The translations under genes were made by a program, and so were the position numbers. The notes under the pieces were generated by a model. The model saw only the letters and a program-made list of their open reading frames with translations, was not told the origin of the DNA and did no database searches. 34,416 nucleotides of DNA from an uncultured Elioraea sp. GTDB taxonomy: Bacteria; Pseudomonadota; Alphaproteobacteria; Acetobacterales; Acetobacteraceae. Shown here in pieces: positions 1 to 34,416 of this stretch. Numbering within the stretch: the stretch's first letter is position 1; the number at the start of each line of letters is the position of its first letter. The stretch covers positions 1-34,416 of the forward strand of contig CALBEG010000238.1 of NCBI GenBank assembly GCA_937927455.1, read 5' to 3'.

Positions 1-296
1 TGCGACCTGCGGCTGATGACCGGACGGCGTCGCGATCTTCGCCAGGTCGAGGATGGCACCGAGACGCCCGTCGACGTGCCCGCCGAGGCTGTCGGGCTGG
101 GCCGTGTCCTCGTCTCTGTGGCCAACTTCACGCGGCAGCGGGCATATCAGGCGGCCTTGGCGGTCCTGCCCTCCGAGCAGGCCGTGCCGGCCTCGCTGCC
201 TGCTGCTTGGACGCGCCGCGTCGCGCTGTGGCGGCGCTGGCTGACCGTGATGGAGCGGTGGGACCGCTTCGACCATGCCGGCGCCCTCAAGCTGGT
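1..296 (+). pseudogene. Middle part of a TIGR02710/Cas02710-type CARF gene, cut by the prophage
   Basis: The reading frame is open from the first base of the window, so the true start lies upstream. The segment around 244-285 encodes ERWDRFDHAGALKLV, which resembles the middle of TIGR02710 (Cas02710) CRISPR-associated CARF proteins. Beyond base 296 the frame runs into phage DNA and stops at 316-318 after seven phage-encoded residues. Joining base 296 to base 32701 keeps the frame open and continues into the fragment at 32696-33289, so both are parts of one gene. Family members are thought to sense cyclic oligoadenylates made by type III CRISPR complexes; the sensing domain itself would lie upstream of the window. 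Family assignment is from memory of motifs, not a search. Confidence 0.7.
292..296. repeat. 5-bp target site duplication, left copy (CTGGT)
   Basis: CTGGT directly precedes the TGTG prophage terminus and is repeated at 32696-32700 directly after the TACA terminus. Five base pairs is the duplication length made by Mu-family transposases. Confidence 0.85.
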
Positions 297-323
297 TGTG
301 AGGGGACAAGAGGTTTGAGAAAA
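297..323 (+). repeat. Left terminal inverted repeat of the prophage
   Basis: Bases 297-323 match the reverse complement of 32669-32695 at 23 of 27 positions, including GGGACA and GAGGTTTGAGAAAA. It is followed at once by AAGTGGGAC (322-330). These are expected to be terminal transposase-binding sites, as in the attL end of Mu. Confidence 0.8.
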
Positions 324-560
324 GTGGGACTCTGCGGGACTGGCAGGGACTGCGAGGGAAGTGCCTGAGAAAACTGCGGAATATCCTGTTGCGTCGCATT
401 CTCAACGTCCCTAAGTGGCACTCAGTTCGCGTATTTCCGGGCGATCGGGACAGAAGGTTTGCGAAAGCTGATTTCCTAAATGAAATGCGTCATTCAGAGC
501 TCTTATCAATGGGTTAGGCGCGACGAGGGGCGGTTTCGAGGCCTTCCAGAGGGGTGTTTT

Positions 561-592
561 GAGTCCCACTTAGGTGGATTTAAGTGGGACTC
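561..592. promoter_or_regulatory. Perfect 12-bp inverted repeat built from two AAGTGGGAC sites
   Basis: GAGTCCCACTTA (561-572) and TAAGTGGGACTC (581-592) are exact reverse complements separated by 8 bases. Each arm contains the site sequence seen near the left terminus. It could be a paired binding site for the transposase or an operator for the repressor. A terminator is less likely because no T-run follows either side. Confidence 0.55.
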
Positions 593-673
593 AGAATGAG
601 CAGGGCGGCGAAGGCGCCTAACCGACTGAGCAAGCGCGGGAAAAGCGCCATTCCGCGGGCCAGGCGGAAAGAT

Positions 674-1345
674 TTAAGTGGGACGCAAATCTTGTCCCAC
701 GGAAGGGTCTGGAGAGGGTTCTGCAGCAGGACTTTCGCGGGGGCTTCCGGAGGGCTGGACGGGCACCCGGTGGAGGCTGCCCGGGTGGGTGGCGGCGAGC
801 AGGAGCGCGATCTCTTCGGCCGGGATGTCGTGGCGGAAGAGGATCTGCATGAGGGCGACGCGGACGGCCGCTGAGGGCTCGACGCGGGCGATTTGCGCGG
901 CGCGATCGACGGTGGCGGCGGCGCGGTCGTAGGCGCTGGCGGCGCCGTGGTGCGGCCCGGCGGAGGCGGGCGCGTGGGGGGGTTCGCAGCAGGCGGGGCC
1001 GGAAGGCGGGGGAGCGGGGGCGGGCGCCTGTGCGCCTTCGCCAGGCTCTGGCGGCGCGCCTGGCGGCGGGCCCTCGCCGGTCAAGAGCCATTCGACCGAG
1101 ACGCCAAGCGCACGGGCGATGCGGACGGCGTTGTCGGCCCGCGGGATCGTGCCTTTGAGTACGCTGTCCATCGTGGACGACGGGATGCCGACCTGTCGTG
1201 CGAAACGCGCGGGCGGCGTTCCGCCCAGACGGCTACGGATCCGAGAGCCGAGCCCGATATCTCGTGCTGCCCCTTGCCAGTCTTCCGAAGTCTCGGCATA
1301 TACCGATTCATCGTGCCGAGTTGTCGAGACTGATGTGGAGGTCAC
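674..1345 (-). CDS. Phage HTH repressor (c-like)
   Basis: About 223 residues from a GTG at 1345; an in-frame ATG at 1363 is the alternative and neither has a good ribosome site. Residues about 31-90 form an XRE-type helix-turn-helix (GLGSRIRSRLGG, FARQVGIPSSTMDSVLKG, AVRIARALGVSVEWLLTGE). A long Pro/Ala linker follows, then a helical C-terminal part (RAAQIARVEPSAAVRVALMQILFRHDIPAEE) that may mediate oligomerisation. No LexA/S24 protease motif is visible, so RecA-driven self-cleavage is not expected. Opposite orientation to, and touching, the Ner-like gene matches the c/ner arrangement of Mu. It should hold the early operon silent in the lysogen. Confidence 0.82.
   Translation of the reverse strand: MTSTSVSTTRHDESVYAETSEDWQGAARDIGLGSRIRSRLGGTPPARFARQVGIPSSTMDSVLKGTIPRADNAVRIARALGVSVEWLLTGEGPPPGAPPEPGEGAQAPAPAPPPSGPACCEPPHAPASAGPHHGAASAYDRAAATVDRAAQIARVEPSAAVRVALMQILFRHDIPAEEIALLLAATHPGSLHRVPVQPSGSPRESPAAEPSPDPSVGQDLRPT
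1274..1320 (+). promoter_or_regulatory. Candidate early promoter and operator between repressor and Ner-like gene
   Basis: TTGCCA (1274-1279) is followed 17 bases later by CATATA (1297-1302), the most A/T-rich spot nearby and about 50 bases upstream of the Ner-like gene. A 7-bp inverted repeat CTCGGCA/TGCCGAG (1292-1298 and 1314-1320) brackets the candidate start point and could be an operator. It lies inside the repressor reading frame because the two divergent genes leave no gap. The promoter call rests on sequence resemblance only. Confidence 0.3.
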
Positions 1346-1348
1346 GCG

Positions 1349-1603
1349 ATGCTCGCGATGCATAAGGAGGATGTGAAGGCGGCGATCCGGAAGCGGTTCC
1401 GCTCGGTGCGCGCGTTCGAGGCGGCGCACGGGCTGCCGGACCGGTCGGTCTCTGACCTGCTGCGGGGCAAGCGCAGCCGGCGCGTGGAGGAGGCGGTGCT
1501 GACGCTTCTGGCCACGAGTGACGACCCTTCCCGGCAATCCGAGGTTTCGGACCATAGCGCGGAAAGGGCGGGCGCGCACCCCATGAATCGGAGCGCGGCG
1601 TGA
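1349..1603 (+). CDS. Ner-like DNA-binding regulator of the early operon
   Basis: Eighty-four residues with a GGAGG ribosome site (1337-1341) seven bases before the ATG. Residues about 4-50 look like a compact helix-turn-helix (HKEDVKAAIRKRF, FEAAHGLPDRSVSDLLRGK) similar in size and position to the Ner regulator of Mu, which turns down early transcription and the repressor promoter. An internal ATG at 1358 is possible. Its stop overlaps a tiny frame (GTGA, 1600-1603) leading to the transposase gene. Assignment is from position plus HTH pattern. Confidence 0.7.
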   Translation: MLAMHKEDVKAAIRKRFRSVRAFEAAHGLPDRSVSDLLRGKRSRRVEEAVLTLLATSDDPSRQSEVSDHSAERAGAHPMNRSAA

Positions 1604-1647
1604 GCCTCGTTGCGCAGGCGATGCCCTCAAGGCTGGCGCGGGCCTGA
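1600..1647 (+). CDS. Possible 15-residue coupling peptide between ner-like gene and transposase
   Basis: GTG at 1600 overlaps the stop of the previous gene and the TGA at 1645-1647 overlaps the transposase ATG (TGATG). The frame is VSLVAQAMPSRLARA. Double overlap suggests ribosomes could travel through it to couple transposase translation, since the transposase start has no clear ribosome site. Equally it may be chance. Confidence 0.2.
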   Translation: MSLVAQAMPSRLARA

Positions 1648-3536
1648 TGCGCGAGCCCGAGCGCTGGTTCACGGCGGCCGAGCTTGCCGCGCTGCGCCTG
1701 CCCGGGCTGCCGCGCACGAAGCGGCGGATCAATGCGCGGGCCACGGCGGAAGGATGGCCGTGGCGGCCGGCCAGCCAGCGCGGCGGCGGGCGCCAGTATC
1801 CGCTGGACGCGCTGCCGCTGGCGGCGCGGATGGCGCTTGCCGCGCGCGCGGCAGGGGAGGAGCCCGCGCCGCTCAGGGATGCGGCGCTCGTGGAGGCCGG
1901 GCCGGCGCTGGCCGAGGGCGTGCAGCGGGCGGTGGTGCTGGATGCCGTGGAGGAACGGCGCGTCTCGGCCGGTTCGCTGACGGCGGCGGTCGCGGCGGTG
2001 GCAGCCGAGACCGGGGTCAGCATCGCCACGATCTACCGCTGGAGGCAGCTGGTGACGGGCCTGAGGCGGGCGGACTGGCCGCAGGCGCTTGCGCCGCAGT
2101 GGCGGGGCGGCGGCGATCCGGCCGCGATCGACGAGGAGATCTGGCAGGCGTTCGTCTCGGACTGGCTGCGGCCGGAGCGGCCGACGTTTGCCTCCTGCCA
2201 CGCGCGGGCCGCGGCGCTTGCGGCCGCGCGCGGCGTGGCCGTGCCGGGCCTCAAGGCGTTCCGCAGGCGGCTTGCGCGCGAGGTGCCGCGCGAGGTGGTG
2301 GTGGCGCGGCGGGAGGGGCGCGAGGCGGTGCGGCGGATGCTGCCGCCGCAGGAGCGATCGGTGGCGGCGCTGGAAGCGCTCGAGCTCGTCAACGTGGACG
2401 GGCACCGGTGGGACGTGTTCGTGCGCTGGCCTGACGGGCGGGTGGCGCGGCCAGTGATGGTTGCCATCCAGGACGTCTACAGCCGGAAGATCCTGGCGTT
2501 GCGGATCGGCGAGACCGAAAGCGCAGTGCTGACGCGGCTGGCCTTTGCCGACCTGTTCCGGGACTTTGGCATCCCGGCCGGCTGCCTGATGGACAATGGC
2601 CGCGCGTTTGCGAGCAAGTGGATCACCGGAGGTGCTCCCAGCCGGTTCCGCTTCAGGGTGCGGGCGGAAGAGCCGCTCGGGATCCTGACGCTCTTTGGCA
2701 TCAGGGTGCACTGGACGACGCCCTACCGCGGGCAGTCGAAGCCGATCGAGCGGGCTTTCCGCGACTTCTGCGATGCGGTCGCCAAGCACCCGGCGCTTGC
2801 CGGTGCGTGGACGGGCAACCGGCCGGACGCAAAGCCCGAGAACTACGGCTCGCAGGCGGTGCCGCTGGACCAGTTCGAGGCGGTGGTGCGCGCCGGGATC
2901 GCGGCGCACAACGCCCGGCGCGGGCGGCGGACGGAGACGGCGCAGGGCCGCTCGTTCGACGAGGTGTTCGCCGAGAGCTACGCGCGCGCACCGGTTGGCC
3001 GCGCCACGGCCGAACAGGTGCGCCTGGCCCTGCTGGCCGCGGACAGGGTGCGGGCCGACCGGCAGTCAGGCGCGATCCGCTTCTGCGGGAACAGCTACTG
3101 GTCCCCGGACTGCACGCGGCTGGCCGGGCAGTGGCTCACGATCCGCTTCGACCCGGACGATCTCCACGGCGGGATCCACGCCTATGACGCTGCCGGGCGG
3201 TTCCTGGCCACCGTGCCGGTCTGGGAGGCTGCCGGCTTTCTCGACGTGGAGGCGGCGCGGCGGCGGGCGAAGCTCGAGGCCGAGCACCGCAGGGCCGTGG
3301 CGCGGCAGGTGGAGCTGCAGGGCCTGCTCGAGGCCGAGGAGCTGGCGCGGCTCTACGTGCCGGAGGCGACCGATTCGCCGCAGCCGCTGCCGGTTGCGAC
3401 CGTGCTGCGGCCGGTTCGGCTCCGTGAGGCCGCCGCGGCGCGCGCGGCTGCGCCTGCACTGTCGCCCGGGGCGGACAGCTACACCGACAGGTTTGCGGCG
3501 GCCGTCACCCGGCTGCGGCTGGTGGAAGGAGACTGA
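1647..3536 (+). CDS. MuA-type DDE transposase
   Basis: 629 residues, close to the 663 of MuA. Residues about 5-70 are the Mu-type winged-helix DNA-binding domain (WFTAAELAAL, TKRRINARATAEGWPWR). About 90-150 form the second end-binding region (TGVSIATIYRW). The RNase H-fold core carries the catalytic triad D251 (NVDGHRWD), D316 (LMDNGRAF) and E368 (GQSKPIERAF), spaced 65 and 52 residues, against 67 and 56 in MuA. The C-terminal region (about 450-600) contains the beta-barrel (GNSYWSPD, LAGQWLTIRFDPDD) and an Arg/Ala-rich helix (ARRRAKLEAEHRRAVARQ) matching the MuB-contacting tail. It cuts and joins phage ends for integration and replicative transposition. Confidence 0.96.
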   Translation: MREPERWFTAAELAALRLPGLPRTKRRINARATAEGWPWRPASQRGGGRQYPLDALPLAARMALAARAAGEEPAPLRDAALVEAGPALAEGVQRAVVLDAVEERRVSAGSLTAAVAAVAAETGVSIATIYRWRQLVTGLRRADWPQALAPQWRGGGDPAAIDEEIWQAFVSDWLRPERPTFASCHARAAALAAARGVAVPGLKAFRRRLAREVPREVVVARREGREAVRRMLPPQERSVAALEALELVNVDGHRWDVFVRWPDGRVARPVMVAIQDVYSRKILALRIGETESAVLTRLAFADLFRDFGIPAGCLMDNGRAFASKWITGGAPSRFRFRVRAEEPLGILTLFGIRVHWTTPYRGQSKPIERAFRDFCDAVAKHPALAGAWTGNRPDAKPENYGSQAVPLDQFEAVVRAGIAAHNARRGRRTETAQGRSFDEVFAESYARAPVGRATAEQVRLALLAADRVRADRQSGAIRFCGNSYWSPDCTRLAGQWLTIRFDPDDLHGGIHAYDAAGRFLATVPVWEAAGFLDVEAARRRAKLEAEHRRAVARQVELQGLLEAEELARLYVPEATDSPQPLPVATVLRPVRLREAAAARAAAPALSPGADSYTDRFAAAVTRLRLVEGD

Positions 3537-3613
3537 GGGATGGGCGGTGCCGGCTTCAGCCCCCGGCACCGCCCGGTGACCGGCCGAATGGGCCAGCAAG
3601 GGAAAGGCAGGAT

Positions 3614-4585
3614 ATGACACCGACGGCGGAAACACCAGAGACGATCGCGGAGCTCCGCGAGCGGCTGAAGGACTGGAAGGAGGCGAACGGCGCTTCCTGG
3701 GCGAAGCTTGCCCGGATGGTGGGCGTGCCCGAGGGCACGCTGACGCCCTGGGCAGGGGGCCAGTATGCCGGCGACAATGCCAGGGTGGCGCTGGAGGTGC
3801 GGAAGTTTCTCGACGCCGACAGCCGGCGCGCCGAGCTGACGGCGCGGCTGATCCGCGACCCCGGCTTCATCGAGACGCCGTCTGCGCTGCGGTTCCTGCA
3901 CCTGTTCGGCTGGGCGCACACGGGCGAGATCGTGGCGATCTCGGCGCCGCCGGGCACGGGGAAGACGCTGGCAGCACGGGCCTACCAGGCGCGGGCTTCC
4001 AACGTGTGGCTGGCGACCGCGCGGCCGTCCGCCTCTGGGCTGCAGCCGTTCCAGCTTGCCGTGTGCCAGGCGATGGGGTTCGACGAGAGCCGCTCGAACC
4101 CGCAGGCGCTGACGGCCCGCATCGTCGGGCGGATGCGCTCGGCGCGCGGCCTTCTCATCATCGACGAAGCGCAGGAGCTTTCGGACCGGGCGCTCGACGA
4201 AGTGCGGAGCTGGCACGACGAGACGGGGTGCGGGATCGCGTTCGTGGGCTACGAGCGGGTGGTCGGCCGGCTCGGCGGCGTGCGCGCGAAGCTGCTGGCC
4301 CGCCTGCACTCGCGGATCTCCATGCGGCATGTGCAGTACCGGCCGACTGATGAGGACGCGGCGATGATCGCGCGCGCCTGGGGCCTGGCGGATGGTGCCC
4401 TGATCGCCCGGATGCAGAAGCTCGCGGCGAAGCCGGGGGGGCTCAGGGGCGTGGCGAAGGTCATCAAGCTCGCCGGCATCGTGGCGACTGACGCCGGGCG
4501 GCCGATCACGGTTTCTGACCTGGACGATGCCTGGCGGCAGCTTGGCTATGATCTGATGCCTGCGGCCGAGGGAGGTGCGCGGTGA
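3614..4585 (+). CDS. MuB-type AAA+ ATPase, transposition target protein
   Basis: 323 residues; start preceded by AAAGGCAGG. Residues about 15-70 are an HTH-type N-terminal domain (SWAKLARMVGVPEGTLTPW), as in MuB. Walker A is APPGTGKT with K117; Walker B is LLIIDEAQEL with D184/E185. MuB forms ATP-dependent filaments on target DNA, recruits the transposase complex and gives target immunity. Placement 77 bases after the transposase gene is the standard A-B arrangement. The next gene starts within its stop codon (GTGA). Confidence 0.93.
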   Translation: MTPTAETPETIAELRERLKDWKEANGASWAKLARMVGVPEGTLTPWAGGQYAGDNARVALEVRKFLDADSRRAELTARLIRDPGFIETPSALRFLHLFGWAHTGEIVAISAPPGTGKTLAARAYQARASNVWLATARPSASGLQPFQLAVCQAMGFDESRSNPQALTARIVGRMRSARGLLIIDEAQELSDRALDEVRSWHDETGCGIAFVGYERVVGRLGGVRAKLLARLHSRISMRHVQYRPTDEDAAMIARAWGLADGALIARMQKLAAKPGGLRGVAKVIKLAGIVATDAGRPITVSDLDDAWRQLGYDLMPAAEGGAR

Positions 4586-4857
4586 GCGGCGCGGGTGTGC
4601 GAGAGCAGCTCAAGGCCGCCTGGAAGGCGCTCGAGGAGCTGAGGGTGCTGGCGGCGGAAGGCCCTGTCACTCCCGAGGCGGTGGAGGCCCGGCTTGCGGC
4701 GATCGCGGCTGCGCTGCGGCACGTGGACGAGCCCGGCACCGGCATCGTCGCGCTGCCCGTGCTGACGCTGGCCGAGCTTGGAGCGATGGCGCGGGCCGCG
4801 CGCGCGCAGCGCCGGCGGCGTGGGCTCGGCGTGGTGCCGGGAGGAAGGCAGCCATGA
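4582..4857 (+). CDS. Small helical early protein of unknown function
   Basis: Ninety-one residues from a GTG overlapping the end of the ATPase gene by four bases. It is predicted mostly helical, with an Ala/Glu-rich N-terminal half (AAWKALEELRVLAAEG, EAVEARLAAIAAALRH) and an Arg-rich tail (RAARAQRRRRG) that could touch DNA or RNA. No family recognised. Its stop overlaps the ATG of the DnaA-like gene, so the two are likely translated together. Confidence 0.6.
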   Translation: MSGAGVREQLKAAWKALEELRVLAAEGPVTPEAVEARLAAIAAALRHVDEPGTGIVALPVLTLAELGAMARAARAQRRRRGLGVVPGGRQP

Positions 4858-5213
4858 GCGCGCCAGACGTTCTGGAGCTGCGGCCGGAGCGCCGCGTGGC
4901 GCCGATGTGGGTGCCGACGCGAGACCTCATCGTGATGGAAGTGGCAGAGGCCTTCGGCGTGCCGGCCGATCTCGTCGTCTCGCGCCGGATGCTGCGCGAG
5001 GCCGTGGAGGCGCGGTTTGCCTGCGTGTGGGTGGCCGACCGGGTGACGGCCTGGTCATCGACCCAGATGGGCCGGCGGCTGTTCGGCGGCCGCGATCACA
5101 CGACGATCCTGCATGCCCGCGCGCGGGCCGAGGCGCTGCATGCGACCGACCGCGAATGGCGGCGGGCTGCCGAGCGGGCGCTCGCGATGGTGATGGAGGC
5201 CTTCGATGACTGA
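4854..5213 (+). CDS. Stand-alone DnaA domain IV (Bac_DnaA_C-like) DNA-binding protein
   Basis: 119 residues. Residues about 27-95 match the DNA-binding domain IV of the replication initiator DnaA: IVMEVAEAFGVPADLVVSRRMLREAVEAR, then MGRRLFGGRDHTTILHA, the signature DnaA uses to read DnaA boxes. The ATPase and loading domains are absent. The start at 4854 overlaps the previous stop (ATGA) and excludes an upstream out-of-family extension that is open in the same frame. Inferred role: binding host origin-type boxes or phage sites to influence replication or transcription. It sits directly after MuB in the early operon. Confidence 0.85.
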   Translation: MSAPDVLELRPERRVAPMWVPTRDLIVMEVAEAFGVPADLVVSRRMLREAVEARFACVWVADRVTAWSSTQMGRRLFGGRDHTTILHARARAEALHATDREWRRAAERALAMVMEAFDD

Positions 5214-5406
5214 GCCCAGGTTCGAGACCCGCTTTCCCGACCACCGGCTCTACGCGCGGCCGGTGCGGCAGAACGTCCCGCGGCTGCCGCTGGTGCCGAC
5301 GGAGACGCCGCTCATGCGCGCGCGCCGGCTGCGCCGGCAGTTCGGCCACGCCCTCATCCTTGTGGCTGCAGCGCTGCTCGCGGCCGCGCTCACCCCGCTC
5401 ACCTGA
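5206..5406 (+). CDS. Small single-span membrane protein
   Basis: Sixty-six residues, start overlapping the DnaA-like gene by eight bases. The N-terminal two thirds are soluble and basic (RARRLRRQF) and the C-terminus is one hydrophobic helix (HALILVAAALLAAALTPL), giving an expected tail-anchored inner-membrane topology. No family recognised. Being in the early operon argues against a lysis role. Confidence 0.6.
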   Translation: MTEPRFETRFPDHRLYARPVRQNVPRLPLVPTETPLMRARRLRRQFGHALILVAAALLAAALTPLT

Positions 5407-5417
5407 AAGGAGCTGCC

Positions 5418-6014
5418 ATGGCCACCAGACGCAAGGCAGACGCCGACCCAGCCGCCCGAAGCCTCGAGGAGGCCCGCGCCCTTCTTGCCGACTTCGGCGC
5501 GCTCGATGCCGAGCTCGTGGCGCTGGAGGAGGCCCATGCGGCACAGCTCGCGCGGCTGAAGGCGGCGCACGAGGAGGCGGCAGGGGCGCTTAAGGCGCGG
5601 CTCAGGACCATCTTCCTGCGCCTGAAGCCCTGGTGGGCGGTGGCGGGTGCGGAGGTTGCTTCCGGCCGGAAGTCGGCCGAGATCGCCGGGTGCCGGATCG
5701 GCGAGCGCACCACGCCGCCGAGGCTCCACGTGCCGCATGGCGAGACCGATCTCATCCAGAGCCTGGAGCTGCTGGGGTTCGCGTGGGCGCTCAGGGTGAA
5801 GAAGGAGCTCGACAAGCCTGCGCTCATCAAGGCGCTGGCCCGTTCCGGGGAGGATGGCCCGGACGGCGAGGATGCGCGGGTTCTTGCCGGGCTCGGGCTC
5901 GAGGTGCGGCAGCGCGAGGAGTTCTTCATCGAGCGGATCGTGCCTGCGGCGCAGGTCGAGACTGTCGCTGGCGAGCCGGCGCCAATCGCCGGGCTGAACG
6001 GAGGTGCAGCATGA
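5418..6014 (+). CDS. gam: Gam-like host nuclease inhibitor
   Basis: 198 residues after an AAAGGAG ribosome site. It matches Mu Gam: an N-terminal long coiled-coil helix (about 15-60, LEEARALLADFGALDAELVALEEAHAAQ...), then a mixed beta region with SGRKSAEIAGCRIGERTTPPRL and VKKELDKPALIKAL, typical of Phage_Mu_Gam. Mu Gam is a Ku-like dimer that covers linear DNA ends and blocks host exonucleases, protecting incoming phage DNA. Confidence 0.92.
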   Translation: MATRRKADADPAARSLEEARALLADFGALDAELVALEEAHAAQLARLKAAHEEAAGALKARLRTIFLRLKPWWAVAGAEVASGRKSAEIAGCRIGERTTPPRLHVPHGETDLIQSLELLGFAWALRVKKELDKPALIKALARSGEDGPDGEDARVLAGLGLEVRQREEFFIERIVPAAQVETVAGEPAPIAGLNGGAA

Positions 6015-6196
6015 CCCGGCGCTTCCGGCCCTTCGACCGCGTGGAGGCGGAGATCTTCGACGATGCGCTCGCGGATGGCCAGGACATCGAGACGGCCGCG
6101 CGGCGCGCCGGGCGCTCCGCGCTTGACGGCTACCGGTGGTTCCACAGGGTGTGCGAGAGGCTGGGCGAGCCGGCGCGCGAAGGAGACGGGCGATGA
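6011..6196 (+). CDS. Small early protein, possible HTH
   Basis: Sixty-one residues, start overlapping the Gam stop (ATGA). The middle (DIETAARRAGRSALDGYRWFHRVCE) has the pattern of a helix-turn-helix. Family not recognised. Part of a run of small overlapping early genes. Confidence 0.6.
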   Translation: MTRRFRPFDRVEAEIFDDALADGQDIETAARRAGRSALDGYRWFHRVCERLGEPAREGDGR

Positions 6197-6288
6197 GCGC
6201 GCGGCAGGCGCTTGTGCTCCTCGGGGAGTTCGTGGCCGTGCTGCTGGCCGGCGTGGTCCTGTGGCTCTTCTGGGTGGCGACCCCGTGA
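6193..6288 (+). CDS. 31-residue membrane micropeptide
   Basis: ATG at 6193 overlaps the previous stop (ATGA) and the TGA at 6286-6288 overlaps the next GTG start. The peptide is almost one hydrophobic helix (LGEFVAVLLAGVVLWLFW). Tight overlap on both sides supports translation. Function unknown; early timing suggests host membrane modulation rather than lysis. Confidence 0.5.
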   Translation: MSARQALVLLGEFVAVLLAGVVLWLFWVATP

Positions 6289-6605
6289 CCGGGAAGCCCT
6301 GGACCGAGGCCGAGGAAGCGCGGCTGACGGCGATGCTCGAGGCCGGGGCGAGCTACCCTGAGCTCGCCGCCGCGCTCGGCCGCTCGGTCTCGTCGGTGCG
6401 CGAGCGCCGCAAGCTCCTGCCGGGCGCGCCGCCAGCGCGGCACCCGCGCGGCTTCACGCCAGAGGAGGATGCGCGGCTGCTGGAGATGCGGCGCGCGCAC
6501 CTTCCCGGGTGGCTGATCGCGGCCGAGCTGGGGCGGAGCCGTGGCGTGGTGGCGCGGCGGCTGATGCAGCTCATTCGCGCCGGGCGGGCTGGAGGCGCGC
6601 GATGA
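6285..6605 (+). CDS. Protein with two Myb/SANT-like DNA-binding repeats
   Basis: 106 residues from a GTG overlapping the micropeptide stop. Two similar HTH units are visible: PWTEAEEARLTAMLEAG...AAALGRSVSSVRERR (residues about 5-42) and FTPEEDARLLEMRRAHL...AAELGRSRGVVARRL (about 56-95). The pattern W/F-T-x-E-E-D/E-x-R-L followed by A-x-x-LGRS-x-x-x-V is typical of Myb-like or GcrA-like DNA readers. Likely a phage transcription factor. Confidence 0.75.
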   Translation: MTGKPWTEAEEARLTAMLEAGASYPELAAALGRSVSSVRERRKLLPGAPPARHPRGFTPEEDARLLEMRRAHLPGWLIAAELGRSRGVVARRLMQLIRAGRAGGAR

Positions 6606-6916
6606 GCGCCGATCTCCCCCTGTTCCGCTGGCAGGAGCGCTACCCGGGTGCGCCCGGGTTCAAGCGGCAGGCGACTTCGGCTGAGGCGGCGACGAGCATG
6701 CGCGACCAGGCTGGCCGGCTGCGGGGTGCGGTGCTGGCGGCGCTCAGACGGCATGGCCCGCTGACGGCCGACGAGATTGCCGGCGCGCTGGGCGAGACGG
6801 TACTTTCGGTGCGGCCGCGCGTGTCCGAGCTCGCGGTGGAAGGGCTGGTGGTGAAGACGAGCCAGCGCCGGCGCAACGACAGCGGGCGGACCGCAATCGT
6901 GTGGAGGCTCGCCTGA
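6602..6916 (+). CDS. Winged-helix DNA-binding protein
   Basis: 104 residues; ATGA overlap with the previous gene. Residues about 38-104 form a winged helix (AVLAALRRHGPLTADEIAGALGETVLSVRPRVSELAVEGLV, then a beta wing SQRRRNDSGRTAIVWRL). This fold is common in phage proteins that read DNA or replace a recombination factor. No close family name is offered. Confidence 0.75.
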   Translation: MSADLPLFRWQERYPGAPGFKRQATSAEAATSMRDQAGRLRGAVLAALRRHGPLTADEIAGALGETVLSVRPRVSELAVEGLVVKTSQRRRNDSGRTAIVWRLA

Positions 6917-7581
6917 GCGGCCGGCCGGCACCCGCCAGCGCGCCGCGGTTCGCGCCGGACCCGGCGCGGCGGGCGCTGCTTGCCAAGGTGCATCTCGCGG
7001 CCAAGGAGATGGGCCTCTCACGTGAGGATTATGAGGCCGTGATCGCCCGGATGACGGGCAAGTCATCCGCCGGCCTGTGCTCCATCGCGGAGCTGGAGCG
7101 CGTGGTCGAAGAGATGCAGCGGCTGGGCTGGAGGCCTGCGGCGCCGCGGCCGGCCCGGTGTGGCGCGCGCCCTGCCGACCACCCGGCGGCGCGCAAGGCG
7201 CGGGCGCTGTGGATCTCGCTGTGGCAGCTGGGGGCTGTCAGCAACCGCTCGGAGGCCGCGCTCGAGGCCTTCGCGCGGCGCCAGCTCGGCTGCACGCGGC
7301 TGCAGTGGGCCGACCAGGCGCAGGTCTTCCGGGTGACCGAGGCGCTGAAGGCGATTGGGCGGCGGCACGGCTGGGACCCGGACTGGATCTCGACGGGTGA
7401 CCAGGTGAAGGACCTGATCCGCGCGATCGACGCGAAGCTGCGCGTGCTCGAGCCGGACGCCCCCTCCGTCGAGCAGCGGTTCGGCACCTGCTGGCACCGC
7501 GAGCCGATGGCCGCTCTGTACCGGATGGCCGATGCGATGGGCGCGGCGCTGCGCGCTGCACAGGCGCGGAGGGCAGGCTGA
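6901..7581 (+). CDS. gemA: GemA/gp16-like regulatory protein
   Basis: 226 residues from GTG 6901, overlapping the previous gene by 16 bases. Residues about 24-80 (ARRALLAKVHLAAKEMGLSREDYEAVIARMTGKSSAGLCSIAELERVVEEMQRLGW) match the start of the Mu gp16/GemA family, followed by the family's second part (KARALWISLWQLGAVSNRSEAALEAFARRQ). In Mu, GemA alters host gene expression and supercoiling. Position directly before the Mor-like gene is conserved with Mu. Confidence 0.88.
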   Translation: MEARLSGRPAPASAPRFAPDPARRALLAKVHLAAKEMGLSREDYEAVIARMTGKSSAGLCSIAELERVVEEMQRLGWRPAAPRPARCGARPADHPAARKARALWISLWQLGAVSNRSEAALEAFARRQLGCTRLQWADQAQVFRVTEALKAIGRRHGWDPDWISTGDQVKDLIRAIDAKLRVLEPDAPSVEQRFGTCWHREPMAALYRMADAMGAALRAAQARRAG

Positions 7582-7940
7582 TGGCGGTGATCGCAGCCAG
7601 CCTCGAGGAGCTGGCGCTGGTGATCGGGGCACAGGCGGCGCGCGCGTTCATGACGGCGTTCGCGGGCCGGCGGATCTACGTGCCGCAGGCAATCGGGCCG
7701 GACCACCCGATCGCAGCCGCGATCGGCGCCGACAAGGCCGCGGTGCTGGCGGATTACTACGGCGGCACCCACCTCGAGCCGCCACTGGCGGCGGCCAAGC
7801 GGTGGCGCGTGCTTGAAATGGCCGCGGCCGGCGTGCCAGACAGCGAGATTGCGAAGGCGCTGTGGACCACCGAACGCCATGTGCGTCGGATCCGCGCGGC
7901 AGCGCAGGCTGCGGCAGCCCAGCTGCGTCTCCCGGTGTGA
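7581..7940 (+). CDS. mor: Mor-type middle/late transcription activator
   Basis: 119 residues, start overlapping the GemA stop by one base. The N-terminal half has the Mor dimerisation pattern with GRRIYVPQAIG and LADYYGGTHLEPPL; the C-terminal half is an HTH (RVLEMAAAGVPDSEIAKALWTTERHVRRIRA). Mor and C of Mu activate later promoters by binding as dimers. It closes the early operon and is followed by a strong hairpin, so its target promoter is probably in or near 7941-8021. Confidence 0.88.
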   Translation: MAVIAASLEELALVIGAQAARAFMTAFAGRRIYVPQAIGPDHPIAAAIGADKAAVLADYYGGTHLEPPLAAAKRWRVLEMAAAGVPDSEIAKALWTTERHVRRIRAAAQAAAAQLRLPV

Positions 7941-7948
7941 GTGCGCGC

Positions 7949-7974
7949 CCCTGCCGGACGATGGTCCGGCAGGG
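7949..7974. terminator. Perfect 11-bp hairpin at the early/late boundary
   Basis: CCCTGCCGGAC (7949-7959) and GTCCGGCAGGG (7964-7974) pair fully around a GATG loop, nine bases after the Mor-like gene. No T-run follows (CTTGTCCC), so it may end early transcription weakly, protect an mRNA end, or be a protein site. Confidence 0.5.
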
Positions 7975-7984
7975 CTTGTCCCAC
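7975..7984. promoter_or_regulatory. Internal copy of the CTTGTCCCAC site
   Basis: CTTGTCCCAC here is identical to 691-700 near the left end and 32613-32622 near the right end. It abuts the hairpin and lies 37 bases before the first later gene. A repressor or transposase binding role is inferred from its presence at both prophage ends. Confidence 0.4.
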
Positions 7985-8021
7985 ATGCGGAGTAGGACAG
8001 CGGCCACAGACAGGAGCCGCC

Positions 8022-8345
8022 ATGGGCAAGCCGACCCCGAGTGCCGCCGATCTCGCGAGCCAGGTGGTGACCGCCACGCTTTCGGCCGTGGGCCAGACGA
8101 GCGCGCCAGCTGCCTTCTCTGGCCGGTTCATCCTGGCGATCGGCGGCACCTTCGTCGCCACGCTGGTGCCCGAGTGCAGCTTCGACGGCGGGGCGACGTG
8201 GCTGCCGCTGACTTCGCTCGGCAACGCCATCACGTTTACGGCGCGGGCCGTCGAGGTGATGAGCTGCCCCGAGCCGGGCGTGCTGTTCCGTATGCGCTGT
8301 TCGGCCCACACGTCGGGCGCGGCCGAGATCAGGATCTCGCAGTGA
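8022..8345 (+). CDS. Small beta-rich phage protein, unknown
   Basis: 107 residues after a CAGGAG ribosome site. The sequence is beta-rich (GRFILAIGGTFVATLVPECSFDGGATWLPL) and ends with RCSAHTSGAAEIRISQ, the pattern of small virion or fibre-associated beta-sandwich proteins. Its end overlaps the start of the large Ig-domain gene, suggesting they work together. No family confidently recognised. Confidence 0.65.
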   Translation: MGKPTPSAADLASQVVTATLSAVGQTSAPAAFSGRFILAIGGTFVATLVPECSFDGGATWLPLTSLGNAITFTARAVEVMSCPEPGVLFRMRCSAHTSGAAEIRISQ

Positions 8346-11300
8346 GCTTCTTTGCCGGCGCTGTCATTCCCGGAGGGTCGCCGCCGGCGTTCGTGCCTGC
8401 CGTGCCGGCGCTGACGGCGCCGCCGGTGCTCTCGGGGGCGCCGGTCGTCGGCGGCACGCTCAGCCTCTCGACCGGAAGCTGGACCGGATCTCCGACCGTG
8501 TTCGAGCGGCGCTATTTCCGCGACGGGCTCGTCATTCCCGGCGAGACGGGAACAACGCTGGCGCTGACGGCTGCGGACGTGGGTCGGCGGATTGAGGGCG
8601 AGGTGGTGGCGCGCAACGCCTCTGGTGCGGGGCTCGCGGCGCGCAGTGCGGCGGTGGGCCCGGTGGCGGCGCCACCGGTCCACACGTCTCCGCCGGCGAT
8701 CGTGGGCGTGCCGCGGGTGGGGCTGACGGTCGGCGCGCGGCCCGGCGTGATCCTGGGCGTGCCGGAGCCAGCCGTCACCTACCAGTGGCGGCGGGGCGCG
8801 TCGGACATTCCCGGAGCGACGGCCGCGCTCTACACGCTGGCGCCGGCCGACCTCGGCGCGCTCGTCTCCTGCCGGCTGACCGCGACGAACAGCGCAGGCG
8901 CAAGCTCTGCTGACACCGCGCAGATCGGGCCGGTGACGGAAGGGGAGCCGGCACCTGCCGACCCGCCGGTGAATGTGGTGATGCCTGGAATCACCGGCAC
9001 TCCGACGGTGGGCGAGACGCTGACCTGCTCGACGGGCACATGGACCGGCACGGCGCCGATTACCTACGCCTACCAGTGGCAGCGCGCGCCAGCGGCTAGC
9101 GGCCCGTGGAGCAATATCACCGGTGCGACGGCGAGCAGCTACACGCTGGTTGCAGCGGATGATGGGCAGCATATTCGCGTGCGCGTGACGGCCAGCAATG
9201 TCGCGGGCAGCGCGGATGCGTTTGCGGCGAGCGTGGGGCCTGTCACCGCAATCGAGCCTCTTGCTTCGCCGCGCTCGCTTGCCTTCTCTGACCGCAATGG
9301 TGCTTTTGGTCAGCGGCATTGGCTGAACGCGCCTGCTTTTGCAAATCTCTACCGCTCCGGCACAAGTCGTGCGGACGGCGTGCTTGGAATCACGGTGTGG
9401 CAGTTGCAGCAGGGTCTGCGTAATATGGACTCATTCAACGCCACTACTGACCGCCGGACTACCCAATGCACATATATTGCCAACAGCACTAGCGACGGAA
9501 ACTCGTCGGTTTACATTGGCTATTATGGTGCTGCGCACAGCAATACTGCCCGCCGTTCGCGCTTTTACGTGAGGATGTCGGCTCCCGGTCCCTCAACCGT
9601 TGAGGCATTGAGTGAGGAGTGGACCGTTGAGGAGCCTGTTCGCGTGCTCGCAGTTATGAGCGGTACGCAGTTTCGTGTGGATTTGATTCGTCTGGACGGG
9701 ACTTTGATTTCTGGCACTCCTGTTGATGCGAGCAGCTTTAACGGAATTGCATCTCCTGCTGCGTGCCGAATTGGAACAGATACCCGTGCAGGGAACTCTG
9801 TGTTCTCGTCGGCAAAATCCGCGTGGGTGTCTGACCTTTTCTATGCCCGCAGAGCGCCAACCGCGTCTGATGTCAGTGCTCTGGCGGCTGGCGAAGCGCC
9901 TGACGCTGTATTTGGCAGTGACCTCGACTGCCATTGGCGGCTGTGGGGGCCGACCGACCTTGCGCAGACGGCAGGCGCAGTGTCTCGTGGAGCTTTGACG
10001 CTTGGCACGGATGGGCCGCTTGATGTTGAGCCGGGGCCTTCGATTTGGTGGAATGGTGGCCCACGCCGTATCTTCGCTCGTGTTCACCAGCCAGGATATG
10101 TGGCAGGATTTGCTGCCAATGGTCCGTATCAGGCCGATATTCCAGTGTATATCCGGAACGGCGGCGGCGGGGCCACGCATGTAGAGGCGCGTGCATGTGT
10201 GTGGCAGGATGGCGCTACGACGTGGCGTCCATGGGTGCGCGTGACGTCCACGCCTCTTGCGGACGGCGCGGAAGTGCTCGTGGACCTGCCGGGAGTCAGC
10301 TTTTCGGATTGGCTGACGATTGAAGTGCGCCGTGAGGACGACCCGACAGTCAAGGCGTGCACCGAACGGTGTGGCGTCGGACCAAAGGTCGTGATCGCCG
10401 AGGGGCCAAGCACAGTCCAAATACCAGTCGGCACCATTCCAGCGAACACAAATCCAATCTGGAACTCTCTGCGCGTGCACGATGGGCTGGTCAGCGCTGC
10501 TGTGGTCATGGCAAGGCTCGACTATCCTGGCAATACTGTGCACGCCATCCTTAATGACTGCGGGCAGTTCGGCAGCGGGATGCACGGGTTTGGGTGGTGG
10601 TGGCGGCAACTGTGTGCCAATCTTGGTGTGCGCCGTGTGTGCCATGTCATGAACTGGGCCATTCCCGGAGCGGCTCGCTTCAGGTGGTATAATGATGATG
10701 TGCTTTCCGGCTCTTATCGATACACGGGAGATTTGACTACGCCGGGGACCGGTTGCGTTACAGATGTCCTGTTGAAATCCTGCGCAAGGAATGGTGCCCG
10801 CGACATTACTGCTGTCTTTCTGCAGCCCGGACCGCAAGACCTGCCTGTAGCGTCGCAGCTACAGGTGCGCTACAATGCGTGGCTACTGGGGTCTGACCGG
10901 ACTGGTGACGGGAATGGTGGTTCTGGCCCGCCCCCAAGGCATTATGGACAGTTTAATTTAAGCCATCCGCTTACTGCGCTGTTCATCATGACTCCAAGAT
11001 ATCTTGGAGGTGTTTCCGAAAATGTTTCGGAAGCCGGGCAGGCGGCAGTAGCAACGCTGTTCAGTGGCTGGCGGAATAACCTTGCCACATATTACAATGC
11101 CGCTACCTTCCCAAAGATGTGGGCGACATTCTCCAATGACCTGGCTTTTGAAGAGCAGGGCAACCCGGACAAGGTGCATCATGCCGCTGTGATGCTGGAG
11201 GGAGCGCCGAGATTCTTTGGACGAATGGCTTATGACGTGGCAAAGATTTCCGGGATGCTGCCGAGTTATAATCCTCGTGTGATGCCTCCAGCGACTTTTG

Positions 11301-11713
11301 CCATTAACGCTGCGCGCGACACGATTACGGTCACGTGGACGCCTGCGAATGGCGGCACATTCGTGACCGGCAATGGGGGGCCGACTGTCGGCGGGATGGA
11401 GATTTCGACTGATGGCGGGTCTACATGGTCGATGATTGACGGCACCCTGTCGGGTTCGACCGTGACCTACACGGGCGACTGGTCGGCGGTAAGTGATGCA
11501 AATCTTCGGCTGCGCTGGCTGCGCGGTCGCTGGCCTGCTGTAGTGGCGGCGAGCACCAGCAACGCTGACCAGCTCGCAGCCATCATTGCCGAAAATGCGC
11601 TGCTGCCGAACGCGCTGTATGAGACCATTCCTGCTGCTGCGAGCGCGCCTGCGTGGATTGGGCCGGGCGTGCCGACATTCCGCAGCGAAGCAGACATGAC
11701 GCCAGCGCCGTGA
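8342..11713 (+). CDS. Large Ig-repeat protein with SGNH-hydrolase-like C-terminal region (adhesion/tail fibre type)
   Basis: 1123 residues from a GTG overlapping the previous stop. Three Ig-like repeats cover residues about 15-310 (repeated pattern G-T-P-x-V-G-x-T-L...WTG...YQWQR...Y-T-L-x-x-A-D-x-G...V-T-A-x-N-x-A-G). After a jelly-roll-like middle (about 320-700) comes a region with spaced motifs like an SGNH hydrolase: NDC with C740 where GDS is expected, GPQD (830-833) in place of GxND, and a clear D943-K-V-H946. A final Fn3/beta segment closes it. DNA from about 9300 to 11700 is much less GC-rich than the neighbours, indicating exchange. Probable surface-binding or polysaccharide-modifying virion protein; catalytic activity is uncertain. 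Confidence 0.7.
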   Translation: MSFFAGAVIPGGSPPAFVPAVPALTAPPVLSGAPVVGGTLSLSTGSWTGSPTVFERRYFRDGLVIPGETGTTLALTAADVGRRIEGEVVARNASGAGLAARSAAVGPVAAPPVHTSPPAIVGVPRVGLTVGARPGVILGVPEPAVTYQWRRGASDIPGATAALYTLAPADLGALVSCRLTATNSAGASSADTAQIGPVTEGEPAPADPPVNVVMPGITGTPTVGETLTCSTGTWTGTAPITYAYQWQRAPAASGPWSNITGATASSYTLVAADDGQHIRVRVTASNVAGSADAFAASVGPVTAIEPLASPRSLAFSDRNGAFGQRHWLNAPAFANLYRSGTSRADGVLGITVWQLQQGLRNMDSFNATTDRRTTQCTYIANSTSDGNSSVYIGYYGAAHSNTARRSRFYVRMSAPGPSTVEALSEEWTVEEPVRVLAVMSGTQFRVDLIRLDGTLISGTPVDASSFNGIASPAACRIGTDTRAGNSVFSSAKSAWVSDLFYARRAPTASDVSALAAGEAPDAVFGSDLDCHWRLWGPTDLAQTAGAVSRGALTLGTDGPLDVEPGPSIWWNGGPRRIFARVHQPGYVAGFAANGPYQADIPVYIRNGGGGATHVEARACVWQDGATTWRPWVRVTSTPLADGAEVLVDLPGVSFSDWLTIEVRREDDPTVKACTERCGVGPKVVIAEGPSTVQIPVGTIPANTNPIWNSLRVHDGLVSAAVVMARLDYPGNTVHAILNDCGQFGSGMHGFGWWWRQLCANLGVRRVCHVMNWAIPGAARFRWYNDDVLSGSYRYTGDLTTPGTGCVTDVLLKSCARNGARDITAVFLQPGPQDLPVASQLQVRYNAWLLGSDRTGDGNGGSGPPPRHYGQFNLSHPLTALFIMTPRYLGGVSENVSEAGQAAVATLFSGWRNNLATYYNAATFPKMWATFSNDLAFEEQGNPDKVHHAAVMLEGAPRFFGRMAYDVAKISGMLPSYNPRVMPPATFAINAARDTITVTWTPANGGTFVTGNGGPTVGGMEISTDGGSTWSMIDGTLSGSTVTYTGDWSAVSDANLRLRWLRGRWPAVVAASTSNADQLAAIIAENALLPNALYETIPAAASAPAWIGPGVPTFRSEADMTPAP

Positions 11714-12717
11714 TGCTCGCCCTCGCCATCGCTGCCACCTGCGCCGCCCTCCCTGCTGTTGTGCGCGATGCGCCTGCGGGTGAGACGGTGGTGCTGACGA
11801 CAGACTGTCCGGCTGACCGGGAGCTGCTGATTGCGCGGCGGGCGGAGCCGCTGACGATCGACGCGACCGGGCGGTTTCTGCCGGGCGGTCTCAGGCTTTT
11901 CCGAGTCTCTGGGCTTGTGTGGCGGGGGGGCACGATCGAGGCGCTGGGAGGCGCGCAGGCCGCCGGCCGGGCCGGCTATGGTGTCACGCTCGAAGAGAGC
12001 AGCGCCGTGACGCTCGACGGTGTGGAGGTCCGCAACGCGCGCACCGGGGTGGTCACGATCCGCCCTGGCCCTGGGCTGCACCGGATCGCGAACAGCCGGC
12101 TGCACCGGCTCGGCTCGGATGGCATCAACTTCCCCGGCGTCGTGGCCGGCGAGATCGTCGGCAATGACATTCGCGGCTTCGAGGCCGTGCGCTCGACCTG
12201 CTGGAAAGGTGGCGTGCAGGTCGGTTCGTCGCCCATTGGGCGCGCAGCCTGCGAGGCGATGGGCGGGACGTGGCGCGACGGGGCGCATCCGGACGCGGTC
12301 CAGATCTGGGGCAATGCGCGCGACATCCTGATCGAGGCGAACCACATTTCCGCCCCGGCACCGCAGGCCGCGCAGGGCATCACCACCTTCGGCTCGGCAG
12401 AGGACCGCTACGCGCGCATCCGCGTGATCGGCAACCGCATCGAGACCGACGACGCCAACGCAATCGCAATCGGGAACTGCACTGGCTGCGAGGTGCGCGG
12501 GAATGTCCTTGCCGGCCCGACGCGGCCTGACGAGCCCTACATTCGGCTCTTCGGAGAGACCGCCGGTCTCGTCGCCTGCGGAAACCGGACCACGAGCCGC
12601 CACCCGCTGAAGCAGGCGGGAACGGAGGCCTGCCCGCCCGAGCCGACGGCGGATGGGGTGGTGGTTCGGGTGATCGCGCCGGCGGGTGTCAAGGTCGTCG
12701 TGGAGTCGCCGGAATGA
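11713..12717 (+). CDS. Secreted or virion right-handed beta-helix protein
   Basis: 334 residues; ATG overlaps the previous stop (TGATG). Residues 1-16 look like a signal peptide (MLALAIAATCAALPAV). The rest shows successive beta-helix rungs (GVTLEESSAVTLDGVEVRNART, GLHRIANSRLHRLGSDGINF, GEIVGNDIRGF, DILIEANHIS, RIRVIGNRIETDDANAIAIGNCTGCEVRGNVL), as in NosD/pectate-lyase-like folds and tailspikes. A signal peptide is odd for a tailspike, so a host-surface conversion protein is an alternative. GC content returns to the local norm here. Confidence 0.75.
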   Translation: MLALAIAATCAALPAVVRDAPAGETVVLTTDCPADRELLIARRAEPLTIDATGRFLPGGLRLFRVSGLVWRGGTIEALGGAQAAGRAGYGVTLEESSAVTLDGVEVRNARTGVVTIRPGPGLHRIANSRLHRLGSDGINFPGVVAGEIVGNDIRGFEAVRSTCWKGGVQVGSSPIGRAACEAMGGTWRDGAHPDAVQIWGNARDILIEANHISAPAPQAAQGITTFGSAEDRYARIRVIGNRIETDDANAIAIGNCTGCEVRGNVLAGPTRPDEPYIRLFGETAGLVACGNRTTSRHPLKQAGTEACPPEPTADGVVVRVIAPAGVKVVVESPE

Positions 12718-13037
12718 CCCTCGATCCTCTCGTGATGCAGCTCGTCTCGATGGCCTGCGCCGTCGTCGCGTGCGGCTGTGCCGTCTACGTGGCCTGGCGG
12801 GCCGGCCAGTGGCGACGGGCCGACCAGGCGATCGCCGATGCCAGGGCGGTGACGGCGCGGGTGGCGGACCACGAGCAGCGGCTGGTGCTGGTGGAAGCCA
12901 AGCTGGCCGACCTGCCGACCGCGCGTGACATCGAGCAGCTGCGCTCCGACCTGCGGGCGCTCGGCCGGGAGATCAGCAAGGCGGAGCGCGGGATCGAGCG
13001 GATCGAGGGATTTCTCATGGGCGGGCGCGCGACATGA
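12714..13037 (+). CDS. DUF2730 membrane-anchored coiled-coil protein
   Basis: 107 residues, ATGA overlap with the previous gene. A transmembrane helix at about 7-28 (VMQLVSMACAVVACGCAVYVAW) is followed by a long coiled coil (RVADHEQRLVLVEAKLADLPTARDIEQLRSDLRALGREI). This is the layout of DUF2730 proteins (Mu gp25 position), found just before the terminase genes in Mu-like phages. Possible spanin-like or membrane role; function unproven. Confidence 0.85.
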   Translation: MTLDPLVMQLVSMACAVVACGCAVYVAWRAGQWRRADQAIADARAVTARVADHEQRLVLVEAKLADLPTARDIEQLRSDLRALGREISKAERGIERIEGFLMGGRAT

Positions 13038-13321
13038 GCTACCGCCAGCACGTGGCCGAGCATCTGCGCCGCCTGATCCTGGCAGTGATGGCCGAGGCGC
13101 CCGCGTATCGCTCCAACGCCGCCCTCCTCAAGGAGGCGGCCGTCCACCTGGGCATTCCGGCGGGCCGCGAGCTGGTGCGTGCCGAGCTCGCCTGGCTGGC
13201 GGACATGGGCCTTGTGACGCTCACCGGCGAGGAGGTGGCGGAGCTGACCGCGCGCGGGCTCGATGTGGCGCAGGGCCTGTCGCACCTGCCGGGGATCGCC
13301 CGCCCCGATCCCAGGGGCTGA
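13034..13321 (+). CDS. Mu gp26-like winged-helix protein (VpaChn25_0724 family)
   Basis: Ninety-five residues, ATGA overlap. Sequence pattern HLRRLILAVMAEAPAYRSNAALLKEAAVHLGI, LVRAELAWLADMGLVTL and VAELTARGLDVAQG is a winged helix typical of the gp26 family preceding the small terminase in Mu-like phages. Role unknown. Confidence 0.82.
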   Translation: MSYRQHVAEHLRRLILAVMAEAPAYRSNAALLKEAAVHLGIPAGRELVRAELAWLADMGLVTLTGEEVAELTARGLDVAQGLSHLPGIARPDPRG

Positions 13322-13324
13322 GCG

Positions 13325-13933
13325 ATGGGCAGGCGCCGCCGCGCCGTCAAATCCTCGGTGGAGCGGCTGCCGCCCGAGCTCCGCGAGGAGATTGCGCGCC
13401 TCAGGCTCGGCCAGGGCCGCACGCTCGACGAGATCCTCGCGCACCTGAAGGCGCTGGGCGAGAGCGGGGTCTCGCGCTCGGCGCTCGGCCGGCACGTGAA
13501 GCAGCTGGAAGACGAGGTGCGCGAGCGCACCGCGATCGAGATGGCGAAGATGGCTCCGGCCATGCAGTTCGCGAACGCCATGTCCTCGGCGATGGTGGAG
13601 GCGTTCGGCGAGCTCGCCGCACCGGACAAGCTCGATGCGACCAGCCAGATCCTCCAGTCGATCCTGTTCCGGATGGCCTTGGCCGGCATGCGCGACGACC
13701 CCGAAGGCGCAGCACTTCAGCCCAAGGACATCTTCGTGATGGCGCGCGGCCTCCAGACACTCGAGCAGGCGAAGCGGACCGCCGAGGAGCGGGCAGCGAA
13801 GGCCGCCGAACGGGCGGCGCGCGCGGCGCGCGAGGAGGCCGCGGCAAGCGCTGCGACGAGTGCCAGGGCGGCGGGGCTGTCGGCGGCGACGGTGGAGCAG
13901 ATCCGCCTGGCCGTGCTGGGGGAGGGCTCGTGA
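13325..13933 (+). CDS. Small terminase-type protein, DUF3486 (Mu gp27-like)
   Basis: 202 residues. The N-terminus MGRRRRAVKSSVERLPPELREEIARL with an HTH (TLDEILAHLKALGESGVSRSALGRHVKQL) is the DUF3486 signature; the C-terminal half is coiled coil (AKRTAEERAAKAAERAARAAREEA). In Mu this protein is needed for packaging and is regarded as the small terminase that recognises the phage end. The next gene starts within its stop. Confidence 0.9.
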   Translation: MGRRRRAVKSSVERLPPELREEIARLRLGQGRTLDEILAHLKALGESGVSRSALGRHVKQLEDEVRERTAIEMAKMAPAMQFANAMSSAMVEAFGELAAPDKLDATSQILQSILFRMALAGMRDDPEGAALQPKDIFVMARGLQTLEQAKRTAEERAAKAAERAARAAREEAAASAATSARAAGLSAATVEQIRLAVLGEGS

Positions 13934-15426
13934 CCGAGCGACAGGCAGAGCGGGCGGAGGAACGGGCGGGCACCGAGGCGCTGCTCAAGCGGCTGCCGAA
14001 GGGCGACCTGCTGCTGCCCTACCAGGCGGCGATCACCTCGCGGCTGTTTGCCGGTGTGCCGCTCCTCGTCATCGAAAAGAGCCGGCGCATCGGCCTCACC
14101 TGGGGGCTTGCCGCCTATGCCGTGCTGCGGGCGGCGGCGCAGCCCTCGGCGGGCGGCACGACAGCATGGTACATGGGCTACGATCTCGAGATGGCGCGCG
14201 AGTTCATCGAGGTCAGCGCCATGTGGGCGCGCGCGTTCGGGATCGCGGCTGAGGATGCCGGCGAGGAGCTGCTCCACGACGGCGATCAGGCGGTGGGCGC
14301 CTTCCGCATCCGCTTTGCGAGCGGGTTCAAGATCGTGGCGCTGCCTTCCGTCCCGCGGGCGCTCCGCGGCAAGCAGGGCCTCGTCATCGTGGACGAGGCG
14401 GCCTTCCACAAGGATCTGCCCGAGGTGCTCAAGGCCGCGCTGGCGCTCCTCATGTGGGGCGGGCAGGTGGTGGTGGTCTCGACGCACGATGGTGTCGACA
14501 ACCCCTTCAACCTGCTCCTGGACGAGATCCGTTCCGGCCGTCGGAAGGGCGAGACCGCCACCATCACCTTTGCCGACGCGCTCGCCGGCGGCCTCTACGA
14601 ACGGGTGGCGCAGGTGGCGGCGGCGCGGGGGCGGCCGCTCGAGCTCGACCGGGCGGAGTGGGTGGCCGACATCCGCGCGACCTACGGCGAGGACGCAGAG
14701 GAGGAGCTGGACTGCGTGCCGCGCGCTGGCTCCGGCAGCCTGATCCGGCCGGATGACCTGGTAGCGTGCGAGCATGCCGAGGCGGGCCGGCCCGATCTTT
14801 ACCGCGGCGGCCTCTGCTACGGCGGGTGGGACGTGGCACGCCGGCGGGACGGGCAGATCCAGTGGCTGTTCGAGCTGATTGGCGACGTGCTCTGGCTGCG
14901 CGACCGCATCGAGACGGTCGGCGCCACCTTCCAGGAGCAGTCGGACCGGCTCGCCTGGCTGTTCCGCCACCGCCGGGTGCTGAAGTTCGGGATCGACCAG
15001 ACGGGGATGGGCGAAAAGGTGGTGGAGGACGAGCGCCGGGTGCACGGCGCGCGCGTCGAGGGGTTCCTGCTGACTGGCCCGACGCGCCTCGACCTCGGGC
15101 TGTCGCTCGCGGCGCGGTTCGAGCGCGGCCTCATCCGCATTCCCGCTGACCCGGTGATCCGCACCGACCTCCGGGCGATCAAGCGCGCGAGCGCCGCCGG
15201 GGGCGGCGTGCGGCTCGTCAACGAAGAGAGCGTGCACGCTGACCGCTTCTGGGCCGCGGCGATGGCAAGCCGCCTCGCCGACGATCCGCCGGCGGTCTAC
15301 GCCTACCGCGGGGTGGGCCGGGCGCGCCACGCCCCGCCGGGCGCTGCCGCCTTCCTGCGCCCAGACCACGCGGACGACCGCCCGGTGCGCGCTCGTGCAG
15401 CGCGCCGTGCCGTCAGCCCCTGGTGA
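13930..15426 (+). CDS. Terminase large subunit (Mu gp28-like)
   Basis: 498 residues from a GTG overlapping the small terminase stop. The ATPase part has a Walker A-like VIEKSRRIGLTW (residues 47-58) and Walker B VIVDEAAF (D155/E156). The nuclease part has RNase H-fold acidic residues D301 (GGWDVARRRDG), D356 (KFGIDQTGMG) and D438 (SVHADRFWAAAMA). It drives headful packaging, cutting host DNA beyond the right end of the integrated phage. Confidence 0.95.
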   Translation: MTERQAERAEERAGTEALLKRLPKGDLLLPYQAAITSRLFAGVPLLVIEKSRRIGLTWGLAAYAVLRAAAQPSAGGTTAWYMGYDLEMAREFIEVSAMWARAFGIAAEDAGEELLHDGDQAVGAFRIRFASGFKIVALPSVPRALRGKQGLVIVDEAAFHKDLPEVLKAALALLMWGGQVVVVSTHDGVDNPFNLLLDEIRSGRRKGETATITFADALAGGLYERVAQVAAARGRPLELDRAEWVADIRATYGEDAEEELDCVPRAGSGSLIRPDDLVACEHAEAGRPDLYRGGLCYGGWDVARRRDGQIQWLFELIGDVLWLRDRIETVGATFQEQSDRLAWLFRHRRVLKFGIDQTGMGEKVVEDERRVHGARVEGFLLTGPTRLDLGLSLAARFERGLIRIPADPVIRTDLRAIKRASAAGGGVRLVNEESVHADRFWAAAMASRLADDPPAVYAYRGVGRARHAPPGAAAFLRPDHADDRPVRARAARRAVSPW

Positions 15427-15437
15427 GGAGATGAGAC

Positions 15438-17174
15438 ATGGCTGAGGGTGCGCAAAGGCGCGGATGGGGCCAGCGGATCCTCGCCGCTGCGCGCCAGCTG
15501 GCCGGGCTTCCACCTGCCGACGAAGCGCTGCTCGGGCAGCCCATCTCGCGCGCTTCGGTCAGGGCGAACCGCTCGATCCTGACCGGCTACCCGGCTGACG
15601 GTCTGACGCCCGAGCGGCTGGCGGCGCTGCTGCGCGGCGCCGACGCAGGCGACGCGCTCGCCTACCTCGAGCTCGCCGAGCAGATGGAGGAGCGCGACCT
15701 CCACTATCTCTCGGTGCTGGGCACGAGAAAGCGGCAGGTGGCCCAGCTGCCGGTGACGGTGGAGGCAGCCTCCGACTCGGTCGAGCACATCGCCCACGCC
15801 GACCTGGTGCGCGAGTGGCTGTCCCGCGACAGCCTCGAGGCCGAGATGTTCGACATCCTCGACGCCATCGGCAAGGGCTATTCCGTGACCGAGATCGTCT
15901 GGGAGACGAGCGCGCGGCGCTGGCTCCCGGCCCGCCTCGAGTGGCGCGACCCGCGCTGGTTCGAGTGGGACCGCGAGGACGGGCAGACGCTCTATCTCGT
16001 GGGCGGCCCAGGCGACGCCGGCGGCAGCGCCGTGCGCACGAAGCTGCCGCCGTTCAAGTTCATCGTGCATCACCATCCGGCGAAGTCGGGCCTGCCGATC
16101 CGGTCCGGGCTGGCGCGGCCGGTGGCCTGGGCGTGGCTGATGAAGGCCTATGGTCTCAAGGACTGGGCCGCCTTTGCCGAGGTGTACGGCTTCCCCTTCC
16201 GGGTGGGCAGGTATGACGCCGGCGCCAGCGAGGACGACATCGACCGGCTGCTCGAGGCGGTGACCTCGATCGGCGTCGACGCAGCCTGTGTCATCCCTTC
16301 CTCGATGCAGATCGACTTCGTGGACGGCAAGGCCGCCGGCAGCGCCGACCTCTACGAGCGGCTGTGCCAGTATCTCGACCGGCAGATCTCGAAGGCGGTG
16401 CTGGGCCAGACCGCGACGACCGACGCCGACACCGGCGGCCTCGGCTCCGGCGCCGAGCATGGCGAGGTGCGGCGCGACATCGAACGCGCCGATGCCAAGC
16501 TGCTCGCTGCCACGCTCCAGCGCGACCTCGTGGTGCCGATGATCGCGCTCAACTTCGGGCCGCAGCGGGCCTACCCGCGCCTCAGGATTGGCCGGGCCGA
16601 GGAGGAGGACACGGCCGCACTGGTGGAGGCGCTGGCGAAGCTGGTGCCGCTTGGCCTCGAGGTGGGCGCGTCGACGGTGCGCGACCGGCTGGGCCTGCCC
16701 GATCCGGAGCCCGGCGAGCGCCTGCTCGGGACGGCCGAAAATCGCCCCGTAGAGCGCGATTCCGGTGTGCCCGGTGTCATGACACCCGGAAGCCGCGCAC
16801 CCCACCTCTTAGGGGGTTCTTATGCGCGTTATTTGCCATCCCATGCGTGGGAGGACCTTACGAGCGCCATTGCCGCGTCCAACGCCTTCCCGGAGGCTCC
16901 TGCCGACGTGCTGGGGGAGCTGTCCGACGCGGTCGTGGCAGCCTCTTGGAAGCAGGCCATGGCACCGCTTGCACAGGCCATTCTGACTGCGCTTGGCGAG
17001 GCCCGCACCGCCGACGAGGCACGCGAGGCCCTCCTCACGGTGGTCTCCCGGCTGGACATCGAGCCGCTGCGGGAGGCACTGGCCCGTGCCGCCTTCGCGG
17101 CGCGGATTGCCGGCGAGGCGCTTGTGCTTCCTGGCCTCGCCGTTGACCAGGACGACGATGGCCGGACCGATTGA
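15438..17174 (+). CDS. Portal protein, DUF935 (Mu gp29-like)
   Basis: 578 residues after a GAGGAG ribosome site. Recognisable DUF935 blocks include LELAEQMEERDLHYLSVLGTRK, EMFDILDAIGKGYSVTEIVWE, KFIVHHHPAKSGLPIRSGLARP and WAWLMKAYGLKDWAAFAEVYGFPFRVGRY. It forms the dodecameric ring at the head vertex through which DNA passes. The C-terminal 100 residues (SYARYLPSHAWEDLTSAI onward) continue as in other family members. Its end overlaps the MuF start by 17 bases. Confidence 0.95.
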   Translation: MAEGAQRRGWGQRILAAARQLAGLPPADEALLGQPISRASVRANRSILTGYPADGLTPERLAALLRGADAGDALAYLELAEQMEERDLHYLSVLGTRKRQVAQLPVTVEAASDSVEHIAHADLVREWLSRDSLEAEMFDILDAIGKGYSVTEIVWETSARRWLPARLEWRDPRWFEWDREDGQTLYLVGGPGDAGGSAVRTKLPPFKFIVHHHPAKSGLPIRSGLARPVAWAWLMKAYGLKDWAAFAEVYGFPFRVGRYDAGASEDDIDRLLEAVTSIGVDAACVIPSSMQIDFVDGKAAGSADLYERLCQYLDRQISKAVLGQTATTDADTGGLGSGAEHGEVRRDIERADAKLLAATLQRDLVVPMIALNFGPQRAYPRLRIGRAEEEDTAALVEALAKLVPLGLEVGASTVRDRLGLPDPEPGERLLGTAENRPVERDSGVPGVMTPGSRAPHLLGGSYARYLPSHAWEDLTSAIAASNAFPEAPADVLGELSDAVVAASWKQAMAPLAQAILTALGEARTADEAREALLTVVSRLDIEPLREALARAAFAARIAGEALVLPGLAVDQDDDGRTD

Positions 17175-18501
17175 GCCTGCGCGATCGGCGCCGGAGATCT
17201 TGCAGGCGTTCAGTCTGCCGCCCGATCAGGCCATCCGCTTCTTTCAGTCGAAGGGCTATCGCACCTCCGTGCGCTGGGCCGAGATCTGGCAGGAAGAGCA
17301 TGCGCGCGCGTTCACGGTGGCGAAACTCGCCCGGCTGGATCTGCTGGAGGCGGTGCGCGCCTCCCTCGATGAGGCAATCCGCGAAGGCACGACCTACGAG
17401 GACTGGCTGGCGGATATCGTGCCCAGGCTCAAGCGCGCCGGCTGGTGGGACGAGGTGCGCGACAAGACGCTGACTGGAACCGAGGGGCCAGTCAGCGTGG
17501 GGCCTCGCAGACTGCGCACGATTTTCCGCACGAACATGCGCACCGCGGCTGCGGCGGGGCAGTGGGAGCGGATCCAGCGCGGCAAGGAGACCATGCCATA
17601 CCTCGAGTATGATGCCATCCTGGACACGCGGACGCGCCCGGCGCACCGGGCGATGCACGGGATCGTGCTGCCGGTCGATCACCCCTTCTGGCGCATCTAC
17701 CTGCCTCCCAACGGGTGGAACTGCCGGTGCGGCGTGACCCAGCGCTCGGCCGAATCGCTGAAGCGGCGGGGCCTCGCCGTCACTCCCGACGACCGGCTGC
17801 CGCAGCTGCCGCCGCGGCTATTCTGGCGGCCCGGCGCGTCTTCGCCCGAGGTGGTGCCAGGCGGCGTCGACCCGGGGTGGGGCTATAACGTGGGCGAGGC
17901 CTACTGGCGTGCGCTCACGACGCCGCCGGCTGACGGTCCACCGCCGGTCCCGCTGCTGGCGGCCCGGAGGCCGGACGGGCCGCGACAACCGCTACCGGCA
18001 CCACGCGCAGTCGCGGAGGACCTGCTTCTCGACGACGCTGACGACGCGCAGGCCATCGATGCGTTTGTCGCGGCCCTCGAGAGCGCAGGGCGGCGCGTCG
18101 GCGACGTGCTGATTGTCCATGATCCGCTGGGCGAGCCGGTGGTCGTCTCGGATGACTTTTTCCGCCGGCGGGGGCCGGGAGAGCCGCTGAAACTGGACTC
18201 CACGCGCCGCCGCCACGTGCGCCTGATGGCCGAGACGATCCTGAGGCCAGACGAGATCTGGTGGGCGTGGGAACAGGTGGCCTCGACGCCTGGCGGCCCG
18301 GCGGATCGGTGGCGGCTGACTCGGCGCTATGTCGCCCGCTTCCGCGTCTCCGGCCGCGAGGTGCCGGTGCTCGTGGTGATGGAAGTCTCACGCCACGGCT
18401 GGCGAGGCGTGACGGCGTTTCCGCCGACGTCCATGAGCTACCTCGACAGGATGCAGGCGCGCGGCGGCGTGCTGGCCTGGCGCCGGCCCGCTGACGGCTG
18501 A
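17158..18501 (+). CDS. MuF head protein fused to a C-terminal PBECR2-type nuclease/toxin domain
   Basis: 447 residues, ATG 17158 overlapping the portal gene. The N-terminal half is MuF (Mu gpF/gp30): RLRTIFRTNMRTAAAAGQW, YDAILDTRTRPAHRAMHG and the cysteine motif PPNGWNCRCGV. After a Pro-rich linker (about 260-285) comes a separate domain of about 150 residues (VLIVHDPLGEPVVVSDDFF, RHVRLMAETILRPDEIWWAWE, YVARFRVSG, AFPPTSMSYLDRMQARGGVLAWRR) that resembles the phage Barnase-EndoU-ColicinE5/D-RelE (PBECR2) fold often attached to MuF. It may be injected with the DNA. No immunity gene is evident next to it. Confidence 0.88.
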   Translation: MAGPIEPARSAPEILQAFSLPPDQAIRFFQSKGYRTSVRWAEIWQEEHARAFTVAKLARLDLLEAVRASLDEAIREGTTYEDWLADIVPRLKRAGWWDEVRDKTLTGTEGPVSVGPRRLRTIFRTNMRTAAAAGQWERIQRGKETMPYLEYDAILDTRTRPAHRAMHGIVLPVDHPFWRIYLPPNGWNCRCGVTQRSAESLKRRGLAVTPDDRLPQLPPRLFWRPGASSPEVVPGGVDPGWGYNVGEAYWRALTTPPADGPPPVPLLAARRPDGPRQPLPAPRAVAEDLLLDDADDAQAIDAFVAALESAGRRVGDVLIVHDPLGEPVVVSDDFFRRRGPGEPLKLDSTRRRHVRLMAETILRPDEIWWAWEQVASTPGGPADRWRLTRRYVARFRVSGREVPVLVVMEVSRHGWRGVTAFPPTSMSYLDRMQARGGVLAWRRPADG

Positions 18502-18517
18502 GAGGGCGACACACAGA

Positions 18518-18545
18518 AAGGGGCGCCGGATGCCCGGCGCCCCTT
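18518..18545. terminator. Strong GC hairpin after MuF (unit 1)
   Basis: GGGGCGCCGG (18520-18529) pairs fully with CCGGCGCCCC (18534-18543) around ATGC. On the plus strand only TT follows; on the minus strand the stem is followed by TTTCTGTGTG. It can end transcription of the packaging operon and of anything on the minus strand. Confidence 0.65.
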
Positions 18546-18560
18546 CGGCGTTGCTCCTCT

Positions 18561-18623
18561 TCAGATCCACCACCGCCAGGAATCAGCAGAGCGGGAGCCA
18601 CCCAGACGGTGATCCCCCATCAT
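18561..18623 (-). CDS. Candidate 20-residue minus-strand micro-ORF ending SWRWWI
   Basis: The frame MMGDHRLGGSRSADSWRWWI ends 18 bases before the unit 1 hairpin, read on the minus strand. TTGACA occurs on the minus strand (18639-18644) shortly upstream, though without a good -10. AGG precedes the second ATG closely. A Trp/Arg tail and terminator right after the stop are reasons to consider it; coding is unproven. Confidence 0.22.
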   Translation of the reverse strand: MMGDHRLGGSRSADSWRWWI

Positions 18624-18676
18624 CCTGATCGTCGTCCCTGTCAAGATAGGGGCGCGACGCGATTGGCCAAAAACAG

Positions 18677-18703
18677 AAGGGCACCGGTCAACCGGTGCCC
18701 TTT
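18677..18703. terminator. Bidirectional intrinsic terminator (unit 2)
   Basis: GGGCACCGG (18679-18687) pairs fully with CCGGTGCCC (18692-18700). On the plus strand TTTACGTTT follows, and on the minus strand TTCTGTTTTT, a good T-run. It therefore looks at least as strong for minus-strand transcripts as for plus-strand ones. Confidence 0.7.
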
Positions 18704-18779
18704 ACGTTTCTGCCGCCCTTGGTTCCGCCACCGCCAGGCTATAGACGGCTCGGGGCGCCCCCCGTGCGGTGAACACCAC
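18702..18779 (-). CDS. Candidate 25-residue minus-strand micro-ORF next to terminator
   Basis: Two adjacent GTG codons (18777-18779 and 18774-18776) follow AAGG at a reasonable distance; the frame reads VVFTARGAPRAVYSLAVAEP plus RAAET and its TAA lies one base before the unit 2 hairpin. The hairpin has a T-run in this direction. This arrangement looks like a very small gene with its own terminator, but no homologue is known to me. Confidence 0.3.
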   Translation of the reverse strand: MVFTARGAPRAVYSLAVAEPRAAET

Positions 18780-18856
18780 GTGCCTTAAGCCCTACGCCCG
18801 TGTCAACGGGCAACCGCCGGACCTGTGTCCGGCAAGGGCCGTGACCCCTCTCGCGT

Positions 18857-19864
18857 ATGGCAGCGGCTATGCCCCACGCTGTGATCCTAGCCTGTGCGGC
18901 CGCCCCGCTGCAACCAGTGCTGGCTGGCGGCGAGCCAGTCACCAGGGTGCAGCTGCTGCCCATGGGCACCATCGCCCTCAGAGACGGGCGCGGGCCTTTT
19001 CACCTGCGCGACCTGGACCACGCGAGGCGCGTCATCGAGGAGACGCGCCGCCGGGCGGGGCGGACCGACATTCCGGTTGATTACGACCACCAGTCGGTGT
19101 TCGGGGCGGTCAAGGGCGTGGGCGGCCAGGCCCCTGCTGCCGGCTGGATCAGGCCCGACAGCCTTGAGGCCGACGCGCGCGGCATCTGGGCGGAGGTGGA
19201 ATGGACGGCGGCCGCGCGCGAGGCGCTTGCCGACCGGCGCTGGCGCTATCTCTCGCCCCTGTTCCGCTACGACGAGAAGACCGGCGAGGTCGTCTCGATC
19301 GAGAATGCAGGCCTCACCAATTCCCCGGCGATCGAGGAGCTGATGGCGGTCGCCGCCAACGAGGAGAGACGCATGGACACGAGCGCGATCGCGCTCGCGC
19401 TCGGCCTGGCCGAGGACGCGGGCGTGGACGAGATCCTGGCAGCCATCGCTGCCATGAAGGAGCAGATGGCAGGCGCGCAGGAAGCCGCCGTCTCGGCCGC
19501 GGTGGCCGCCGCGACCGCCGAGCGCGACGGCCAGCTTGCCGCGGCCCGCGCCGAAGTGGCCGATCTCGCCAGCCGGCTCGCCACGTTCCAGGAGGAGGCG
19601 GCCAGCCGACTCGTCGACGACGCCATCGCTGCCGGAAAGCTGACGCCGGCGCAGCGCGCCTTCTGGCTCGCCCAGGCGAAGAGCAAGCCGGAGGAGACCG
19701 CCGCCTATCTTGCCACGGCGCCGGTCATCCTTGCCCCCGGCCGGTCGGACCTCGTGCCGGCCTCCGCCACGCCGGGCAGCGCGCCCCTCACCGATGACGA
19801 GCTGGCCGTGGCCCGCGCCTTCGGCCTCAACCCTGCCGCCTTCGCCGCTGCCAAGGGAGCCTGA
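18857..19864 (+). CDS. Mu I-like head maturation protease with fused scaffold region
   Basis: 335 residues. Residues about 25-165 match Mu gpI: VQLLPMGTIALRDGRGPF, IPVDYDHQSVFG, APAAGWIRPDSLEADARGIWAEVEWT, RRWRYLSPLFRYDEKTGEVVSIENAGLTNSPAI. The rest is a coiled-coil scaffold part (MKEQMAGAQEAAVSAAVAAA...LASRLATFQEEA) and a capsid-binding tail. The protease cuts scaffold during head assembly. The first ATG (18857) has no clear ribosome site; the second at 18869 is possible. Confidence 0.92.
   Translation: MAAAMPHAVILACAAAPLQPVLAGGEPVTRVQLLPMGTIALRDGRGPFHLRDLDHARRVIEETRRRAGRTDIPVDYDHQSVFGAVKGVGGQAPAAGWIRPDSLEADARGIWAEVEWTAAAREALADRRWRYLSPLFRYDEKTGEVVSIENAGLTNSPAIEELMAVAANEERRMDTSAIALALGLAEDAGVDEILAAIAAMKEQMAGAQEAAVSAAVAAATAERDGQLAAARAEVADLASRLATFQEEAASRLVDDAIAAGKLTPAQRAFWLAQAKSKPEETAAYLATAPVILAPGRSDLVPASATPGSAPLTDDELAVARAFGLNPAAFAAAKGA
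19373..19864 (+). CDS. Internal in-frame scaffold protein (Mu Z-like)
   Basis: An ATG inside the protease gene, in the same frame, is preceded by GAGGAG (19361-19366) at ideal distance, a better ribosome site than the full-length gene has. The 163-residue product would contain only the coiled-coil scaffold part. Mu makes scaffold Z in the same way from within I. Confidence 0.7.
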   Translation: MDTSAIALALGLAEDAGVDEILAAIAAMKEQMAGAQEAAVSAAVAAATAERDGQLAAARAEVADLASRLATFQEEAASRLVDDAIAAGKLTPAQRAFWLAQAKSKPEETAAYLATAPVILAPGRSDLVPASATPGSAPLTDDELAVARAFGLNPAAFAAAKGA

Positions 19865-19866
19865 CC

Positions 19867-20274
19867 ATGCCGCTGACGGAAGACCGCAACACGCCGCGCC
19901 GCGAGGGGGTCGAGCTCTCGATCCCGATGGCAGCGAACACCACCATCTTCGGCGGGGCGCTCGTGATGCTGAACGCCTCGGGGCTTGCCACCCGGGGTGC
20001 AGTGGCCACCGGCCAGCGGGCCGTGGGCGTCGCGCTCGAGCGCAAGACGAACGGCGCCGTTGCCGGGGCCGAGCGCATCCGCGTGGCGCCCGGCATCTAC
20101 CGGTTCCGGAACGGCACGGGCGCCGACGAGATCGTCCAGGCGGATGTCGGCGCGCCATGCTTCATCCTCGATGACGACCAGGTGGCGAAGACCAACGGCG
20201 GCGGCACGCGCTCGGCGGCCGGCACCGTGATCGCGGTCGAGCCCGCGGGCGTCTGGGTCCGCATCGGCTTCTAG
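19867..20274 (+). CDS. Capsid decoration/cement protein (DUF2190-like)
   Basis: 135 residues between scaffold and major capsid genes. GGALVMLNASGLATRGAVATGQRAVGVALE and GADEIVQADVGAPCFILDDDQVAKTNGGGTRSAAGTVIAVEPAGVWVRI are the pattern of DUF2190-type cement proteins that trimerise on the capsid surface. Family assignment from sequence pattern and position. Confidence 0.75.
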   Translation: MPLTEDRNTPRREGVELSIPMAANTTIFGGALVMLNASGLATRGAVATGQRAVGVALERKTNGAVAGAERIRVAPGIYRFRNGTGADEIVQADVGAPCFILDDDQVAKTNGGGTRSAAGTVIAVEPAGVWVRIGF

Positions 20275-20283
20275 GAGGCATCC

Positions 20284-21180
20284 ATGATCGTCAATTCCGC
20301 GAACCTTCAGACGCTCTTCACGGGCTTCAAGGCGAGCTTCCAGGAGGGCCTGGAGGCGGCCGCCGACGAGAGCTATCTGCGCTTTACCGAGGTGATCCCC
20401 TCGCAGACCTCGACCGAGGAATATGGCTGGCTCGGCGAGCTCCCCTCGGTGCGCGAGTGGGTGGGCGACCGGCACATCCACCGGATGAAGCAGAACGCCT
20501 ACCGGCTGACGAACCGCGACTACGAGCACACCGTGGCGGTCGACCGGAATTTGATCGAGGACGACCGCTACGGCGTCTACGGGCCGCGGTTCCGCATCAT
20601 GGGCCGCACGGTCGCCAAGAAGGCGCCGGCCGACTGCTACGAGGCGCTGAAGCAGGGGTTCTCGACCCCCTGCTACGACGGGCAGTTCTTCTTCGACACC
20701 GACCACCCGGTCCTCGACGCCAACGGCAACCCGCTCCTGGTATCGAACGTGCAGGCGGGCTCGGGCGAGCCCTGGTTCCTCCTGGCGACGAACGGCCCGG
20801 TGCTGCCCGTCATCCTGCAGACGCGCAAGGCCTTCGACTTCACACGCCTGGATGCGCCCGTCGACGAACCCGTCTTCATGCGCCGCGAATATCTCTACGG
20901 CAGCCACGGCCGGCACGTCGTGGGCTACGGCTTCTGGCAGACGGCCTTCGGGTCCCGCGCGCCGCTCACGCCCACCAATTACCAGGCGGCCCGCCAGGCG
21001 ATCGCGAGCATGAAGGGCGACTATGGCCGGCCGCTCGGGCTCACTGCCAACCTGCTCGTGTGCGGGCCGGCGAACGAGGGCGCGGCGCGGAAGATCCTGC
21101 TCTCCGAGCTGGGTGCCGGGGGCGAGACGAACGAGTGGCGCGGCACCGCCGAGCTGCTCGTCTCCTCGTGGCTGGCATGA
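20284..21180 (+). CDS. Major capsid protein (Mu gpT-like)
   Basis: 298 residues after an AGGAGG ribosome site. The opening MIVNSANLQTLFTGFKASFQ, then RLTNRDYEHTVAVDRNLIEDDRYGVYGPRF and FFDTDHP are typical of Mu gpT major head subunits. Forms the icosahedral shell. The next gene overlaps by four bases. Confidence 0.96.
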   Translation: MIVNSANLQTLFTGFKASFQEGLEAAADESYLRFTEVIPSQTSTEEYGWLGELPSVREWVGDRHIHRMKQNAYRLTNRDYEHTVAVDRNLIEDDRYGVYGPRFRIMGRTVAKKAPADCYEALKQGFSTPCYDGQFFFDTDHPVLDANGNPLLVSNVQAGSGEPWFLLATNGPVLPVILQTRKAFDFTRLDAPVDEPVFMRREYLYGSHGRHVVGYGFWQTAFGSRAPLTPTNYQAARQAIASMKGDYGRPLGLTANLLVCGPANEGAARKILLSELGAGGETNEWRGTAELLVSSWLA

Positions 21181-21443
21181 CGGAGCGGGGCCTCGGGCGC
21201 GCTGCCCGTGCGACGGCGAAGGCGGCAGCCGGCGCCGCGGCAGAGGTGGCGGCAGCCGTGCTCGCCGAGCGCATCGTCACCATTCTTGCCAGGGCCTCGC
21301 GCTGGCGCGGCGGCATGCCGTGGGTGGCCGGCCAGCAGCGCACGCTGCCGCTGGCGGATCTTTCGCCTGCGCAGCTCGCCGCCTTCGAGGCGGACCCGGA
21401 TTTCGCGGTGATCCCGGAGCAGGGGCCGCAGATGACGCAATGA
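21177..21443 (+). CDS. Mu gp35/HI1506-like small head protein
   Basis: Eighty-eight residues, ATGA overlap with the capsid gene. The end RRTLPLADLSPAQLAAFEADPDFAVIPE-type block (21338 onward) matches the HI1506-related family that follows the capsid gene in Mu-like phages. The N-terminus is Ala/Arg-rich and helical. Role in the head unknown. Confidence 0.75.
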   Translation: MTERGLGRAARATAKAAAGAAAEVAAAVLAERIVTILARASRWRGGMPWVAGQQRTLPLADLSPAQLAAFEADPDFAVIPEQGPQMTQ

Positions 21444-21511
21444 CTCCCCGGGGACAGGGCCGCACGGTGATCCGCAAGGTAAGGCAGGCGGCCGGGCCGG
21501 GGCAGAGCTGA
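21440..21511 (+). CDS. Possible 23-residue peptide before the gp36-like gene
   Basis: ATG at 21440 overlaps the previous stop (ATGA) and the frame MTPRGQGRTVIRKVRQAAGP plus GQS ends in the ribosome site of the next gene. Basic and short; may simply couple translation. Confidence 0.25.
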   Translation: MTPRGQGRTVIRKVRQAAGPGQS

Positions 21512-21524
21512 GGAGGTGCTGGCG

Positions 21525-22271
21525 ATGCCGGCGACGGTCACGCCTGTCATCAAGCAGCCTGCCGAGCGGAAGATCCAGCGCTTCGCGTTCGGGATGCCGG
21601 CCGGCGTGCCGCTCGTCTCGCTGGTGTCGAGCAGCGTCACCGCGGCCGGCCGCGTGCCGGAAGTGCTGCCGCTGGTGATCGAGAGCAGCTCGGTCAGCAC
21701 GACCGAGGCGGAGCTGCTGCTGTCCGGAGGCACGGCGGGCGAGCTCTATGCAGTGGACGTGCTGGTCGAGGACGCGGCCGGGCACCGCTACGAGAGCGAG
21801 GCCGAGATCCTCGTCCTCGACCTCGCCTTCCGCGCGGCGGGCGCGTCGGCGGCGCAGTATCTCACCATCGAGGATTTCGTCGCGCGGACCGGCATCGACG
21901 AGGCGGTGCGGCTGACTGACGAGGCCGGTGCCGGCGCGATCGACGCCCGGCGCCTCGATGCAGCGCTTCTCGACGCCGAGGCGGAAGTGAACAGCTATCT
22001 CGCCGTGCGCTACGCGGTGCCGCTGGCCCCGCCTGCGCCGCCGCCGGTGCCGGCGCTCGTCTTCGACCTGGCGCTCGCCCGGCTCTATCGCGGCGAGCTT
22101 CCGGATGGCGTCGCCCAGAAGCGTGATGCCGCGCGCGCGATCCTCAAGGATCTCGCGGCCGGCAAGGCCGTGCTGGCCGGCGCCGCGGCGCCTTCTGCCG
22201 CGTCTCCGGCGCCCGTGGTGGTCAGGCCCGCGGAGCGCGTGTTCGGGCGCCTGCGCCTGCGGAGCTACTGA
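21525..22271 (+). CDS. gp36-like (DUF1320) head-completion protein with extra N-terminal beta domain
   Basis: 248 residues; ATG chosen because GAGGAGG ends eight bases before it. Residues about 105-200 match Mu gp36/DUF1320: YLTIEDFVARTGIDEAVRLTD, LLDAEAEVNSYLAVRYAVPL, LVFDLALARLYRG, KRDAARAILKDLAAGKAVL. The first 100 residues form a separate beta domain (FGMPAGVPLVSLVSSSVTAAG, LLLSGGTAGELYAVDVLVEDAAGHRYESEAEILVLDL) resembling small beta domains of phage adaptor proteins. Joins portal to tail; the fusion is unusual against the Mu gene. Confidence 0.82.
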   Translation: MPATVTPVIKQPAERKIQRFAFGMPAGVPLVSLVSSSVTAAGRVPEVLPLVIESSSVSTTEAELLLSGGTAGELYAVDVLVEDAAGHRYESEAEILVLDLAFRAAGASAAQYLTIEDFVARTGIDEAVRLTDEAGAGAIDARRLDAALLDAEAEVNSYLAVRYAVPLAPPAPPPVPALVFDLALARLYRGELPDGVAQKRDAARAILKDLAAGKAVLAGAAAPSAASPAPVVVRPAERVFGRLRLRSY

Positions 22272-22750
22272 TGGAGATCCGTTTCACCATCGAGGGCGCC
22301 GAGCTGACGGCGGCGATCGACCGGGCGCTCCGGTCGGCGGTGGACTTCACGCCGGCAATGGAGGCGATCGCGGGCGTCATGGAAGAGGCCGTGCGCGACC
22401 GGTTTGCCGACGGCCAGGCGCCCTCCGGCGCGCCCTGGTTACCGAGCCGGCGCGCGCGCGAGGAAGGCGGCCGGACGCTGGTCGACACCCGCAGGCTTCT
22501 CGAATCGATCACCCAGCGCGCGACGGCGACCAGCGCGGAAGTCGGCACCAACATCATCTACGCCGCCATCCACCAGTTCGGGGGCACCATCCGGCCGCGC
22601 CGCGGCCGCGCGCTGAAGACGCCCGCCGGCCCGCGCCGGGCAGTCAGCATGCCGGCCAGGCCGTTCCTCGGCTTCGGCGCAGTGGAGCGGCAGGAGATCC
22701 CGCAGATCCTCGCCCGCCACATCGCCCGGGCGCTCGGAGGCCAGACATGA
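22271..22750 (+). CDS. Virion morphogenesis protein (Mu gpG-like)
   Basis: 159 residues, start overlapping the previous stop (TGATG). DRFADGQAPSGAPWLPSRRA, GRTLVDTRRLLESITQRAT, GTNIIYAAIHQFGG and MPARPFLGF are hallmarks of the Phage_tail_S/gpG family, which acts in tail completion and head-tail joining. Confidence 0.93.
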   Translation: MEIRFTIEGAELTAAIDRALRSAVDFTPAMEAIAGVMEEAVRDRFADGQAPSGAPWLPSRRAREEGGRTLVDTRRLLESITQRATATSAEVGTNIIYAAIHQFGGTIRPRRGRALKTPAGPRRAVSMPARPFLGFGAVERQEIPQILARHIARALGGQT

Positions 22751-23172
22751 GCACGGTCGAGGCCGTGATCGCGCTCCTGCGCGAAGGTCCGTTCAAGCGG
22801 GTAGATGGCGCGCTGGCGCTCGCCCAGCTCGCGACCGAGCCGACGGTCGCACTGCCGGCCGCCTTCGTGCTGGAGGAGGGCTCAACCACCCAGGATGCCG
22901 CGCAGGGCAGCCAGATCTTCGAACAGGTCGAGACCGCGACCATCGCCGTTGTCGTGGTGGTGGGTGGCGACGCCGCGCGCCGAGGCGCAGCCGAGCGCGC
23001 GCTCGAGGACCTGGCCGAGGCCGTGGTCTCGCGACTGTTTGCCGCCGCGATCCCTGGCCTCGAACGGCCGCTTGCCTACCAGGGCGGGCAGCTGCTCGGG
23101 CTCGACGGCGGCCGGGTGACGCGGATCCTGCGCTTCCGCGCAGTCAGGCGGCTGCGCCTGATCGTCTCGTGA
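22747..23172 (+). CDS. Mu gp37-like protein (DUF1834), tail terminator type
   Basis: 141 residues, ATGA overlap. [36 protein letters not shown]-type central strand and the C-terminal [22 protein letters not shown] follow the pattern of gp37/DUF1834 proteins at this locus, likely capping the tail tube where it meets the head. Confidence 0.8.
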
Positions 23173-23179
23173 GGAGCGG

Positions 23180-23377
23180 ATGATGGAGCGCCAAGACATG
23201 CCCGAATGGTTCGACCCCGAGGTTCACGTGGTGACCGGCACGGGTGTGCACCGGCGTCGCGATATGGCGCTCCTGGGGGCGGACGGGCTGCCGCAGTCGG
23301 GCCCGCTTCGCGCGGCCGAGGCCGCGCGGCTGAAGGGGCGCCGCGCCACGAAGGAGGACCAGGATGTCCGTGCTTGA
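23180..23377 (+). CDS. Small protein before the tail tube gene, unknown
   Basis: Sixty-five residues; a second ATG at 23183 is better spaced from the GAGGAG site (23171-23176). Contents [30 protein letters not shown] and a basic tail. It occupies the position of Mu gp38/DUF2635, but I cannot confirm homology. Overlaps the tail tube gene by 14 bases. Confidence 0.6.
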
Positions 23378-24323
23378 TACCACCGTTCTGCTGGCCAAGG
23401 CCGAGGCGACCTACGGCGCCTGGGCGAACCCTGTCGGCACGGCAGACGCGATGCTCGTGTTCAACCACGAGGTGACGCCGATGGAGTCGGAGGAGGTGCG
23501 GCGGCAGGTCGAGCGCGGTTTCCCCGGCGTCAACCCGTCGCTCTACACCGCGATCCGCCAGCGCCACAGCTTCTCGACCGAGCTCGCGGGCTCGGGCACG
23601 GGCAATGTGCCGGCCTTCTGGGCCACCCTGCTGCGCGGCTGCCTGGTCGCAGCGCCGCAGGTGCTGACCGGCCCGGCGCGCGTGGCCTACCCGCTCGACA
23701 GCTCCCAGGGCGGCTCGCTCTCGATCGCCGCCTTCAAGGGGGCGAACGCGCGCCACCGCAGCCGCGGGGCGCGCGGCACCGCCACCTTCGTCTTCGAGGA
23801 AAGGAGCTATCCCCGGATCGACTGGGAGTTCACCGGCGTCATCGAGGGGAGCTCGCCCATGGACGCGGGCACGCCCGGCACCGTCACGCTCCCCACTGTC
23901 CCGGTGCCGCAGGAAGTGTCGCTGCTCAACACCGTGATCCAGCTTGGCGGCTTCACGCTCGGCGTGCGCCGTCTTTCGATCAGCCTCGGCAACAAGGTGG
24001 AGTATTTCTCGACCACCGGGACCCGCGCCGTCGTCTTCGGGAAGGACGAGACCGGCGACCGGCGGGCTGTCACCGGCGAGGCGGTGTTCGAGCTGCCGGA
24101 CCCGGCGGCGCGCAACTTCTTCGCCGACATCCTGCCGCGCACGGAGCTTTCGTTCAGCCTGGTCCACGGGCTCACCGCCGGCAACATCGTCGAGATCAGC
24201 TCGGCGCGCGCCGTGCTGGGGCGGGCGACCTATTCGGTCGAGCAGAACCGCCTCTTCATGAACGCGCCCATCGACTTCGTGCCGAGCGCCGCCGGCAACG
24301 AGCTCACGATCGTGACCCGCTAG
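23364..24323 (+). CDS. Tail tube protein, siphovirus type
   Basis: 319 residues after AAGGAGG. It is a beta-rich protein ([43 protein letters not shown] at the start, [18 protein letters not shown] near the end) of the long tail-tube type found in lambda-like and D3112/B3-like phages. No sheath gene precedes it, so the tail is non-contractile. Confidence 0.82.
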
Positions 24324-24335
24324 GGGAGGCGGCGG

Positions 24336-24767
24336 ATGTTCCGGCTGGTCAAGACCGTGGTGGCCCCCTGGCCGGTGCGGGTGCCGGTGGTGGGGGAGGA
24401 CGGCGAGGTCCGCGAGGAGGTGGCGAGGCTCCGCTTCGAGCGCGTGGGGCAGGCGGAGTTCGAGCGGCTGTTCGCGCCGGTGGAGGGAGAGGAGGCCGCT
24501 CGCGCCCAGCTGCGCGCGCTCTTCGACCGCGTGGTGCGGGGCTGGGAGGATGTGGTGGACGAGGCTGGCGCCCCGGTCTCCTTCTCGGCCGAGGCGGCAG
24601 AGCGTCTGCTCGACTTCCCCGGCTTTGCGCCGGCGTTCGTCCGCGCCTTCTGCGCTTTTCACGCGGCCCAGCCCGAGGTGCGGGAAAAAAACTCCGCGCC
24701 GTCGCCCGCTGGTGGGCAGGCGGCGGCCGGACCGACCGCCGCCACCCCGGCTTTGCCGCCAGCGTGA
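24336..24767 (+). CDS. Tail assembly chaperone, short form (gpG-type)
   Basis: 143 residues between tail tube and tape measure, the usual place for tail assembly chaperones. It is acidic and mostly helical (RVGQAEFERLFAPVEGEEAARAQLRALFDRVVRGWEDV, FPGFAPAFVRAFCAFH). Near its end at 24686-24692 it carries a heptamer that should let some ribosomes slip into the next frame, giving the long form that covers 24336-25087. Confidence 0.85.
   Translation: MFRLVKTVVAPWPVRVPVVGEDGEVREEVARLRFERVGQAEFERLFAPVEGEEAARAQLRALFDRVVRGWEDVVDEAGAPVSFSAEAAERLLDFPGFAPAFVRAFCAFHAAQPEVREKNSAPSPAGGQAAAGPTAATPALPPA
24686..24692 (+). other. Programmed -1 frameshift site A AAA AAC
   Basis: In the chaperone reading frame the sequence is A_AAA_AAC, one of the most efficient slippery heptamers. 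Slipping back one base enters a frame open to 25087 (24689 AAA, CTC, CGC, GCC and onward). A short GCCC...GGGC stem (24704-24707 with 24714-24717) lies 11 bases downstream. Confidence 0.85.
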
Positions 24768-25087
24768 GGCAGGCGCTTGTGGACGCGAGCGCGGACGAGG
24801 CCACCATCGCTCGGGAGCTCGCGAAGCTGCCTGAGGCGGAAGCCGCGCCACTCGAGCTGGACGAGGCCGACGAAGGGCTTTCGGCCTGCCTGTTCCTTGC
24901 GCTCGGCACCCAGTGGCGCACGGCGGGCCAGACCGGCATCCTCGCCGGCCTCGACTACCAGGCCATCCGGCCCACCGCCGATCTGCTTGGGATTCCGCTC
25001 GACCGCCAGCGCTTCCTTGATCTCCGCGACATGGAAGCCGAGGCGCTGAAGACCGTGGCCACCCACCTGCGTGGCAGCGTGCGATGA
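24764..25087 (+). CDS. Tail assembly chaperone extension (T-type part, made by frameshift)
   Basis: The frame is open from the slippery site at 24692; a GTG at 24764 overlapping the short-form stop would give a free 107-residue protein, but the frameshift fusion is the expected product. The extension is helical (ATIARELAKLPEAEAAPLELDEADEGLSACLFLALGTQW, ILAGLDYQAIRPTADLLGIPLDR). In lambda the G-T fusion bridges the tape measure to tail tube subunits. Its stop overlaps the tape measure start. Confidence 0.8.
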   Translation: MRQALVDASADEATIARELAKLPEAEAAPLELDEADEGLSACLFLALGTQWRTAGQTGILAGLDYQAIRPTADLLGIPLDRQRFLDLRDMEAEALKTVATHLRGSVR

Positions 25088-27561
25088 CCGGCCAGCTCGA
25101 CGTCCGCGCCCGGGTCGAGGTGGATGCGTCGCGCGCGGTCAGCCCGCTCAGGCTCACCAGGGACGAGCTGAAGCGCACCACGGAGGCGATGCGCGAGAGC
25201 GCCACCACGGCGACTGCTGCCAGCCGGCAGACGGTGGCTGCGCTCGAGCGGCAGGGTCAGGCCGCAGCGGCGGCGGCGCGGCAGCTGACTTCGGCCGCCG
25301 GGAGCACGCGGGCGGCCTACCAGCAGCTGGGCTTCCAGATCTCCGACGTGGCGGCTCAGGCTTCCGCCGGCGTCAGGCCGCTCCAGATCTTCGCCCAGCA
25401 GGGCGGGCAGGTGGCCTTTGCCCTGTCCCAGTTCGGCGGCGGTCTGGGCCGCGTGGGCGCCTTCCTCGCCGGCCCGTGGGGCGCGGCGCTGCTGGCTGGC
25501 GGGCTGGCGCTCTCCGCCTTCCTCGAACGGACGCGCACTGCGGAGGACGGAGTCAATGCGCTGTCCGCCGCGCTCGACCGGCTCGCCGAGCGCAAGCTCT
25601 CGGCCGGGCAGCAGCGCGCCGAGGACATCGGCCTGGTCCAGATCGAGCTCGCGCGGCTCGAGGGCCGCGCCGCGGCGCTCCAGACCCGCGCCGAAGGGCC
25701 AGCGACTGGTGGCCGGCGGGGGGTGCAGGCCCGGATCCTCGCCCGTCAGGAGCTGGCGGCCGTCGAGACCGAGATCGCGGGCCTCCAGGCCGTGCTGCGC
25801 GTGCAGGAGCAGGTGGCCGCCGCGGTAGACCGCGCGAAGCGCGCGCAGGAGGCGGGGGCGGCCGCCGCCCGCGCAGCAGGAGCGGCCGCGCAGGAAGCAG
25901 CCCGGCGGGCAGCCACTGCTGCGCGCGAGGCTGCGCGCGCCGAGGCCGAGCGGGTGCGCCAGTATGAGGCGCTCGCGCGCGCTGCGCGCGAGGCAGGGGC
26001 CGCGCTCCAGCGCGTGATCCCCTCGAGCCTCATCGAGGCCTTCGAGATCGGCCAGCGGCGCCAGCGCGGCTTCACCTTCGCTGACGATCCGCTGCGCGAG
26101 GCGGTGGGCGGAATCGAGGCGCGCAGGTCGGCCGCCGACCGGCTGGAAGAGGCGCGCCAGCTTGGCGCGCAGCAGGCGCGCGAGGCCAGCCGCGAGATGC
26201 TTCGCCAGGCCGGCGCCATCGGCGCCGCGATCGGCGGGCGCGCCGGGCGCACGCTGTCGCAGCTGGCCGGGCTTGCCGAAGGTGTCGCCACCGGGGATTT
26301 CTCGGGCGCGGGGCGCGCCGGCGGCATCATCGGCCTCATCGGGAATGCCGGCTCGATCATCAAGGGTGTGTCAGGGATCTTCAAGGCGGCTGGCGCAGCG
26401 CTCAAGGGGCTGGCCTCGGGTGCGACGTCGCTCGGTGCCGCGGCCGGGCCCATCGGCGCGGCGGTCGCGTCGGCCGTTTCGATCGGGAAGGTCGTCGCCT
26501 CGCTCTTCAAGCCCTCGCAGCGGGGCAAGGTGACGCTGACGGGCGCGGGCGGGGATGTGGTGGTCGGCCCGACTGGCGGGAACAGCGCCGACCGCCGCGC
26601 TGCGGCCGAAGACATCGCCGGCGCCTTTGCGCAGTCGCTCGCACGAATCGCCGAGCAGCTCGGCGCCTCGATCGGCCAGTTCGCCGTGACGGTGGGGGTC
26701 AGGAACGACCGCTTCACCGTGGACCCCTCGGGACGGAACCTGACCAGGGGCGCGGGCGTCATGAGCTTCGGCTCGGCCGACCAGGCGCTCGCGGCCGCGC
26801 TGGCCGATGCGCTGCGCGACGGCGCCATCACGGGTGTCTCCACCGCCGTCCAGGCGGCGCTCAGGCGCTACGCCTCGGACGTGAACCGGGCGCTCGCCGA
26901 GGCGCTCAAGGTGCAGGAGCTCGAGCAGCTGCTCGCAGCGCGCGACAACCCCTTCCTGCAGCCCTTCCGCGATTTCGAGCGGCAGGCGCGCGAGCGCCTC
27001 AAGGTGGCACGCGACTATGGCTTCGATCTCGTCGAGATCGAGCGGCTGAACGGCGAGGAACGCAAGCGCCTTGTCGAGCAGACGCTGGCCCAGACCGTGC
27101 GCTCGGCCCGCGACCTCCTGAACGAGCTGCGCTTCGGCAGCCGTGCCGAGGGCTCGCCGCTCGACCGGCTGCGCGCGGCAGGAGCGGAACGCGAGCGGCT
27201 GCAGCGCCTCTTCGACGCCGGTGACTTGAGCGTCGCCGATGCGCTCGCGCGGATCATCGAACAGCAGCTCGACGTGGCGCGCGAGGCCTTCGGCACCGCC
27301 GGCGGGTTCGCCGGCATCCGTGGCGAGGCGATCTCCACGCTGGAGCGCATTGTGCAGCAGACCGAGCGGCGCATCGCGGAGGCCAGCCTGGAGGCGCAGC
27401 GGCAGACGGTGGAGAAACTCGCCGAAGCGAACGCCAGCCTCGACGACCAGGTGGCTCTCTCGCAGGCCATGCTTGCCGAGCTGCAGCGGATCGGCGCGGT
27501 CGGCCCTGGCGGCGTTGGCGGCTTCGACCTGGCGGGGCTCTTCCAGCGGGTGCCGGTGTGA
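25084..27561 (+). CDS. Tail tape measure protein
   Basis: 825 residues, the longest tail gene. An early conserved block YQQLGFQISDVAAQASAGVRPLQIFAQQGGQVAFALSQFGG is typical of tape measures, followed by a hydrophobic span (about 130-145), long Ala/Arg/Glu coiled coils (about 170-310) and a Gly/Ala-rich membrane-active segment (about 375-480, GGIIGLIGNAGSIIKGVSGIFKAAG). It sets tail length and may aid DNA passage through the inner membrane. Confidence 0.9.
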   Translation: MTGQLDVRARVEVDASRAVSPLRLTRDELKRTTEAMRESATTATAASRQTVAALERQGQAAAAAARQLTSAAGSTRAAYQQLGFQISDVAAQASAGVRPLQIFAQQGGQVAFALSQFGGGLGRVGAFLAGPWGAALLAGGLALSAFLERTRTAEDGVNALSAALDRLAERKLSAGQQRAEDIGLVQIELARLEGRAAALQTRAEGPATGGRRGVQARILARQELAAVETEIAGLQAVLRVQEQVAAAVDRAKRAQEAGAAAARAAGAAAQEAARRAATAAREAARAEAERVRQYEALARAAREAGAALQRVIPSSLIEAFEIGQRRQRGFTFADDPLREAVGGIEARRSAADRLEEARQLGAQQAREASREMLRQAGAIGAAIGGRAGRTLSQLAGLAEGVATGDFSGAGRAGGIIGLIGNAGSIIKGVSGIFKAAGAALKGLASGATSLGAAAGPIGAAVASAVSIGKVVASLFKPSQRGKVTLTGAGGDVVVGPTGGNSADRRAAAEDIAGAFAQSLARIAEQLGASIGQFAVTVGVRNDRFTVDPSGRNLTRGAGVMSFGSADQALAAALADALRDGAITGVSTAVQAALRRYASDVNRALAEALKVQELEQLLAARDNPFLQPFRDFERQARERLKVARDYGFDLVEIERLNGEERKRLVEQTLAQTVRSARDLLNELRFGSRAEGSPLDRLRAAGAERERLQRLFDAGDLSVADALARIIEQQLDVAREAFGTAGGFAGIRGEAISTLERIVQQTERRIAEASLEAQRQTVEKLAEANASLDDQVALSQAMLAELQRIGAVGPGGVGGFDLAGLFQRVPV

Positions 27562-30080
27562 GCCTGGTCACGCTCGTGGAGCTGCGACCCCGGCGGCCCG
27601 CGGATGGCGGCGAGGAGGTGCTGCGCTTCTGCCACAACGCGCGCGAGCGCGCCGATTTCCTCGGCCAGCAGTGGCGGCCCGGCGTCGTCGCCCTGCCGGA
27701 GACGGAAACCGACCTCGGGTTCGACGGCCGCAACTTCGGCCAGGGCGCGGTGCCGCAGGTGGGCCGGCTGCGGCTGGCACACGAAGGGCGCAACTGGCCG
27801 GCACTGGTGTGGAAGAACGCGGCCGGTACGCTGCGCACCGCGCCGCTGCCAGACCGCGGCGACCCGGCGGATGCTGCCTTCGGGCCGCCGCAGCCCTTCC
27901 GGGTGGAGGCGATCGAGGTGGAGCGCGGCGAGGCCGTGCTCACCTTGATCGACTCGGGGCGGGAGCTGACCCGCCCGGTGATCAACCGTCTGTTTGGTAC
28001 CACGGGCGTGCCGCTTCTCGACGGCGCCGACACGATCGACCTGCGCGGCCGCCCGGTGCCGGTAGGTCAGGGTCGGCTGCTTTCGGTGCCGGGCTATCTC
28101 GTGGACCGCGCCAACAACATCTGGCTGTTTCTCGGGAACCCGGCCACGAGCCAGCAGGGCTTCTACGATGGCGGCCAGCCCTACGCGAACGGCGTGGCGC
28201 GCGTCTCGCTCGCGGCACTCCAGGCGAACACACCGGCCGACGGCACGGTTGACTGGTGCCTGGACGCGGCCGGGCTGGTGCTCGCGCGTCCGTGGACGCG
28301 GCCCAACTACCCCTTCACGGCCGATCTTTCGACGGCCACGGTGCGGGCGGCAGACATCGCAGCACTCCTGGTCTCGGCCCGCACGTCGCTCGCGTTTGCG
28401 CCGGGGACGGTTGCGGCATTCAACGCGCTCTACCCCGCCGAGTGCGGGCTCTACGTGGACGACGAGCGGACGGTCGCCACCGCGCTCGACCAGCTGGTTG
28501 CCGGCCTCGGCGGCTACTGGCGGCTCACTTCTCTGGGTCAGATCGCACTTGGCCGGCTGGCCCATGCGGCCCCGGTGCTGACGCTTTCGGAGGCGGATCT
28601 TGTCTCGATCGAGCGGCGCGGCACCGTGATGCCGACGCGACGGCGCGCGGTCGGGTGGGCGCGCAACAACCGCGTGCATGGCGAGGGCGAGATTGCGGCC
28701 GCAGTGCTGGCCGGCATGGACGGCACCAGCGTGGCCGAGCTCCTGATCTGGCGCCGCAGCGCGACACCGCCGGGTACGCCATCGGGCGGCAGCTTCGACT
28801 TCGGCACCGGCGTGCTGACGCCGCCGACGGGCTGGTCCGCCTCGATCCCGGCGACAGACGGCAACCCGGCCTATGCTTCGCGAGGGCAGGCGAGCATCAG
28901 CGGTCCAACGGGGGTCGCGACGCCCAGCTGGGCCGCGCCGACCCGCGCGATCGAGGACGGCGCGCCTGGCGCCACCGGCCCGCAGGGCCCGCAGGGGCCG
29001 CAGGGCGTGCCCGGCCAGCACGGCACTTCGGTTGCGGAAGTGAACGTCTACCGGCGGGCGTCGAGCCAGCCGGCGACGCCTTCCGGCGGAAGCTTCGACT
29101 TCTCGACCGCGACGCTGACGGCACCCTCGGGCTGGTCGGTCTCGATCCCGAGCGGGTCCGACCCGGTGTGGGTCTCGCGTGGCGTGGCGGTCACCAACAC
29201 GCCGGGCGGCAGCGATGTGCCTGACTGGAGCACACCTGCCCGCGCCTTCGAGGACGGCTCGGCGGTGGACGCGATCTTCCGGCGGGCGACCTCGCAGCCG
29301 GCAACGCCCTCGCCGTCGAGCGGCGTGCCTTCCGGCTGGTACTCGTCGATCGCCGACGTGCCTTCGGGCGCCGGCACCATCTGGACCTCCTTCGGCACCC
29401 GCGCCTCGCCGGCGCTCGACTGGGTGTGGGAAACGCCGGTCAGGATCGAGGGCATCGACGGCGCCACCGGCCCGCAGGGCCCGCAGGGGCCGCAGGGCCC
29501 GACCGGGCCGACTGGAGCAACGGGGGTCTCCACGCGGATCATCTTCCGGCGGTCCGGCACGCAGCCCTCAACCCCCTCGCCGTCGAGCGGCGTGCCGTCG
29601 GGCTGGTACGGCACCACAGGTGACGTGCCGTCGAGCGCGGACCCGATGTGGGCATCGACCGGCGAGCGGCCATCAGGCGGGTCTGACTACAGCTGGGGCG
29701 TGCCGGTCAGGCACGAGGCCATTACCGCCGCCAATACCGGTGACTGGCGTTACCTCACCGAGAGCGTCTCGGGCGAGATGACCTTCACGCTCCAGCCGGG
29801 GGAAAGCCGCATCGCGCGCGGGATGGGGCTCTATCCCTCTCCCGTCTCGCCCGGCTCGGTCCGGGTGCAGATCGAGTATGGCGAAGTTGGTGGAGGTTGG
29901 ACGACCTCGAACGGGGCGAGTGCCCCCTTCAACGTGGGCGAGCCCGGCACCCCGTTGCATAGCGTGACGATCACCAATTCCACTGGGGCACAGCGGCCCT
30001 ACCGCGTGCGCGGCACGCTCATCATCGAGAGCGGGGACCCCGGCACCCGCGATGCCAATGTCTCGGTACTGGCGGTATGA
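27558..30080 (+). CDS. Tail-tip protein with collagen-like stretches and four repeated modules
   Basis: 840 residues from a GTG overlapping the tape measure stop. Residues about 1-390 are a compact N-terminal part (ETETDLGFDGRNFGQGAVPQVGRLRLAH, LTLIDSGRELTRPVINRLFGTTGVPLLDG, YPAECGLYVDDERTVATALDQLVAGLGGYWRL) with the look of a tail hub. It is followed by two Gly-X-Y collagen-like runs and four copies of an RR-x-x-x-x-P-x-TPS...GW module. The last 120 residues are beta-rich. Probable central tail or fibre protein contacting the host. Confidence 0.78.
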   Translation: MSLVTLVELRPRRPADGGEEVLRFCHNARERADFLGQQWRPGVVALPETETDLGFDGRNFGQGAVPQVGRLRLAHEGRNWPALVWKNAAGTLRTAPLPDRGDPADAAFGPPQPFRVEAIEVERGEAVLTLIDSGRELTRPVINRLFGTTGVPLLDGADTIDLRGRPVPVGQGRLLSVPGYLVDRANNIWLFLGNPATSQQGFYDGGQPYANGVARVSLAALQANTPADGTVDWCLDAAGLVLARPWTRPNYPFTADLSTATVRAADIAALLVSARTSLAFAPGTVAAFNALYPAECGLYVDDERTVATALDQLVAGLGGYWRLTSLGQIALGRLAHAAPVLTLSEADLVSIERRGTVMPTRRRAVGWARNNRVHGEGEIAAAVLAGMDGTSVAELLIWRRSATPPGTPSGGSFDFGTGVLTPPTGWSASIPATDGNPAYASRGQASISGPTGVATPSWAAPTRAIEDGAPGATGPQGPQGPQGVPGQHGTSVAEVNVYRRASSQPATPSGGSFDFSTATLTAPSGWSVSIPSGSDPVWVSRGVAVTNTPGGSDVPDWSTPARAFEDGSAVDAIFRRATSQPATPSPSSGVPSGWYSSIADVPSGAGTIWTSFGTRASPALDWVWETPVRIEGIDGATGPQGPQGPQGPTGPTGATGVSTRIIFRRSGTQPSTPSPSSGVPSGWYGTTGDVPSSADPMWASTGERPSGGSDYSWGVPVRHEAITAANTGDWRYLTESVSGEMTFTLQPGESRIARGMGLYPSPVSPGSVRVQIEYGEVGGGWTTSNGASAPFNVGEPGTPLHSVTITNSTGAQRPYRVRGTLIIESGDPGTRDANVSVLAV
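28959..29024 (+). repeat. Collagen-like Gly-X-Y run, first
   Basis: Encodes seven Gly-X-Y triplets (GAPGATGPQGPQGPQGVPG then QHG). Such runs trimerise as triple helices in phage fibres. Nucleotide repeat GGCCCGCAGGG recurs here and in the second run. Confidence 0.85.
29451..29525 (+). repeat. Collagen-like Gly-X-Y run, second
   Basis: Encodes eight Gly-X-Y triplets (GIDGATGPQGPQGPQGPTG then PTGATG). It shares the core GATGPQGPQGPQG with the first run, pointing to duplication within the gene. Confidence 0.85.
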
Positions 30081-30487
30081 GGTGGCTGGTCTATAGCCTT
30101 GACACCGGCGAGGAGCTCAGGCGCACGGATGCGCCGCAGCCAGACCTCGCCGAGGGCGAGGCGGCTGCCGAGATCCCCGCCTCGGCCGAAGGCGGCGACC
30201 CGCTGACCGAGTGGCAGCCTGCGTCGCGTACCTTCATGGACGTGCCGCGGCTCGACGCCGATGGCATCTATGGGCTGTTCACGGCGGAAGAGCGGGCGGC
30301 GATCCTGACCTGCGGCGTGCCGCAGGTCATCGGGCTGGTGCTCGCGCTCCGGTTCATGCGCCGGCCCATCCGCGCGAGCGATCCGCTTCACGTGCAGGGG
30401 GTGGCGCTGCTGCAAGGCCTCGGGCTCATCACGGCCGAGCGTGCGGCGCAGATCCTGGCCTTTCAGCCCCCGGTCGACGCCGACTGA
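30077..30487 (+). CDS. Small tail-region protein, unknown
   Basis: 136 residues, ATGA overlap with the tip gene. Contains a conserved-looking helical middle (ERAAILTCGVPQVIGLVLALRFMRRPI and VQGVALLQGLGLITAERAAQIL). Size and place next to the fibre gene suggest a fibre chaperone or adaptor, unproven. Confidence 0.65.
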   Translation: MRWLVYSLDTGEELRRTDAPQPDLAEGEAAAEIPASAEGGDPLTEWQPASRTFMDVPRLDADGIYGLFTAEERAAILTCGVPQVIGLVLALRFMRRPIRASDPLHVQGVALLQGLGLITAERAAQILAFQPPVDAD

Positions 30488-30494
30488 GGGGCCG

Positions 30495-31163
30495 ATGATG
30501 AGCCTGAAGCGCACCATTCAGAGCCGCCTTCAGGTGCCTGTCGACGGCGCCTTCGGGCCCGTCACCTGGGCGGCGATCTTCCGGCACATGGGCGCCGGCG
30601 CCCTGGCGGAACCACTGGCGGCTGCCGCTCACTACCTCGGCCCCGCCGGGATCGACGCCAACCCGCTCCGGCTGACCGAGTTCCTGGGCGAAATGGCGCA
30701 TGAGAGCCAGGGCTTCACCCGGCTCGCCGAGAGCCTCATCTACACAAGTGCGGCACGGATCAGGGCCGTGTGGCCCACCCGCTTCCCGACGGAAGCTTCC
30801 GCGCGCCCGTTCGTGCGCGCCCCCGAGCGGCTCGCCAACCACGTCTACGGCAGGAGGCTGGGGAACGTGCACCCTGGCGATGGCTGGCGCTTCCGTGGGC
30901 GCGGCATCATCCAGCTGACGGGCCGCGCGAACTATGCCGAAGCCGGCCGCGCGCTCGGCCTGCCGCTCGAGGACGAGCCCGACCTCGTGGCAGAGCCCGA
31001 GGTGGCGGTTCGGGTGGCGGCGTGGTTCTGGACGCGGCACAAGCTGAACCCGCTCGCCGACTGGGGGATGAGCGAGGCGATCACGCGGCGGATCAACGGC
31101 GGCCTTGCCGGGCTCGACGACCGGCTCGCGCGCAAGGCCCGCTTCCGGAGGCTCTGGGCATGA
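30495..31163 (+). CDS. GH19-type endolysin
   Basis: 222 residues; a second ATG follows directly at 30498. The first 35 residues (LKRTIQSRLQVPVDGAFGPVTWAAIFRHMGA) resemble a peptidoglycan-binding module. The catalytic part is a GH19 chitinase/lysozyme-like domain: FLGEMAHESQGFTRLAESLIY with the catalytic-type glutamates, WRFRGRGIIQLTGRANYAEAG, and AAWFWTRHKLNPLADWG. It cuts cell-wall glycan at lysis. No signal peptide, so it needs a holin. Confidence 0.93.
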   Translation: MMSLKRTIQSRLQVPVDGAFGPVTWAAIFRHMGAGALAEPLAAAAHYLGPAGIDANPLRLTEFLGEMAHESQGFTRLAESLIYTSAARIRAVWPTRFPTEASARPFVRAPERLANHVYGRRLGNVHPGDGWRFRGRGIIQLTGRANYAEAGRALGLPLEDEPDLVAEPEVAVRVAAWFWTRHKLNPLADWGMSEAITRRINGGLAGLDDRLARKARFRRLWA

Positions 31164-31384
31164 CCTCGCTTCACCGGCTCGCCCTCCTCGGCACCGATCT
31201 CCTGATTGCCGGCGGGATGGCCGGCACGGTGTGGCTGCTGTTCGAAGCGCCGCAGGCCGCCGCGAGCCTCTCGCCCATCGTCATGTTGCTCGCGACACAC
31301 CGGTCGCAGATCGTGCGCCACCTCTACCCCGCGCCCGAGTATGAGGCCGATCCTGCGCACCAGAAGAAGGAGCGCGAACCGTGA
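31160..31384 (+). CDS. Holin-like small membrane protein
   Basis: Seventy-four residues, ATGA overlap with the endolysin gene. Two hydrophobic segments are visible: LALLGTDLLIAGGMAGTVWLLF (about 7-28) and AAASLSPIVMLLATH (about 33-47), with a charged C-terminus (PAHQKKEREP). This is the layout of class II-type holins; direct linkage to the endolysin supports the call. Confidence 0.7.
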   Translation: MTSLHRLALLGTDLLIAGGMAGTVWLLFEAPQAAASLSPIVMLLATHRSQIVRHLYPAPEYEADPAHQKKEREP

Positions 31385-31743
31385 GCGCACCCGTTGCCCG
31401 TGCCGAGTTCCTGAAGACAGCCGAGCGTTTCGCGATTGCCGAGAACGTCACCATCGGCACCCGCTGGGGCGAGGACGCGCTGGATACGCGCCAGTCGTCA
31501 TGTCTCCGCTTCGATACGGACGCGGCGGCCGAGGCCGCACGGCAGCTCGCGCAGCTCGACGAGGTCCGCGCGCGCGACGCGGTGGTGATCGCCGGCGTCC
31601 ACCTCGATCTCGAGGGATCGACGGTGAGAGTGCCCTACAACGGCCGGCTGGGGCTGACGGGCGCGCGCGACCTGCTCGTCGTGCGCGCGCGAGTCGACCG
31701 CAACCGCGGGCTGACCGAGATCGAGGGAGAGGTGCTGCTGTGA
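31381..31743 (+). CDS. Tail-associated protein after lysis genes, unknown
   Basis: 120 residues from a GTG overlapping the holin-like stop. Sequence has a beta-rich C-terminal half (VVIAGVHLDLEGSTVRVPYNGRLGLTGARDLLVVRARVDR). No family recognised. Overlap with the following gene indicates the two are expressed together. Confidence 0.6.
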   Translation: MSAPVARAEFLKTAERFAIAENVTIGTRWGEDALDTRQSSCLRFDTDAAAEAARQLAQLDEVRARDAVVIAGVHLDLEGSTVRVPYNGRLGLTGARDLLVVRARVDRNRGLTEIEGEVLL

Positions 31744-32567
31744 GCTTCCTTCTCCAGCCGCGCCAGTTCCTCGCCTTTACCGACCCGCCGCCGGCCGACG
31801 CCGGATTTCCGGTGACGAACCTCGCCGACCCGCAGCCCAAGATCGTATGGCGGCGGTCCTTCGATGGCCCATGGGCCGCGCGGATCACGGTCGACATGGG
31901 TGGCGACATCGGTCTCGACACGTTTGCGCTGCTCTACCACGCGGGCGCACCGGCGCTGACGTGGCGGATCTGGTCGCGAACAGCAGCCCAGGGGAACTTC
32001 GGCCCAGGCGTGGCCGGCGAGGCCGATGCAACGCCAATCCTGTCGCCGCTGGTGCCGGCATCGCTTCCCTCGACCATCGGCGCGACCCGGCTGCACGCGC
32101 TGCACGTGGCGCCGTCGCCCGTGACGGCGCGCTACGTCCGCATCGTGCTGCAGGACCTCACTGCCGGTCCGCAGGTTTTCTCGGCCGGTGTGCTCGCGAT
32201 CGGAGGCAGGATCCAGCCCATGAACGCCGGAACCGGCCCCGGTGCAGACTGGGGAACGGGCCGCCGCGTGGTCGATCTTTCCGAGGTACAGACGCTGGAT
32301 GGCGGCGAGCGGGCGACGTGGCGCCGGGCGTGCGTGCCCGAGGTGAGGTGGCGGTGGTCGCTCCTGTCCGACGCCGAGCTCCGCCAGCTGTGGGCGCTGC
32401 AGATGAACCGGGGGGAAGGGCAGCCGCTGCTCTACGTCGAGGATGCGGCAGCCACCACTGGCCTGCAGGAGCGCATCCACTACGGCACGCTGACGGGGCT
32501 CGATTTCTACGAGCGCCGCCAGGCAGACAAGAGCTCCTGGGAGTTCCGCCTGCGGCACTGGCTTTAG
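31740..32567 (+). CDS. Tail protein with discoidin-like beta domain
   Basis: 275 residues from a GTG overlapping the previous stop. FPVTNLADPQPKIVWRRSFDGPWAARITVDMGGDIGLDTFALLYHAGAP-type opening and ARYVRIVLQDLTA resemble jelly-roll binding domains of the discoidin class; the second half (EVRWRWSLLSDAELRQLWALQMNRGEGQPLLYVEDA, EFRLRHWL) resembles distal tail proteins that hold fibres. It is the last phage gene, 128 bases from the right end. Confidence 0.65.
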   Translation: MSFLLQPRQFLAFTDPPPADAGFPVTNLADPQPKIVWRRSFDGPWAARITVDMGGDIGLDTFALLYHAGAPALTWRIWSRTAAQGNFGPGVAGEADATPILSPLVPASLPSTIGATRLHALHVAPSPVTARYVRIVLQDLTAGPQVFSAGVLAIGGRIQPMNAGTGPGADWGTGRRVVDLSEVQTLDGGERATWRRACVPEVRWRWSLLSDAELRQLWALQMNRGEGQPLLYVEDAAATTGLQERIHYGTLTGLDFYERRQADKSSWEFRLRHWL

Positions 32568-32646
32568 GCGCTGCTCAGGAGCGCCTCACGAGCGCCTGAG
32601 GGCGCTGTCAACCTTGTCCCACGACACCCCGTGCAGGGCCGAAATT

Positions 32647-32689
32647 TTTTCTCAAACCTCCTGTCCCATTTTCTCAAACCTCCTGTCCC
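32647..32689 (+). repeat. Tandem 22-bp repeat at right end (two copies)
   Basis: TTTTCTCAAACCTCCTGTCCC occurs at 32647-32667 and again at 32669-32689, identical and separated by one base. The outer copy pairs with the left terminal repeat. Expected to be adjacent R1/R2-type transposase sites, one helical-turn multiple apart. Confidence 0.8.
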
Positions 32690-32695
32690 GCTACA
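32669..32695 (-). repeat. Right terminal inverted repeat of the prophage
   Basis: Its reverse complement starts TGTAGCGGGACAGG and matches the left terminus (297-323) at 23 of 27 bases. Confidence 0.8.
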
Positions 32696-32700
32696 CTGGT
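32696..32700. repeat. 5-bp target site duplication, right copy (CTGGT)
   Basis: Identical to 292-296 and directly next to the TACA end. Confidence 0.85.
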
Positions 32701-33289
32701 GGACCGCAACGGCGGGGAGGCAGGGCCGCTGGGGCAGGCGCTCGCCGAATCCGGGCTGCTTGAGCGGCTGCGCGGGCTTGCCGAAGCGGAACGCCGGCCT
32801 TCCGCCGCGCTGTGCGAGGACCTGTGGTGGAACGCCCAGCGCCGGGCGGACCTTCGCGCCTATGACGATGCGGTGGCGCGGCTCTATCGCCTTGCCGAGG
32901 CGGCGATCCAGGCGCGCCTGTTCGTGAACCACGGGATCGACACGGGAAAGGTGCCGCTGGAGCGGCTGAGCGAGGCCTTCCGCCGCGAACGGCCCAACCT
33001 CAAGCCCGATGCGGAGACCGGCTGCTGCCAGCTCGCGCTGTCGGACGCGCGGGCGCTGCTCGCCGAGCTGGAGCCGGCAAGCCCGGTGCCCGGCTTCTGG
33101 GCGAACGGCACGCCCGAATGGCAGTCGCGGCGCAACCACTCGATCCTGGCGCACGGGTTCAGCCCCCTCACGGCCAAGGACTGGAACAAGGCGCGCGCCT
33201 GGTTTGCGGAACGGGCGGGGGTGCTGTGGCGCGACCTGCCGGGCGGGGCCGAGGCCTGCCATCTGCCCGACCGGCTTCCGGCGGTGTAA
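32696..33289 (+). pseudogene. C-terminal part of the interrupted CARF/HEPN-type gene
   Basis: The frame continues that of 1-296 once the prophage is removed (ALKLV|DRNGGEAGPL). It encodes about 197 residues including LCEDLWWNAQRRADLRAYDDAVARLYRLAEAAIQARLF and, at 33131-33154, RNHSILAHGF, where R and H are spaced as in HEPN ribonucleases (R-x6-H). This block is a hallmark of TIGR02710 CRISPR-associated proteins. A GTG at 32699 could start a separate C-terminal fragment, but no promoter is evident in the phage end. Confidence 0.72.
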
Positions 33290-33474
33290 ACCCTGGCTTC
33301 CCGCATGCTCCGGGATCCAGCGGGCGTGGAGGGGGACGGCAGCAACCGCGGATCCGGGGCCCCGTGGCCTGCGCGCGAAACCATCCGCTTCGCGAGTTCC
33401 CGGAGCGCGATCGGCGGCGGTCGAAATTGTGGAGCGCATGCTATGGTTTGGAATATCATTCTGGGAGACGGCTT

Positions 33475-33933
33475 GTGAACCGGGCGTTGGTGGTCGTGGC
33501 TGCCTTTAGCCTTTCGACGTGTTCGTTCCCGAACCAGCCAAACGATGCAGTATGTAGTCAAACAAGAGAGGTTTCTCTAGAAGACTTTGGCAAAGTCCTG
33601 AAACGAGACTTGCTGGACCAATGTTTGATCAGATGGGGATACAGACTGGCCCCTGCCCCCGATCAAGCAGAGGTTGTTGCCCAAGGCGTGCTTTCAGCCT
33701 GCGACTTGGCCCTGGAGCGCGCGGTTGCGGAGGCCAGAGATGTCGCGCTTGCACGCGCGCGTGACCTGCACGCGGAGCATAAAAAGGCGGGGACAGCCGG
33801 CTCGGCCTCAGCATATGCCACGCTCGCCGCCCAGTGGGCGGAGGACGCTGAGAAGCGTGTGCGGGAGGCAGCGTACAGGGAAGCCCTGTTCCGCATCACG
33901 CAAGGCCGGGCAGGGCATTGTTCGGCTGACTAG
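33475..33933 (+). CDS. Small putative lipoprotein, host
   Basis: 152 residues from a GTG seven bases after GGGAG (33463-33467). The N-terminus NRALVVVAAFSLSTC is a short hydrophobic signal ending in a lipobox-like LSTC. The mature part contains two further Cys and a charged helix (LERAVAEARDVALARARDLHAEHKKAG). Base composition around 33420-33620 is lower in GC than the flanks, hinting at separate origin. No family recognised. Confidence 0.6.
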   Translation: MNRALVVVAAFSLSTCSFPNQPNDAVCSQTREVSLEDFGKVLKRDLLDQCLIRWGYRLAPAPDQAEVVAQGVLSACDLALERAVAEARDVALARARDLHAEHKKAGTAGSASAYATLAAQWAEDAEKRVREAAYREALFRITQGRAGHCSAD

Positions 33934-34027
33934 CTCGCCGCTCCGCCCCTGGAGGAGGCCATCGGGAGCGGTTTGGCGGCACTCGGCTTGTGCTGCGCCT
34001 GTCAGTCGCCGGATTGGCGGCTCTCAG

Positions 34028-34416
34028 AGTCCGTTTGGGAATTCACGGGTGTGCGTTTCGGCGGAGGAGGTTTCCGCCCATGGCGACGAGGATCATGGCG
34101 TGAGAGACGTCGATGCGGCGCTCGTAGTCGCGGACCAGCCTGCGCCATCGGGTCATCCACCCGGGCCGTAGGCGACCGAAGGTCAACGTGCGTTCGACGA
34201 CCCAGCGGCGAGGCTGGACCTCGAAGCCTTTCTGGCTTTCGGAGCGGCGGATGATCTCGAGAACGAAGTCGAGAGAGGCGGCCTTGTCCATCAGCTTCAG
34301 GCGGTCATAGGCGGCATCGGCGAACAGATGCTTCACCCAGGGCCAGCGCTGGCGGATGGCGTCGAGCACGGCTTGCGCGCCTGCGCTGTCGGAGATGTCG
34401 GCTGGCGTCAGATTGA
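34028..34416 (-). mobile_element. 3' end of an IS5-family insertion sequence, running off the window
   Basis: The element's transposase gene ends at 34043; next to its stop the plus strand reads GAGTCCGTTTGGGAATTC (34027-34044), a plausible terminal repeat. The other end and target duplication are outside the window, so the boundary is tentative. Confidence 0.5.
34043..34416 (-). CDS. IS5-family transposase, C-terminal part (5' end outside window)
   Basis: The minus-strand frame is open to the window edge, entering as NLTPADISDSAGAQAVLDAI, then HLFADAAYDR with the catalytic D, and WVVERT with the catalytic E, all typical of IS5/IS1031-type DDE transposases. Seven extra residues appear between VVERT and WMTRWRRLVRDYERR compared with the usual VVERTFGW spacing, an in-frame oddity right after the catalytic Glu. 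Confidence 0.85.
   Translation of the reverse strand, partial: NLTPADISDSAGAQAVLDAIRQRWPWVKHLFADAAYDRLKLMDKAASLDFVLEIIRRSESQKGFEVQPRRWVVERTLTFGRLRPGWMTRWRRLVRDYERRIDVSHAMILVAMGGNLLRRNAHP

What the first reader, a model, noticed from the sequence alone, without database searches (positions are those of the whole stretch)
18518..18738. Duplicated hairpin units with a fixed 11-mer, a possible small RNA pair
Two units share the order, read on the minus strand, CCTGGCGGTGG, 26-27 bases, then a GC hairpin with GGGC(G/A)CCGG core and a T-rich tail. Stem bases differ compensatorily (GCG...CGC against GCA...TGC), which suggests RNA-level selection. Unit 2 has a good minus-strand T-run, so transcripts opposite to the late genes are plausible. 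I know of no described family like this.
Basis: partly seen in the sequence, partly recalled or inferred. Interest (0 to 1): 0.58.

Follow-up and report, generated by a model that had tools for sequence, protein, structure and literature searches.

The report
Twin small-RNA genes behind phage toxin
A Mu-like prophage carries two side-by-side copies of a previously unlisted small-RNA gene, pointing towards the end of a head-protein gene that carries a predicted RNA-cutting domain; single copies sit behind the same kind of gene in seven other phages, so the RNA may control or counter that domain, although no RNA has yet been seen.

Summary
Each unit is a minus-strand gene of about 105 nt: a -35-like TTG 34-36 nt before a conserved ACC box, hairpin A, hairpin B whose loop holds the fixed 11-mer CCUGGCGGUGG, and an intrinsic terminator. 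Single copies lie right behind the same kind of gene in seven other phage loci. A covariance model built without the window finds both window copies (E 1.3e-18 and 2e-10). Stems covary (94% of cells paired, 79% in shuffles) while the 11-mer stays about 97% identical in six of nine copies. G-U pairs and tetraloops favour the minus strand; U-tails do so more weakly. No Rfam family reaches its threshold. In all eight phages the upstream gene is a Mu F protein fused to a PBECR2 predicted RNase domain, and the RNA sits where such MuF toxins usually keep an immunity gene. My first reading, ordinary terminators of the plus-strand operon, was overturned. Transcription and function are not shown. Best guess: an sRNA that regulates or neutralises the MuF-PBECR2 locus; as an RNA immunity factor proper, about 0.2. 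Only 8 of 62 PBECR2-MuF loci carry the RNA.

The parts
18508..18614 (-). small-RNA gene copy 1 (u1), read right to left; model hit 18514-18614, U-rich tail to about 18508, i.e. within about 10 nt of the F stop codon
   Evidence: R2 75.5 bits; window-free model R3 43.3 bits, E 2e-10
18667..18774 (-). small-RNA gene copy 2 (u2); model hit 18672-18774, tail CTGTTTTTGG
   Evidence: R2 103.7 bits; R3 69.8 bits, E 1.3e-18; terminator scan
18617..18644 (-). putative promoter of copy 1: TTGACA (18639-18644), 16 nt, weak TGATGG (18617-18622)
   Evidence: TTG 34 nt before the ACC box; position read; the best-scoring promoter in the 80-nt region was a different site
18777..18806 (-). putative promoter of copy 2: TTGACA (18801-18806), 18 nt, poor -10 CACGTG (18777-18782)
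   Evidence: TTG 36 nt before the ACC box; position read; promoter score reached by 34 of 500 shuffles
18570..18580 (-). fixed 11-mer CCTGGCGGTGG of copy 1 (in the loop of hairpin B; stem arms about 18553-18560 and 18585-18592, by eye)
18728..18738 (-). fixed 11-mer CCTGGCGGTGG of copy 2 (in the loop of hairpin B; stem arms 18712-18718 and 18743-18749)
18518..18545 (-). terminator hairpin C of copy 1, starting 17 nt beyond the stop codon of the F gene
18677..18702 (-). terminator hairpin C of copy 2
16993..18501 (+). neighbouring gene, convergent to copy 1: Mu F protein with C-terminal PBECR2 predicted RNase domain (an ATG at 17158 is an alternative start)
   Evidence: Phage_Mu_F 1.8e-23 and PBECR2 2.6e-23; ATG

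Best explanation
The finding is a tandem pair of small-RNA genes on the minus strand. RNA polymerase would start at a sigma70-like promoter, make an RNA of about 105 nt with three hairpins, and stop at an intrinsic terminator; copy 1 ends next to the 3' end of the convergent MuF-PBECR2 gene. Supported by sequence: conservation in eight phages, helix covariation, strand, a fixed -35 position, a fixed loop sequence. Inferred: that it is transcribed, probably in the lysogen from a host-type promoter. Inferred and less sure: that it serves the MuF-PBECR2 locus, as an RNA that binds the RNase domain, as an antisense or transcription-interference RNA lowering read-through at MuF, or as a trans-acting sRNA pairing through its 11-nt loop. 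I think a role tied to the MuF toxin locus most likely (about 0.45), a trans-acting sRNA with unlinked targets next (about 0.3). The confidence below is for the sRNA-gene identity; I lowered it slightly (from 0.8) after a fair recount weakened the U-tail evidence.
For: Unit right behind the MuF-PBECR2 stop codon in L002, L233, L243, L246, L250, L271, L272, all seven genes with PF04233 and PF18810. L002 was fetched by gene I similarity, L233 and L243 by F similarity, L271 and L272 by an F alignment, not by RNA. Models: R2 gives independent L271 62.6 bits E 1.3e-12 and L272 29.8 bits E 8.5e-5 among 81 sources; window-free R3 gives the window copies E 1.3e-18 and 2e-10. Covariation: 94.2% of cells paired against 79.4 (sd 1.8) in shuffles, 14 of 25 pairs with changes on both sides, slid controls at most 50%; 93.6% with 10 rows, one of them an antisense artefact. 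Strand: 15 G-U against 2 C-A cells, binomial 0.0012; GNRA/UUCG loops on the minus strand in 6 of 9 copies, 0 of 9 on the plus; more T in the 9 nt beyond the stem on the minus strand in 7 of 9, tie in L002, fewer in L243. Promoter: a TTG 34-36 nt before the ACC box in 9 of 9 copies; best promoter score higher than on the opposite strand in 9 of 9. The 11-mer is 97% identical in six copies where stem-B arms are 67% and 55%.
Against: No transcript data. As whole promoters the sites are ordinary: in 80-nt upstream regions the best score was reached by 10-100 of 500 shuffles, for u1 the best site lay elsewhere, and the -10 of u2 is poor. U-tails do not separate the strands in L002 and L243. L271 has only the core TGGCGGTG of the 11-mer and L272 lacks it; with L002 included the 11-mer identity falls to 87%. 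Some members are close relatives, so controls that ignore relatedness overstate. 54 of 62 distinct PBECR2-MuF loci lack the RNA. No phage target of the loop stood out.
Confidence: 0.78

Rival explanations
1. Two ordinary intrinsic terminators, perhaps bidirectional, that close the left late operon (terminase-portal-F) before the promoter of gene I; the 11-mer is left over from a tandem duplication.
For: Hairpin 1 starts 17 nt after the F stop; stem, loop and upstream A-tract fit Zymomonas terminators (PMC7566282 passages). Hairpin-1-like matches in other family genomes lie behind genes with T-tails on the gene's strand, e.g. L104, L106. A Mor/C-type dyad before gene I suggests a new transcript start. 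In the window both strands have T-containing tails.
Against: Does not explain the fixed 11-mer and its covarying stem, hairpin A, the fixed -35, or the minus-strand bias of wobble pairs and tetraloops. The hairpins may still also stop plus-strand transcripts.
Confidence: 0.14
2. A trans-acting base-pairing sRNA whose exposed loop pairs with host or phage mRNAs outside the MuF locus.
For: Loop fixed in sequence, stems fixed only in structure; three-hairpin layout ending in an intrinsic terminator.
Against: Of 28 start positions tested in the window (two each for F and gene I) none stood out for both copies; complement to F mRNA is at codon-shuffle level in the 7 phages tested, L272 not tested (best 17 of 200, L246). 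Host mRNAs were not scored. The link to MuF-PBECR2 in 8 of 8 phages would be incidental.
Confidence: 0.3
3. A tiny minus-strand protein gene whose end overlaps the terminator.
For: Short readings across the 11-mer look alike in places (by eye); a 25-aa GTG ORF (18702-18779, minus) spans copy 2.
Against: Indels beside the 11-mer break the frame between members (by eye); base changes follow pairing partners; no Pfam match for that ORF. No formal coding test was run.
Confidence: 0.04

Closest known systems
MuF polymorphic toxins of temperate phages (PMC5576092; passages seen)
   Same: Mu F domain plus a C-terminal nuclease-type domain, encoded just behind the portal; [quoted passage not shown]
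   Different: Here the downstream slot holds a minus-strand RNA gene, in tandem in the window; small unassigned ORFs exist in the same gap but match no family; toxicity untested.
PBECR predicted RNase domains (PMC5512222; passages seen)
   Same: PBECR2 fused to MuF; that paper suggests an RNA-binding role for Mu's inactive version and RNase activity for active orthologues.
   Different: The passages seen mention no dedicated partner-RNA gene.
Type III toxin-antitoxin RNA antitoxins, ToxI type (recalled)
   Same: A structured RNA beside an RNase toxin; repeated units.
   Different: Opposite strand with its own promoter, two separate ~105-nt units, no known binding to the domain.
Type I antitoxin RNA SR6 of prophage SP-beta (PMC5848175; search listing and start of abstract only)
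   Same: About 100-nt RNA overlapping the 3' end of a toxin gene on a prophage.
   Different: There the toxin is a 58-aa peptide; here it is a head protein with a predicted RNase domain and at most the RNA tail reaches the gene.
Rfam BjrC68 (RF02353), P2 (RF01672), RsmY (RF00195), sRNA-Xcc1 (RF02221)
   Same: Sub-threshold matches; the BjrC68 and RsmY ones cover the terminator end.
   Different: All below gathering scores: BjrC68 21.6 of 39 in L250, P2 28.4 of 80 in the window, RsmY 25.2 of 57 in L243. The 51.6-bit sRNA-Xcc1 match (threshold 53) lies about 1.1 kb away in L002.

Membership tests
Bacterial intrinsically terminated sRNA gene | conserved secondary structure with covariation | tested here: met
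Bacterial intrinsically terminated sRNA gene | own promoter at a conserved place | tested here: inconclusive
   TTG at 34-36 nt in 9 of 9, but whole-promoter scores not exceptional and -10 boxes vary
Bacterial intrinsically terminated sRNA gene | intrinsic terminator on the RNA strand | tested here: met
   stem of 10-13 pairs in 8 of 9 copies, 6 pairs in L272; 3-7 T in the next 9 nt; more T than on the other strand in 7 of 9, tie in L002, fewer in L243
Bacterial intrinsically terminated sRNA gene | detected transcript | not testable with these tools
   no expression data
Known Rfam family | match at or above gathering score | tested here: not met
   0 in the whole window; in five relatives and in the gap only matches below gathering scores, E-value threshold 1 and 10; L271 and L272 not scanned
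Type III RNA antitoxin | tandem short RNA repeats upstream of and co-oriented with the toxin gene (recalled) | tested here: not met
   downstream, opposite strand, single unit in seven of eight phages
Type III RNA antitoxin | RNA binds and inhibits the RNase | not testable with these tools
   needs biochemistry
MuF polymorphic toxin locus | MuF domain with C-terminal toxin-type domain, downstream of the portal gene | tested here: met
   Portal_Mu at 15438-17174
MuF polymorphic toxin locus | small immunity ORF immediately downstream | tested here: inconclusive
   plus-strand ORFs of 32, 59 and 25 aa and a 103-aa ORF overlapping gene I exist in the gap; none matches Pfam or PHROGs; conservation not tested

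The most novel reading that the evidence does not exclude
The RNA is an immunity factor: made in the lysogen from its own promoter, it binds the PBECR2 RNase domain of the virion-borne MuF protein through the fixed CCUGGCGGUGG hairpin and silences it, so that lysogens and phage-making cells are spared while an infected competitor is not. It would be an RNA in the place of the usual immunity protein of a polymorphic toxin.
Probability: 0.2. Interest if true: 0.88.

Novelty: new variant of a known kind. Interest (0 to 1): 0.6.

Why it matters
It adds a structured small-RNA family, not matched in Rfam 15, tied in all eight phages found so far to one kind of head protein. If it acts on that protein's RNase domain it would show RNA-based immunity to a phage-borne polymorphic toxin and give a handle on what MuF-PBECR2 proteins do. 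If it only regulates gene expression, it is still a compact regulator at a fixed place in Mu-like phages, with a conserved loop that can be mutated directly.

Tried and rejected
First reading, later overturned: ordinary tandem terminators between gene F and gene I. Support came from terminator statistics, hairpin-1-like terminators in other genomes and hairpins enriched in the F-to-I gap (16 of 74 loci including the window; 0.62 against 0.12 per kb). At least 6 of the 15 relatives' gap hairpins are instead a promoter dyad about 45 nt before gene I (L004, L009, L018, L023, L038, L043).

Also tried: exact hairpin patterns in 100 family genomes gave hairpin 1 in 2 and hairpin 2 in 1, own genome included. 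The 11-mer is not clearly enriched in the host (10 hits, 6 in the reversed control). A half-pattern (11-mer plus left arm) hit 25 of 395 genomes and 19 viral stretches; of the 32 matches examined in the 31 loci fetched, only the two window units have the second arm; further genome rows were seen only as matched letters. An earlier stricter pattern found nothing in viral contigs. The pattern also hit L247, which has no F gene match and no such unit. R2 in 289 class genomes: 14 with matches, own plus 13 at 30-37 bits; of 13 loci looked at, 12 look like terminator hairpins and L253 is unclear; none has the loop motif at the hit. A 5'-domain pattern gave 7 viral stretches: four known members and three others that score 18-21 bits. 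DNA similarity in phage and plasmid collections: no record covers more than 19% of the 205-base L250 region. An activator-site role for the 11-mer and a gyrase-site role for the gap were considered: 15 of 73 loci (window and its twin L010 included) have their top 10-11 bp AT-phasing peak in the gap (2.8 expected), the window does not. Target scans gave nothing. One search stopped with an error because Thiobacimonas phage P1 has no such dyad before gene I; Pelagibaca phage P1 was therefore not tested. The tail count cut the plus-strand flanks short and favoured my reading; one search replaces it.

Dropped before counts: identical or duplicate loci (L010; L248, L249, L269, L270, L273, L374 as second fetches); of 90 loci whose F match covers PBECR2, 63 were distinct downstream and one of these had under 120 nt.

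Full report
Setting. The window is most of a Mu-like prophage. It has MuA-like transposase (1647-3536), MuB (3614-4585), Gam-like protein (5418-6014), a phrog_836 late transcriptional activator (7581-7940), a terminase RNase-H domain (12925-15426), Mu portal (15438-17174), F with a PBECR2 domain (16993-18501), gene I protease (18857-19864) and gpT (20284-21180). A Thermaurantiacus tibetensis contig (Sphingomonadales) matches 12,894 bases of it at 100%.

Checking the observation. Two perfect hairpins and two exact 11-mers lie in the 355-base gap between F and gene I. The repeated 11-mer at a matching offset was reached in 1 of 5000 shuffles, but looser forms of the test gave 10 of 2000 and 28 of 1000. 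By itself the window left room for ordinary terminators, and I held that view at first.

The turn. L002, L233 and L243 are viral contigs fetched through gene I or F protein similarity. Reading the DNA behind the F stop codon in 21 F loci (two had none beyond the stop) showed that these three carry a hairpin followed by the 11-mer or a variant of it, with a different hairpin sequence in L233 and L243. A pattern built on the flank gave five stretches: L233 and L243 again, L246 and L250 with the same F-type gene just before, and L247, a chance hit. The members share one layout on the minus strand.

Anatomy. Read 5' to 3' on the minus strand: TTG box; -10-like box; an ACC box; hairpin A (5 bp); hairpin B with a 7-bp outer stem, a 3-bp inner stem and the loop UGGCGGUGGN; a linker; terminator hairpin C; a tail (alignment A4). 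In L233, L243, L246 and L250 the tail runs into the TAG stop codon of the F gene. In the window copy 1 occupies about 18508-18614, ending a few bases short of the F stop, and copy 2 about 18667-18774.

Structure and strand. On seven copies 94.2% of paired cells hold standard pairs (shuffled mean 79.4, sd 1.8); 14 of 25 pairs change on both sides in at least one copy; sliding the partner drops pairing to 41-50%. With L271, L272 and one antisense artefact row added, 93.6% (that alignment is fitted to the model). The shuffles ignore relatedness, as the tool warns. G-U pairs on the minus strand would be A-C mismatches on the plus strand: 15 G-U against 2 C-A cells (binomial 0.0012, cells not independent). 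Terminator loops are GNRA or UUCG in 6 of 9 copies on the minus strand and in none on the plus. Counted by one rule for both strands, T in the 9 nt beyond the stem is higher on the minus strand in 7 of 9 copies, equal in L002 and lower in L243, where the rule counts five T of the tail as stem. An earlier count looked stronger only because plus-strand flanks were cut short.

Promoter. A TTG begins 34, 35 or 36 nt upstream of the ACC box in 9 of 9 copies; treating copies as independent the chance product is 1.7e-14, which overstates because several are related. Scored as whole promoters the sites are not exceptional: 10-100 of 500 shuffles reach the best score in each 80-nt region, and for u1 the best-scoring site lies elsewhere; the opposite strand scores lower in 9 of 9.

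Independent recovery. R2, built from seven copies, found L271 (62.6 bits, E 1.3e-12) and L272 (29.8 bits, E 8.5e-5) among 81 loci, both right behind F on the minus strand. R3, built without the window, ranks the window copies first (E 1.3e-18 and 2e-10) and L272 third (E 9.6e-8) among 29 sources; next best was E 0.02. Earlier, R1 from the window copies alone had found L002 (E 3.8e-6) among 100 sources.

Distribution. Nine copies are known in eight phages; only the window has two (its identical twin L010 not counted). All eight upstream genes have Phage_Mu_F and PBECR2. Among 62 distinct loci whose F match covers PBECR2 and that have at least 120 nt downstream, 8 carry the RNA: L002, the window, L233, L243, L250, L271, L272 and L273, the last a second fetch of L246. 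Searches with R2 over 98, 81 and 28 sources and over 289 class genomes gave no further convincing member. The link with PBECR2 is strict one way only, and most loci searched were fetched through phage genes, so a copy elsewhere in metagenomes would have been missed.

Conservation pattern. Among six copies without L002, L271 and L272 the 11-mer is 97% identical pairwise, the stem-B arms 67% and 55%, the linker 46%, loop C 30%; with L002 the 11-mer falls to 87%. L271 keeps the core TGGCGGTG and L272 lacks it. Stems kept by pairing and a loop kept by sequence is what an RNA that touches a fixed partner shows.

Function. Not shown. MuF toxins usually carry a small ORF, probably an immunity gene, immediately downstream (PMC5576092, passages). 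PBECR domains are predicted RNases, and an RNA-binding role was suggested for Mu's inactive version (PMC5512222, passages). In the window that slot holds the RNA units before gene I; short plus-strand ORFs of 25-59 aa and one of 103 aa overlapping gene I also exist there but match no Pfam or PHROGs family, so a protein immunity gene is not excluded. An RNA acting on MuF-PBECR2 is attractive, but linkage is all there is. Neither phage start regions nor F mRNA gave a convincing target.

Novelty. Rfam 15 has no match at gathering threshold in the window and only weak, sub-threshold matches at the units at relaxed thresholds. I found no paper describing it in the listings, which cover open-licence papers only.

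Noticed in passing
18816-18833 and 7953-7970: The dyad GCCGGAC-N4-GTCCGGC occurs exactly twice: behind the late-activator gene (7581-7940) and 44.5 nt before the ATG at 18869. In relatives, dyads with arms of at least 6 bp peak 42-47 nt before the gene I ATG (33 hits over 97 loci, 0-9 in every other 6-nt bin), which suggests conserved Mor/C-type late promoters and gene I starting at 18869, not 18857.
   Followed up: partly
F-to-I gap of relatives, e.g. L022, L023, L027, L058, L113, L114: AT-rich boxes repeated at about 11 bp (TTAAGAG, GTTTAA, CCTCTTA): top 10-11 bp phasing peak of the locus in the gap in 15 of 73 loci, 2.8 expected. Candidate gyrase site or activator array at the genome centre; PMC8705779 (passages) says it is unclear whether such sites are conserved in transposable phages. 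The window lacks it.
   Followed up: partly
L002:3530-3611 (+): Match to sRNA-Xcc1 (RF02221), 51.6 bits against a gathering score of 53, about 1.1 kb from the unit: possibly a second sRNA in the same phage.
   Followed up: no
L234-L236, L238-L240, L242, L341, downstream of F: Other PBECR2-MuF loci have a different structured gap behind F: a hairpin right after the stop, then in L238-L240 GTGGTTTTGATTGGGTCTG, a variable hairpin and a TTCTATCGCCAC end, in the others a related layout (by eye). Perhaps another RNA in the same slot.
   Followed up: no
L274, L275, L276, L314, downstream of F: F stop codon followed at once by AAA or AAAA and a hairpin, i.e. a minus-strand U-tail ending at the stop codon, without the 11-mer unit (by eye).
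   Followed up: no
18801-18833: The -35 of RNA copy 2 (18801-18806, minus) lies 9 nt from the left edge of the gene I dyad (18816, plus): the phage's late activator might act on both divergent promoters.
   Followed up: no
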